Positions 1 through 64,000 of a stretch of DNA of 64,000 bases are shown here, in pieces. A program made the translations under genes and the position numbers. Location: assembly GCA_026745465.1 (NCBI GenBank), contig JACYXH010000001.1, forward strand, positions 124,001 through 188,000, given 5' to 3'. The notes under the pieces were generated by a model. It was not told where the DNA came from, ran no database searches, and worked only from the letters and a program-made list of their open reading frames with translations. The stretch is from Lota lota. Its lineage: Eukaryota; Chordata; Actinopteri; Gadiformes; Lotidae. Every line of letters starts with the position of its first letter. Position 1 is the stretch's first letter.

Positions 1-266
1 ACGTCTTTGCGATTAGGGGTGGGGGGGGGGGTGTCTTTACCCAGACACTTCGGAATGAATTAAACATAAAATATGGCACCATGTGGCCTTGACGTAGCTG
101 CACTTGGTGCACATTACAGACATGAGTGCCTTCTTCGAAGGCTGAAACACCTCTGGAGCGCTGTCACTGCCTTCGGTCTTGTCTTTCATTGAACGCAAAA
201 CAAACTCATGCTGCGCCTGCGCGCCTGGGTCCGGGACCCTGTTGCTAACTTTGGTTGACGTGGATG

Positions 267-362
267 AGGGATGAAAAGGGTACTGGTTTGACGGTAAACC
301 ACGGTTTTAATGATAATACAATTTAACACGGTAATAATAACCGTCTGGAATTTTTCATCCCT
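267..362. mobile_element. Short MITE-like inverted-repeat element
   Basis: The ends agggatgaaa (267-276) and tttcatccct (353-362) are a perfect 10-base inverted repeat around an AT-rich core with repeated cacggt/accgt motifs. It resembles a small non-autonomous DNA transposon. No target duplication is clear. Confidence 0.45.
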
Positions 363-1487
363 ACCACACCCAATTTTGTTTTTGAAATCCCCCTATTTTG
401 AAAAATGAATTTCAGGTTTTTGAAGCCAGTCAGGCTTTCTAAACAGGGCTGTGGTCTGTGTGTGGGGGAAAAATGTGATGTGAGATATTGGGGGTCTGTG
501 TATTTAGGGTCACTTGTTCTGTCTCGCAAGGACAATGGATGTCCAGGTTCCAACCGATCTGCTGGCCTCAGCCGCCCTCCCACAATGCAATGATGTCCGC
601 TGTCTGTATATCTCTGTATGTGTGCGAGGCAGACAAAGAGAGCTGACGAGAGAAAGTGTGTGTGTGTGTGTGTGTATGTATGTGTGTGTAAGGGATAGAG
701 AGCTGGTATGAGTACATTGGTCTTTTAAGCCTCGTCTGTGTGTATCAGGCCTTTCCCGCACTCTTTCTCTACCATCATGCTATGCTGGCAGTGTAGCCAT
801 TGTAATGATTGAGAGGGTGAGGAGTGCGTACTCTAGGTGAATTCTACGCTGAGCCTGCTCAGCGAGAATGGACAGGCAGATTGTATCCAGGGCAGAGTCT
901 GCAGACGTCTGTTTTGAACCGTGGATGAGCCGTATGATGGCAACAGTGTCTGTTTCTAGAACCGGTCAGTGTGCTGAAAATATCCCCCTTCCCAGAAAGC
1001 CCCCTCCCCATTTGATAGATCGATAGAAATGATTTGATAATTTTTTTCTTTTTTCTTCAGTCATCTTCATAACATAGTTGAGACGAACATGATTCCTAAA
1101 AATAAGCCCATATGCGATATATTTTGAATGTGCAGAACGTTTTTAACATGAGCAGACCTCTTGCTGAAATGAATGAGCTTTTAAAGTCGTAAATGAGTAA
1201 GTGCCAGATGCACATTTAAAGAGGTTACTTCCTCAAACATGGGACACCAAAGAGGACAGAAGTTAACCTGCAGCTTGTGTCCAACCTACTGACATCATTA
1301 ATAATTGTAAACACAAGATGTAGTTAACATTGCAGGTGGCTTCTAAGATTCGTCTGGGTAAAAATGTGTTCTCGAGTAAACGAGGACTCATAGACTAACA
1401 GAAGTTATATATATAGGGAAATAGGGAAATATATATATATATATCTCTCAGTATGGGACAGCGAATGAGCTAGACACACAGTTCAAT
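363..1487. other. Intron 1 sequence, nothing recognised
   Basis: Holds a short TG run (656-690) and an AT run (1425-1444). No exon, RNA gene or clear element seen. The afdn first exon was looked for by its expected start (MSAGGRDEERRKLADIIHHW) and not found. Confidence 0.6.
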
Positions 1488-1491
1488 TTAA

Positions 1492-1531
1492 CCTCTTCAT
1501 CCCGAAGTACCCCGGTACTGGGCTTGGCCCC

Positions 1532-1565
<34 letters not shown>

Positions 1566-2565
1566 TTCAAAGACGTTGTAAGGGATTTAAACACATGAAA
1601 AAGTAGTCATGCGACATACCACTAGACAGATTCGATTCTCAACTTTTAGTCTGATAACCATTGTTGTCCAACCCCAAACAAAATAAGCACGCAACAACAA
1701 GAGTCATGTATTTCATGACTGTGTACATGCACATGAATTGCAATCTTTTTTCTAACCCATGATCTACACATATATATCATATGAAAGCTGAGATTCCACT
1801 GATTCCAACAGTCCAAACCATATCACTCTGACAAAAAACAATCAAGAATAAATGTTTTACCTTTGTTGTTTTTGTCATCGAAATTGTGTTTGATCACATA
1901 AAACCACCATAAACGGGTAATCTAGTGTCTGGGCACCATTTTGCAACTTAACATGGTGTTTACAAATCCATTTTTAGTCGCTAAGAGAGGGTTTCAGAGC
2001 TAATAGGTAAATTGCCTTCAATCAAAACACACGTCCTTCATCGCCATCTGATGGCCGTATGGTGCGATTGTTTGGCTTGTAATTTAATTATTTTCGCTCA
2101 GACCTTTCAATAGAGGGGTCAAATGTCAAAATTGTACAATGGGTTCCTATAATATCCACCCGTTTGTTCAAGTTCTCATCAACTTATAATGTAAAATTTG
2201 TATTGGATTATTTGGAGATTTCGCCTAAACCTACCTCTACTCAAACCTCTATATTTGCTGTACTTCACTTTATTGACATCAAATATTGACCCAGGTACAC
2301 ATAAGATGTTGTTTTATGGCCATAGGGCTACTAACTGATAATGCACAAGGTGGTATTCACTCTAAAAGGAAATTTATTTCAGACGAAAATTCAATCTTCC
2401 ACTTATGATGTGTTCTAGCTTTATTCACTCTAACCAAGGAGTATCTACATTGCTTATTTCACTTGCACAACAATCCCACAGGTGTTATCTTTATTATAGC
2501 CCTTGCAGTTGTGGAGTTATACTCTATTTTCTTTGGGTATCTTATTTGGCGTAGTGAAGAAGAGG
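1492..2565 (+). mobile_element. piggyBac-like non-autonomous element, copy 1
   Basis: Bounded by TTAA on both sides (1488-1491 and 2566-2569), with inverted ends cctcttcat / gaagagg. Related sequences with the same ends occur at 35879-37285 and 60637-61735. No transposase frame. Includes a 30-base-plus poly-C tract (about 1528-1562). It carries the unoccupied version (gttctagc, 2412-2419) of the site that holds a hAT insertion in copy 2. Family assignment is from the TTAA target and end structure. Confidence 0.75.
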
Positions 2566-2569
2566 TTAA

Positions 2570-4286
2570 GGGGCAGAAGACGTTAGTCCGGAGTCACTCG
2601 CTGCTAAGACTACTAGATTTTGGGAACGATATCACCTGTGCTTTCTCCGAGACACCCAGGGCAGGGGGTTGTAGGGAGGGGTTTGGGAGGGGAGAGGGAG
2701 GTAGGGAGGGTTATTATTTTCAGGGGTTTAACAACTGAAATTACATTTGAGTTATTACAGAGTAAAGTTAGGTACCAGTACCATTATTGGTATCGGTTCA
2801 AATGTGAACAATAACCAACCCTAGTGCTATGGAGGGTGGGGTGGCGATGGAAAGGAGAAAAAAATGTATGATGTATGTTTATATAAGTACTATTCTCGAT
2901 AATAAGTTGATAAAAAAAATTACAAATAAATTTGCTTACAAGCAAAGTATGTTTTTTCTCCTTACATTGACTATTGAAGAACTGAGTAAAAATGCAAAAT
3001 ACACACATTAACTATCGGGAGTTATTTATTCAATCTAAGCATACCAAACTGCATGTTTGCAACATTTACAAAAGTCACATTGAATAGTGACTTGTTATTT
3101 AAGATTGCATGGTTAGGCCAGCGATGTGATGAAGGGACCTTTTCTGAAGACGGTGCCACTGGAGCTCATGCACACTTTTTATTTATTAATTTTGACATTT
3201 TATCTCATAATTATGATTTACCATGGAAATCCTTTTTATTAAGGTCAAGTTTTCATCTTATTTTTTTGTTATTTGGCGGTAATGTGATCTCCATATGGTT
3301 TTCATTTAATGAGTGAAATAGAACATGTTTCTTGCTTTGAGATAAAGGATTCTAAAGAGGAAGCCAAACATACTTAATTAAATTAATACACAACTAAAAA
3401 TAATGAAGCCATTGGAAAATATACACAATTGATTCTTGGGTGTTAAGACGGAGGCAGTGTTGCTGTGTTGTGGCCGAGTGTTTTGGACCAGGCTAGTCAT
3501 ATTTCCCGGAGGTGTTGCTGTTTGACTAAGTGGAGGGTGTGCCGTTTCCCCTAACTTGATACAGAAAGCACTTTGGGCGTGAAAAGGGATTTGTACGCCT
3601 CACCCCGGTTTTCAGCGATATTGGAAACACTTAATTTGTGTGTTGCTAATTACCCAAGCGCTAAAAGGCTAGAAGAAAGAATATAAATACTGTTACTGTG
3701 TTTTACTACCCCTAGTGCACAGTCATTTGTTTCTGAGTACTTAACATACACTAGCTAAACAGACCCTTCATCTCTCTGTCCATATCTCTCCATTTATCTC
3801 TTTGTACCCAGAATAGGTCTCTGGTCTACTTTATGTGCTCTAGCCAAACTGTCACCCGAGAAGTGGGTGTGGCTGGGCTGCCAAGACAACATGCCATAGA
3901 TGCTCACCCGTTGTCATGGTGTCATGTTCTGTTAGTTGTCTGGCTAACAGAATTTCACCTCATTAACATAACATGCCGCCTTCCTGTCAGTTCTGTCAAA
4001 TTGCAAATACGTGCAGTAGCACTGAAATTGAAATCAAAAGAACAGATTAATTTACCGAAAACATTTCTTGACCAAAATAACATTCTAATTAAACTTACGG
4101 AAATAGTTGTTCTATAATAAAGCATTTCAGAGCTCTAAATAATGTAATTCTGCACATGGAACGGATACTAGACCCTTCGGAAATACTTTTGCAATGGAGC
4201 ATTGCTCCAATGAGGAAAAGTCATGTTTTTTCGCCGACTTTTAGAGATAAGATAACGGCGCATAACACTTGCACATGTGCGACTTG
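2570..4286. other. Intron 1 sequence, AT-rich, nothing recognised
   Basis: Short open frames (for example near 3053-3316 and 3833-4117) have no recognisable similarity and no coding signature. Confidence 0.6.
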
Positions 4287-4915
4287 TAGGGCTGGCCCAA
4301 ATACATCATTTCAAGCTTCGGATATTCATTAGGTCTGGAAACGAATATCCGAATATTCGGTGAAGGAAAAAGGTCCATTCATAGTGCGTGTCTTTCACTG
4401 GCTGTAAACGTAGCAGGCGGAGACCACTGCTGCAGAATAACGTGCTATCAACTGATCGTTTTCTAAAGTGGTTCAATTGGTAAAACATGTTATTTTAATA
4501 ACGAAGTCTAGCAAAACAACAATATCACGTCAGTGGCTTTCAGATCCACTCATCAGCCAGAGTTCGACTTGGTTACAGCAGAGCTTCAATGCAGCCTAAA
4601 AGTTTCCGAACTCGGTTTCCAAAGCATGAGAGTAGGCCTACTTCCAACTATCCCAAAGCATGAGAGTAGGCCTACTTCCAACTATCCCAAAGCATGAGAG
4701 TAGGCCTACTTCCAACTATCCCAAAGCATGAGAGTAGGCCTACTTCCAACTATCCCAAAGCATGAGAGTAGGCCTACTTCCAACTATCCCAAAGCATGAG
4801 AGTAGGCCTACTTCCAACTATCCCAAAGCAAATGGAAGGTTTGAACATTGTGCAAAGCTTTGGACACATTTCACGGCAGGACTAGTGCCATTTCCCCGGT
4901 GATAAATCACACAGC
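4287..4915 (+). mobile_element. hAT-like element, partial copy A with internal 34-base VNTR
   Basis: Starts tagggctggccc and is closely similar to the first half of the hAT element at 36023-37102. Contains six 34-base units (4621-4824); the other copy has three at the same place. The right end with its inverted repeat is not found; similarity stops after about 4910. Confidence 0.7.
4621..4824 (+). repeat. 34-base minisatellite, 6 copies, inside a hAT element
   Basis: Unit begins aaagcatgagagtaggccta and recurs with period 34 at 4621, 4655, 4689, 4723, 4757 and 4791, almost without change. The homologous site in the second element has copies at 36337, 36371 and 36405. Confidence 0.95.
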
Positions 4916-4979
4916 GCTGTTGGAGGTGGGCCTGAGGCCGGAGGTCTGCCGCTGGACGCTGTTGAGAAGGTCCCTGCTT

Positions 4980-5150
4980 GGGGGGGGGGGTACTTTCCAA
5001 AAGTACAGGAACTTTGGGGTGGGGCTTATAGCGCTGAACATCTCTGATTGGTCGAGTACTCAGCCATCTCAACATCTGCAGCCGCAAACCAATTTCTTTT
5101 TGTTCACTCCGATAGGCAGCAAATCACACAGTGCTCTTATTGCGTCCACA
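4980..5150 (+). repeat. Dispersed repeat fragment (shared with 21508-21585)
   Basis: The stretch from aaaagtacaggaactttggg to about 5090 is repeated with changes at 21508-21585 (aaaagtacaggaaggttggg ... catctgcagctgcaaa). It resembles the ends of a common fish hAT family with paired 'aaaagtac' motifs; family uncertain. Confidence 0.55.
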
Positions 5151-5210
5151 GAGGATGCTACATGCTACATTCATTCAGGACGGGAATATAGGTTGCTGTT
5201 GATAACATGA

Positions 5211-5255
5211 CTGTGTGCAGTTGTATCGCCACAGTTTCGATACAACTGCACACAG
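5211..5255. repeat. Perfect palindrome at the start of a minisatellite
   Basis: Arms 5211-5228 and 5238-5255 are exactly complementary over 18 bases with a 9-base loop. The 40-base minisatellite begins within a few bases of the right arm. Confidence 0.9.
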
Positions 5256-5259
5256 AGGT

Positions 5260-6075
5260 GCGTTTTCAGCTCAGGAGTGGAGGGTTACCTGGTTCCCATG
5301 TGTTCTCAGCTCAGGAGTGGAGGGTTACCTGGTTCCCATGTGTTCTCAGCTCAGGAGTGGAGGGTTACCTGGTTCCCATGTGTTCTCAGCTCAGGAGTGG
5401 AGGGTTACCTGGTTCCCATGTGTTCTCAGCTCAGTAGTGGAGGGTTACCTGGTTCCCATGTGTTCTCAGCTCAGGAGTGGAGGGTTACCTGGTTCCCATG
5501 TGTTCTCAGCTCAGGAGTGGAGGGTTACCTGGTTCCCATGTGTTCTCAGCTCAGGAGTGGAGGGTTACCTGGTTCCCACATGTTCTCAGCTCAGGAGTGG
5601 AGGGTTACCTGGTTCCCATGTGTTCTCAGCTCAGTAGTGGAGGGTTACCTGGTTCCCATGTGTTCTCAGCTCAGGAGTGGAGGGTTACCTGGTTCCCATG
5701 TGTTCTCAGCTCAGGAGTGGAGGGTTACCTGGTTCCCACGTGTTCTCAGCTCAGGAGTGGAGGGTTACCTGGTTCCCACGTGTTCTCAGGTCAGGAGTGG
5801 AGGGTTACCTGGTTCCCATGTGTTCTCAGCTCAGGAGTGGAGGGTTACCTGGTTCCCATGTGTTCTCAGCTCAGGAGTGGAGGGTTACCTGGTTCCCACG
5901 TGTTCTCAGCTCAGGAGTGGAGGGTTACCTGGTTCCCACGTGTTCTCAGCTCAGGAGTGGAGGGTTACCTGGTTCCCATGTGTTCTCAGCTCAGGAGTGG
6001 AGGGTTACCTGGTTCCCATGTGTTCTCAGCTCAGGAGTGGAGGGTTACCTGGTTCCCATGTGTTCTCAGCTCAGG
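5260..6075 (+). repeat. 40-base minisatellite, about 20 copies
   Basis: Unit tcaggagtggagggttacct + ggttcccatgtgttctcagc, very homogeneous; variants are mainly catg/cacg and caggag/cagtag. Because 40 is not a multiple of three, the array reads openly in several frames; none of those frames looks like a gene. Confidence 0.97.
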
Positions 6076-6940
6076 TGTTGAGGCTCAGCCGGACGGGTGG
6101 CTGGCTGACTGTTCGCTAATGTTTCTCAATGGTGGGACACATGCATACCACACACAAATAAATGGAATATATCCAACTTGAAACTGGCAGGTCAGCTTTA
6201 CAGCTAGAATCCTGACTACCTTGTGGGAAAGAGAGAACACGAGAGAAGTATTGAGTTTGAGTATTGAGTCATAAGCCATTGCTGGACTGACAAGACAACT
6301 AGTGGCCCACAGTTGTGGCAACCAACTCTGCTTCATGTTGGCTCCACTTGAAGGGATGGTTGGTGGCCCCTCCACTACCCCTGGTTAAAGTGGGGGTATA
6401 GACATACCAATACACCCTTGTAGGTATTTTTACATCTTCAGCACACCTTGTCACCATCACATTCACTGCAGTATTCTGCATGCATTCCATGCACGTGCTC
6501 AAAATCATGTTTTACCATGCCAACACGGAGGTGAGAAACCTGACTGTGGTCACAGTTGGTAATCATTTGTAACTTTTCAAGGTAAAAGCGCACACGCACC
6601 AAAACAATCTCCATTCCCAATGGCATGGAAGCAAGGTTAGGCTCTTAAAGCATACTTTGTAGGTGCCGTGATGCGCTGTTTGTGAAGTATGCTGACAGAC
6701 CACTCGCATCCATGTATCTGTCGCACCGCAAAGTTGCTGTGGACGGGCCGGCTCGCGCACGCCGATAAAGAGGTCTTAGTCGGGATGGAAAACCCTCTAG
6801 CATTGTGTCCCCGACCATATGGGTGTGTGATCAATCAACGAATCCTCTCCATTTTACATTTAACTTAGGACACAGATTCTGCAAAACCTCCTCGCTCGCC
6901 CCTCGAGTCTAAGCCTGGGGATCTCTTCCTTCAGTCGCTG
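6076..6940. other. Intron 1 spacer between two minisatellites
   Basis: Unique-looking sequence without recognisable features. The same holds for 8226-8629, 9017-9458, 9579-10064, 10585-11671 and 13093-14373. Confidence 0.55.
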
Positions 6941-6943
6941 TCT

Positions 6944-7574
6944 GTCTCGACTCTCCTGTCTGTCTCGACTCTCCTGTCTGTCTCGACTCTCCTGTCTGTC
7001 TCGACTCTCCTGTTGTTCTTCAGCCCTCCTGTCTGTCTCGACTCTCCTGTCTGTCTCGACTCTCCTGTTGTTCTTCAGCCCTCCTGTCTGTCTCGACTCT
7101 CCTGTCTGTCTCGACTCTCCTGTCACTCTTTACTCTCCTGTCTGTCTCGACTCTCCTGTCACTCTTTACTCTCCTGTCTGTCTCGACTCTCCTGTCTGTC
7201 TTGACTCTCCTGTCTGTCTCGACTCTCCTGTCTGTCTCGACTCTCCTGTCTGTCTCGACTCTCCTGTCACTCTTTACTCTCCTGTCTGTCTCGACTCTCC
7301 TGTCACTCTTTACTCTCCTGTCTGTCTCGACTCTCCTGTCACTCTTTACTCTCCTGTCTGTCTCGACTCTCCTGTCACTCTTTACTCTCCTGTCTGTCTC
7401 GACTCTCCTGTCACTCTTTACTCTCCTGTCTGTCTCGACTCTCCTGTCTGTCTTGACTCTCCTGTCTGTCTCGACTCTCCTGTCTGTCTCGACTCTCCTG
7501 TCTGTCTCGACTCTCCTGTCTGTCTCGACTCTCCTGTCTGTCTCGACTCGCCTGTCTGTCTCGACTCTCCTGTC
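6944..7574 (+). repeat. 18-base minisatellite, about 35 copies
   Basis: Unit gactctcctgtctgtctc, with interspersed variants containing cactctttact and gttgttcttcagccc. The six-codon period gives long open frames on both strands (for example RVETDR repeats on the minus strand), which I treat as artefacts. Confidence 0.95.
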
Positions 7575-7828
7575 TGCCTTTAGCTCTCTGAACTTGTTTC
7601 TTTTCAATTTCTGACTGCTCCTCCATTTCTGTGCTAGGTGCAGCAGGGCCCCTTTCTGCTGACCTGAGAAGGCACTTACTGAAGAATTTGCTAGCAACAT
7701 GGGGGCTGAAAAAATATTGACTCAGGAAGCTCTCCCCTCCTATGATTTTGTGTGTGTGTGTGTGAGAGAGAGACCTGGCATGGTCAAGGGAGAGGTGTGT
7801 GTGTGTGTGAGACCTGGCATGGTAAAGG

Positions 7829-8225
<397 letters not shown>

Positions 8226-8627
8226 GCATGTGTGGTTGTGATCTGGTATAGTAGAAGAGTAGTGTGATGACGTGCTGCAGCTGGAATCCATTTCCACATT
8301 CTAACCCGAACACTCCCTGTAAAACCCGTCCTTCCCACACTGTCTCCACACCCGCCAGCCAATATGTATGACTCCCAACTTTGTGAAAAGAAGTGAACAC
8401 AACAAACAGAAGAGCACAGATACATTCCAGCTGTGCATTTTCTAGTCAGTGATTATTTCAAATGGATTGGACAGACAAAGTGATGGTAGACCTAGTGGGT
8501 CAAGCTGGGGGTTTTAACAGGAGCCCATGTGTATTGAAAAATGTCAAAAGCACGGAGATGAATGGGGGCTTGATGGAGTAGTTTTATGAGCTCAAGTCTT
8601 TTGGTCTGTCACTAACAATTGTAGTTG

Positions 8628-8629
<2 letters not shown>

Positions 8630-8694
<65 letters not shown>
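8630..8694 (+). repeat. (AC)n microsatellite
   Basis: About 32 uninterrupted AC units. Confidence 0.95.
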
Positions 8695-8695
<1 letters not shown>

Positions 8696-8949
8696 ATCTT
8701 TAAAGACTAGGCCTTTGCACTGTCAGGGTGAGGATTAGAGTTAGGAAACTAGCATCTGAAATTCAGCATTAACATTTGTGTGTAGATGAGGAAGAGGGTG
8801 GTGTGAACAACAAAGAAAAGTGCAGTACATTACATTATATTCACTGTCTTAACATAGCATGTTCTGTGGTGAACAAAATTAAGCCACACATGAATGATTT
8901 CCAGTTATTTACACCTTTATACCAAACCTCAAAGTTGACTGCTGTTAAG

Positions 8950-9016
8950 AGATGGACAGTGTAGTGGCAACTGGCTACACTGAAAGGTACAGGGTTTGAT
9001 CCCCAAGGTCCACAGA
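8950..9016 (+). repeat. tRNA-like (SINE-type) remnant
   Basis: A box-A-like segment (agtgtagtggcaactgg) is followed about 35 bases later by a box-B-like ggtttgatccc. This spacing suggests a tRNA-derived SINE head or tRNA pseudogene; no intact cloverleaf is claimed. Confidence 0.4.
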
Positions 9017-9455
9017 TTTCACTCAATTACCTTTGATGAACTTTAAAACAAAAAAGTAAAACTATAGAGGTTTGCATATGTAGGTCTTGCTTAATATTGC
9101 TTGGTTATTGGTCACTTTCGCATCACACATACACACAGCTAAGAGTTTATCATTACAGCAGTTCCCTCCAGTTTCCTTTATTGACTCATGGCATGTGTCC
9201 TTGGCGCCTTGTCCTGTATATATCTCTCGCTCTCTCTCGCTCTCACGCATGCACTTGCAGATAGTTTTGGCCTGTACACCAGTCAGGCTGCAGAAAGCTC
9301 TTATCTAGCCATGCTGTTTTATGGCTCTGCCAGTGACTCGGGTGTGGGACTGTGTACATGATAACACATTGCATGTACTACAATGTTTCTGTGTGTTATT
9401 ATGAATCTTTTTTATTCTATATTTAAAATTACTGGATTTATGCGTGCTAATCATT

Positions 9456-9581
<126 letters not shown>

Positions 9582-10064
9582 GTGCACTTAGACCCTGGTC
9601 TTTCAGACAAGGGGCCAACAACATTGCTGTATGTGTATGTACTGCTGTGCTGGCATAGATTAACTCAACACCTCTGAGTTGAGTCACAGTGGCCATAAGT
9701 AGCAGTCAGGGACCGTCGTGAAGTCATCATGCTTTTTAAGCCCGGGCTGGGAATAACACTCATTCCAGAATTAGTTGTTTCCACGTCAGCCTGAGATAAG
9801 ATGTTAAAAATATAGATTTAAGTCCTCTGCATGATACATCTCACTGTTATTACATGTCGCAATGGCGGTAGCTCTATGACATCGTTGTGACTCTTGGCAA
9901 ATGCACAATAGGCAACAGGTCCCACAAAACAATGTTTCAATTAAGCCTTGAATAATGTACAAATCTCATTCTCAGCTAATTCAACAAAATAATGCTTAAA
10001 ACAATATTTAATATTTTAGTTGTAATGTCTGTGGTCCTAAAGTGTGGCACCGTAATCACGGTAA

Positions 10065-10390
10065 CCACTGACACTTCTCTCTGATGATATACTATTCTCC
10101 TCCTCCTATATCAAAAAGCTCTACCTACCACCAACAGGCTGCTAAGGTAATATACTCGGGGTACGATTGCTACCTGGCGTTCCGTCATCTACAGTAGTGC
10201 TGTGGTGCAATTTAACTGAAACTTTGCAAAATGTCCAAACCACCACTTGTGTGATCATTTGAAGCACCGCCATACATTCAAGGCAGTGGGTCTTCATTGG
10301 AGCTTAATGGGCTCGTGTTTCCAATGAGAGCTCCAACACCGGCCCCGCCATACAGCCGCGCTATATTCAAGGAGGGTTTGAAACATGAGG
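10065..10390 (+). repeat. Dispersed repeat family Y, copy 1
   Basis: Contains 'aaaaagctctacctac', 'gtgctgtggtgcaatttaac', 'gaaactttgcaaaatgt' and 'gagctccaacaccggccccg', which recur in the same order at 17130-17400, 30837-31235 and, inverted, at 54075-54270. The copy at 30837 starts TTAAAGCTGCACTATGTGCG, like a common fish TTAA-targeting MITE. Confidence 0.65.
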
Positions 10391-10549
10391 GCGTGGCGTT
10401 GGTCCACAGCCGGAACACTCAACCACCAATTCAATTGGTCCTTCCAATGTTGTAATACCTTTTTTTTCTTTTTTCATTAACAAAAATACCAGTTTTGTTA
10501 ATGGGGTTTCATTTACTCAACCATAATTATTCTTTTGTTTATCAAGTCA

Positions 10550-10584
10550 TGCAAGTCGCTTTGGATAAAAGCATCTGCTAAATG
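10550..10584 (+). repeat. Teleost repeat tail motif
   Basis: The string gtcgctttggataaaagcat + ctgctaaatg is a very common 3' segment of teleost interspersed repeats. Inverted or partial copies occur at 17793-17824 and 55236-55262. Confidence 0.6.
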
Positions 10585-11671
10585 TATATGCATCAAGTGG
10601 CCATAAATAACAGGAACATTTATAGATTTCTGTAAAATAAGGTCATTGCCTTTACTGCACGCTCATGCTTACTGTAGTGTGCAGTCACCCCTAAAAGGCC
10701 CGCTCTGAGCCAGGAAAAACCCTGTTGTGGTGTTACTTACCCTGAATTGTGTATGTCATGGCCCCAAATAATGCAACTACTGTTGAAGCCTCTTATTTTG
10801 TGCAATTTCCCAAGTATTTGAATGTGTTGCATAAGGTAACAGTTAGAAATCAGTGAATTCAAAGTTGGAATGGGAGAGAGGCACAAGGTCTTAGGACCAA
10901 GCATTATTCATCATGCGTGATTAATCGTATTAACCATCTGTGTCCCATCACCCTACACAAACGCACACATGCACTCGCACGCACGCACAATCATGCCCCT
11001 TGCTTTCACATTCCTTCTGTCACTTCAGACAGCCGTTGAAGGATGCCTCCCCCTTCTCACCAGTTCTACTTCTTTTCTTGGTCATTGGATAGATGCAGAT
11101 CGTGTTGGGTCACTTGCATTGATATGGATACGCAAGCGCTGTGCATTTTAAAGTGTTCAGTATGTTGTATGGTGTATGAAATACACTGGAAGCAGCCTTT
11201 AATATATTCTGTTTATCTATAGTCTACAACAGTAATCTGTTAGCGGTGAGACAAAGAACCAAGCTTATAATCTGATTAGTTTGGTGTTTTAAGCCTCACA
11301 TCACAGCTCACTCCTCTTCATCTCGCAAAGTTGTCCAGCAGCTTGTTCATCCTCTTAAGAACGCTAGACTTCCAACAATGTTTCCTAAAGAAGTAGAGAT
11401 GGTTAGAAGTCTCTCTCACAGGAGCCCCTTGGTTCATTCAACAATAGTCTGTAGATCTGATGACCATATTTGGAAATATAAAAAAAGAAATCTGTGATTA
11501 GTTAGTAAGAAAATACAATACATTTCATTTTCAATACGGTTGGTCAGAATTATCACGGAAATAACGATTTCTTATTTTGGGTCAAAGATTTATTTTAAAC
11601 ATTTGTATGTCTTCTATCATCCTCAACATAGTAACAGGGTTCTCCCCAAACCATGTTATAGTAGCGCTGCA

Positions 11672-11930
11672 CCACCATGCTTGTTTCCAGCGCCACCATG
11701 CTCGTTTCCAGCACCACCATGCTCGTTTCCAGCACCACCATGCTCGTTTCCAGCACCACCATGCTTGTTTCCAGCACCACCATGCTTGTTTCCAGCACCA
11801 CCATGCTTGTTTCCAGCACCACCATGCTTGTTTCCAGCACCACCATGCTTGTTTCCAGCACCACCATGCTTGTTTCCAGCACCACCATGCTTGTTTCCAG
11901 CACCACCATGCTCGTTTCCAGCGCCACCAT
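11672..11930 (+). repeat. 21-base minisatellite, about 12 copies
   Basis: Unit gctcgtttccagcaccacca + t, alternating gctcg and gcttg variants in blocks. Seven-codon period; open in several frames without being a gene. It abuts a second, unrelated minisatellite at 11946. Confidence 0.95.
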
Positions 11931-11945
11931 GTAACATTTCAAACG

Positions 11946-12340
11946 TGATCGATGATGCGTGACATCGCCCTGATCGATGATGCGTGACATCGCCCTGATC
12001 GATGATGCGTGACATCGCCCTGATCGATGATGCGTGACATCGCCCCGATCAATGATGCGTGACATCGCCCCGATCGATGACGGGTGACATCGCCCCGATC
12101 GATGATGCGTGACATCGCCCCGATCGATGATGCGTGACATCGCCCCGATCGATGATGCGTGACATCGCCCCGATCGATGATGCGTGACATCGCCCCGATC
12201 GATGATGCGTGACATCGCCCCGATCGATGATGCGTGACATCGCCCCGATCGATGATGCGTGACATCGCCCCGATCGATGATGCGTGACATCGCCCCGATC
12301 GATGATGCGTGACATCGCCCCGATCGATGATGCGTGACAT
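11946..12340 (+). repeat. 25-base minisatellite, about 16 copies
   Basis: Unit gatcgatgatgcgtgacatc + gcccc (first copies gccct). Starts only about 15 bases after the 21-base array ends. The unit contains the self-complementary hexamer ATCGAT. Confidence 0.95.
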
Positions 12341-12619
12341 CTCCCCGCACCGTCTCTAGTTGCTTGTAGGCGTTTACCACGTTCTCGATGGAAGTACTTA
12401 AAACCAATTGAATTCAACAAGGGTCAGTATGGTCCGCCAGAGCTCACTGAGCGAGCACACATGTTGTCCAACTTTTCTCCAACCCCTTCCAATGTGCCAC
12501 GAGCCCCCCCGCCCGCGCCCGAGCCTTCCCACAAACGATTGCCCCGCGCGGCATCGCATCTAATACAAAGTGAACTGGAGGTGGCGCTCATTGCGAGACC
12601 ACCCGTTTGATGGGGCCGG

Positions 12620-12745
12620 GCAAATTAAGCGGGTTGCGTGCCAGACGAGCCATGGAGCGCCACGTCGGGCAGTCGTTGGGTGGGAATTGTTGGGGCCGAA
12701 GTTCTTGGCCCCACAGCGCTCGGCTCACCCTGCTCCAGTCGCTCC
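12620..12745 (+). repeat. Partial copy of the GC-rich shared module M
   Basis: Contains aagcgggttgcgtgccagac + gagcc and cgtcgggcagtcg, resembling the segment at 53985-54055 and, inverted, at 22737-22800 and 62070-62110. More diverged than the other copies. Confidence 0.5.
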
Positions 12746-13025
12746 GGAGGTGTGCCGTTCAAATGTCAACCATGTTAGTACCTTTCGCAGTCAGAGAACG
12801 TGATCCGCCTAATTCTATTTACTGGTGTCTTTACTTTCTATGTCAACATTGTGTGTGATGTAAATATAGACAAATCTAGAAATATGACTAATTATTTAAA
12901 TTCACGGCCTTGCAATTTTCTTGTTGAACCCTTTTAAATTGAGTTTCACTTGGACCTGAGCGAACCCCTAGTTATTGGATAATGCCTCGCAATTTAACCC
13001 CAAAAAAAAGTCGCCGATGTTAAGA

Positions 13026-13092
13026 CGAAGGAAGCGACCAGGAGGCGCGGAAAAGTTGAAAATGTTTCCGCACCTCCTGGTCGCTTCCTTCG
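13026..13092. repeat. Long palindrome, 28-base arms
   Basis: Arms 13026-13053 and 13065-13092 match at 27 of 28 positions in inverted orientation with an 11-base loop. Confidence 0.9.
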
Positions 13093-14373
13093 GCTCGCTT
13101 CGCATCACCACCCCTGGCTTTTTGTAACGCCACCTTCCAGCGCCTTGTACCATTGCGTATACACGGGGTCACCTTGGCCTCTGCGGCCAAGGCTAAGGTC
13201 AGAGTGCAACTAAACGCAACACATTGTGGAAGAGACCATTTCATGTTTTTCATAGACTGGGTGATAAAGGTCTACAGCAGTGCTGGAAGCTGAAGCGAGT
13301 AAAGGGGGTTTGTACATTGTAAGAAGTTTCAATGAAATTGCATCGCAGCAGTAGCGCTACTTGGCCCTGCAAGTAGCACTTGAGCGTGCAAGTGAGTGGG
13401 TGGGAGCGCCCGTACCCACACCCCAGGAATGTAAAACATTCCTGGGGAGAACCCGGAGTAAGCTATGCTACGTGTTTATTACTATTTATAACATAGAATA
13501 GAAGCCCGTTCCAGTCCTGTTTCTGATGATGATTGACACAAATTGAAGTTCAATGGAAGCAGAGCAACTGGCAAGACTGGTTTATTGGCTGGACTTTAGA
13601 ACTATAGTTGTTCCGTCTTTATTGTAATGGGTGGCAATGGATTGTACCAAGCTTTTGAGCAGTGCTGTAGTTATGGTGGGGCAGAATTCACTAATGCATG
13701 TATTTGATGGTGGGGAAGTGGATTATTAACACGCGCGCACACAGTAGTGGATTATTAACACGCACACAAAAGTATGCATCGGTACAAAGTGATTTGTGTG
13801 TGAATGATTATCAATGCGTTCATTGCTCTGCCATTTGAAATGCATAATTTGGACTGTTTTGAATTGCTAAGAATGATGTAAAACCATTTGTTATTATGAA
13901 CATAACAACCAACTGACACATTCAACTTCCTGGCTATCGGCCAATGGCCAGCTCTCTGTTACAACTATGAACGTGGCCCAGGGCCAATTGTGTGGCAGAA
14001 AGCCGATTGGCCAACTTCACACATGCAGGGTTAACAAACGCAATATGTCTAGCTCTGTTCTGAACATGTGAGGCATCTGCCTTCCCTTGCCTAAAGCTGC
14101 TGTCTAACTATGTATTATCCATTTGAAATCAGAATTTGTCCAGAATTTCATCTACATAATGTATTAAATGCAGTTTCATATGTAACAACATATTCATTGT
14201 AATCAATTGAATTCTTCAACATTTCAAAACGTGATAGCATCAGATGCTGATGACCTTTTTTATAGAACAAAACATCCTCCATCTTTTCAGTTTGCTTTGC
14301 ACAGACTGAAATTGGGGGATTTAGATGTGATCGCCATTGGTCATCTTCATCCTCCGTCTCTCCACCCGATCAA

Positions 14374-14410
14374 CGGGGTGAGGCGTCCACAATGTGGACG
14401 CCTCACCCCG
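14374..14410. repeat. Perfect palindrome next to the exon 2 acceptor
   Basis: Arms 14374-14391 and 14393-14410 are perfectly complementary over 18 bases with a single base between them. It ends 17 bases before exon 2 and so overlaps the likely branch-point region. Confidence 0.92.
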
Positions 14411-14427
14411 GCCTCATTCTCTTTCAG

Positions 14428-14623
14428 GATCTGGAGTTCCACGGCGTGATGCGCTTCTACTTCCAGGACCGCATGGCAGGAAACTTTGCCACCAAGTGCA
14501 TCCGTGTGTCCAGCACGGCCACCACGCAGGACGTGATCGAGACGCTGGCGGAGAAGTTCCGACCTGACATGAGGATGCTGTCCTCGCCTAGATACTCCTT
14601 GTATGAGGTCCACGTCAGCGGGG
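14428..14623 (+). CDS. afdn: afdn coding exon 2: Ras-association domain 1, first part
   Basis: Encodes DLEFHGVMRFYFQD through LYEVHVSGG, nearly identical to mammalian afadin from about residue 36. This is the first Ras-association (ubiquitin-like) domain, which binds GTP-loaded Ras/Rap1 at the membrane. The conserved run TKCIRVSSTATTQDVIETLA is the beta2-alpha1 part of the fold. The acceptor is ttctctttcag at 14427; the donor is ggg|gtgagt, leaving phase 1. An 18-base perfect palindrome lies just upstream of the acceptor (14374-14410). Confidence 0.96.
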
Positions 14624-14912
14624 GTGAGTCACCGTGGATTTGCTTGCATTTGTGTCCACAGCACCTTTTTGATGGGGAATTATGTTGTTGATCGAAGATG
14701 AATGAATATATTAATCATACTGAAGCAATTGTTTCTGGGCGACGCTGCATTCCTCCCAAAAGTGGATGCCGGTTGTAGCTGCTGTAGAATTACAGTAAAT
14801 AATCAGCATTGCCGGTGTGGCGGTCCTTTGCACGTTTTGACCCTGCATCTTGAGGTATGCGCAAGGTCAACTGTGTCTGAACCTAACGGCCAGCCATCCT
14901 CTGCGTTAGAAG

Positions 14913-15022
14913 AACGCAAGCTGGACCTGGATGAGAAGCCTCTGGTGGTGCAGCTCAACTGGAACAAGGATGACCGGGAGGGACGCTTCGTGCTCAAGAA
15001 CGAAAATGACATTCTGCCCAAG
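14913..15022 (+). CDS. afdn: afdn coding exon 3: Ras-association domain 1, second part
   Basis: Encodes ERKLDLDEKPLVVQLNWNKD then DREGRFVLKNEND and ILPK, completing RA1. It joins exon 2 in phase 1 (G|AA gives Glu) and leaves in phase 0. The acceptor is ttagaag, a tandem NAGNAG: splicing after the first AG (exon starting at 14910) would add one Glu. I chose the second because it matches the length of the mammalian protein. The intron before it is 289 bases; the one after it is 4.8 kb. Confidence 0.95.
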
Positions 15023-15659
15023 GTAGTCAACTACTTACTATACACATATTCCACGCTTGAACATGTTGAGGTTATTATATTTGTTAGTCAGTGAGCCAGG
15101 CTATCGTTTACAGATTCAGTCATTTAAAGATGGATACCTACATTTTTTTAAAGGTAAACACAACAAATAAAATGTGCTTCAATTCATTTTAATTGGTTCA
15201 TTTTACTCACAATATTTTATAATATTTGGACAGTGTCAAGGTATTGCCTGTATTTACTGTAAAATATAGATAATATGGTGATAAATGAAGCAAAGTACGA
15301 AATTCTCCGTTTTTTCCCCCCTCAAATAGGGCATCCACATGAATTGTGTAGCTCTGCAAAAAATATATATTGGGGGGGGGGGGTCTACGTCTCATCCAAG
15401 TTATCAACGAGTACTAGCCAATGAGAGGCAGAGCAGGGCGGGTCATGACTTCGTCTCTGTCTGCTCTGTCGGCTAAACTGCTGTTGACAGACCTTCTCGT
15501 GCCGCTCGCGCTGCTAGCTGCGCTGCTAGCTACACTTCCAGGCAGCATGGAGAACACACTCACTGTAAATCAACCTGGTTTTTTAGAAGTAATTATGTGG
15601 GTGATACGGTTAGCTTGTCAACTTAAAGAGCCAGTAAACCCACTGTTTTAGCTGGAATT
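15023..15659. other. Intron 3, 5' part
   Basis: AT-rich with a poly-G run at 15371-15382. The intron continues with the hAT-related segment, AT repeat and family Y copy listed separately; 17401-18261 and 18326-19464 show nothing I recognise apart from the tail motif at 17793-17824. Confidence 0.55.
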
Positions 15660-16240
15660 CGAACACTGAGATTAAAAATAATGTGTTTTGGGTTGAGAGT
15701 TTTAGAAAAGAGGGGGGCGTGTTATCTCCATGGTAACAACCCACGAAAACTTTGTGACACTGTTTTAGTACTGTCGTTGTGAATGAGCATTATGATGAGC
15801 AAAGATGTTTATGAAATGCGCCACACTCCGTAGCGTTATACTATAGGTGTCCGGGAAGCCCAACCCTCACTCGGACGCGGACATTAAATACATCGCTGCT
15901 CAGACGGAGCTTCACCATCCACACACACCGAAGCGTTATACTGTAAGTGTCCGAAAAGCTCAACATTCTCTCGGACGCCGCAGTCAACCGCTGCCCAGAC
16001 AGAGCTCCACACGACCACACGCAGCGCGCCGCCGCCGCCCCTTGGTCACGAAAAGAACGCCACCTGCGTCACAGCAGAGTGGAACGTTCACATAGTGTTT
16101 TGTGGCATGATTTTATCCCTTTGCTCTCTAAATTGGGGACTTATTTCAGTAACAGTGATAAAACGGCATAGATTACTATGTTGACGATCGTATAAGACAA
16201 ATTACCACGTTTAAAAAAAAATAAACGGTTTTAGTTAGCT
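15660..16240 (+). mobile_element. hAT-related non-autonomous element, copy 1
   Basis: From about 15715 to 16235 it is similar to the inside of the hAT insertion at 54324-54884: shared cgttatactataggtgtccg, cgctgctcagacggagcttc, tcggacgccgcagtcaaccg and tttctcag-like segments. Ends not defined; the terminal repeats of the second copy are not seen here. Probably an old fragment. Confidence 0.6.
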
Positions 16241-16547
16241 TTTGCGCTTCTCCATTGACCCTGCACGGCAGATACAAGAGTTTGTATTTGACCCGTGCCG
16301 GGTTGCCTGTACGGCTTGGTTATTGTAACCGTTAATTGTTATGAACAAGGTAAAACAAGTCTGTGTTCATCTTTCTAAACTTCACTCAGTATTTTGGTAT
16401 CTTAAAAATATCATTATTTTATTGAATTTCTTGTTATCTGTGAGATATTGTGTCGTTTATATAGTTTACTTAATTTGCTGTTGTAAACATTGCTCTTGCT
16501 GCTCTTGAAATAATATTTCGCTATATTTCAAGTACCAATAATTTCAA

Positions 16548-16552
<5 letters not shown>

Positions 16553-16627
<75 letters not shown>
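16553..16627 (+). repeat. (AT)n microsatellite
   Basis: About 37 AT units, giving Tyr-Ile open frames on the minus strand that are not coding. Confidence 0.95.
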
Positions 16628-16628
<1 letters not shown>

Positions 16629-17129
16629 CAAAGCAGGAACACTGCAGTGTAGGAGGACAGGCAAGCCAAAGTGAGGCACATAGCTGCTCAAAAAAGGAAA
16701 AAAGCACTGGTACAGGCAAAGGCAAAAAAGCACAAGTAATACAAGTAAAATCCCTGAGAGAATCCGTCAAGTCACTAACGATGTGGAGATTTTTTTTTTA
16801 TTATAGCTAGATAGATAGATTTACCCAAAAGTGAATCTGTGAAAAAAAAAAATATATATATATATAAATATTTGTGCATTCCTAGCTATAGGATTTAGAA
16901 ATACTGACGATGATTATTCATATTTGATACTGCAAACAGTTACTGGGGATAAAGACCACAAATTTGACCATTTGGTGGATCCCTGACAAATGAGTTCGCA
17001 CCGGTTTTTGTTGCGGTGCTGCCATTGGCACGTACCACCACTCGGTGTACATTCATTTGAAAATATGAACTTGCTTGACATATATTGTTAAATGTTTTCA
17101 TAGCATAGGTGGTCATTTTTTTACTGCCA

Positions 17130-17400
17130 GTGCTTTTACATCTCTTTGCTCACAAATCAACTCTTTACCAACTCCTATGTCAAAAAGCTCTACCTTCTAA
17201 TAACAACACGCTAGGAATTAGTCAACTCCAGTTACGAGTTCTTTTTTCCTTTTCTGGTGATCCCTCATCCAGAATAGTGCCTGTCTATTTTATTGCCATG
17301 TTTTTATCTTGCATAACACTAGTGCTGCAGTGCAATTTCATTGAAACTTTGCACATTGTACAAACCGCCTTTTTTTTACCGTGGTTCTTAGCCACCACTG
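17130..17400 (+). repeat. Dispersed repeat family Y, copy 2
   Basis: Shares caaaaagctctaccttcta, tccagaatagtgcctg, gtgctgcagtgcaatttcat and gaaactttgcacattgtaca with the copies at 10065 and 30837. More degraded at its 3' end. Confidence 0.6.
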
Positions 17401-18261
17401 AAGTAAGTAGTAGGTACATTGTACTGCACTGCAGCTAGAGTCTGCGGTTGACTCTTGACTTGCTTTTGACGACAAAAAAACAACCTCAAGATGATCTACC
17501 TTTACTGTTCATATGCTTGTAATGTACAAGTAAAATTAAACATTATTTACAGCTTGAAGTGAAGACGGGTTATCCTACTAAGTAGATAATCCAAATAGTT
17601 TTGAATACAATGCTGCAAATGCCTCTGAGTTAAATTAGGTATTTTAGTGTTGGGTATAATGCGTGAGCTTGGGTAATGTTTTGTTATAGTTGTATATGTA
17701 TGCATTTTGTGTTTTATTTGACTTCTGTGTTGTACTGTTATGGTCATTGCAACACCTGAATGCATTATGGTTACATTTAAACCATTCAGTCTTTGCTTTT
17801 ATCCAAAGCGACTTACACTAAGTAGAGTACATTTGTCAACAGAGAGTGAAACAACAACGTATTACAGTTAAGAATGCCCGCTTCAATAAAAGCCCATTGT
17901 ATCGCGCCATTCGCATACGTAGGCTATAAATAAAGCAACTTGACACGCTATTAGTCTCATAAGCTTTCATATTTGATTGGGTTTATTAGCGAGTACAAAC
18001 AAACCACTCATACTATGTGGACGTCAGAACACATGAACACCATATTTGTCTATTGTCACCGGCGATGACTACAGATCGTTTCGCCCCCTATTGTTTTTAC
18101 CTGAGTGGCATCATATGCTGCTGTCATTTGACCATTAGCGACTCATGTTGTTGAAATATCAGTGGTTAAGGTATGATCAGTTCCTCTTTCACCACTCTGC
18201 CATAAGAAAGGTGGACGAGTGCTAATGAGCCGAATTAGCCTCTTTTGTTCTGATCATGGAG

Positions 18262-18325
18262 TAGTCGTGGTGGATGAATGGGTAGAGGACTTACATCAAG
18301 GAGACCGGGGTTCCTGTCCCGTGTT
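18262..18325 (+). repeat. tRNA-like (SINE-type) remnant
   Basis: The segment gtggtggatgaatgggtaga followed by ccggggttcctgtcccg has the spacing of internal polymerase III boxes A and B, with a degenerate B box. Probably a fossil SINE head. Confidence 0.35.
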
Positions 18326-19464
18326 ATACTTTGAATTGGTTGACTTATTAACTTTGGTTTTAGACTATTTGGTTAGGTTTAGGTAACACAACTACTTGGT
18401 CTACTGTTTAGCTGAAGTATAGTTAGGCTGTAGTTAATCTTAGTTGAAGAATAACTTATATGTCAATGTAGCATATGTTTTATAAAAAAGGCCTTTTATA
18501 CTCCAATTGTAAAACGTTAGACAGTCATTCAGATCTGTCATTCTCCTCTGCATCGGATGGGGGAGGGGGTTGATGAGCACAGAGCAAAAGAGGCTCATCC
18601 CTTAGCATACACACAGGTAAACTCACTCAAGGTATAGTAAAGTAAAGGTTGACAGACACATTTGCCCCGATATCGGAGCTAGTTCAACCATTTATACAAA
18701 ACGGCCAAGTTACTTGCCTGGGGAGAATATCCCAGTGGACGAACAACTGTTCCATACAAAAGCGTGCTGTCGCTTCACAAAGTACATGGCCAACAAACCT
18801 GACAAGCTTGGAATAAAGTTCTAGATCGTGACTAATGTTGATACCAAACGCACATTGAATGCCATTCCTTATTTTCGAATTATATATAATGTAATCCTGC
18901 TCCCATGTGTCAGGGCGCAAGATGTACAGTTAACACAACTTGAAAACTGCCATGGGTGTAAGTGAGGTCCATGGTGTAAAATTCAAAACAATAACCATCA
19001 GGTACGTTCATCCCGGTTGCCAGTAGTAAGCGTTGCAAATTCAGTCTAATCAAGTTCTCCTTGGGAAGCATCGAAAGACTGCTGAAGATCTTTTCCCTGC
19101 AATTGTTTTTTGTACTTTTATTTTTTGTAATCTTTTTTGTAACTGTAATCTTTTTTTTCTTTGCAGGATTAAAATGACGATAGTCCAATAGTCCGGTTCT
19201 TGTATAAAGGCCTAGGTCATTTTAACGTTCTTAGTTGTATGGAAACGCAGTAGGCCTACGTGTGATACATTAGAGCATACCAATAAAACCAAAAGTACCA
19301 AAGCTTTTCTATAACAATAACTAAGTAGCCTACATATATGTGGGGGATGTGAGCCCTTCTGGTGTTACAATTACGGTAGGCTGCAAGGCAGTAGTCTACT
19401 ATCATATACGTTACATAAATACGTATGTGTTTATATAAGCATGTAGTATGTCAGAAGTTGGACC

Positions 19465-19556
19465 AGTGACTGAACGTAATGGCAGCGCGTCTTGTCCACA
19501 ATTCGTCGTGTGCACCATCGAGTCACGTGATCGGCTCCTGTAACTCGTCTCTCATT
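19465..19556 (+). repeat. Dispersed repeat (shared with 25332-25471)
   Basis: From gtgactgaacgtaatggcag to ctctcattgg the sequence is nearly the same as at 25332-25471, where two short extra segments are present. Contains a TCACGTGA-type E-box palindrome in both copies. Family unknown. Confidence 0.7.
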
Positions 19557-19836
19557 GGAAATGAATGTCATTTGAAAATGAAGGACATTCCCTCCGCCTC
19601 CAACATACAAACACAACATGTCGTGTCTGTATGTTTCTACAGTTCTTTAGTTCCACGATGGCACAGCTCAAGAAAGTGTGTTGCAGAGTGCTAGTGCTAG
19701 ATAATTACAAATCACAAAAGTCCGCTCATGTTGTTTCCTGAAGAAGTTGGTCATTAGATGTTTCTTGAAATGGACTAATCTTTGCCAATGGACAGCCAAG
19801 CATTTAGACAAATTGACTGTGTTGTTTTTGGAGCAG

Positions 19837-19994
19837 AAGACTCAGAGCAACGGGCCCGAGAAAGAGAAGGACGGAGTCATTCAGAACTTCAAGCGCACCC
19901 TGTCCAAGAAGGAGAAGAAGAAGGAGAAGAAGAAGGACAAGGAGTTTGCACGCATCCCTGACGGAGACGAGCAGGCCCTCCCCAGAGAGGACGG
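19837..19994 (+). CDS. afdn: afdn coding exon 4: basic linker between RA1 and RA2
   Basis: Encodes KTQSNGPEKEKDGVIQNFKR followed by TLSKKEKKKEKKKDKEFA and a short acidic stretch ending in LPREDG. The conserved GVIQNFKRTLSKKEKK segment identifies afadin. The middle part (FARIPDGDEQAL) diverges from the mammalian sequence, as expected of a linker. Phase 0 in, phase 2 out. A very short 109-base intron separates it from exon 5. Confidence 0.94.
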
Positions 19995-20103
19995 GTGTGT
20001 ATGCGCCCACTCTATATCAAACCAATCGTTCTGCCGCATCATAGAACCCGCTTTCTCTTCCTGTGCCGAGAGAGCTCATCTATATACGTATCCCCTAACC
20101 CAG

Positions 20104-20261
20104 GGACAGCCGGCTCGCGGCGGAGGTGTACAAGGACATGCCGGAGACGAGCTTCACGCGGACCATCTCCAACCCGGAGGTGGTGATGAAGCGGCGGCGG
20201 CAGCAGAAGCTGGAGAAACGGATGCAGGAATTCAGGAGCAGCGACGGAAGGCCCGACTCTG
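20104..20261 (+). CDS. afdn: afdn coding exon 5: linker before RA2
   Basis: Encodes DSRLAAEVYKDMPETSFTRT, ISNPEVVMKRRRQQKLEKRM and QEFRSSDGRPDSG, essentially identical to mammalian afadin. The arginine/lysine-rich VMKRRRQQKLEKRMQEF segment is probably an amphipathic helix. Acceptor ccccag; donor ctctg|gtgggc; leaves phase 1. A 136-base TG microsatellite begins about 40 bases after the donor. Confidence 0.95.
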
Positions 20262-20301
20262 GTGGGCACAACGCTGAACACCTTTCAGTCACCTGACTCA
20301 G

Positions 20302-20437
<136 letters not shown>

Positions 20438-21288
20438 CTACAGATAAGAGGCGTTCGATAATGGAACTAGCATTTCCTGAAGACAATGCAATGAGTGGTG
20501 TAGTGTAAAATAAGATGTGAATAAAATAAGCTATAGTTGAAGACATATCGAAATAGATGAACTCAATATAAAATGCAACAGACTGGTTACCCCCCCAGAA
20601 TAGTTTGAAAGAGGTTTAGATGAAGTGTAACAACTGTGAATATAAGTATGAGGTTTAAAACATTGAATAGCTGAACTGAAGTGCAAAGCCTTTAAGAGTT
20701 GAAAAGTTTAAAGCTTGAAATAAGTGTTACAATTAGCATATTAAGCATTTTGATAATGCAAAATAGTAAAAATGTAGGATTTTTGGTTTTATATTTGTAG
20801 CACGACCCAAAAAAAGAAATAGAATCATACTGATTTAGCTCAGACTGTAGCGCGGTTCTATTTTTCCCTCGCTTTCGTATAGGACTAGTTTGTTTTGGAA
20901 TGAAAAGAAACCATTCTTTTGCGTCCGTCCCCACATTGGCCATTGCTTTTGGGATTTAGATACAGCTTTTTATTTTGTTGTTACCAGTGTTACTAACATG
21001 TCCCTCGCTGGTCTTCTTGACAAGCACGCCAACTTCGAAGTAACATGTCGACCGTGAAGGTTAAATCCTGTAGGTACCTGCGACTCCCTTATTGCAAGAT
21101 AATCAGCATTGTTGTAGCCTGGCTGAGCCGTTCCTGCCCTGCTCTCTGCTTCACTCAGCCTGCAGCACTGGGAGAGCGTTGCTGCTCGCCTCTCTGGTGT
21201 GCTTGTCGTGTTTCTCTAATGCTGCCACACTTCAACCCTAACATGCCCCCACCCCCTTCTGGCTCCAACTCATCGGGCTTCCTGGCAG
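20438..21288. other. Intron 5 remainder
   Basis: No feature recognised after the TG repeat; about 70 bases of C/T-rich sequence precede exon 6. Confidence 0.55.
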
Positions 21289-21446
21289 GGGGTACCTTGA
21301 GAATCTACGCCGACAGCCTGAAGCCCAACATACCCTACAAGACCATCCTACTGTCCACCACCGACATGGCGGACTTTGCCGTGGTTGAGGCCCTGGAGAA
21401 GTATGGCTTGGAGAAGGAGAACCCGCGGGAGTACTGCCTTGCCAGG
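21289..21446 (+). CDS. afdn: afdn coding exon 6: Ras-association domain 2, first part
   Basis: Encodes GTLRIYADSLKPNIPYKTIL then LSTTDMADFAVVEALEKYGL and EKENPREYCLAR. This is the start of RA2, the second ubiquitin-like Ras/Rap-binding fold. Phase 1 in (G|GG), phase 0 out at CTTGCCAGG|gtaacc. Mammalian afadin continues VMLPPGAQ at this point. Here the next exon starts at the equivalent of that Gln, so about seven residues are absent. Confidence 0.95.
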
Positions 21447-21976
21447 GTAACCCAACACGACACCCAAACACAACACTGCAGACATCGCACGGCCACTATC
21501 ACCATCAATCAAAAGTACAGGAAGGTTGGGGTGGGGCTTGCAGCGCTCAACGTCTCAACATCTGCAGCTGCAAATTCACTTTAATGAGGTCGAGGATTGG
21601 ATCCACCTGTCTTTTTCACTGCTGCGATTCTTAATGGAAAATGCAGCATATTTGCGTCATAACCGATGTAAATATTTGGCGCAGCCTAACATTAATTGGG
21701 AAACTCTGGATATTTCTCTTTGCTAAGTACCCACTGGACATTCTGTATCACTATATAATTCCAGACCGAACTAATGCAATGTTGCCTTGTCATGACCAGA
21801 GAGATTTTGGTAGCATCCTCATCCTACCTTCCTGCTGTACTTCACTGCCATCCACATAAAACCTTTAGAACACTGGCTGCTTACAGATTTCAGTTGGATT
21901 AGTTATAGCCAGGTCATTTGCAGCTACAATTATTTCTTGTGGTTGTCTAAGTAACTTGCGTCTTTTTCTCCTGCAG

Positions 21977-22061
21977 CAAGATGATAAGTTAGGCAAGGAC
22001 ACGATACTGGATGAGACTGAGTATCCACTCCAGATATTCAGAGACTGGCCTGCAGAAAGAG
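21977..22061 (+). CDS. afdn: afdn coding exon 7: Ras-association domain 2, second part
   Basis: Encodes QDDKLGKDTILDETEYPLQI then FRDWPAERG, matching the mammalian PLQIFREWPSDKG end of RA2. Strong acceptor tttttctcctgcag; donor G|gtaaga; phase 0 in, phase 1 out. The first ten residues vary from the mammalian protein and the preceding VMLPPGA segment is missing (see findings). Confidence 0.93.
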
Positions 22062-22394
22062 GTAAGAAACACCCTCTCGTACATGTATATTAATATGTAC
22101 ATGTATGTTATAAATAACACATAGCCAATGTTAAAATGTGCTCCTGAAAGAGTCCTGTTTATGTGCCATCCGTCATACGGCCACAATAACTACCAGGCTT
22201 CCAGTCAACTGCTCGAATCTAGTCATCTGCTATAAACAAAGCATCCAAATCTGGGATTGAGAATCCGAATAGGTACCCAACGAACCAATATATGCAAATA
22301 ATCGGGGCTAGCCCCATATCTCGATGACTTAAGATTTCAGTTTAGATTGTTTTTGGTTAGTTTGTATTGTATTGTATTTCCGTTTTCAATTTAG

Positions 22395-23028
22395 TAGGGC
22401 TGTCAAGTTCTGGTCAGTCTGGTCGATGGGTTGGTCGATATGCACAAATTCTCATTGGTCGGAAAATGGTTGGTGTTCCTCATAAGGCAGAACATGCTTC
22501 TTAATCCATGATTTTCGGGGGCAGGAGGGACATATGCAGACCAATGTATTTGATTATTGAGTGCTAGATGGTGTAAGAAATACCATTTTAATTATGAATA
22601 AAACGAATATTCAAGGCTCCGTAGTTTCTGTCATAATAATCGTATGGTTCTATAGACTGTGAGACTTGGGACAGGAGGTCAAAACACCCCGGTTTTCACA
22701 ACTTTGAACTCTGAAAGAATGACTGCTAGTGGACCGGCGCGGCGCCCCCTGGCGCGGCGCCCCCTGGCTCGTCTGGTGTGACCAGCTTTACGTTGAAGCT
22801 CTGCTGTAACCGAGTCGCATTCAGATTGGACCTGAACACCAACTGCTTCCACCAAACAGCACACAAACAGCACTATTTAGGCTGCCAGGTAGAGTAGAGT
22901 GCACTTTGGCCGATTTTAAGTTGACCTAGAGACAACATGCAGATTTAAACACATCGACCACATCGATTGGTCGCACAGTTGGTCAAATTTAAGTCTACTA
23001 AGATTTTCTTTGGGTGACGACAGCCCTG
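22395..23028 (-). mobile_element. hAT-like non-autonomous element with 8-base target duplication
   Basis: Ends tagggctgtc ... gacagccctg are inverted repeats; flanks caatttag (22387-22394) and caattgag (23029-23036) match at 7 of 8 positions, the hAT target size. No transposase. It contains module M inverted (22737-22865), with an internal 17-base tandem duplication of the ggcgcggcgccccct block. A second, interrupted copy begins at 60305. Strand is arbitrary. Confidence 0.8.
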
Positions 23029-23454
23029 CAATTGAGTTTTTTTTTAATCTTCAGGGGTTCTATGTCATTTCCATTTCAGTTGTATTTTGAAAACATTTAG
23101 TTTGTTTTATTTTAATTTAAAGAAATCCCATTTTATTTATTTAAAAAAATGTCTCTCATATCAATACATCTCAGGTTTTCGGTTTCCATCAAAGTATTTA
23201 AAATGTCCAAGGTATTGAAATGAATGAGCATGGATATACTATACTTTGGTGATGTGTGTTTTCCCCTTTCAGTGTGATACCACATGTGGTGAATGGCAAC
23301 GTCCTAGGACTATCTTTACCTCCGTTCTTATTGACACTGCCCGCTCCCGGTCTTTGAATATGACCACTGTCATGTTTACTGATTGATTTACTTATATTTT
23401 GTTTAGTTAAATAGTGGTCATTTGCTTGATACTGTACTGTATGTGTGTCCCTAG

Positions 23455-23607
23455 GAGCGTTGGTGTTTCAGCTGAAGAAGAGGCCTCCTGACTACCAGGG
23501 CAGGAAGGGGAGGAAGGGGGAGGACAAGATTCAGCGGGGGAGAGACGGCTCTCTGCATGGCTCCCTGCCCCCAGAGAAACTGCCTTACCTGGTGGAGCTG
23601 AGCCCAG
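23455..23607 (+). CDS. afdn: afdn coding exon 8: RA2 end and linker toward FHA
   Basis: Encodes ALVFQLKKRPPDYQGRKGRK, a divergent basic/glycine stretch, then SLPPEKLPYLVELSPG. The ends match mammalian afadin (LVFQLKRRPPD and PPEKLPYLVELSPG); the middle is a variable Lys/Arg-rich linker, several residues shorter here. Phase 1 in and out. Acceptor gtgtgtccctag; donor cccag|gtaact. Confidence 0.94.
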
Positions 23608-26254
23608 GTAACTGCGGGCACTACCCACAAACCCTCCGTTGTTCCTGTTTAGATAGAGAATCTTCCTGGGTTATTGTCCCACCTGGCATGTATATGGGCC
23701 AGCCACCTCTTCCGAACACCACTGGGTTTGACATTCTTCCCTAACTGGCATAAAAACAAGAATCAAGACCCTGATCCGCTGTTCCCCCAAGTTCAGACTG
23801 CTAGCAATGTGAGCTGCTGAACTTGGGGAGTTGTGGTACCTCTGTTCGTTTCTTGACGTGTACAAACGATGTGTCCTATACAAGGGAAACTACAAACACA
23901 CAAGCCTATTTAGTGGAATGCTAGCTGTCATCTTGCATTCTGTGCGGCCATGGTATGCCAAAAATGATCTTGCATGTGCACTGCATGTTTAGTTATTTTG
24001 GCGATGATATATTTCAAGGGGCCGGAACAGATGCTAGACCTCGCTGCTGACTAGTAGGACTAGTAGGAACTCTGTCTTTTGAATATCAGTAAATAGCTTC
24101 TCTCTCTGTTCAGCTACCTATTGTGTTTTCCTAACTTGTTATGAAAACCAACAAGTCTTTAAAAGAGAAGAGTTTTAACCAAATGAAACGAAGCTGAATA
24201 GTTTCAAATGAAACTAAGCTAGCTATGGTTCTATGACTTCCCGGTAAAGGAATCTTAATATTTTAACACAAATCTAAGAACTAAATGTGTTTACACTCAA
24301 AGTTATGTACCGAAAACAATATTGATTTGGTACCAAAACCGTATGCCCATTCTTATAAAAGCATGAATATGTAAACTACTTTTTTAAAGCATTCGATCTG
24401 CATATCCCAGCAGAATGAATAGTGTATATTGGTTGTAGGTATTGGGCTGGAATGGCACCAGTGACCGTCCCAAAAAACCGGAATGAAACAATCCAGGGAC
24501 CCACACAGTTCAAGCATTTATCAATATGCTCAAATCACAACGCATGGCAATTAAAACGATGATTAGGAAGACGCTTGATGATTTAAAGATCCGCTGCTGC
24601 TACCCATATCCTTTTTCTTTCATTTCCAAAAAGCTCAGACATTTCATTCAGTTTGACATCTCCAGCCCATGCATGTTGATGTTAATCAACGGTAGCATAT
24701 ACTTTTCATTCATTATTGATTGGGATGTATTAAGGAGTTTTGCACACATGGAAACAAGTTGATCAATGCATCGTTGGGACAAATACATTGAGCAAAAACG
24801 ACCACCTAAATAACCAGTTTGCAAAAGGGAGCGTATACAGTTTCAAGTCTTCCCTCACGAGCGATCAAGCTACAGCGGACAGCGCTGTTATAAAGTCTAG
24901 GTTTCAAGAAAGACTCGTTTTGCTTCCCATTGAACTATTTTGACATGTACTGTATGTACTATGGCTGCAATCGTTTGGCTGCGTAACGCTTAGGTCATGC
25001 TGTTTAGAGACATTATCCATTTGGAAATCACTGTCGCTCATCTTCCATTAAAGCGGCGAAGCCCAGTTTGTTTCACGTGAAGCAGAAGGAATGAGCTTCA
25101 ATCGTTTCAACTCTCATGGGGATTTGTGAATAATGACAAGTATAGGACTACTCTTATATGTGCAAACCTAAAAAAAGTTAACCCTTAGACGGGCAGCCCG
25201 CTCTTCATTGAGATGCAGGCTGGTTATTCCTTTAACCAAGATCAAGGAAACGGGCTGAGTGTAGCGAACCTTTATCGAGAGTCGGGGCGATTTAAAGAGG
25301 AATTGTGTTAAATGCAGGACAAGCATTCATTGTGACTGAACATAATGACAGCGCGTCTTGTCCACAATTCGTCTTGTGCACCATCGTTTTTCAGTCACGT
25401 GATCGGCTCCTGTAACTGGTAGCCCTCCGACAACAAGGTACTGCTCCCCCCCTGCGCTCGTCTCTCATTGGTCACCCGTGGCGCCCGTCCAAAAAGGGCG
25501 GTAATGCGGTACAAAAGGGATCGCTGCCACTCCGATGCGTTTCTGTTGGGAGCTGCTAACTTCCGGGAACTACTGAGAGGCTCCACGATCCGCCATTGCT
25601 GTTAAGAAATGGTCCATTGGAGCGGACGGAGATGTCCCGACTCAAACGGCCGACAATAGCTAGTCTTTCTATATTTCGCCATCTGCTGTCAGGCATAGGA
25701 AGTGCATTCAGTCTGACCAGAAGCAGGGATAAAACGTAGCCCCGCTGTCTATCAAAAGTAATGACCGGGGGTGGTATCAAAAAGAAGAGGGGGGGAAATC
25801 CCCCCCTATCCCCCTCTGCAATTTTCACCCTGTATATATGTATATGTGTATATATGTGTGTGGAGAGCATCGAGTATCACAGCAAAACCTGCAGACTGTA
25901 AAAAGGTTACCGAAGCGAGGAGAGAACCAGCACGACTAGCAGCCTTTTTACACCTCGCGCACTAACCCCCTCCTGCAACCTATTCCACTGGAACATCTGT
26001 TGCGGTATCCCCTGCTGGTGTTCTGGTGCTTGGTGTGCATGCTCAGGTTGAGAGACTGCGTGTGCGTACGTGGGATTAACCAGGGAACTCATGTTATGCT
26101 CAATTTCTTTACTCCTTGCTGCAGTCTGACTCTCTGCTTTGTATGTCTTCCCTTTCCCTCCCCCATGCTTTCATATGGCATGTTGTGTTGGTGTGTGTGC
26201 ATACTTTTGCGTGTCTGCTTGTGCATGTGTTTCACCTGCCTGTCTGCCTACTAG
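23608..26254. other. Intron 8
   Basis: Contains a 12-base-arm palindrome (23785-23796 with 23817-23828) and the dispersed repeat at 25332-25471. The remainder, including a poly-G/poly-C rich part near 25785-25810, shows nothing identifiable. Confidence 0.55.
25332..25471 (+). repeat. Dispersed repeat, second copy (see 19465)
   Basis: Same family as 19465-19556, with extra internal sequence (tttttc and a 37-base segment). The following 400 bases are relatively CpG-rich but show no gene. Confidence 0.65.
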
Positions 26255-26299
26255 GGAGAGGGAATCACTATGCCTACTACGCATATCGGCCCCACCAAG
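26255..26299 (+). CDS. afdn: afdn coding exon 9: short exon before FHA
   Basis: A 45-base exon encoding GRGNHYAYYAYRPHQ, the counterpart of mammalian GRRNHFAYYNYHTYE. It enters and leaves in phase 1, so skipping it would keep the frame. Acceptor cctgtctgcctactag; donor caag|gtaaac. Identification rests on the tyrosine-rich match and on exact phase fit between exons 8 and 10. Confidence 0.9.
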
Positions 26300-26519
26300 G
26301 TAAACATGCAAATCCTCTCTTCTATCGCTCTTCTGACCACCATCTTTATATACATCTCTATCAATCAGCTGGTGTGGGGAATATCTATATATACATAAAT
26401 ATCCCACACTAGACATAGATGTATGATGAGACGTGTTTGACATAGATGCATGGATAGAACTTGATGAACTTTTAAAACTTGTAAAATAGAAACATTCTTA
26501 CCAAGTCTTAATATAGTTT

Positions 26520-26757
26520 TATCTCAGACAGTTTTAAATAGTGATACAATCTTACCGTAGACAGTTTTGGATAGTGATATGAAGTCTTACCTTAGACCAT
26601 TTTGAATAGTGATTTAAAGTCTTACCTTAGACGTTTTAAGTAGTGATGAAGTCTTGCCGTAGACAGATTTTTACATTGATATGAAGTCTTACCTTAGACA
26701 GTTTTGGATAGTGAAATTAAATCTGACCGTAGACAGACAGTTGGATAGTGATATAAA
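26520..26757 (+). repeat. Degenerate ~37-base minisatellite, about 7 copies
   Basis: Imperfect units of the form agacagttttggatagtgat + atgaagtcttacctt. Copies differ by several substitutions and indels, so this array looks older than the others in the window. Confidence 0.85.
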
Positions 26758-26815
26758 GCTATATCCCCAGCTCCAATTTAAGGCCAAGACAAAAGCCGGC
26801 CAATTATTTGTATCT

Positions 26816-26978
<163 letters not shown>

Positions 26979-27320
26979 ACCCACCCACCATGCTCTTTTT
27001 CCCCACTGTCTTCTAATAGCTAACTAATGCTACTTTGCTTCTTATTAATCACGGAATGTTGAATAACGGTCATGTAGGATAGCCAATAGCAACCCAGATA
27101 TACAAAAAAACAATCGATACCCCCCCCAACATAATACAATTTTTTTTTTTTTAAGTTCTTGGAAATGCTTGACTGACAGACTGACAATTTGCTTAGAATA
27201 CTTTTGTAGTCTAGGAAGAAGTCCTCTATGTTCTCATCTTCACAATAAAGACCATATGACGCAGAACAAAGAACTTGGGTGACCCGCGGGCCTGAACGTG
27301 TTGTTGTTGTTGCCATGCAG

Positions 27321-27415
27321 ATGGCTCGGACTCCAGGGACAAACCAAAGCTGTACCGGCTGCAGCACAGCATCACCGAGGTGGGCTCGGACTGCACCGAC
27401 GACGGAGCCATCCAG
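27321..27415 (+). CDS. afdn: afdn coding exon 10: FHA domain, first strands
   Basis: Encodes DGSDSRDKPKLYRLQHSITE then VGSDCTDDGAIQ. Matches mammalian DGSDSRDKPKLYRL and begins the forkhead-associated beta-sandwich (about residues 426-492 in human). Phase 1 in (G|AT), phase 0 out. Acceptor gttgttgccatgcag; donor tccag|gtaggc. The variable loop SDCTDDGAIQ replaces mammalian TEKLDDNSIQ. Confidence 0.95.
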
Positions 27416-27849
27416 GTAGGCTTATCAAAGCGCGTGCTCTGTGCTTGTTGCTCTGTGCTTGTTGCTCGTGTGCGTTCTTCTGCCTCTGCTAGAGTGGCTT
27501 CCTGGTCCTACTCGTGTACCAGATTAGCAGGTATCCAAATACTGAAATCCAGACTGCCTAATCTATCCAATGTTAGCGGTGCCTTGCTACGATTGTAGAG
27601 TTAGAGGTTAGTCTGTGTATGGGGTCGTCCCTGCATTGTAACGCCGCGGCGCTACACTGTAGCTTCCGCTGGGGGAGAACGCACAGGCTGCCCCCCCCCC
27701 CCCCCCCCCCCCCCTACATAACGTTTTTTTCCCCCCCCACATGAATGGACCGTGTTTTTACCATTAATGGATAGGAAGGCACTTTCAGAGTGGATTCTTT
27801 CTTGACACTGTTCCCTTTCTTCCGCTACGCACTTCACGTCTGGTCACAG

Positions 27850-28100
27850 TTGTTTGGCCCGGGCCTCCTCCCTCATCACTGCAACCTGATGCACAGCGAG
27901 GGCCTGGTGACGGTCACGCCCCACGGAGCCGACGCCGACACCTTGGTCGACGGCCAGCGGGTCAACGAGACCACGGTGCTGCACTCCGGGTCCACCCTCC
28001 AGTTTGGCGCCGCCCACGTCTTCAAGTTTGTAGACCCGGCGTACGACCAGGGCAGCAAACGAGACCCGGCCGGCATGATCAGAGGCCGACACAAGTCCGG
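27850..28100 (+). CDS. afdn: afdn coding exon 11: FHA domain core
   Basis: Encodes LFGPGLLPHHCNLMHSEGLV, then TVTPHGADADTLVDGQRVNE, TTVLHSGSTLQFGAAHVFKF, VDPAYDQGSKRDPAGMIRGR and HKSG. The LFGPG, PHHC, VTVTP and HVFKFVDP blocks are the FHA core shared with mammalian afadin. Phase 0 in, phase 2 out (GG|gtgagt). The intron begins with a G/T-rich stretch in which the donor-like motif GTGAGT(GGG) recurs for 200 bases. Confidence 0.96.
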
Positions 28101-28302
28101 GTGAGTGGGGGTGGGTGGGTGTGAGTGGGTCTGGGTGGGTGTGAGTGGGTGTGTGTGAGTGAGTGGGTGGGTGGGTGGGGCTGGGTGAGTGGGTGGGTGG
28201 GTGTGGGTCTGGGTGGGTGTGAGTGGGTCTGGGTGAGTGGTTGTGTGGGTGAGTGATTGTGGGTGTGAGTGGTTGTGTGGGGGTGAGTGGGTGTGGGTGA
28301 AC
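28101..28302 (+). repeat. GTGAGT/GGGT-rich simple repeat beginning at the exon 11 donor
   Basis: Starts with the donor gtgagtgggg itself and continues for about 200 bases as variants of gtgagtggg, gggtctgggtgg and gtgtgag. Many internal gg|gtgagt strings look like 5' splice sites. G-runs suggest possible G-quadruplexes. Confidence 0.9.
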
Positions 28303-29387
28303 ACTCGTATGGAGACTTGCATACTTGGGGCGGGATAAATAGTGAAAAGTAAACCTTGTGTTTGTGAGTCTGAAACTAGAAAAGGTGGTACTGGAATGTG
28401 GTGGTGGTGATGGAATCGCTCTCAGCAGGATAAAACTGCTGCTTCAGTGTTAATGTTAGGGTCTGAATTGCGTGAATAATGCAGGATAAAGAGTGGTTTG
28501 AGCAATCAGTGCAAGCAAAACTTCAGGGAGAGGAGGAGATGAAAGGAGAAGAAAAGGGGCAGAAAGAGGGAGAAGAGGTGATTTGAGGTTATGAAAAAGC
28601 CCTCTAATCTGATGAGTGTGGTTTGGGGTGTGGCCTCTCTCTCTCTGACACACACACAGTTTCACCCACATAGGCACATTGCAGCGACATGGTTTTGGCT
28701 GTGTGTTAGTGTGTGTGTGTGAGAGACAGTGACAGATCAGACCCAAAGGGAGAGGGGCTGTGTGCAGCAGCTGGATCAGCTGAGAGGAAAAACGCAGCAG
28801 TTTGACCTAGCCTAGCATGTTGTGCGCTACCAGTTAGCAGATTCCTGAAATCAATAGGAAGTAAAAATAGAGTGCATGGGAAAAGGAGAGCACAAGAGTG
28901 AGTGCTGGCTAGCAAGTAAGTAGCATGATGAATGCATTATTACTGGTTGACAGGCTAACGCATCAAGTAATAGGAGTGTTTGAACAAAGTTGTCTTTCCT
29001 GGAGCTAGATCTGTATTTGTGTATAAATTGTGTATTATCCATATCATGCTTCCATAGTGTTCACGATCAAACCAATTTGTCTTCATGTCAAATTTCTCTA
29101 TTCCTGATAAGGGCATAAATCCTAATCCAGAGATAATTCTACCATACCAAACTAGGGATTACATAAGAGAATCAGAGGGAGAATATGGACATAATGGAGC
29201 GTGTCACAGTGTGGGACACACCTTTATACAGATTTAAAGGAAATTATAATATGTATATATTGTCTATTAATTGTTATATGTCCACATAAGATCCCTGATA
29301 ACACAGCAAATTGGGTTTGAGTCCCTCTGGGCACCAATGCCTGTCCTGGGGTCCAATTTGAACTTAAACTAAATTCTTTGATTTGAT
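28303..29387. other. Intron 11, between the donor repeat and the acceptor-like array
   Basis: Mostly unique-looking sequence; a weak tRNA box-B-like string (gggtttgagtccc) occurs near 29311 without a convincing A box. Confidence 0.5.
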
Positions 29388-29985
29388 CCTTTCAGCTGGT
29401 CCTTTCCTCTTTCAGCTGGTCCTTTTGTCTTTCAGCTGGTCCTTTCCTCTTTCAGCTGATCCTTTCCTCTTTCAGCTGATCCTTTCCTCTTTCAGCTGAT
29501 CCTTTCCTCTTTCAGCTGGTCCTTTTGTCTTTCAGCTGGTCCTTTCCTCTTTCAGCTGGTCCTTTTGTCTTTCAGCTGATCCTTTCCTCTTTCAGCTGGT
29601 CCTTTCCTCTTTCAGCTGGTCCTTTCCTCTTTCAGCTGGTCCTTTTGTCTTTCAGCTGATCCTTTCCTCTTTCAGCTGGTCCTTTCCTCTTTCAGCTGGT
29701 CCTTTCCTCGTATCCATTCCTCTTTCAGCTGGTCCATTCCTCTTTCAGCTGGTCCTTTCCTCGTATCCTTTCCTCTTTCAGCTGATCCTTTCCTCTTTCA
29801 GCTGGTCCTTTTGTCTTTCAGCTGATCCTTCCCTCGCATCCTTTCCTCGTATCCTTTCTTCTTTCAGCTGGTCCTTTCCTCGTATCCTTTCCTCTTTCAG
29901 CTGGTCCTTTTCTCGTATCCTATCCTCTTTCAGCGGATCCTTCCCTCGTATCCGTTCCTCTTCCAGCTGATCCGTTCCTCTTTCA
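29388..29985 (+). repeat. 20-base minisatellite with acceptor-like unit, about 28 copies
   Basis: Unit cctttcctctttcagctggt: a pyrimidine tract followed by cag, repeated in tandem in intron 11. Variants replace the first half with ccttttgtctttcag or tcgtatcc. The array ends about 745 bases before exon 12. Confidence 0.95.
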
Positions 29986-30198
29986 AATCGCACTACACTG
30001 GTTTCCTGAGACCCAGTTCCAAACTACCACTGACTGGCGTTTCCCAGTCCCTCCGGGTGGCACAAATGCAACCGCCAGTCAAATGCTGGTACCCATCTGC
30101 TGAAGCTGCTGCTTCAATATGGTCTAGCAATAATTTCTTAGCTCTTCAATGTTGTCCTATGATTCTCCTCAGCCGTACTCTTAGTTGTCCTCAGCCTC

Positions 30199-30625
30199 AT
30201 GCCAGAGCCCAGCTGGTGTTATGGGAGTGGTTAACTCCTCACCAGAGCCCAGCTGGTGTTATGGGAGTGGTTAACTCCTCACCAGAGCCCAGCTGGTGTT
30301 ATGGGAGTGGTTAACTCCTCACCAGAGCCCAGCTGGTGTTATGGGAGTGGTTAACTCCTCACCAGAGCCCAGCTGATGTTATGGGAGTGGTTAACTCCTC
30401 ACCAGAGCCCAGCTGGTGTTATGGGAGTGGTTAACTCATCACCAGACCCCAGCTGGTGTTATGGGAGTGGTTAACTCCTCACCAGAGCCCAGCTGGTGTT
30501 ATGGGAGTGGTTAACTCCTCACCAGAGCCCAGCTGGTGTTATGGGAGTGGTTAACTCCTCACCAGAGCCCAGCTGGTGTTATGGGAGTGGTTAACTCCTC
30601 ACCAGAGCCCAGCTGGTGTTATGAG
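30199..30625 (+). repeat. 40-base minisatellite, about 10.5 copies
   Basis: Unit agagcccagctggtgttatg + ggagtggttaactcctcacc, highly homogeneous, ending about 105 bases before exon 12. Confidence 0.96.
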
Positions 30626-30730
30626 AGTAGGTTAAAACTAAATAAGTAAATTTAAGCCTGCCGTGTAGAAAGTCTGAGCCATTCTTTGTATATTTCCTCT
30701 GGCTCAAGCTTTTCCCAACTGTTTCAACAG

Positions 30731-30800
30731 GAGTGTACCAGAAACTACGTTTGATCTCCACGGCGAGGTCCACAGCGGTGCTGCTTTGCCCACTAGCAAG
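30731..30800 (+). CDS. afdn: afdn coding exon 12: FHA-DIL linker
   Basis: A 70-base exon encoding SVPETTFDLHGEVHSGAALP then TSK, matching mammalian IVQETTFDLGGDIHSGTALPTSK. It is too short for a long open frame of its own and was found by homology and phase: phase 2 in (GG|G), phase 0 out. Acceptor ctgtttcaacag; donor agcaag|gtagca. The intron before it contains an array of acceptor-like repeats (29388-29985). Confidence 0.94.
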
Positions 30801-30836
30801 GTAGCACACATTATTTTACACACATTTGTCATTCCA

Positions 30837-31235
30837 TTAAAGCTGCACTATGTGCGTTTTTCCCATTAGCAGCCTCTAGTGGATGAGTTGTAGCTACAGT
30901 TATAGCTATATAATATTCCAATGGTGGAAAAACATAAAATGCCCTATCTACTAATAACAGGCTGGTCATTCTGTAAACAAATGCACTATTCTGGTGATAC
31001 GTCATCCAGAACAGTGCATTTGTTCTTTGTATGCTCTTGAATAGCACTAGTGCTGGGGTGCAATTTCATTGAAACTTTTCACAATGTACAAGCCACCTTT
31101 CCGTGTTATGATAATTTGGGGACCCCCATATGCTCAAAGCTGTGTGTCTTAACTGGAACTTAAGTTGGCTGTGTTTCCAATTAAGAGTGCTCACACCGGC
31201 GCCCCAGTACAGCCGTGTGTAACTTCCAGCACTGC
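30837..31235 (+). repeat. Dispersed repeat family Y, copy 3 (TTAA-type MITE-like)
   Basis: Starts ttaaagctgcactatgtgcg, as do many fish TTAA-targeting MITEs, and contains all the family Y blocks in order. Followed directly by an 82-base tandem triplication. Confidence 0.65.
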
Positions 31236-31238
31236 TCA

Positions 31239-31468
31239 ACACTGTGCTATAGAACTAGACCAACACAAGCGTCATCTTCAGACGCGCTTTAAGGTGGAGC
31301 ATTCCCACCCAATACATGAAGCACTGTGCTATAGAACTAGACCAACACAAGCGTCATCTTCAGACGCGCTTTAAGGTGGAGCATTCCCACCCATTACATG
31401 AAGCACTGTGCTATAGAACTAGACCAACACAAGCGTCATCTTCAGACGCGCTTTAAGGTGGAGCATTG
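31239..31468 (+). repeat. 82-base tandem repeat, about 3 copies
   Basis: Copies begin cactgtgctatagaactaga near 31239, 31321 and 31403 and are nearly identical, indicating a recent triplication. Confidence 0.95.
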
Positions 31469-31767
31469 CGCTATTCGAGACGGATTCAGACCATAAGTGG
31501 ATTAAAGACACAGACTTACACAGCACTTCTTCTTAATATTTTAGGTTGGCTTTTCGTAGCATTATGCAAATAAAATGTGTTAATAGATTGAACCGCTTCA
31601 GAAATTAAATGGGAAACGTCAGGAAAATGGCCGCGTAGCGACAGCCCTATTTTGAGCATGGTGGCGTAGCGCCACAATATCATCATGCCACCATTTATAC
31701 TGGGTTTTATGTCTTTGTGATGACACTTGAGAACATGTTTGGTGAAAAAAGTGCTTAGTATTGTCAT

Positions 31768-32024
31768 CAGGCTGTATATTGAATGTATTCTGTCATCTGT
31801 CGGTATATTGAATGTATTCTGTCATCAGGCTGTATATTGAATGTATTCTGTCATCTGTCTGTATATTGAATGTATTCTGTCATCCGTCTGTATATTGAAT
31901 GTATTCTGTCATCTGTCGGTATATTGAATGTATTCTTTCATCAGGCTGTATATTGAATGTATTCTGTCATCTGTCTGTATATTGAATGTATTCTGTCATC
32001 TGTCTGTATATTGAATGTATTCTG
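31768..32024 (+). repeat. 28-29-base minisatellite, about 9 copies, upstream of exon 13
   Basis: Unit ctgtatattgaatgtattct + gtcatctgt. It ends about 14 bases before exon 13 and supplies the likely branch-point region; the tract between array and exon is tgggatgtgtgtgcag. Confidence 0.93.
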
Positions 32025-32038
32025 GGATGTGTGTGCAG

Positions 32039-32127
32039 AGCTCAGGTAGGCTGGAGATGGAGAGGACCAACTGCAGTGAGCGGGGCATGGTCAAGCCCAT
32101 GATAAGAGGAGAACAGCAGGACAGCAG
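32039..32127 (+). CDS. afdn: afdn coding exon 13: FHA-DIL linker
   Basis: Encodes SSGRLEMERTNCSERGMVKP then MIRGEQQDSR. The ERGMVKPMIR.EQQ block is diagnostic of afadin; the serine-rich stretch before it is shorter than in mammals. Phase 0 in, phase 2 out. The acceptor gtgtgtgcag sits about 14 bases after the end of a 28-29 base minisatellite, so the array forms most of the branch-point region. Confidence 0.93.
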
Positions 32128-32347
32128 GTAGGAACCACACTTTAGCTTCTCATTCAGGGGAAGTGATCCAGTCCTTACAGTGCGTAAAAGAGCAAATATG
32201 TCAAAGCAATCAGAACCACGAGCAGGGAAAACCCATTTAAAGCAACAAAACCTTTCAACGCTTCACACATAGTGAACCACCTCACACTCCCCCCCCCCCC
32301 CCCCCCCCCAGCTCCTTACTGCCTGTGGTCTCTCTGTCTCCCTGCAG

Positions 32348-32409
32348 GTCCCTGGACGGCCAAACCCCGGAGGTAATGCTGCCAGCCAGCATCGAGTTCA
32401 GGGACAACT
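32348..32409 (+). CDS. afdn: afdn coding exon 14: linker before DIL
   Basis: A 62-base exon encoding SLDGQTPEVMLPASIEFRDN, matching the mammalian PELILPASIEFRES block. Phase 2 in (AG|G), phase 1 out (T|gtgagt). It is separated from exon 13 by only 220 bases, which include a poly-C tract (32288-32309). Confidence 0.92.
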
Positions 32410-32706
32410 GTGAGTAGTGAGAACACAGCCTCTTCATCCGTCTACGTGAAATGATTAAGGCAGATGAGAAAAGCATTGGATACCCTGGTAGATTATGCTG
32501 AACTACACATCTTATTATCACTACTGTGACCCATGGTCTAATTGAGCCTTTTCCAATGATTACCCTATTCCACAGGGGAACTCTTATTTACCTCTCCACC
32601 AGTCAGACTAGGTTCACATCTTTCCAATGAGGGCCAGTACATATGTAGGTGGTAAACATAACCACATTTAGGGCCATTTATAATTGGCATTCCAAGATTC
32701 GGTAGT

Positions 32707-33061
32707 AGGCAAGCCGGCTCCAGGGGAGAATGGGTGGCACAGCCGGCTCCAGGGGAGAATGGGTGGCACAGCAGGCTCCAGGGGACAATGGGTGGCACAG
32801 CCGGCTCCAGGGGACAATGGGTGGCACAGCCGGCTCCAGGGGACAATGGGTGGCACAGCCGGCTCCAGGGGACAATGGGTGGCACAGCCGGCTCCAGGGG
32901 ACAATGGGTGGCACAGCCGGCTCCAGGGGACAATGGGTGGCACAGCCGGCTCCAGGGGAGAATGGGTGGCACAGCCGGCTCCAGGGGACAATGGGTGGCA
33001 CAGCCGGCTCCAGGGGACAATGGGTGGCACAGCCGGCTCCAGGGGAGAATGGGTGGCACAG
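32707..33061 (+). repeat. 29-base minisatellite, about 12 copies
   Basis: Unit ccggctccaggggacaatgg + gtggcacag, with aggggaga variants at both ends of the array. The last unit and the next 11 bases form a palindrome (33042-33052 with 33062-33072). Confidence 0.95.
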
Positions 33062-33072
33062 CCATTCTCCCC

Positions 33073-33503
33073 AGGCCCCACCTTCAACAAGCAGAGCAAC
33101 AAGCTTCCCATCCCGCCGAGACACCGGCCGGCTGTAGCTGCAGCGGACATGATAGTTGCTGTGGCGCTTCATACATGTATGAAGTGGACATTCCACGCGC
33201 AGACATTTGTCTCCGCCCTACAATGGTGTAGCCGTGCAGGTGTGCGCTCTCTGTGTGTGTGTGTGTGTGTGTGTGTAGTCCTCAATCCTTTCAGAGGCGG
33301 GTCGGATCACGCGGCACAACAGCCGGCTCGCACAGTTCCCACGCGCCATAAAGAAAGGAGGTTTGACGCACGGGAAAGCCGAACGGCAACGACACAGCCC
33401 GCCGGCACACCGGAAATGGCTCCCGAACCCCGCCACCATTTACCCGCAAGAGAGGAACCGAGATTCAATCGCGCAGCCAACACGCCGAGCGGGCGGAGCC
33501 AAC

Positions 33504-33540
<37 letters not shown>

Positions 33541-34306
33541 AGTCCCACCCAGAGACATTAGGCGCAAAGTGAGGAAGAGCGTTGCTTTGCGTCAAAGCTA
33601 AAGGAACGCACCGAGCTTTCCAGATTAATCGCGGGCTTGAACGCAGCCCTCATTTTAACATAGGCATGTGCATGGTTCTCCCCAGGAGGTTTTTTACATG
33701 GGGACGCAGGCTCTCCCACCCGCTAGTAGAATAGTGCGTGTGTTTTTTTTAGTGCATGCTCTTGAACAGCACTAATGCTGCTGCTGTCCATCGGAGCTAA
33801 AGTGGGTGGTATCTTCCCACCGGGGGGAAGATACCACCCACTTTAGTTACACGGTGGCGCTGGAGCCTTTTTAAACGGTGAATCCATACCAGGAACGTAT
33901 TGAGCGACGATCTGCCCCAAGCCTGTGCGACACAAGCACACGCGGACACTCATGAACGGGGCATTGAGGGCAATCAGTCAATGTGGTGTAGAGGTACAAA
34001 GGGATTATTGGGTTTTTACATCTTACGTATTTACAGATCTTTGTGCTGTTTACATACTCCCAATATTTGGGTGTTGATTTGTTGTAGTGTGGCGTGGGGG
34101 GTTTTAGTATTGCCAGTGTCTATTTGAGCCACACTGTGGTGGGCTCCATTCCTACAGTGCAACTGGTGAGCCTCCTGACCGCGGATGGGCTAAGATCCTG
34201 TTTACAATGAAATGCAGTCCTCCGTGTTGGCGTGTGGACCTGGACAAACACTTTGGGCTGTATACCGTTGGACGCGTTACACATTGTCTTTGCCCCATCT
34301 GTCCAG
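33073..34306. other. Intron 14 remainder
   Basis: Holds a short TG run (33256-33277), a CpG-rich stretch (33290-33600) with a poly-C tract (33507-33539), a family Y fragment (about 33725-33790) and the palindrome at 33797-33846. Confidence 0.6.
33797..33846. repeat. Perfect palindrome, 22-base arms
   Basis: Arms 33797-33818 and 33825-33846 are exactly complementary with a 6-base loop (accggg). Confidence 0.92.
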
Positions 34307-34512
34307 CGGAGGATGCGTTCCTGTCTGCCATCATCAACTACACCAACAGCTCCACGGTGCACTTCAAGCTCTCCCCCACGTACGTCCTGTACATGGCCTG
34401 CCGCTACGTCCTGGCCCCCCACTACCGGCCCGACCTGTCCCCCTCAGAGAGGACCCACAAGGTCGTAGCCATCGTCAACAAGATGGTGAGCATGATGGAA
34501 GGAGTCATTCAG
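34307..34512 (+). CDS. afdn: afdn coding exon 15: dilute (DIL) domain start
   Basis: Encodes SEDAFLSAIINYTNSSTVHF, KLSPTYVLYMACRYVLAPHY, RPDLSPSERTHKVVAIVNKM and VSMMEGVIQ. This is the start of the DIL domain, a helical fold shared with class V myosin cargo domains. Near-identical to mammalian afadin. Phase 1 in (T|CG), phase 0 out at ATTCAG|gtgggt. The nearby microexon at 37726 could be inserted directly after VIQ. Confidence 0.97.
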
Positions 34513-35120
34513 GTGGGTGCAACCATTTTTTTTTTTTATACCTATTCTAACTTCAAACTCTCAACTCTCAAAAACAGAGGATACGTCTCATTTAAAGAAA
34601 TCAAAGTATTTTGTTTGGTGACTGTGGTAGTGTGGGGCTGGGTTGGAAGGGGATGTGGACTACAGGGATGGCGTTCCGGGGAAATGTGTTTTTATGATTA
34701 AAAAGTGTGTGTGAGTTCCTTTGGCAGAAGGCGAAGCTTCTGTCCCCCCCTGCTCATTGTTTTTACACCAATCTGTTTGATACACTTCACACGCGTGTGC
34801 GCTTGCATCTATCTGTGCTAATCCAAAGGCGCTTGCCTATGAAAACCCAATAAAAGACAACTGCCATTTCTTCCTAGCCATTGGGTTTTATTAGTTCAGC
34901 TGGCAGCTAGCATGCAGTCCATTTCCCTTGGCATGTATTCATGACATGAAGTGGAATCAGGAAACCCACAGCAGGCTCGATGGGTCCGTGCAGCAGATAG
35001 GAGCTTGCTTTTGATGATGGACAACAAATGAAAGATACAGCGAGAAAGTCATGAAAAGAAAGAATCTGCTTGTTATTTTCCGGCAGGAATGGAGAACAGC
35101 CTGAGGGAAAAGAATCAATG

Positions 35121-35600
35121 CTCAACTAGTCCGTAGTAGTAGAAAGGACTAGTCAAACTAATCAACCAGTCCATAGTAGTAGAAAGGACTAGTCAAACTA
35201 ATCAACCAGTCCATAGTAGTAGAAAGGACTAGTCAAACTAATCAACCAGTCCGTAGTAGTAGAAAGGACTAGTCAAACTAATCAACCAGTCCGTAGTAGT
35301 AGAAAGGACTAGTCAACCAGTCCATAGTAGAAGAAAAGACTAATCAACCAATTCATAGTAGTAGTAAGGACTAGTCAACCAGTCCGTAGTAGTAGTAAGG
35401 ACTAGTCAACCAGTCCGTAGTAGTAGTAAGGACTAGTCAACCAGTTCGTAGTAGTAGTAAGGACTAGTCAACCAGTCCGTAGTAGTAGAAAGGACTAGTC
35501 AACCAGTTCATAGTAGTAGTAAGGACAAGTCAACCAGTCCGTAGTAGTAGTAAGGACTAGTCAACCAGTCCGTAGTAGTAGAAAGGACTTTGAAAATGAA
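35121..35600 (+). repeat. 31/40-base minisatellite, about 13 copies
   Basis: Unit agtagtagaaaggactagtc + aaccagtccgt, with a longer form containing aaactaatc at the 5' side. Long units cluster first, short ones later; the last copies decay gradually to about 35700. Confidence 0.92.
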
Positions 35601-35878
35601 TCAACCAGTCTGTAGAAGTAGAAAGCACTAATCAAACAAACCTATCAACCAGTCCTTAGTAGTAGAAAATACTACGCAAACTATTCAACTTGTCAGTATT
35701 GGTAGAAAGAACTCAGCTAGCTTTATCATTCTGCATTTGAAATGGTATGCTAGATTGGAAAATAACCAAGTACAGCTGACAACACCCATAACATGGGAAT
35801 GCCAATTACGGGTGTATCTCTAACCCTGTAGTCTTGCTAGTGCTACACACATGCAGTACGTGTACATGTGGAGGTTAA

Positions 35879-37285
35879 CCTCTTCATCCCGAAATGGCCC
35901 TTATCCGGGTAAATTTAGTGCTATAGGGCTACCGACATATAATGCACTAGGTGGTATTCAATCTAAAACATGACATTTATTTCAGGTGGAAATGAAATCT
36001 TCCACTTGCGCTGTGTTTTAGCTAGGGCTGTTCCTGAATACATAATTTCAAACGAATATCTCAATATTCGGTGAAGAAAAAAGGTCCATTCATAGTGCGT
36101 GTCTTTCACTGCCTGTAAACGTAGCAGGCGGAGACCACTGCTGCAGAATAACGTTTTATCAACTGATCGTTTTTTTTTTAAGTGGTTCAATTGGTAAAAC
36201 ATATGTTATTTTAATAACGAAGTCTAGCAAAACAACAATATCACGTCAGTGGCTTTCAGATCCACTCATCAGCCAGAGTTCGACTTGGTTACAGCAGAGC
36301 TTCAATGCAGCCTAAAAGTTTCCGAACACGGTTTCCAAAGCATGAGAGTAGGCCTACTTCCAACTATCCCAAAGCATGAGAGTAGGCCTACTTCCAACTA
36401 TCCCAAAGCATGAGAGTAGGCCTACTTCCAACTATCCCAAAGCAAATGGAAGGTTTGAACATTGTGCAAAGTTTTGGATACATTTCACGGCAGGACTAGT
36501 GCTATTTCCCCGTTGATAAATCACACAGGCACTATTGTGGGGGACTGATCACCATAAAAGGAAAATCATCGCTACCTGTTCTATTCATGTTGACTAAATA
36601 ACCAACACGTTATTATTAGTAGGTAGAGTTTTTCGGTGTCTTTTGGACTCGTTTGAACATTGAAATAGCTGCTAAATACGTTCATTGTTAAAACCCTTCT
36701 AAAAACGCCCCGATGGCCGGGGGGGTTGATGGCTTGCTTATCCTCACACTGGACGGCAGCTGTCAAAGTGCTACCGGACCATTTGAATAATGTTTGAATA
36801 TCCAAAACAAACGAATTCTATTTTGGTCGTCCCATATTTGGCCATTCTGATGATGGCTGCCGTTACCTCAACTGAAGCGTTGACGTGAAGCGTTCTCTGA
36901 CGTCTAACGCCTTTATATATATCTTATCACTGGGATATTCAGACGACATGTAACCTAGCCTTCTGCCCACAGTCCCCAAATATGCATACATTAAAAACAT
37001 GTTTTTTTTATACTTTATTATTTTTCATCAAAACAAAACGAATATCCGAATACTGAATTGAGATTCGATTAACGAATATCCGAATAGTCGGGATCAGCCC
37101 TAGTTCTAGCTCTAGCTTTATTTCCTCTAACCAAGTATCCACATTGATTATTTCACTTGGCACAACAATCTCCCAGGTGTTACCTTTCTTTTGGTACCGA
37201 GATTACATATAATAGCCCTTGCAGTTGTGGAGATAATAACATACTGGGTATGTTATTTTCAGAAACAGGCCTAGTGATGTTGAGG
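35879..37285 (+). mobile_element. piggyBac-like element, copy 2, split by a hAT insertion
   Basis: TTAA flanks at 35875-35878 and 37286-37289; ends cctcttcatcccgaa and tgttgagg. Lacks about 750 bases present in copy 1. The hAT element at 36023-37102 sits inside. Outside it the flanks join to match copy 1 (tccacttgcgctgtgtt | ctagctttatttcctctaac). Confidence 0.8.
36023..37102 (+). mobile_element. hAT-like element, copy B, complete, with target duplication
   Basis: Ends tagggctgttcc ... ggatcagcccta are inverted repeats. Flanking 8-mers gttttagc (36015-36022) and gttctagc (37103-37110) match at 7 of 8 bases. 1080 bases, no transposase; subterminal gaatatccgaatattcg motifs at both ends. Contains three 34-base VNTR units (36337-36438) where copy A has six. 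Confidence 0.85.
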
Positions 37286-37725
37286 TTAAACCCTCTCCTA
37301 ACCCGGTTCCCGCACCTTTCAATGCACCTTCTGTCCGAGGAGTAGACGTAGTTCATTTTTATGTTCAGATTGAAACATTAGAAACCTCAACGGACTAAAG
37401 GGAATGTCCAATGTCTTTCAAATACTCAAATGCTCGTAGATCTTTTGATTTGTAAACGCTGAGCTCTTAATGTATGTGTGCATTTTCGGGTATAGTGCAA
37501 ATATGTAATGTTTGGTAGAATGAACCCTCTCCTACGTGTACAACCATTGTGTGAATGTGGGTCTGTGAATGTTTGTCTGTATATTTTATGTGTGTGTGTG
37601 TCATAGCTGTGTGTCCATAATTAGTTGTGTTGATGTGTTTTCTCTCCGTCCGTGTGGACATGTGTTCTACTGTGCCTCCTCTCCTCCCTCCTTCCTCCAC
37701 CTCTTCCTCTTCTCCCTTCATCCAG

Positions 37726-37746
37726 GAGATTCCTGAAGGGGACCAG
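37726..37746 (+). CDS. afdn: afdn 21-base microexon (EIPEGDQ), probably alternative
   Basis: Seven codons (EIPEGDQ) lie between a strong acceptor (a long pyrimidine tract ending in cttcatccag) and a donor cag|gtagga, in phase 0 on both sides. It falls exactly between VIQ (exon 15) and KQKNIAG (exon 16). From memory, some mammalian afadin isoforms carry a seven-residue insert EVDQVDQ at this point, and EIPEGDQ shares its first and last residues and its acidic character. Inclusion would lengthen a loop in the DIL domain. The call rests on position, phase and splice signals; inclusion in transcripts is unproven. Confidence 0.75.
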
Positions 37747-37977
37747 GTAGGATAGCAACACCATGCTACTGCTGCTACAACCCTCTCTGTCTCTGTCTCT
37801 GTCTGGCTCTCTCTCTTAACTTTACTGCATCTACCTCAAGTTCTATTTATTTTAATCATTGTCTAACTCTTGTGGCTCCGTTGACCATTCTTTGCTTTAT
37901 TTGACTTCTTGGCCCATTTTTCTCTCTCTCGCGCTTGCACTCTCTCTGTCTCTGTCTATGTCTCTGTCTCTGTTTCT

Positions 37978-37979
37978 GT

Positions 37980-38010
<31 letters not shown>
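37978..38010 (+). repeat. (TG)n microsatellite with flanking CT-rich tract
   Basis: Short TG run preceded by tctctgtctctgtctatg-type CT-rich sequence (37770-37975), about 40 bases after the microexon donor. Such pyrimidine-rich sequence can bind splicing regulators. Confidence 0.85.
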
Positions 38011-38011
<1 letters not shown>

Positions 38012-38425
38012 TGCCTTCTTGACATGTTTTGTTGCTGCTGCTTATTTCCCTCCATTCTAACAGAAACAAAAACCCAAGCCAAATAATTCCTCCTCCAACA
38101 GCTGAAGCTACATCATTATCACCAACTATCAAACTAATTTTATTCAGCTGCCTGGACCTGCCCGGTACTAAAAACAACCTATACCTGCCCATTTATTATG
38201 TAAAAATGATTACAACAGTTACCAAATGCTAAAGTCAAACCACAGGGACAATAGGTTATGCAATGACTTCCAATGTTGCCTCAAATTAAATCCAGTTGAT
38301 TGCATGACCTAGCACTGTTTTCAGCCAATGAGACGGAGAGATTTAAATAACGTGTGCTGTGATGCAGTTGTCCCTGAGGTTAATTTAAATGTTTGGTCAC
38401 TTGTTTAAACATTGTTTGTGACTCA

Positions 38426-38881
38426 TGCTGCGTTCGATTATAACTCGGAGGTCGGAAACTCCAACTTCCTACTAGGAAAAATCGAATAAAACTGCTTATC
38501 AACTCGGAGGTTCCTAGTCGCAAACTCGGGTACGAATTCTCAACCCCCAGTTCAGTCATGCTTACATACAGTACATGGCCACCCACATCATATGGGGTGA
38601 GAACATGGATACATTTTATAAGGTTGTATGAATTTAAAACACATTTCTGACACACATTTGATTTTCAAATTGGTATGCGTTCACAACAATCAGCATACCA
38701 ATACAGTAGTTGGTTAAACCCATACTACTAAACGTTAATGTTATTTCATACTTAGCACAGCACAAAGGTAAGCCGTGAGATTCCACGTTTTTCCGACTTG
38801 ATAGCTCGAAAACATGTAGGTCGGAGATGACTCGTTCTCATCTTCCGACTTCACACACTCTGTCCATAAATGAACGCAGCA
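38426..38881 (+). mobile_element. Inverted-repeat DNA transposon, non-autonomous (TCA target duplication)
   Basis: Ends tgctgcgttc ... gaacgcagca are a perfect 10-base inverted repeat, flanked by tca on both sides (38423-38425, 38882-38884). The inner repeats contain ctcggaggtcggaaa / ttccgactt motifs. A related fragment lies at 55368-55465. A 3-base duplication suggests PIF/Harbinger-like; this is tentative. Confidence 0.65.
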
Positions 38882-38884
38882 TCA

Positions 38885-40729
38885 GTCTTTCAATCCTGCC
38901 TTCCATAACATCATCTACTACTTCCTCTGACTAGCAAGAATGCGGATGAGGATTCCCCCTCCTTACCCTGGTTTTGCTTTGTTATTTTTGACTGTTGACT
39001 ATTTTAATTTGCCTGTTTTGTTTAATAGGTCTGTCTTTGTCTGCTCTAGCATATGCTTGGGGGAGGGAGGGGTGCTTTGGGTTGGGTGCTGGCAGAAACG
39101 GTGCCTTGGGGCCCAGTAACACATTAACAGCAGGGAAAGAGGTGAAACTACATGACCACTAGACCAACACCAGAGCCCTTACATGGGCTTATGCAGATTT
39201 GGGCTGCACCAAAAATACCAAAGAAGACGAACAAAGACGATGAGTTTCACCTCTTTATCTAGTCACTGGTCTCCTCCTGTTCTGTGTGATTTAATTGGTC
39301 ACCGTAGGGCTTCTGAAGAGTTTGGCCAGACACAAGTCTATCCTTAACTACTGACCCTTCTGCCAATCAAACCAGAAACTAAACCCCAAATTTCTCTAAC
39401 TTGCCAAATGCTGGCATCTATGTTTGGACCACCTCTTCTCGTAACAATTTTCCCCAACCCCTCCCCATCTTTGTGTTTCTCTGGCTGTGATTGGTTGATC
39501 CAGAAGCAAAAAAACATTGCGGGGGCCCTGGCATTCTGGATGGCTAATGCCTCGGAGCTCCTGAACTTCGCCAAGCAGGACAAGGATCTGAGCCGGATCA
39601 CACTGGACGGCCAGGACATCCTTGCCCACTTGGTGCAAATGGCCTTCAAGTGAGTAAATACACACATTGTTTAAACAGCCTAACAAACTTTACAGAACAA
39701 TGAAAATCGAACTACGGCGGAAAACGTGGAGTTGTTGGGAAAATATCTAGAAAACAGTATGGAGATAAAAACGTGATCAATTGGTGGAATTAACAATCAT
39801 GTAAAGGAAACTGCAGTTCCTAGAGAGGCCAGTAGTTGGATGTCTTTTAACGTTCAGGTAGGGGTAGGGACCACATCTATAGCTAATGAGACATGATGGC
39901 CAGATGGCCCATAGTGGCCGTTAACCTGCTCCACTTCCTCTTTTCGCCACTGAGCGCCGCCACGGGTACAGGAACGGCGATCTGTTACGTACGGGACGCT
40001 ATCCAATTAGGCTGCCAGTATGGTGGCGGAACAAGGGAAATCCCAGAGGAATGAAATGTCTATTCAAACGCACGCTATCAGGGACATCCAGAGCCCAAGG
40101 GATGTGAATGTATAGGGGCAGGTAAGAGGGGAACTGAGGTCCCTCTGTCCTACCCATCATATGTCTTGTATTGAGATATGGAAGAAGTGCTAGAGAGGGC
40201 TCATGAAACAACAGGGCTCCCACCGTGAGCCATGCAACGTCTGGGAACGTCTGGGAACGTCCAATATGTAGAATTGCACACGTGCATGTGGAGCTTCAGC
40301 TAGCTGCCCGACATTTCTTCCACTGACCTCTTCCTGGAGGTGGGGAGGGGGGGCTGCCCTCCTGTATTGTGGTACATATCGGTAAGGTGCAGTGACCATC
40401 CTACCTTCTGCATCCCAGAGGAACAGCAATGGCTCATGGGAACCGCATGTGAACATGTAGTAGTAAGTCAGACCTGTCAAGCGGAAAACGATGAGGAAAC
40501 ATTAGCCTCAGCAACTGAGCATGCTGCTAACGCGTGCAAATGCTTTTTGATGACCAAAATGAGAGCGTGGTTCCCCCATTGTTCACGTTGAGGACGAGAG
40601 AGGAAAATTGGAGCCTAGAGCGCATGTATTTCATGAGATGTATCTTGGTGTACAAGTGAATGCACATTTTAGGAATGCATTAATGCTATGTGCACATGTC
40701 AACGGCTGTTGTGTGCCATTTCTGTCCAG
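38885..40729. other. Sequence around exon 16 without further features
   Basis: Apart from exon 16 (39504-39649) I see only a 12-base direct repeat (cgtctgggaa near 40230-40260). No other exon or element recognised. Confidence 0.5.
39504..39649 (+). CDS. afdn: afdn coding exon 16: DIL domain
   Basis: Encodes KQKNIAGALAFWMANASELL, NFAKQDKDLSRITLDGQDIL and AHLVQMAFK. The FWMANASELLNF motif is the hallmark of DIL domains, also found in myosin V. Phase 0 in, phase 2 out (AA|gtgagt). Acceptor ggttgatccag. Near-identical to mammalian afadin. Confidence 0.97.
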
Positions 40730-40824
40730 GTATTTGGTGCATTGCCTCCAGGCTGACCTGAACAACTACATGCCAGCTTTTCTAGATGACCCGGAGGAGC
40801 ACAACCCACAGAGACCCAAGATAG
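40730..40824 (+). CDS. afdn: afdn coding exon 17: DIL domain
   Basis: Encodes YLVHCLQADLNNYMPAFLDD then PEEHNPQRPKI, matching mammalian YLVHCLQSELNNYMPAFLDDPEE. Phase 2 in, phase 1 out (ATA G|gtgtgc). Acceptor catttctgtccag. The intron to exon 18 is 164 bases with a short poly-C run near its acceptor. Confidence 0.96.
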
Positions 40825-40988
40825 GTGTGCACAATTTTGCCCTCTCTTTCTCTTTGTCTCGCTTCTACCGTTCCCACTGGCTCACTCTTTTCTCTTGAAC
40901 ACAATGTCCTTCCTGCCTCATTACCTCATCAGTGTAACTGTGCACTGCTGTCTAAGCATCTCCCCCCCCCCCCACCCCCTCCCTGCAG

Positions 40989-41254
40989 AGGACGTGCTGC
41001 ACACACTGACGGGTGCCATGTCGCTGCTGCGGCGTTGCCGTGTCAACGCCGCCCTCACCATCCAGCTGTTCTCCCAGCTCTTCCACTTCATCAACATGTG
41101 GCTGTTCAACAAGCTGGTGACGGAGGCGGACTCGGGCCTGTGCTCCCACTACTGGGGAGCCATCCTGCGCCAGCAGCTCAGCCACATCGAGGCCTGGGCC
41201 GAGAAGCAGGGCCTGGAGCTGGCTGCTGACTGCCACCTTAGCCGCATAGTGCAG
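40989..41254 (+). CDS. afdn: afdn coding exon 18: DIL domain core
   Basis: Encodes EDVLHTLTGAMSLLRRCRVN, AALTIQLFSQLFHFINMWLF, NKLVTEADSGLCSHYWGAIL, RQQLSHIEAWAEKQGLELAA and DCHLSRIVQ. The most conserved exon of the window. Phase 1 in (G|AG), phase 0 out. The donor CAG|gtaccg is weak (mismatches at +4 to +6) and is the first member of a 17-copy minisatellite that repeats the exon end and the donor together; G-runs follow each copy. Confidence 0.97.
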
Positions 41255-41850
41255 GTACCGCAGGGGGGAGGGGGCGCATAGTGCAGGTACCGCAGGGGGG
41301 AGGGGGGGGGAGGGGGCGCATAGTGCAGGTACCGCAGGGGGGAGGGGGGGCATAGTGCAGGTACCGCAGGGGGGAGGGGGCGCATAGTGCAGGTACCGCA
41401 GGGGGGAGGGGGGGCATAGTGCAGGTACCGCAGGGGGGAGGGGGGGGGGTGCACAGTGCAGGTACCGGAGGGGGGAGGGGGCGCATAGTGCAGGTACCGG
41501 AGGGGGGAGGGGGGGCATAGTGCAGGTACCGCAGGGGGGAGGGGGGAGGGGGCGCATAGTGCAGGTACCGCAAGGGGGAGGGGGGGGAGGGGGCGCATAG
41601 TGCAGGTACCGGAGGGGGGAGGGGGGGCATAGTGCAGGTACCGCAGGGGGGAGGGGGGGGAGGGGGCGCATAGTGCAGGTACCGCAGGGGGGAGGGGGGG
41701 AGGGGGCGCATAGTGCAGGTACCGGAGGGGGGAGGGGGCGCATAGTGCAGGTACCGGAGGGGGAGGGGGGGGAGGGGGCGCATAGTGCAGGTACCGGAGG
41801 GGGGAGGGGGCGCATAGTGCAGGTACCAGAGGTTCTGGGTAAGGGGTAGG
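41243..41850 (+). repeat. Minisatellite that duplicates the exon 18 5' splice site, 17 copies
   Basis: Unit cgcatagtgcaggtaccgca + ggggggaggggg, 29-42 bases. The first unit is the last 12 bases of exon 18 plus its donor; 16 more copies of gtgcag|gtacc follow in the intron (the first near 41285, the last near 41823). Reading through the native donor gives a stop at 41279-41281, supplied by the second unit. G-runs make G-quadruplex formation likely. Confidence 0.96.
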
Positions 41851-42130
41851 GTACCAGAGGGGCGAGTGTGCATGTGCGGGGGTGGGGGGTTGGGGGGGGG
41901 GCAAGTAAACAAAAAAGCGTGGTTGTTCTCCAGTTGGAGAACAACCTAAGTAGACTGATCCGTTGCTGTCCCCAAAACATCGTAAACCTCTGTGGGCACA
42001 GAAAGCTTATCGAAAGATGTCCCTTGAAAATGTTGTGCTAAACAGAGTGGGACCTCTGAGAGTTTCTGTGTCTCTGAGAAGTGTAGCTTGGTATGTTGTC
42101 TTATTGTTCATTGTCCATGTGCATTGCCAG

Positions 42131-42274
42131 GCGACCACCCTGCTGACCATGGACAAGTATTCCATGCAGGACGTTCAGAACATCCACAACACCTGCTTTA
42201 AGCTCAACTCCCTGCAGCTCAACGCCCTCATGACCAACTACCACTGTGCCCCTGATGAGCCTTATATACCGCCT
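42131..42274 (+). CDS. afdn: afdn coding exon 19: DIL domain end
   Basis: Encodes ATTLLTMDKYSMQDVQNIHN, TCFKLNSLQLNALMTNYHCA and PDEPYIPP. Matches mammalian ATTLLTMDKY...CFKLNSLQL...YHCAPDEPFIP. Phase 0 in and out. Acceptor gtgcattgccag; donor cct|gtaaga, which runs directly into an AC microsatellite. Confidence 0.96.
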
Positions 42275-42278
42275 GTAA

Positions 42279-42279
<1 letters not shown>

Positions 42280-42320
<41 letters not shown>
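42280..42320 (+). repeat. (AC)n microsatellite at the exon 19 donor
   Basis: AC repeat beginning inside the donor hexamer context (gtaagacacac). Confidence 0.95.
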
Positions 42321-42321
<1 letters not shown>

Positions 42322-42614
42322 CCCCTGATAAGCCTGTAAGACTCACTCAGTCACTCGCACTGTGCTGTTTTACTGTACATTGTTGGAGTCAATATGAAAT
42401 TCAAATGATTTGGGTGCCTACTGTGAATATCAGGACTAAACGTTGAGGTAACACGTCAACACCACACATCAACTGTGACCATTTAGGTCACCTCAATATC
42501 CTGCATCAACAGACCAACACCCCCTCTATTCAGGCCCACCAGGGTTTTGGGGAAATGTGTCAATCCTGGCGATTTCATTCTATTTGAATATCGTTGTCAT
42601 TTTAACTGAACTGT

Positions 42615-42745
42615 GGTGTGTGTGTTGGTTTGTGTGGTGTGCGCGCTGGTGTGTGTGTGTGTGTGTTGTGCCTGCATGTGTGTGTGTGCGTGCCTGCATG
42701 TGTGCGTGTGTGTGTGTGTGGGGTGCCTGCGTGTGTGCGCGCGTG
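42615..42745 (+). repeat. Interrupted TG/GC repeat ahead of exon 20
   Basis: Repeated tgtgtgtgcgtgcctgcatg-type units up to 8 bases before the exon 20 acceptor, taking the place of a pyrimidine tract. Confidence 0.85.
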
Positions 42746-42752
42746 GCTCCAG

Positions 42753-42951
42753 GAGCTTATTGACCATGTGGTGGCGGTGGCGGAGAACACAGCCGACGAG
42801 CTAGCGCGTAGCGACGGGCGTGAAGTCCAGCTGGAGGAGGACCCCGACCTGCAGCTGCCCTTCCTGTTGCCGGAGGACGGCTACTCCTGTGATGTAGTGC
42901 GCAACGTGCCCAACGGCTTCCAGGAGTTCCTGGAGCCCCTGGTGCAGAGAG
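42753..42951 (+). CDS. afdn: afdn coding exon 20: region after DIL
   Basis: Encodes ELIDHVVAVAENTADELARS, DGREVQLEEDPDLQLPFLLP, EDGYSCDVVRNVPNGFQEFL and EPLVQR. Almost unchanged from mammals. Phase 0 in, phase 1 out (G|gtaggg). The acceptor ggctccag is preceded by a TG/GC-rich repeat instead of a normal pyrimidine tract. Confidence 0.96.
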
Positions 42952-43528
42952 GTAGGGCTGCCCTGTTGCCCTGGCGACACATTACCGTTCAGAATGTGCT
43001 CTGTGAACATGTTGAAGAAACGACGCGCTCAAATCGTGGACCTTCTGGTTATCCAGTTGGTTTAGAACACCTCCTTACACGTGTTAAAAAACACTTGTAT
43101 TTTACACATGTAACGATGTGCTCGTTATAACATTTCAAGTAGTTTTTTAAATGTATAACAAGCACTTCTTGTGTGAAAAACATTTGATTTACACAACCCT
43201 CTATCCCTCCCTCCCTATCTCTTTCTCCCGCTCTCTCTTGCTCTGGCCATATTTGCCTGCCTTACCTAAGAGCCCAGGAATGTTGTTGGACTGCAGGATT
43301 CTCAGGTGGACATGTTTCCAGCCCACTCTCTGTGTTTACTTTAGAGAGAGAGAGAGAGCGATAGAGAAAGAATGACAGATAGATAGGGGCTTGTTTTTCC
43401 AAAGAATGCTCGCACAGCCAGTGGCTCTCCACTGGGTGTGCGTACAAAATGAATGACCGAGTGTTCCTGTACGGTAGTGTGCGGTCATATGCTCATGAAG
43501 TAACAACGCTGGCATGTGCTTGTGCTAG

Positions 43529-43635
43529 GGTTCTGTCGCCTGACCCCCCACCCCCGCTCCCCGGGCACCTGGACCGTTCACTTCGAAGGAGCCGATTCCG
43601 ACTGTCACTTTGTGGCGCCAGACACCTCCGACATG
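43529..43635 (+). CDS. afdn: afdn coding exon 21: linker between DIL and PDZ
   Basis: Encodes GFCRLTPHPRSPGTWTVHFE then GADSDCHFVAPDTSDM, matching mammalian GFCRLIPHTRSPGTWTIYFEGAD; the last dozen residues diverge. Phase 1 in (G|GG), phase 0 out at GACATG|gtaggt. Acceptor tgtgcttgtgctag. Confidence 0.94.
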
Positions 43636-43884
43636 GTAGGTTATTAGAAATCCTACAGAGAAGGTTGGCCTGATGGGTCGTACTTAAAGGAGCACGACAC
43701 ATCAGGTCCTGGCTACGACAGGACCTCTCAAACTGTTTTCCAGCCAGTGCCCCGTCGGGCTGACACTAAGCCTCTGGGGCCACTGAGACCTCCGTCAAAT
43801 ATACCTTAGGAGATGCAGAACTTTAATGGCCAAATGTAATATTCATGTCAAAAGGGATTGTAAGTAATTGTGGGTGATGTGGGC

Positions 43885-43922
43885 TGTCGGTCTGATGGCA
43901 CCATGGAGCCATCAGACCGACA
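43885..43922. repeat. Perfect palindrome, 15-base arms
   Basis: Arms 43885-43899 and 43908-43922, with an 8-base loop accatgga. Confidence 0.9.
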
Positions 43923-44405
43923 CACTGACACACAATTACACAATTACTGACTAAACCACTGGACTAAACCACCAGTAGGAGCACTGTATGGCGCTGTCCA
44001 ATGCTGTGTTCAGGAGCCTCTACTGAACTCCATCCCAGTGCATCAAAGCAGTTGTAATACTAGGCTTGCATCACAGCCCTTATGTTCCTAACCATATGTT
44101 GTCTCCCCGCACCGTGCCTCTGTGTATGCTTTATCTTTGAATATACGTAAGGGTTGTCAGCTCCTTATCAACTTCCTGTTTAATTACTGTTTATTTTCGG
44201 TTCTCCAATTTCAAGATGGCGGTGTCAACCCAGTGTCTGTGTGTGTGTTTTATGTGCTCGCACACATTTGCTTATAACGTGCTTATAGATGCACACAACA
44301 GCAGTGAACTGTAATTCGTGATAGTATGGCTTCAATATAGTAATCAGTTATTTGTGTCACTGTTACAAAGATAATGACGGAAAGCAGAAAAGGTGTGTAA
44401 TACTA

Positions 44406-44450
44406 CCCTGGTTACAGCCAGAGGTTGCCAACCCCTGGCTGTAACCAGGG
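44406..44450. repeat. Perfect palindrome, 16-base arms
   Basis: Arms 44406-44421 and 44435-44450; the 13-base loop contains a further small inverted repeat (ggtt/aacc). Confidence 0.9.
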
Positions 44451-44484
44451 TATTTTTCTGGAACTACTGCAGCTGTGGTGTGCT

Positions 44485-44646
44485 AGTATTGGGCTAGTAT
44501 AAGGTCATGTTTATCAGAGACTTCACTATAGTGTTAGACCCTCACATGTAATACTGATGGAGTGATTCAGTGCTGGTATTGGGTTAGTTAAAGGTCTTGC
44601 TTATCAGAGACTTGACAGTATTAGACCCTCACGTGTAATACTGACC
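44485..44646 (+). repeat. Tandem duplication, two copies of about 80-85 bases
   Basis: Two copies of gctagtattgggctagtata ... gtgtaatactga (from about 44485 and 44570), about 85 percent alike by eye. Confidence 0.8.
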
Positions 44647-44894
44647 AGTCTGTCGTTTTTGGATGCTTATATAGTTGCAGCTTCCGTTCCCCATTATAAT
44701 TAAACCCTCAGCTTTTGATTTGGTTGAACTGTTTTGGTGTCGATGCCCCAGTTAAATGTGTTGATCGATGTTCATTGTGTTTATTATTATTGTATAGTAA
44801 GTGTTTTTTTTATCTATGCACCCTAGCAAGACCAGCATACCCCCAGCAGGAAGCATGTGGCTCACATCCCTTACTCCACTCCTGACCTCAGCTC

Positions 44895-45038
44895 ACCGGC
44901 CCCGCCCCACCCTCCCTTCAGCTGCCCCACGCCCCACCCTCCCTTCAGCTGCCCCACGCCCCACCCTCCCTTCAGCTGCCCCACGCCCCACCCTCCCTTC
45001 AGCTGCCCCACGCCCCACCCTCCCTTCAGCTGCCCCAC
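44895..45038 (+). repeat. 27-base minisatellite, 5 copies
   Basis: Unit ccttcagctgccccacgccc + caccctc; each unit carries a cccttcag acceptor-like motif. Followed by a CT microsatellite. Confidence 0.93.
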
Positions 45039-45055
45039 ACCCATACCCCTTTACA

Positions 45056-45187
<132 letters not shown>

Positions 45188-45402
45188 CTGCCCACCCCTG
45201 CCTCCCGTCCCTCCCGTCTCTCCCCCTTCTTCAGCTTCAGTTCTACCCTGCGAGTCGAGATGCAGTAGCTAGTGACTTTCAGCTAGAATTTTTAGCAGTT
45301 TTTGTCACAGCAGAGCCAAGGAACTATTCTTTCACATGATCCTGATTTGTTTGTCTTTGGACTTGGTTGTTGAACAAATGTGTCACTGGACCAAGGATCA
45401 AG

Positions 45403-45454
45403 CAGATCTTGTTTGTGGACTTAATTTGTAACAGAAGTCCACAAACAAGATCTG
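45403..45454. repeat. Perfect palindrome, 20-base arms
   Basis: Arms 45403-45422 and 45435-45454 with a 12-base loop, about 40 bases upstream of exon 22. Confidence 0.92.
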
Positions 45455-45493
45455 TTCCTCCGCTCAACACATCTTTGGCATCTTCCCTTTCAG

Positions 45494-45574
45494 TCAATGA
45501 AGAAGGAGCCAGAGGTTGTCACGGTGACCCTGAAGAAGCACAACGGCATGGGCCTCAGCATCGTTGCAGCCAAG
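45494..45574 (+). CDS. afdn: afdn coding exon 22: PDZ domain start with ligand-binding loop
   Basis: Encodes SMKKEPEVVTVTLKKHNGMG then LSIVAAK. This is beta1 and the carboxylate-binding loop (GMGLSI, equivalent to GLGF) of the PDZ domain, which binds the C-termini of nectins and some receptors. Phase 0 in and out. Acceptor cttccctttcag; donor aag|gtagaa followed 9 bases later by a TG microsatellite. A 124-base CT tract lies about 310 bases upstream. Confidence 0.96.
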
Positions 45575-45874
45575 GTAGAAAGTGTGTGTGTGTGTGTGTG
45601 TGTGCGTGCGCTCAGTGAAATATAGTGACAGGCAGTGGGCTATTAATCAAATGCTGTATTCTTTCTAAAAGAAAAAGGAGCATGTTTTAAATTTGCCTGA
45701 TGAGTTTCCAAAAATAAACCAGAGCTGTGGTCTGTCCTGGAGGATGTCTCTGCAAGGTCCCAGTGCTGCAGGGTTGAACTGTGAGGCCAAACACACTAGA
45801 GATGATAAAGCAACAAGTCCTCTCTTAATCTCTCTGTCTTCCTGGACCAAGCCATGGGAGTCCTCTACAGCTGG

Positions 45875-46003
45875 AAAGTAGAGCTGTAGGTTGGCATAAG
45901 GAGATGATCAAGTATTGATAATCAGGCAAAGGTCTACAACTTACACACAACGGTAGAGCTGTAGGTTGGCATCAGGAGATGATCAAGTATTGAGATAATC
46001 AAC
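45875..46003 (+). repeat. Direct repeat, two copies of about 50 bases
   Basis: gtagagctgtaggttggcat ... gagatgatcaagtattga occurs near 45879 and again near 45952. Confidence 0.85.
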
Positions 46004-46113
46004 TAGTTTCCATTAGAGAACATATTTTGGTCTTGGAAGGTGTTAAAGTTCTGGCCTGGCCACTGTCCCAAAGCAATAGGGTTTAGAACGGGTTCCAACC
46101 TGTTAAATGTGTA

Positions 46114-46185
46114 AAGCAAGGCAACTCTATTTATATAGCAGCCTTCAAACAAAAGGCTTTGCTTTACAAAGGAAGAAATTAAATG
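46114..46185 (+). repeat. Common teleost interspersed repeat fragment
   Basis: The stretch caaggcaactctatttatat + agcagccttcaaacaaaaggctttgctttac matches a pattern I recognise as widespread in fish genomes. The family name is uncertain. Confidence 0.5.
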
Positions 46186-46964
46186 TACAAACGTGAAAAC
46201 AACAATCATTGGCAGAGAAAGAAAAAGGAGAATGGAAAATGTGAGTATAAGGTGGTAAAATAATAAATATATGTGTGCATGTAACATTGTTAATATGCAG
46301 CAAACTGAAATGTTTTGAACCCTGATTTAAAAGAACAAAGTGAATATTTGGCAGGAATTTGAGCACAAAGGTTTTTTTGGGGTAGAGATTAACAGTGGTC
46401 CACTATTATATATACCAACTACCACATAACTTAACATGTTAATATAACAATTAACCTTTACTTATTTATAGCTTCATAAACAGTATTATTCCACAACCAT
46501 CATCTCTTTTAATGAACATCTTTGTAGTTTACAGCTTCTATTTGAGGAACAATTATCATTTGACTGTATTGAAATGCAGGGGAATAATAGTTCAATTTGT
46601 CAGAATGTCAGATAGCACTTTTCTTTCTAATGTTATAGATATTATAGCATTAACACACTTGTGTTAATGCTAACAATGCTAATGTTACGTAGTGCTTGAG
46701 AGCACTACTTAACGGGCACACCGGCAGTTGGGAGGGTGTAGGGCGAGAAGACGTTCAGGGGAAGTTGTTGATTGACTAGCCTAACGCAGACCAAATAATT
46801 GCAGAGAATCAAAACTGTTTGTGTCTGACTGGTCGTATGCTTTGCATGAGTACAAAAATGATTTCCTTCACCTTAACACTCTATAAATACATTTTCAGTA
46901 TCATTTTTGGTAGGGACAATTCACAAGTGAAGAGCACACTCAGCGGCCCAATTCATGTGGCTCT
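46186..46964. other. Intron 22, AT-rich part
   Basis: Contains a 12-base perfect palindrome with a 4-base loop (46645-46656 with 46661-46672). Nothing else recognised. Confidence 0.55.
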
Positions 46965-48375
46965 AGTGGTGTAAACAGCTGGAACCTGACCCTGTAGTCC
47001 TGGCACCCTGGCTCCAGTGGTGTTCACAGCTGGAACCTGACCCTGTAGTCCTGGCACCCTGGCTCCAGTGGTGTTCACAGCTGGAACCTGACCCTGTAGT
47101 CCTGGCACCCTGGCTCCAGTGGTGTTAACAGCTGGAACCTGACCCTGTAGTCCTGGCACCCTGGCTCCAGTGGTGTTCACAGCTGGAACCTGACCCTGTA
47201 GTCCTGGCACCCTCGCTCCAGTGGTGTTAACAGCTGGAACCTGACCCTGTAGTCCTGGCACCCTGGCTCTAGTGGTGTTAACAGCTGGAACCTGACCCTG
47301 TAGTCCTGGCACCCTGGCTCTAGTGGTGTTCACAGCTGGAACCTGACCCTGTAGTCCTGGCACCCTGGCTCCAGTGGTGTTAACAGCTGGAACCTGACCC
47401 TGTAGTCCTGGCTCCAGCGGCTCATTAACAGCTGGAACCTGACCCTGTAGTCCTGGCACCCTGGCTCCAGTGGTGTTAACAGCTGGAACCTGACCCTGTA
47501 GTCCTGGCACCCTGGCTCCAGTGGTGTTAACAGCTGGAACCTGACCCTGTAGTCCTGGCACCCTGGCTCTAGTGGTGTTAACAGCTGGAACCTGACCCTG
47601 TAGTCCTGGCTCCAGCGGCTCATTAACAGCTGGAACCTGACCCTGTAGTCCTGGCACCCTGGCTCCAGCGGCTCATTAACAGCTGGAACCTGACCGTGTA
47701 GTCCTGGCTCCAGTGGTGTTAACAGCTGGAACCTGACCCTGTAGTCCTGGCACCCTGGCTCCAGTGGTGTTAACAGCTGGAACCTGACCCTGTAGTCCTG
47801 GCACCCTGGCTCCAGTGGTGTTAACAGCTGGAACCTGACCCTGTATTCCTGGCACCCTGGCTCTAGTGGTGTTAACAGCTGGAACCTGACCCTGTAGTCC
47901 TGGCTCCAGCGGCTCATTAACAGCTGGAACCTGACCCTGTAGTCCTGGCTCCAGCGGCTCATTAACAGCTGGAACCTGACCCTGTAGTCCTGGCTCCAGC
48001 GGCTCATTAACAGCTGGAACCTGACCCTGTAGTCCTGGCTCCAGTGGTGTTAACAGCTGGAACCTGACCCTGTAGTCCTGGCACCCTGGCTCCAGTGGTG
48101 TTAACAGCTGGAACCTGACCCTGTAGTCCTGGCACCCTGGCTCCAGTGGTGTTAACAGCTGGAACCTGACCCTGTAGTCCTGGCACCCTGGCTCCAGTGG
48201 TGTTAACAGCTGGAACCTGACCCTGTAGTCCTGGCACCCTGGCTCCAGTGGTGTTAACAGCTGGAACCTGACCCTGTAGTCCTGGCACCCTGGCTCCAGT
48301 GGTGTAAACAGCTGGAACCTGACCCTGTAGTCCTGGCACCCTGGCTCCAGTGGTGTTAACAGCTGGAACCTGACT
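46965..48375 (+). repeat. 51/45-base minisatellite, about 28 copies
   Basis: Unit gtggtgttaacagctggaac + ctgaccctgtagtcctggca + ccctggctcca (51), with a 45-base form starting gcggctcattaacagc and lacking caccctgg. Both lengths are multiples of three, so the minus strand stays open for long stretches. Largest array in the window; lies in the 7.1-kb intron within the PDZ domain. Confidence 0.96.
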
Positions 48376-50562
48376 GGGGTCACCTCTTTTTGCCCCCTTT
48401 AATGTTGTTCCAGCATTTGAGTTTCGAGTTAGCACCGACGGACCACCCACGGATTGTCCCATTGGTTCTGCGTAAGATTGCTTTTTTATGGAGTGGGATT
48501 ATCCAAAATCTTTCTAGCTGTTACTTTGTTTGAAGAGATTGAGACGCAAGGATGTTGATTTACATCCTTGTGTTGCATACAAGACAAGGTTGTGAGTAAA
48601 TTCACATGCACAGCTCGTCCAGATAGTTTTGTTTTATGTAATTCGCCGTTGAAGCTGTTTTTTTAAATGTGATCCAACAGGAAGTACGTCTTCTTGTGAA
48701 GCATCAGTTCTCCTCTCAGTTGTTTTCTCTTTTCCATGTATGATAGTTGGTTATAATGCACACAAAAGAAAAAACGGATTGTTGGGCAGAGAGATTCAGA
48801 GTGGACTCTGCGCTGCCGTGATTCACCTAGTGGTCTCTCAGGGTACTGCCCTGGGGTTGATCCTAAGTATGCAGCTGTACGCATTGCTGTGCGTGAAGAG
48901 GTTCCCTTACAGGAGCTTGTGGGGGGCTGTTCTTTGCTTTGTGGAGCTGGTCAGTCCTTTAGGCCAAATAAGGTCCTTGCTGCTTCCCTCCTCTTGACTG
49001 CGACTTACCATTCCTATGCTGTTTGTCTCTTCTGATTTGAAGATCACACACTTCCACACACTCTTGCTCTTATTCATTCAGAGGAACTATGACTTAATCA
49101 TCTAGAGCAATTGACTCTTTCTTTCCGTCACACAAACACTCTTTGTATGCTGGTAGCTCACGCTAACGCTCCAGAAGTTGGCTAGTGACGGGGGGTTCGC
49201 CGCTCTGCGCGCCCCACCCCCCGCTTCAAAAGGACCAGCCGGACGGGAGTGTGTGTCGGGACAGAACAGGACGCGGCAGCGAGGTAGACGTGGAGTACGA
49301 GTGTTATCAGCGGCTTCTGCTCTGGACTCGTATGCATGCATTTAATTAGGTGGCTTTAAGGAGGAAAACCAGAGCGCTGTGTTTACGGCATTCCTGTCTG
49401 CGGGGAAAAGTCACTTCATGTGTGGGATGCTTTACCGGCTCTGGTCGCAGCCCCTGTAGCAGTGTGGCATCCTGGCGTGTGCAAGTGAACTTGTACAACA
49501 TGTGGTTCTCTGTGGTGGGCAGGCTACAGGCTGAGGTACAGTGCAGTTTGTTTCTGTGTAATGCCTCACTTCTGTGTACACCCTTTTATCTTTGGGCCGA
49601 GGCTAGCTTTATCAGTTACTCAAAGGATCTATACTTGTGTGTACATAAAACAACTGCAGGAAGCAGTAGGACAAGACCCTAAAACAAGTGTAGTCATGTG
49701 TGTACACGTGTAAGAGCCCTCCAGTAAGAAGCATGGTGTGTTTGGTGCATCCAATGGTGTACATTCTAGCTATACCAGTTTTATTCTGCTTATTTTGGTC
49801 CACTGTTGATTCACTGTTGTGATCTGATGGTAGAAGTCCCACAGCATTCCATGGTCTGTTTGTCAGATATGTGTGAACCGTCATTGATTCAATGTTGAAC
49901 TCTTGAGAGGCAGAGAGAACTAGGATTATCTTTCCCATTGCATCTGTGGGTTTGTTTTTCCTTGGATGGCGTTGGATTGTGTGGAAGGGCTTCCTTCCCC
50001 GACGTCTCCCAGCTGGAGCTGAAGGAAACTGAGCCCTCCTGGTCTTCCTCTTGCTATGGTGTTTACTCATCGTACAATAGTAGCAGACCGCGCGCTGCAT
50101 TCCAGTCAACTGCAGACTCCCTTCCCAGTTTCTAATTGTAACTTGTGTTTTTTCCTACAGTGGGCCACTTTATGGCTCACTTAATGACTTGCCATCAATG
50201 GACTTAGTATGCTTTTATGGTACGTCATCATTTATTTTAGAAGGTGCCATTTCAGAAGGTCTTTGCATTGCTAATGAGCCTAAATCTGTTATTGGACAGA
50301 TCTGTGTTTTGAAATTCAGTCTTCATGGTTTTCAGTCTTCATTTCTAGGTGGTTCTGTTCCTTCAAATCTGCATTCCTCACAGAAGGAACATGTACTGAT
50401 AAGACCTCAATAATCCAGTGCTTTACCCAGTGGGACCCTGTTGGATCAACTGCCGTACTTTGACATAGTGTCTGTTTTTTAGGAATTTGAAGAATAGTAG
50501 TAGCAGTGAAACAATAGCATGAGAGAGCTCCCTCCCCTGAGGGCAAGAACAATGAGAGGATG

Positions 50563-50567
<5 letters not shown>
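48376..50567. other. Intron 22, middle part
   Basis: Apart from the CpG-rich patch at 49140-49345, no feature recognised. Open frames near 49350-49682 and 49612-50109 have no similarity I know. Confidence 0.5.
49140..49345 (+). other. Local GC/CpG-rich stretch in intron 22, nature unknown
   Basis: About 200 bases with more CpG than the surroundings (for example gacggggggttcgccgctct, ggacgcggcagcgaggtaga). It could be a repeat fragment or a small internal promoter. I see no TATA element, coding exon or other support, so no function is assigned. Confidence 0.3.
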
Positions 50568-50637
<70 letters not shown>

Positions 50638-50650
50638 AGACACACACACA
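50568..50650 (+). repeat. (AC)n microsatellite
   Basis: AC repeat with two agacacag interruptions near its 3' end. Confidence 0.95.
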
Positions 50651-50867
50651 CTTCCAAGAGAGCTTTTAGCAAGTTGTGTGTTCACAAAGCTACAAGTGAC
50701 TTGGAGTTACCCCTTTTGTGAAGCTCCCCTTCCAGATGTCTGGTCTAAACTGCTGGGACTTAATCCTCACGGAAATGATAGAGCTGCTAGTTTGCTCGGG
50801 GAGACAGAGCAAAAAGGAAAAGCTTAACACTATCATTGTGTCATTTATCACTTTTTACTTTAAGATA

Positions 50868-51170
50868 GGGGTGGAACGGTTCACAGAATTCACGGTTCAG
50901 TTCATATCACTGTTTTCAGTTCGGTATGGTACCTTTTTGGTAAAGCAGGTGCCTATAAAAAATTATACATATATTATTAACCACACGTATATAACCACCA
51001 TATATATTAACCACAATGCACTTCAGCTTTAGTAGTTACTTTTCTAGTAACAAATTGGAAATAATAAAGTACAACATTACACATATCAGGAAACATATTG
51101 GACCTTTTGTGACAATCTGAAAGTGTTTTAGCCTATATTATTCCTTTTACTTTGAATTAACCCATCGTCT
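50868..51170 (+). mobile_element. hAT-like element fragment
   Basis: Begins aggggtggaacggttcacag + aattcacggttcagttcata, which looks like the left end of a common fish hAT family. No matching right end found; the 3' limit is approximate. Confidence 0.4.
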
Positions 51171-51884
51171 AACCAGTGGGGTTATACACTGATGCCCACA
51201 CCTGCTATTTCAATCCTGCATTGACTGCTTTCTCACTCACACATTTTATAAATCAAAATATTTTTTCGAACTCAGGTAATTCTCTTAGTAACTAACTAAC
51301 TTAGTAACTTTTTTGCACTCAATCTGCTGTAGCTAAATATGGGCCTGTGCAAGGTGTTAAAACCTACATCTGTGTTCACTCAGTACTTTTGGGAAGTCCA
51401 TCACGCTGAACATGTAGTTGAGACAGCATGAACTGATGTCTAGGTATTGTAGGAAACCCCCTGCACCTTAACCTTTACTGTAGTCTGTATTCACTCTGAA
51501 TACTACGTTGTGTTTTGCTTCATACTCAGTCAGTCCTGTGCTGTCAGACAGCAAACATCATATTGGACCGTTATCCTGCATGTTAACTACACATGTCAGC
51601 ATGTGAGTCACGTTCTAGAAAGAGGAAGGAGGCCCATTGGCCCGTCAGGTGACTTGGCCCTAGGCAGATCACCATCAGGACCAGGAAGTCCTGTCTACCA
51701 GGTCATCAGACAACCTCTTTTAAGACCAGGAGGAAAACCTTAGAAATGGTAGCTCTCTAACAATAGAGACTCACTGGTAAAATTAGGGCTTGATAAATTG
51801 CTTTAAGTAATGAGCTGGTTGAATATTTTCTTTGTGTCTTTGAATATAAGTGATCAGGCACTGTATTGGCTATTGAGCTGCGGG

Positions 51885-52126
51885 GGCCTATGACCTGCGG
51901 GGGCCAATGAGCTGCAGGGGCCAATGAGCTGCGGGGGCCAATGAGCTGCGGGGGCCAATGAGCTGCGGGGGCCAATGAGCTGCGGGGGCCAATGAGCTGC
52001 GGGGGCCAATGAGCTGCGGGGGCCAATGAGCTGCGGGGGCCAATGAGCTGCGGGGGCCAATGAGCTGCGGGGGCCAATGAGCTGCGGGGGCCAATGAGCT
52101 GCGGGGGCCTATGAGCTGCGGGGGCC
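51885..52126 (+). repeat. 17-base minisatellite, about 14 copies
   Basis: Unit gagctgcgggggccaat, very homogeneous. Its end merges into a 22-base-arm palindrome (52126-52172). Confidence 0.95.
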
Positions 52127-52172
52127 TTATGAGTTCCACAGCCTAGGGGGCCTAGGCTGTGGAACTCATAAG
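52126..52172. repeat. Perfect palindrome at the end of a minisatellite
   Basis: Arms 52126-52147 and 52151-52172, exactly complementary over 22 bases, with a 3-base loop (ggg). The left arm begins inside the last degenerate unit of the 17-base array. Confidence 0.93.
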
Positions 52173-52675
52173 AGATTCAACAGTTCACAATTGGCCGTTG
52201 AGGTGGAAGGCAGGCAGGCAAATTATTACAAATTACTGTGTGTGTACATGTATGTGCGTGTGCTTGCGTGTACCAACTGTTCACGACGCAAAGCAAGTTG
52301 GTAAGAAAGCTCAATAGTCGTTTTCACTGACACTGTCCACACTGTTGTGTGTCTCTGTAGTGGACCTGATGGATTCCACATGTGACCATGTTGTCCCTGT
52401 CACTAGCACTACGGCTCTTTCAACTGCAGTTTAAAGACAACAAACCACATACCAAAACGGAAGACTCTGTGACTGCTGTATCCAAAATAATCGGTTGAAA
52501 ATATGAAACAACGGTTAACCACCACCATGATGGAACTACCCGATGACTCCCACATGCTGTACCTTTTATTTCCCTGGTTTTTGAATTTTCATAATATAAA
52601 TATGTATTTATGTTTATTATCATATTTAGCAGTTATTTAGCTTTACAATGATATCCTTCTCTCTGTTGTCACTAG

Positions 52676-52741
52676 GGTGCAGGGCAAGAGAAACTGGGAA
52701 TCTACATCAAGTCTGTTGTCAAGGGAGGAGCTGCTGACATG
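52676..52741 (+). CDS. afdn: afdn coding exon 23: PDZ domain
   Basis: A 66-base exon encoding GAGQEKLGIYIKSVVKGGAA then DM, PDZ strands beta2-beta3 (mammalian GAGQDKLGIYVKSVVKGGAAD). Phase 0 in and out. Acceptor gttgtcactag; donor atg|gtaatg, followed at once by CTCA-type repeats. It lies 7.1 kb after exon 22. Confidence 0.95.
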
Positions 52742-52747
52742 GTAATG

Positions 52748-52796
52748 CACTCACTCGCTCGCTCACTCACTGACTCACTCACTCACTCACTCACTT
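52748..52796 (+). repeat. CTCA-type simple repeat at the exon 23 donor
   Basis: actcactcgctcgctcactc and variants fill more than half of the 83-base intron between exons 23 and 24. A similar run follows exon 26 (57450-57497). Confidence 0.92.
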
Positions 52797-52824
52797 TCTC
52801 TAACTATTTGCTCGTTTCTACTAG

Positions 52825-52898
52825 GATGGCCGTCTGGCAGCTGGGGACCAGTTGCTGAGTGTAGATGGGCGTAGTCTGGTGGGCCTATCCCAGGAGAG
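52825..52898 (+). CDS. afdn: afdn coding exon 24: PDZ domain
   Basis: Encodes DGRLAAGDQLLSVDGRSLVG then LSQER, identical in these blocks to mammalian afadin; GDQLLSVDG is the classic PDZ beta4-beta5 motif. Phase 0 in, phase 2 out (AG|gtagga). The preceding intron is only 83 bases. Confidence 0.96.
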
Positions 52899-53296
52899 GT
52901 AGGAATCACCCTGGCCACCCTTACCAATCACCCTAACTTCCTAGAAGCAGGAACGAGGCGTTAAGGCCTATGAATGCTGGGCAAGGGCAACACCCTTACT
53001 TCCTCGTTGCAGGAACAGACCTTTTGGCCTTTACATGCTCGGGCCAAGCCACAAGCTGACCGCCTTTGGCTGCTAAATGGAGTGTCTCTATGTATAATAG
53101 CCAAAAGAAAGCTTGTATTTGTAAACCTAAAAAATAAACTGAATCGTTGATACATTTTAAATATTTAACATTTAAGATTTAAGACCAATTCCAAGTTAAA
53201 AAAAAAGACAAAACCTGGACTTTAGTCCTAGAAGACTGCTCTTTTCAGTCATGCTTTTTTTCTGTCTTCATTCTGTCGTTGTCTGTGTGTGGTCAG

Positions 53297-53415
53297 AGCT
53301 GCAGAGCTGATGACGCGAACGGGCTCTGTGGTGACCCTCGAGGTGGCCAAGCAGGGTGCCATTTACCATGGCCTTGCTACTCTGCTCAACCAGCCAAGCC
53401 CCATGATGCCCAGAG
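53297..53415 (+). CDS. afdn: afdn coding exon 25: PDZ domain end
   Basis: Encodes AAELMTRTGSVVTLEVAKQG then AIYHGLATLLNQPSPMMPR: PDZ helix alpha2 (AAELM), the last strand and the conserved extension. Phase 2 in (AG|A), phase 1 out (G|gtgcgt). Acceptor gtgtgtggtcag. Confidence 0.96.
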
Positions 53416-53564
53416 GTGCGTACCACCTACCTGCTGCCAGCCCCTTGTCTCACCTGTTGCATTCCTGGGACCAAAATGCTTGCATTTGCGACCATTTATT
53501 ATGTGGATTTAATTGTTTATATTTGACGGGTTTTTTTGGCCTGTAAAAAAGGAAAGTTGTATAT

Positions 53565-53566
53565 AA

Positions 53567-53625
<59 letters not shown>
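53565..53625 (+). repeat. (GATA)n microsatellite
   Basis: About 15 tetranucleotide units, followed by a short TG run and AT-rich sequence; an AT run lies at 53770-53793. Confidence 0.95.
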
Positions 53626-53894
53626 TGTGTGTGTGTGTATATATAAATATATATGTTGCGACTGCCCTATTTTATGGTGTTGCAGCGCCAATATTACATG
53701 TTTGGGGAGAACCCTTCAATATATTTATATATACTGTATGTAACTTTTCTTAGACACTATAATATATTTATATATATATATATATATATATATACAGTAT
53801 GTAACTTTTCTAAGACTGTTTTCATTTCTGAAACTGTAATTGGTTAAAGCACATGTTTCATTGGAATAACGCTTCAAAAAGCAAAACGGCAATA

Positions 53895-54060
53895 TACCGT
53901 CAGTGCTGTTGTGGAGGAAGTCAGTGTCTTTGGGATCCACTCTTGCTCCGAGTCCGACTCGGTTACGGCAGAGCTTCAAGGTGAAGCGGGGCGCACACCA
54001 GACGAGCCAGGGGCCGCACACCAGACGAGCCAGGGGCCGCCGCGTCGGGCGGCGTCCACT
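53895..54060 (+). repeat. Shared module M, best-preserved copy
   Basis: gggatccactcttgctccga ... gactcggttacggcagagct ... gcgcacaccagacgagccag, then a 24-base tandem duplication of the last block. Similar sequence occurs at 4543-4596 and 36253-36306 (left part only), 22737-22865 and 62068-62195 (inverted) and 12620-12745 (partial). Host element not defined here. Confidence 0.7.
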
Positions 54061-54074
54061 TTAGGTCTTGTTCT

Positions 54075-54270
54075 GTGTTGAAGGTTTTGATCAGTGCTGG
54101 AAGTTATAGCGCGGCTGTATGGCGGTGTTGGAGCTCTCATTGGAAACACGAGCCACTTAAGCTCCAGTGAAGACCCACTGCCTTGAATGTATGGCGGTGC
54201 TTCAAATGATCACACGCAGCACTGGCGCTATTCAAGAGCATGTTGAAGAAATGCACTGTTTGTGCGGGGG
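54075..54270 (-). repeat. Dispersed repeat family Y, inverted copy
   Basis: Reverse complement of the family Y 3' half: cagtgctggaagttatagcg, gtatggcggtgttggagctc and tcaagagcatgttgaagaaa. Compare 10260-10390 and 31010-31235. Confidence 0.6.
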
Positions 54271-54323
54271 CCACCAAATGAAAAAGTTAGTGGCACCAGT
54301 GCCAGCAGTAGTATAGTCTTGAG

Positions 54324-54884
54324 TACAAGTACTTACATTTGGGTACTCGCCGATACGAGTACGCCATGGTTACGGCCCACGGCAACTTTGTGAAAAGTTT
54401 TTAGTTTAGAGTTATAATGAGCATTGTTGTTATATGAAATACACCACACACCGTAGCGATATACTATAGGTGCCCGGGAATCCTAACCCTCGGACGCGGG
54501 TATTAAATAAACCGCTGCTCAGACGGAGCTTCACCATCCACACACACCGTAGCGTTATACTGTAAGTGTCCGAAAAGCTCAACTTTCTCTCGGACGCCGC
54601 AGTCAACCGCTGCCCAGACAGAGCTCCACACATCCAGACAGACCGCGTCGCCGGGGCCCCTTTTTTCTCTAAATTGGGGACCTTTTTCAGTAACAGTGGC
54701 ATCGATTAGTATGTTGACGATCATGTAGGACAAATTACCACGTTTAAAAAAAAAATAAAGAAAAGAAAACGTTTTGGGTTCACTGGCTCTTCAACGTCAC
54801 GTTGCATAAAGTTGAATCAGGTGGTTGTATCTGAGAAGCTTTACGAGTACATGAGCTCCGAGTACTGGTATCGGCGCATCTCTA
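54324..54884 (+). mobile_element. hAT-like insertion with perfect 8-base target duplication (GTCTTGAG)
   Basis: Flanked by gtcttgag at 54316-54323 and 54885-54892. The unoccupied site (tagtcttgagccctgctgtg) is at about 56605-56625. Subterminal motifs with cgccgatac / gtatcggcg near the two ends support an inverted-repeat transposon. The interior matches 15715-16235. No transposase. Confidence 0.85.
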
Positions 54885-54938
54885 GTCTTGAGCCCTGCTG
54901 TGTTGAGCCTAAGAGCTGCTTTCAGAAGATGTCCTAAC

Positions 54939-55612
54939 TTGAGATGTTACGATACCTATTTTTCCTTCCCGATACCAATTCCGATACCTGAACTTGTGTA
55001 TCTGCCGATACAAAGTAAGATTTTTCTTTTTGGGATATATATTATCTATTTATTTTAACAGCTGTATACTACTAACCCTGTATGGATGTGATATGATTAC
55101 TATCATTGTTGTATGGCCTGGCTCAGGTTAAACCCTTTGTAAAACATGACCAAATACATACAGCATGTAGCATTGTAACTACTAATAGCACAGTGTATAG
55201 TCGGTTCACTTACTGTCGACAAAATGTACTATTGTGAGTCGCTTTGGATAAGCGTATTCTCTAGTTTGACTGAAAAATAAGTTTTGTTTTCAGTCCAACT
55301 AGATAATTTACATTTATAATTATAATAACACATTTGTACTCTAAACTTCTAGTTTAGCGTGAGCATCCATCTTTTTCCGACTTGGTAGCTCGAACGCACG
55401 TAGCTTGGAGAAGATGAGTTTCCCATTTCCGACTTCCCGCCCCCGACCATTACCGAATGCAGCGTAACACTGCACATTTTTTTTGCCTGTGTAGTAAACG
55501 AGCTACGAGCTATCACATGATATCGGATCGGCGCATAGACTTGCGTACTCGCCGATACCCGATACTGCATTTTAGGCAGTATCGGAGGCATTTCGTTATT
55601 GGAACAACGCTA
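54939..55612 (+). mobile_element. hAT-like insertion with perfect 8-base target duplication (GTCCTAAC)
   Basis: Flanked by gtcctaac at 54931-54938 and 55613-55620. The unoccupied site (catgtcctaaccacattaaa) is at about 56656-56675. The ends ttgagatgtt / aacaacgcta are imperfect inverted repeats; inner cgatacc/gtatcgg motifs at both sides. Includes a teleost tail motif (55236-55262) and a ttccgacttggtagctcg fragment like that in the 38426 element. No transposase. Confidence 0.85.
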
Positions 55613-56574
55613 GTCCTAACCACATTAAACCGTCCGTATTGAAGTTACAAATCCAGAATATATCCCGTAAATATGAGTTTGTAGTTGATCACTCAAAATT
55701 ATAATATGCCAGCTGTGTTCGAAGGGAGGGACTAAGCAATAGATAAATCCTTTTCAAAACAGTAAATGTTTCCACTTGAAAATGAATATATTCAATACAA
55801 AATGAAGCTACCATCATAGTTTTTTCTTCAAATGTAGGACCTACCATTGTTCACACTGCCAGCAGCAACATCTAAGCGCCAAGATCAAACCCGCCTTCCA
55901 ACAGCAGTCTGCCGTCGCCCATGGCGACGGCTGCATGTAGTGGTTCTAGGCTGTGTGGTGGTTTGTTGACTTGGGAAAAGAAGCAGGACTCCTCCAGACA
56001 ACGCCCTTCCTCGTGGTTCACCCTGTAGCCGCGTAAAGCTCAACATCCGCCAGCCTGTGTGTGTTCTTGTGTGAACTTGAACAGCAAAAAGTGCGCACAC
56101 ACAAACACACACCGACAGACAGACAGTATGTCTCCTTGACATTTGTGTGAGTTCGATGTTCCTGAAATAACCAACATAGAGTTGAACTGTGGAGGCGATG
56201 TGTCTGATGGAATGTGACCTCGTGTGTTTGTTAAGGGAGTCCTCCCGTCCGTCCAGTGGACTGGAGTGACGTTTTAAAGGGGATTTCCATTAAGATGGCC
56301 ACCCCACTGTGTGTTCCACTGTCAACAGAGGCCAGATGCCTCAGCCCACAGCCCTGCCCACTCAGACTAAATTACCAGATGATTTCACATCTTTGGCTGC
56401 ATGTTTTTTATTGCTATAAGGGCAAAACTTAATTTAACATGCTTTGTCTTGAGTGTGTGCAAACATAATGCTGTGGCTGACTCTATAAATTAACATCAAA
56501 TATGAATGTATGTAACAATATATTGACAAACAGTCCCTTCAAAGCGGCAAAAAAAAAGTGCGATCAAAAAAAAG

Positions 56575-56865
56575 GGTGGCACCAATACCAGCAGTAGTAA
56601 ATGTTAGTCTTGAGCCCTGCTGTGTTGAGCCCAAGAGCTGCTTTCAGAAAATGGGACATGTCCTAACCACATTAAACCTTCCATATAAAAGTTACAAATC
56701 CAGAATATATCCGAGAAATGTGAGTGTGTGTGTGTAGCTGATCATTCTGAATTGTCATAAGCCAGCTGTGTTCGAAGGGAGGGACTTAGTGATAGGTCAA
56801 TTCTCTTCAAAACAGTAAAAGGAACACGCCCGTCCTCGTGTTCACCCTGTAGCCTCGTAAACGAC
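56575..56865 (+). repeat. Duplicated segment R, copy 2 (empty of insertions)
   Basis: Continuous version of the segment, carrying single copies of gtcttgag and gtcctaac at the positions where copy 1 carries insertions. Whether the two copies arose by local duplication or are members of a dispersed family is not decided by this window. Confidence 0.75.
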
Positions 56866-57224
56866 TGCTCCAAGTTTCACCCACAACAGTCCTGCTCTTC
56901 ATCTGGGGACGTCTTGTTCCTCTTCATTCATCTGAAATGCAGTCTTGTAAAACCCGACTTTCAGTTAAACCCTAAATCTCTGACTCTGGAAACCATCAAA
57001 AATGGGTATTTCTGAACCAAACAACACCCCTTTAATTGCATTAAAGCGTGACATTTTTTTATGAAGATGATAATGATGCATATTACCTGAAAAATCCTAT
57101 TACCATTGGGCGTAATTGGCGGCCCAGCTGCAGTGCCTCCATGGCCCACTAGAGGGAGCCACAGCGTCGGAGTCACTGTTCTAACTCAAATCCTCTGAAC
57201 ACTTTCTGACCTTTCTCTCACCAG

Positions 57225-57425
57225 CGTCTGACCGCGGACGCGACAAGAATGGCAAGATGCGCCCCAAGAGCGAGGGCTTTGAGCTGTACAACACTGCCGC
57301 TCAGAACGGCTCGCCAGAGAGCCCGCAGGGCGCCTGGGAGTCGTACCCAGAACCAAAGAAGATGAGCGGCGAGGAGCGGCTGCTCAAGAACCGTGCTGAC
57401 CACCGATCCAGCCCCAACGTGGCCA
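57225..57425 (+). CDS. afdn: afdn coding exon 26: linker after PDZ
   Basis: Encodes ASDRGRDKNGKMRPKSEGFE, LYNTAAQNGSPESPQGAWES, YPEPKKMSGEERLLKNRADH and RSSPNVA. The PKSEGFELYN, QNGSPESPQ and KNRADHRSSPNVA blocks match mammalian afadin. Serine/proline-rich and probably disordered. Phase 1 in (G|CG), phase 1 out (A|gtgagt). A CTCA tetranucleotide run begins about 20 bases after the donor. Confidence 0.95.
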
Positions 57426-57449
57426 GTGAGTGAACCCCCTAAAATCACA

Positions 57450-57497
57450 CTCGCTCGCTCACTCGCTCACTCACTCACTCACTCACTCACTCACTCA
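57450..57497 (+). repeat. CTCA tetranucleotide repeat after the exon 26 donor
   Basis: cactcgctcgctcactcgct then (cact)n, starting about 25 bases downstream of the donor. Confidence 0.93.
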
Positions 57498-57884
57498 TTG
57501 GACGTCTTTCCATTAGTGATGCAGGTCCTGTCTGTCCATAAGTGCTGCCTTCATGTCATTTTATTTAAAGATCTGTAAAGATTCTCATGTGTGTCTCTGA
57601 ACTACTTCACACTTGGCGTGTGCATTTCTGGGGACCCGAGGAATTGCAGTGTCGACTCATTTGGACACATGACATGTTCAGTATGAATAACCTGGGAACA
57701 AAACCAACAACCAGCGGTGCTCTGTGGTGCAGTGGGGGCGGGGGTTCTGTGCTCTGCTGACAGACTCCATTATATCTGTAACGCGGTCGGCAACAGGCCT
57801 ACACAAGCCGCGGTTCATTGTCTGCAGTTAACTTGGCGACTTTAGATGGATGCTGGATATACAACTGTTGACAGCCATTATTCC

Positions 57885-58210
57885 GATCGACGTCACGCTA
57901 GGCCCGTGTATTGCTGGGAACCCAAGGAAGTCAAGTGGGAAGTTGTTTGGATGAGCGGTTCTCGAGAAAGCTGCAAACAGCAATACGGGAGGCCAAGCAA
58001 TCGGCCCTTTCCGAACAAGCCGAACAAAGAAAAAGAAAACGGGCACTGCACTGGTTACTCTAACTACAATTAAAGGAATGTCTGTGTTCTCGACAACCGT
58101 TCATTCGGTCGACTTCAAACTTGGCAGGTGTATTTCTTGGAACCAAAGGAAGTCCATTGTCGAGTGTGAAGTTGTTTGAATGAGCGGCTCTCGAAAAAGC
58201 TGCGAGCAGC
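57885..58210 (+). repeat. Direct repeat of a dispersed element, two diverged copies
   Basis: The sequence cccaaggaagtcaagtggga ... gaagttgtttggatgagcgg ... ctcgagaaagctgc (57918-57975) recurs with changes at 58145-58205. A third, weaker relative lies at 57600-57660. Probably pieces of a fish interspersed repeat. Confidence 0.6.
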
Positions 58211-59904
58211 AATAATGAACAACCTCCGCGACTGGGTCTTCATGAGAGCCGAATGGGCAACCTCTGTCTTCAGTGCGCAAGAGCTCCTTAATATTGTTTG
58301 ACTCCTAATTATATGGGTTCATATGGGTTTGATTAATGCAAATTACCACCGGAGTATTACTACCGGAGTGAATGTGGATTTTCTATTTGAGAATTTGGAT
58401 GCCCCCTAGTGGACATGGACACACATTTTAAAGTATAGGCCGTCATATAGGCTAGTGAAATGAGACCCCATTCATGTGAACAAAACATTTTTTAACAATC
58501 ATCGGTATCGATTTTATGAGGTAAATATTTCCTATTGGTAAAACGTCCACAATAACACCAACAAGCATTGATAGGCCTACAATTACACACATAAAAATAT
58601 AGTTGCAAGCATCGATAATGGGGTCCTACAGTATGGTGAGCATGGTGGCCATGGCCTAATGAATTCATCACAGTAAACATTGTTTGATTTCATGCCATGT
58701 CTCACATGGTGTTTTGGTCGAGGTCAGACTCGAACCAGCAACACATGGTCATGTTGCTGACGCTGTACCACTACACTACATGGACAGTTTGCCAAGGGCT
58801 GGTGACACTATATTTTGAGGAGCAGTCTTCTATACGTGGCAGATATAGTGAGCTTTGTAGGTAAGATAAAGTGGCATTTGTATGCCTTATAAGCGGGTTT
58901 ACTGGAAGTAAACATATCAAAATAATCACCAGCCATGTTTCTAAAGTATACAGTGTCAAAATCCACCGTCAATACGGATTTTTACGAAATGACGTGTGTA
59001 CCCCTTTAAGGCCCAGCCTGAGTTGGAGAGAACTTCAAACCAATGCATCCAATTTTATTCTTCAGATATAGACTTGAAATTTGGCATGGGTATACTTTGG
59101 AATATACTTTGAAGCTTTTACCACCTCTGGCACCAAAGCAGTTTTTGTGTGGGTGTTTGGTAGAGTTGTGGCCATTGAACTAGATCTGAATGGTCTGACC
59201 ATATGGGTTACACCTTGAAAGTTGTTCATCATGACGAATGGTGCATGTATTCAAAGTTTCATGCATATTGCACTTTCCTAGTCGAAAGGGCAGCCTGTTT
59301 ACATTTGTTACTTCAATTGCTTATTATAGCGCCACCTATGGTTAGTTCTGGCCCATCCTTTGCATCCCTGACTCATTTTACGAGTTCTACAAGCCTGCCA
59401 ATTTATACAACTTCTGAGCGTTTTTGAGATATGGCCGAATTTGTCAGGAGTTTTTTAAATAATAATACTAACGAATACAATAGGCGATATTATGCGAGAA
59501 GTGTGTGGGGGGAGAGCTCAGGTGCCGCACACAGCATCTGAGCGGGAAAAAGAACGCGCTTCTATTTGAATTAGGAAAATTATTTCACAGAGCATCGTTA
59601 CACATTTTATTTCCGAAATTGGCGACCCAATAAAAACGGGTCAGCGACCCCAAGTTTGGGAAAGGCTGGTCTAGAGAACAGGCAGAAGTTCTGCCTCTTT
59701 AAGGACAATACACACTAGCACCACGTATGGAGGCCACTTGAGAAAGCTTTTGGAAACGTGTTATGCTCTGGGATGATACTGATCAATTCATTATTTGTTC
59801 ATGAAATGGTGAGCCAAGACTAAACTGATACCTTGATTTAACGTTTGATCATTCGATTTGTATTTGAATTGCTAGTGCTTTAATCCATACCTTCATTCAT
59901 CTAG
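58211..59904. other. Intron 26 remainder
   Basis: Apart from the tRNA-like remnant at 58717-58784, the sequence around 59030-59460 (aaatttggcatgggtatact, aagtttcatgcatattgcac) looks like a decayed interspersed repeat of unknown family. No exon. Confidence 0.45.
58717..58784 (-). repeat. tRNA-derived SINE or tRNA pseudogene remnant
   Basis: On the minus strand a box A (tagtgtagtggtac, 58765-58778) is followed by a good box B (ggttcgagtc, 58727-58736). The intervening anticodon-arm region contains an internal duplication-like gcaacatg/catgttgc, so it is not a functional tRNA; a SINE head is the best reading. Confidence 0.5.
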
Positions 59905-59999
59905 ATCAAGGCCAGAGTCCTAGAGGCAAGGCGGACTACCCTGGTGGGCCAGGAACCAAGATCACGTCCGTCTCCACCGGCAACCTGTGCGCCGCTGAC
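59905..59999 (+). CDS. afdn: afdn coding exon 27: linker after PDZ, last exon in window
   Basis: Encodes NQGQSPRGKADYPGGPGTKI then TSVSTGNLCAAD, matching mammalian NQPPSPGGKSAYASGTTAKITSVSTGNLC. Phase 1 in (A|AT), phase 0 out at GCTGAC|gtgagt. The next mammalian exon (starting near EEQTPPPRPEAYP) is not in the remaining 4 kb. Confidence 0.94.
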
Positions 60000-60304
60000 G
60001 TGAGTAACCAATGCAGACACAGGCCAGCAGCACGTGTGTGTGTGTGTGTGGCCTACATGTGGAGAACGTGTGTTGTTGTGGAAAGTCACTGTTGTCAATT
60101 CCAGGTTGGATTAAATGAAACCCAGTTCATGTGGTTATCAGCACTAAAGAATAAACCAACTCGCTCTAAAATACAGGACAATAAAATGCATTATTTGTCG
60201 CTAACCAAACACCTAGGATTGAACTATCCCTGAACTCTGGGCTGGCAGTTGATCACGCCTGTCAGTAAAACCGATAATGTCCTGGTGACGTTCGGTTAAA
60301 TGAC

Positions 60305-62195
60305 AAGGGCTGTCAAGTTCTGGTCGATTGGTTGGTCGAAATGCACTTGTTCGACCAAATTCTCATTGGTCAGACAATCGCTGGTGTTCATTTCATAAGG
60401 TAAAAGCGCGCTTCCTAATCCATTATTTTTGGGGCGGGAGGGACATATGCAGACCGATGTGTTTTATTTTTGAGTGATAGTCTATATTGTGTTAGATATA
60501 ACATTAATTATGAATAATAATATTGAAGGCTCCATAGTTTCTGTTTTAATAATCATATGGTTTGATAGACTAAAGACTTTTAAGACAGGAGATCCAAACA
60601 CCCCGATTTTCACAACTTTGAACTTGCCCAATTTATCCTCGTCATCACTAGGCCTTTTCCTGATTTTCTTTCTGAAAATAACATACCCAAAGTAAATAGA
60701 GCACATCTCCACAACTTCAAGGGCTTTAATATGTAATCTTGGTACCAAAAGAAAGAGACTACCTGTGAGATTGTTGTGCAAGTGAAATAATGAATGGGAA
60801 TACTAGGTTAGAGTGAAAGAAGCTAGAACAGAAGTTTATTTCTGCCTGAAATAAATGTCATGTTTTAGAGTGAGTACCACCTAGTGAATTATCGGTTGGT
60901 AGCCCTATAGTGCTATAGGGCCATAGCACAACATCTGATGAGTACCTGGGTCATTATTTGATGCCAATAAAGTGGAAGTAGAGCAACAGTAGAGGTTTTG
61001 GTAGAGAAAATAGAAACATAAATCCAATGCAAACCGACGCAAAATTGACAATATAAACTTGATGAACCACAAAGAGGTGGATATCCTGAGAACCCATTGT
61101 ACAATTTTGACATGTGACCCCTCCATTGAAAGGTCAGGGCAAATTGAATTCAATGACACCGAGCCAAACAATCGCGATTGCACCATACGGCCACCAGATG
61201 ACGATGAAGCTGTGTTCTGATTGAAGGCAAATATCCTATTTCCTCTGAAACCCTCTTAGGGTTTGAAATGATAAACACCTTGTTTCTTGAAAAATGGTGC
61301 CCAGACACTAGATTACCCGTTTATGGGGGTTTATGCGATCAAACACAACTTTGATGACAAAAACAACAAAGGTAAAACATAATCTTTGGTTGTAACTAGA
61401 AAAAGTGAAGTTTATTCTTGATTGGTTTTTTCCTCTAGTCTGGCTAGTTTTAGTCACACAGTGATATGGTTTGGACTGTTGGAATGAGTGGAGTCTCAGC
61501 TTTCATATGATAGTCTGTTGATAGTCAGTTTGTTGTTGCATGCTTCTTATTTTGTTTGGGGTTGGAATTGTCTTTCGTTTAGCTAATAATGATTATGATA
61601 GACTAAAAGTTGAGAATCTAATCTTTATAGTGGTCTGTCACATGACTGCTTTCTCATGTGTTTAAATCCCTTATGACGTCTTTGAAATTGGGGGGGAGGG
61701 GCCAAGCCCAGTACCAGGTATTCGTCATGAAGAGGTTAAGGAAGACTGCTTGTCGTAAATTACTGAACATTTACTGGGCTCCAAACTAATTGATACCAAA
61801 TAAGTCGACGGTATGGCAGCATTTTGTTAAAAAGGACAACAAAAAAGTATGTAAACTTTAAAGTAAGTAAAAGTGTTTGCAAATCATCATAAATTGTATT
61901 AGTTAGTATTATTTTCATGTCTGCGATTCTCCGTCAACTTTCTTTGAGTGTGAACATATCAGAATTGCCACCTTAAAACAAATTGCAGCGCCATCCATTC
62001 GGACCCATTATATTAAACACAGAACATGACCTGAATTGGAATCTTCCGGTGTGTGTTGTCTTTCTACTACGCGGCGCCCCCTGGCTCGTCTGGTGTGCGA
62101 CCCGCTTTATATTGAAGCTCTGCTGTAACCGAGCTGGACTCGGACCAAGAGTGGATCTGAAACCCACTGACCTTCTCCAAGCAGCACTGTGATCA
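60305..62195 (+). mobile_element. hAT-like element (same family as 22395-23028), second copy, interrupted
   Basis: 60305-60625 matches 22396-22712 (agggctgtcaagttctggtc, ggagggacatatgcagacc, caccccgattttcacaactt). A piggyBac-like element follows at 60637-61735. After it, similarity to the family resumes weakly (gaagactgcttg) and clearly at 62068-62195 (module M, inverted). About 300 bases (61740-62065) are unexplained. The right end of the family is not seen before the next transposon at 62196. Confidence 0.65.
60637..61735 (-). mobile_element. piggyBac-like non-autonomous element, copy 3
   Basis: The reverse complement matches copy 1 (1492-2565) over most of its length. Right flank TTAA at 61736-61739; left flank TTAT at 60633-60636, probably a mutated TTAA. 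Ends cctcgtcat and atgaagagg. No transposase. It lies within the interrupted hAT copy. Confidence 0.8.
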
Positions 62196-64000
62196 GTGGC
62201 GGCTGGTGCCAAATCTCTCAGGGGGGGCAAATCAATTGTTTTGGTCACCTCAAATAGCAATACCACCAGTAACCACTAGATGGCAACATAAGTCCTTTAG
62301 GCTACAGTAATTGTGGACGGCTACATCGAGGAGTATATTGTAAATGTAGAGATAAATTGTTATTACATTTAAATTACAATTATAACAATTGTCATCAGTT
62401 TACCCTCACACCATTGAATGTGAAGAGAGAGAGACCTGCTTTACAATTAATCAAATAAAATTGAGTAAGGTTTTCACTCACAATACTCTGTATTCTGCCC
62501 TCACAAGGGGATTTGCTAGTTATGTACTAAACTAGGCAGCTTAATGTGTGGTCAATAAATCCAGTTCCAGACTTAAATTGCGAGAAAAAATGAAATTATA
62601 TAGACAAAAGTCCAAGTTGTCAAAACATCAAAAGCCAACATTTGGCCTCTAGAAACTCCAGTCTCTTGCAAATGAGGGGGAGGCAGGGAATTTCCCAGCC
62701 TATAAACTATATGCACTTCCTATTTAAATTACAGCAGTGGGTATCACTTGGCTCACTTAAAAAATACAATCTTATCTTATTGCAGTTTCTTCATTCATTT
62801 ACATCTCGACTGTGTACTTTTCTACTTTAAATGCAGGAAGTTCAAGTACTAGTAATGCTATATCTTACAATAAGTATGGTGATGGACAGTGGAGAGTAAG
62901 AATATACAAAAGAGTGCAAATGTAAATGTATGTACATTTGGTAAGTATGCAAAGTATAACATATGTACAGTTGGTTATATACACTCACTATTACTCACTT
63001 ATAGTGAAACGTTGCTTGTCTCTCTGTCAAAGCCACAAAGTGATCAATTACCCTCTCATTGAAATCAGGCATGTTTTTGACTAGTTGCCTCTCCATTGAA
63101 ATCATGGCCAATGCAGTAAGACGTTCCTGTCGAGAATGCTAGTGCGTTTGGGCGACCAGCTAAAAAAACGGGTAATGCCGCCCAAATCTGAAAAGAAAAA
63201 CGTTACTGCTAGGATGTGAGAAGTGGCTTGCTGCATAGTCCAATTCAGCTGGTGCGCGTAGCAATGCATATAATGGTCACTTCCGTAATGTTCAAGCACC
63301 TTCTGCTGCATCATCACACTGGCCCCGTCGTACGCTTGCTAGATGAGTTTACCTCTGTCAGTGTCGGTGAAAAGACGGTTCAGTCTCTCAAAAATCGCAC
63401 TGGCAATTGATTCGGCCGTGGAATCAGAGAGGGGGACGAATTCAAAGCAGCGTTCTTGCACAGTATATTTCCCGTCGATGTAGCGACGCTACAAAGTTGA
63501 CCAGTCCACGAAAAATCCCAAGGTTGCTGGGACCAGGGCCTTCACGCTCGTCTTTCCCACGCAAAGCTAACTCGAACACAGTCATAACGCAGCCTAGAAT
63601 GTGGCGGTTCTTGTTCACCTCATCGTTGTCGCACACCTATCCTGTAGCTCTTGTCCAACAGTGTGTTGACCCTCCCGAAAGCTGAGCGTTTCAGGCAACT
63701 GTCCATATGCATCTTAGATATTTCATGCTTTTTCGCCTTCTCTGAGAGATGATGCAGGTCGTTGACACCCGTAGTTGTCCATGCGGTGTCCGTGCCTCCA
63801 TTGGGACGAAACGGCATCTTGCTAGCCATGTTTACTGCTCATACCAGCACGTCAAGAGATTCCGGTTGTACGATTTCCCCCCCATTGTAGATAAATTGTT
63901 GGTTACATTCGGTCTGGGTGGGCCTAATCCTTCAGTATTTAATTTATCCTGATTACTACGATGACATTGGAGTTGCTCTATTGAGGTATCGACGTTAGCC
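62196..64000 (-). mobile_element. hAT DNA transposon carrying a decayed transposase, runs off the window
   Basis: Left end cagtggcggctggtgccaaa looks like a hAT terminus and sits directly at the edge of module M. The transposase remnant is on the minus strand (62995-63900). The other terminus is not in the window, so no target duplication can be checked. Confidence 0.6.
62995..63900 (-). pseudogene. hAT-family transposase (DUF4371/ZMYM-like), degraded and internally deleted
   Basis: Minus-strand frames give, in order, WTTTGVNDLHHLSEKAKKHE (end of the TTF-type zinc finger), NDEVNKNRHILGC, FELALRGKDEREGP...GIFRGLVNF, then HYMHCYAHQLNWTMQQAT...FFSDLGG (the RNase-H-fold region around CYAHQLN) and finally ALAMISMERQLVKNMPDFNE with a stop at 62995-62997, typical of the family C-terminus. 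The pieces are in different frames and large segments are missing, including most of the part between GLVNF and HCYAHQLN and the part before the C-terminus. Not functional. Related host genes (ZMYM family) have intact domains, so a transposon origin is more likely. Confidence 0.75.

Follow-up and report, generated by a model that had tools for sequence, protein, structure and literature searches.

A minisatellite spanning the exon 18 donor junction of an afadin gene in Lota lota

We describe a tandem array in an afadin gene whose repeat unit contains the native 5′ splice site of exon 18, that is, a donor-spanning minisatellite (VNTR) placing near-identical donors in a row within a 64,000-nucleotide stretch of DNA (hereafter the window). 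The array is clearly a naturally occurring member of a class of repeats that is known but rarely described, able to disturb splicing, and with human ABCA7 as its best-studied case. Taken as a whole, it is best explained, probably though well short of certainly, as a chance junction-spanning minisatellite in which copy 1 acts as the main donor and leakage from the later copies decays, without a selected function.

Results and Discussion

Anatomy of the array

TRF places the array at 41243–41827 (32-base unit, 16.5 copies), with an overlapping row extending to 41832, and an exact count gives 17 copies of the 11-mer GTGCAGGTACC within 41243–41832 (Table 1; a slash marks the exon–intron boundary). 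A sequence-only reading of the window had proposed that the unit holds the last 12 exon bases together with the 5′ splice site, and that the true donor heads a row of 17; both proposals are borne out by the count, the first copy being the native donor plus the last 12 coding bases of afadin exon 18. The span given there (41243–41850) stands at its start and is refined at its end, since the regular array stops near 41832 and a single degenerate GGTACCAGAGG remnant continues to ~41860.

Successive copies of GTGCAGGTACC are spaced by 32, 42, 32, 32, 32, 37, 32, 32, 39, 41, 32, 41, 40, 32, 40, and 32 bases, the spread of 32–42 arising because the G-run part of the unit varies. Variation between copies lies mainly in this part, plus two positions counted from the first base of GTGCAGGTACC (C/G/T six bases before it, C/G twelve bases after it); CATAGTGCAGGTACC is exact in 16 of the 17 copies, the seventh reading CACAG. 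Nested periods of 72 and 112 bases are also present. The assembly (575 Mb) contains the 16-base core GCATAGTGCAGGTACC 16 times, always on the + strand within the exon 18 array, and the same core read backward as a control nowhere.

Table 1. Features of the afadin gene in the window.
Feature	Position in window	Strand	Basis
Afadin exon 18, 266 nt, human residues ~760–848, part of DIL region	40989..41254	+	tblastn, 92% identity; Pfam DIL
Native 5′ splice site CAG/GTACCG, last exon base 41254	41252..41260	+	reading frame runs on exon-to-exon, RIVQ/ATTLL
Minisatellite, 17 junction copies, unit CGCATAGTGCAG/GTACCG(C/G)AGGGGGGAGGGGG	41243..41832	+	TRF and exact counts
TAG, in frame with exon 18 on use of any later donor	41279..41281	+	reading-frame count
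Five canonical G-quadruplex motifs (predicted)	41295..41778	+	motif search
C-rich 3′ splice site tract of exon 18, complementary to the G-rich array	40959..40988	+	predicted duplex −57.7 kcal/mol
Next afadin exon (19), 144 nt, in-frame length, continues ATTLL in frame	42131..42274	+	tblastn
G-rich array starting at an earlier afadin exon's donor, CGG/GTGAGT (last exon base 28100)	28099..28299	+	TRF, site count

Consequences of later-donor use

The gene model derives from tblastn with a human afadin query, and exons 18 and 19 keep the numbers of the first reading. On this contig (C1) afadin exons occupy the window between 14.4 kb and 60 kb and continue for a further 18 kb past it. Exon 18 ends CGC ATA GTG CAG/GTACCG, and its length is not a multiple of 3; its skipping (266 nt) would shift the frame, that of exon 19 (144 nt) would keep it. 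A Pfam DIL match (2.3e-29) covers both exons and a PDZ match falls in later ones, where the PDZ piece has five afadin/AF-6 sequences and fly canoe as its six best PDB matches.

Donors 2–17 would add 32 to 568 nt to the transcript, and each of these 16 would first meet an in-frame stop at the TAG of 41279–41281. The earlier claim that any later copy retains this stop, cutting the protein off before its PDZ domain, agrees with both the frame reading and the Pfam/tblastn positions: judged by sequence, later-donor products would end inside DIL. Transcripts with such early stops are decay targets by the usual exon-junction rule, and those from later donors should be too.

Relatives of the array

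The same gene holds two further arrays at donors. The G-rich array at an earlier exon's donor (Table 1) carries ten further GTGAGT sites, and a second junction-spanning array (63-base unit, 3.9 copies) lies ~6.5 kb past the window end at L018:6482–6724, where it closes the exon for human residues ~1544–1604 and is followed by a more diverged copy. The unit of this second array comprises ~30 coding bases, the GTGAGA donor and the intron start, and reading through it gives stops; as in exon 18 the unit spans an exon–donor junction, but long G-runs are absent.

Other arrays were observed in afadin genes. A 40-base × 28 array (L018:3211–4331) begins ~20 bases past a further afadin donor, that of an exon ending at ~L018:3191, and in a second afadin gene a 14-base array (L010:2253–2415) starts ~five bases past the donor of the exon 19 equivalent. 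The exon that follows human residue 1605 contains a coding tandem repeat (L019, ~190–275) whose Glu/Arg-rich unit is read through the exon end; here, the array habit reaches the protein.

Among known systems, the G1P3 minisatellite is said to have a short unit and coding added copies, whereas in afadin the extra copies bring a stop. The title of Turri et al. (1995) states that this G1P3 (IFI6) minisatellite provides multiple splice donor sites. For the VNTR in intron 18 of human ABCA7, excerpts of the published report (PMC5954066) give a reference size of 592 bp in 23.7 units of 25 bp, retention of one unit that is independent of length and raised by cycloheximide, and skipping of exon 19 that increases with VNTR length. 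On these excerpts the ABCA7 VNTR resembles the afadin array in starting at the native donor, in holding a donor in each unit, in its similar size, and in that use of the second donor retains one unit, shifts the frame and reaches a stop (in afadin, TAG 41279 for 16 of 16 later donors). They also indicate three differences: the ABCA7 unit starts at GT whereas that of afadin repeats 12 coding bases as well; the ABCA7 VNTR sits in a C-rich region whereas the afadin array is G-rich; and length polymorphism and its effects were measured for ABCA7, whereas the afadin array is known from the sequence of one assembly.

With ABCA7, G1P3, and two more afadin arrays to set beside it, the suggestion that few VNTRs are built from a splice junction overstated their rarity. 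The exon 18 array provides a clean natural test of spliceosome choice among 17 near-equal tandem donors, and suggests that the ABCA7 arrangement recurs by chance wherever tandem repeats abound; junction-copying arrays are therefore to be expected when genes are predicted or variants called in genomes of this type.

Origin of the array

We infer that a tandem duplication across the afadin exon–intron junction, in a tandem-repeat-dense genome, started the minisatellite, which would then have grown into the intron, coding selection holding copy 1 and leaving the remaining copies free to vary. A second afadin gene (C239, L010; 69% identity over exon 18) informs on the direction of this change: its equivalent exon ends HIVQ with donor CAG/GTTAGA and its corresponding intron lacks the array, so that the array likely derives from the exon end and came later. 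Its far edge (GTACCAGAGGTTCTGGGTAAGG) is probably where the original intron resumes.

Tandem repeats cover 15% of the window and 16% of the 254 kb examined (drawn from the window and its flanks, from the second afadin gene, and from nine other stretches, which do not form a random sample), a load reminiscent, as a guess only, of that in Atlantic cod as excerpts of PMC5241972 describe it. Donor-specific seeding of arrays was considered for this afadin gene and found no support. Scored as a 20-base match with 15 to 17 identical positions no more than 1.5 kb away, copies are found at 2 of 28 donor junctions versus 11.7–14.6% of 3000 random positions; the 28 stand alongside at least four located exons that have no placed donor (near 19834; extended starts 69309, 74113, and 77851). 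The absence of an excess over random points to background rather than donor seeding. When only the first 20 intron bases are used, 3/28 donors (17/20 matching) and 5/28 (16/20) have a copy, about the random rate, and none of 17 afadin acceptor junctions, part of those located, has such a copy at that distance, the random range for donors and acceptors together being 11.7–14.9%. The second afadin gene has copies at none of its nine placed donors (11 patterns tried, 2 dropped) versus 9–10% of 2000 random positions. Proximity of arrays to afadin donors is likewise not in significant excess, at 7/24 within 50 bases (4.3 expected, P = 0.12) and 5/24 within 20 bases (3.7 expected, P = 0.32); near acceptors, some at approximate positions, the counts are 2/16 and 0/16. 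In a genome this rich in repeats, chance alone can account for the exon 18 array.

Choice among the donors

By an approximate donor weight matrix, the native exon 18 donor (0.24 bits) is the weakest of 24 afadin donors, and the highest-scoring GT of intron 18 reaches at most 4 bits. The predicted U1 pairing of the native donor (−7.3 kcal/mol) is mid-range, 11 of the other 23 donors being weaker and one tied. The proposed weakness at positions +4 to +6 is upheld as regards departure from consensus and matrix score, but not as regards U1 pairing.

All 17 copies have 6–9 G-runs in the 100 nt downstream, and the seven counted there for the native donor agree with the G-runs expected downstream of it. 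Upstream, runs of at least three G in 100 nt number 3 for copy 1 (9 G), 4 for copy 2 (17 G), 5 for copy 3 (31 G), and 6–7 for copies 4–17 (37–45 G). Excerpts of a TP53 paper report that G-runs enhance splicing from the intron downstream of a donor and silence it from the exon, via hnRNP F/H, and those of an HNRNPH preprint and map report the same split between intronic enhancement and exonic silencing. Copy 1 would remain the main working donor because copies 2–17 carry heavy exon-side G-runs, the position where hnRNP H/F reportedly represses. One or a few units would be expected to be retained at a low level, as in ABCA7, with the leaked transcripts decaying. Against this preference, three short G-runs lie upstream of copy 1 too, and where equal donors are duplicated the intron-proximal copy is favored.

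Alternative explanations

The alternative that survives best, although we consider it unlikely, is that copy number acts as a dial on afadin splicing, the native donor being masked in longer arrays as neighboring donors pair (GGUACC is self-complementary) and as the C-tract ahead of exon 18 pairs with the G-rich array. Exon 18 would then be skipped, with a frameshift, or form circles, or exon 19 would be skipped in frame. Folding lends this some support: the predicted unpaired fraction of the native donor drops from 0.40 with one copy to 0.32 with two, 0.24 with three and 0.12 with four, masked in the model because its GGUACC pairs with that of its neighbor. However, the effect saturates there (0.11–0.12 from four copies up to 17), the final 0.11 falls inside the range of the 23 other afadin donors (0.00–0.61, folded with shorter flanks), and the model excludes G-quadruplexes and proteins. 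In the full array this same model ranks copy 1 (0.11) less accessible than the later-copy mean (0.30), with copies 3, 6, 8, and 11 at 0.40–0.52, such that it would favor some of these over copy 1, a result that also counts against copy 1 as main donor.

The predicted C-tract/array duplex is the strongest of 16, the 15 other stretches at or near acceptors giving −20.0 to −38.0 kcal/mol, and was equaled by 1 of 1500 random 30-mers. Such pairing could interfere with exon 18 as a whole, which counts against the chance explanation. Both pairings were noticed after looking, which weakens them as support for a dial; they are leads for a length-dependent effect. The first reading, which suggested that the array might reinforce or shift donor use and vary in length, made no mention of the exon-side G-runs of copies 2–17, the self-complementary donor core, or the C-tract. 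The climb of ABCA7 exon 19 skipping with array length, as excerpted from that report, would be an analogous behavior. A fuller version, in which the array masks itself with G-quadruplexes in its loops and copy number sets the share of afadin mRNA keeping exons 18–19, appears improbable; the array does contain the four runs of at least three G with short loops from which a G-quadruplex may form, and its G4Hunter score is 1.66. Were copy number to act in this manner, then, with the second junction array and the donor-abutting array, repeat turnover would give this species splicing variation that is heritable and mutates fast, in a gene of cell junctions.

We see a similarly poor prospect for selection having kept the array for G-runs that would strengthen a weak native donor. 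The matrix ranking given above would suit this proposal, as would the seven downstream G-runs, a higher number than at all but one of the gene's 23 other donors, and the TP53 excerpts describe a weak donor inactivated by removal of at least four G-runs. Yet one or two units would already supply the G-runs, and a row of 17 does not call for such selection; pairing with U1 is mid-range, the second afadin gene manages without an array, and comparable arrays elsewhere in the afadin gene make chance sufficient. That the copy number is an assembly artefact is very improbable, for although G-rich arrays are hard to assemble and the nested periods might be read this way, the units differ in G-run length and in several bases.

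Intron gain by tandem AGGT duplication, in which the duplicated segment supplies donor and acceptor within coding sequence, was rejected: AG/GT is present, but the G-rich unit has neither acceptor nor pyrimidine tract and the copies sit in an existing intron. Among 138 minisatellite rows (overlaps unmerged) from the non-random 254 kb, CAGGT occurs in 8 forward and 15 reverse-complement units versus 2 and 0 in reversed-unit controls, a contrast to which we give no weight. One 34-base unit, CCAAAGCATGAGAGTAGGCCTACTTCCAACTATC, forms two perfect arrays ~31 kb apart (4619–4830 and 36335–36444), and its presence at two places suggests a dispersed repeat family.
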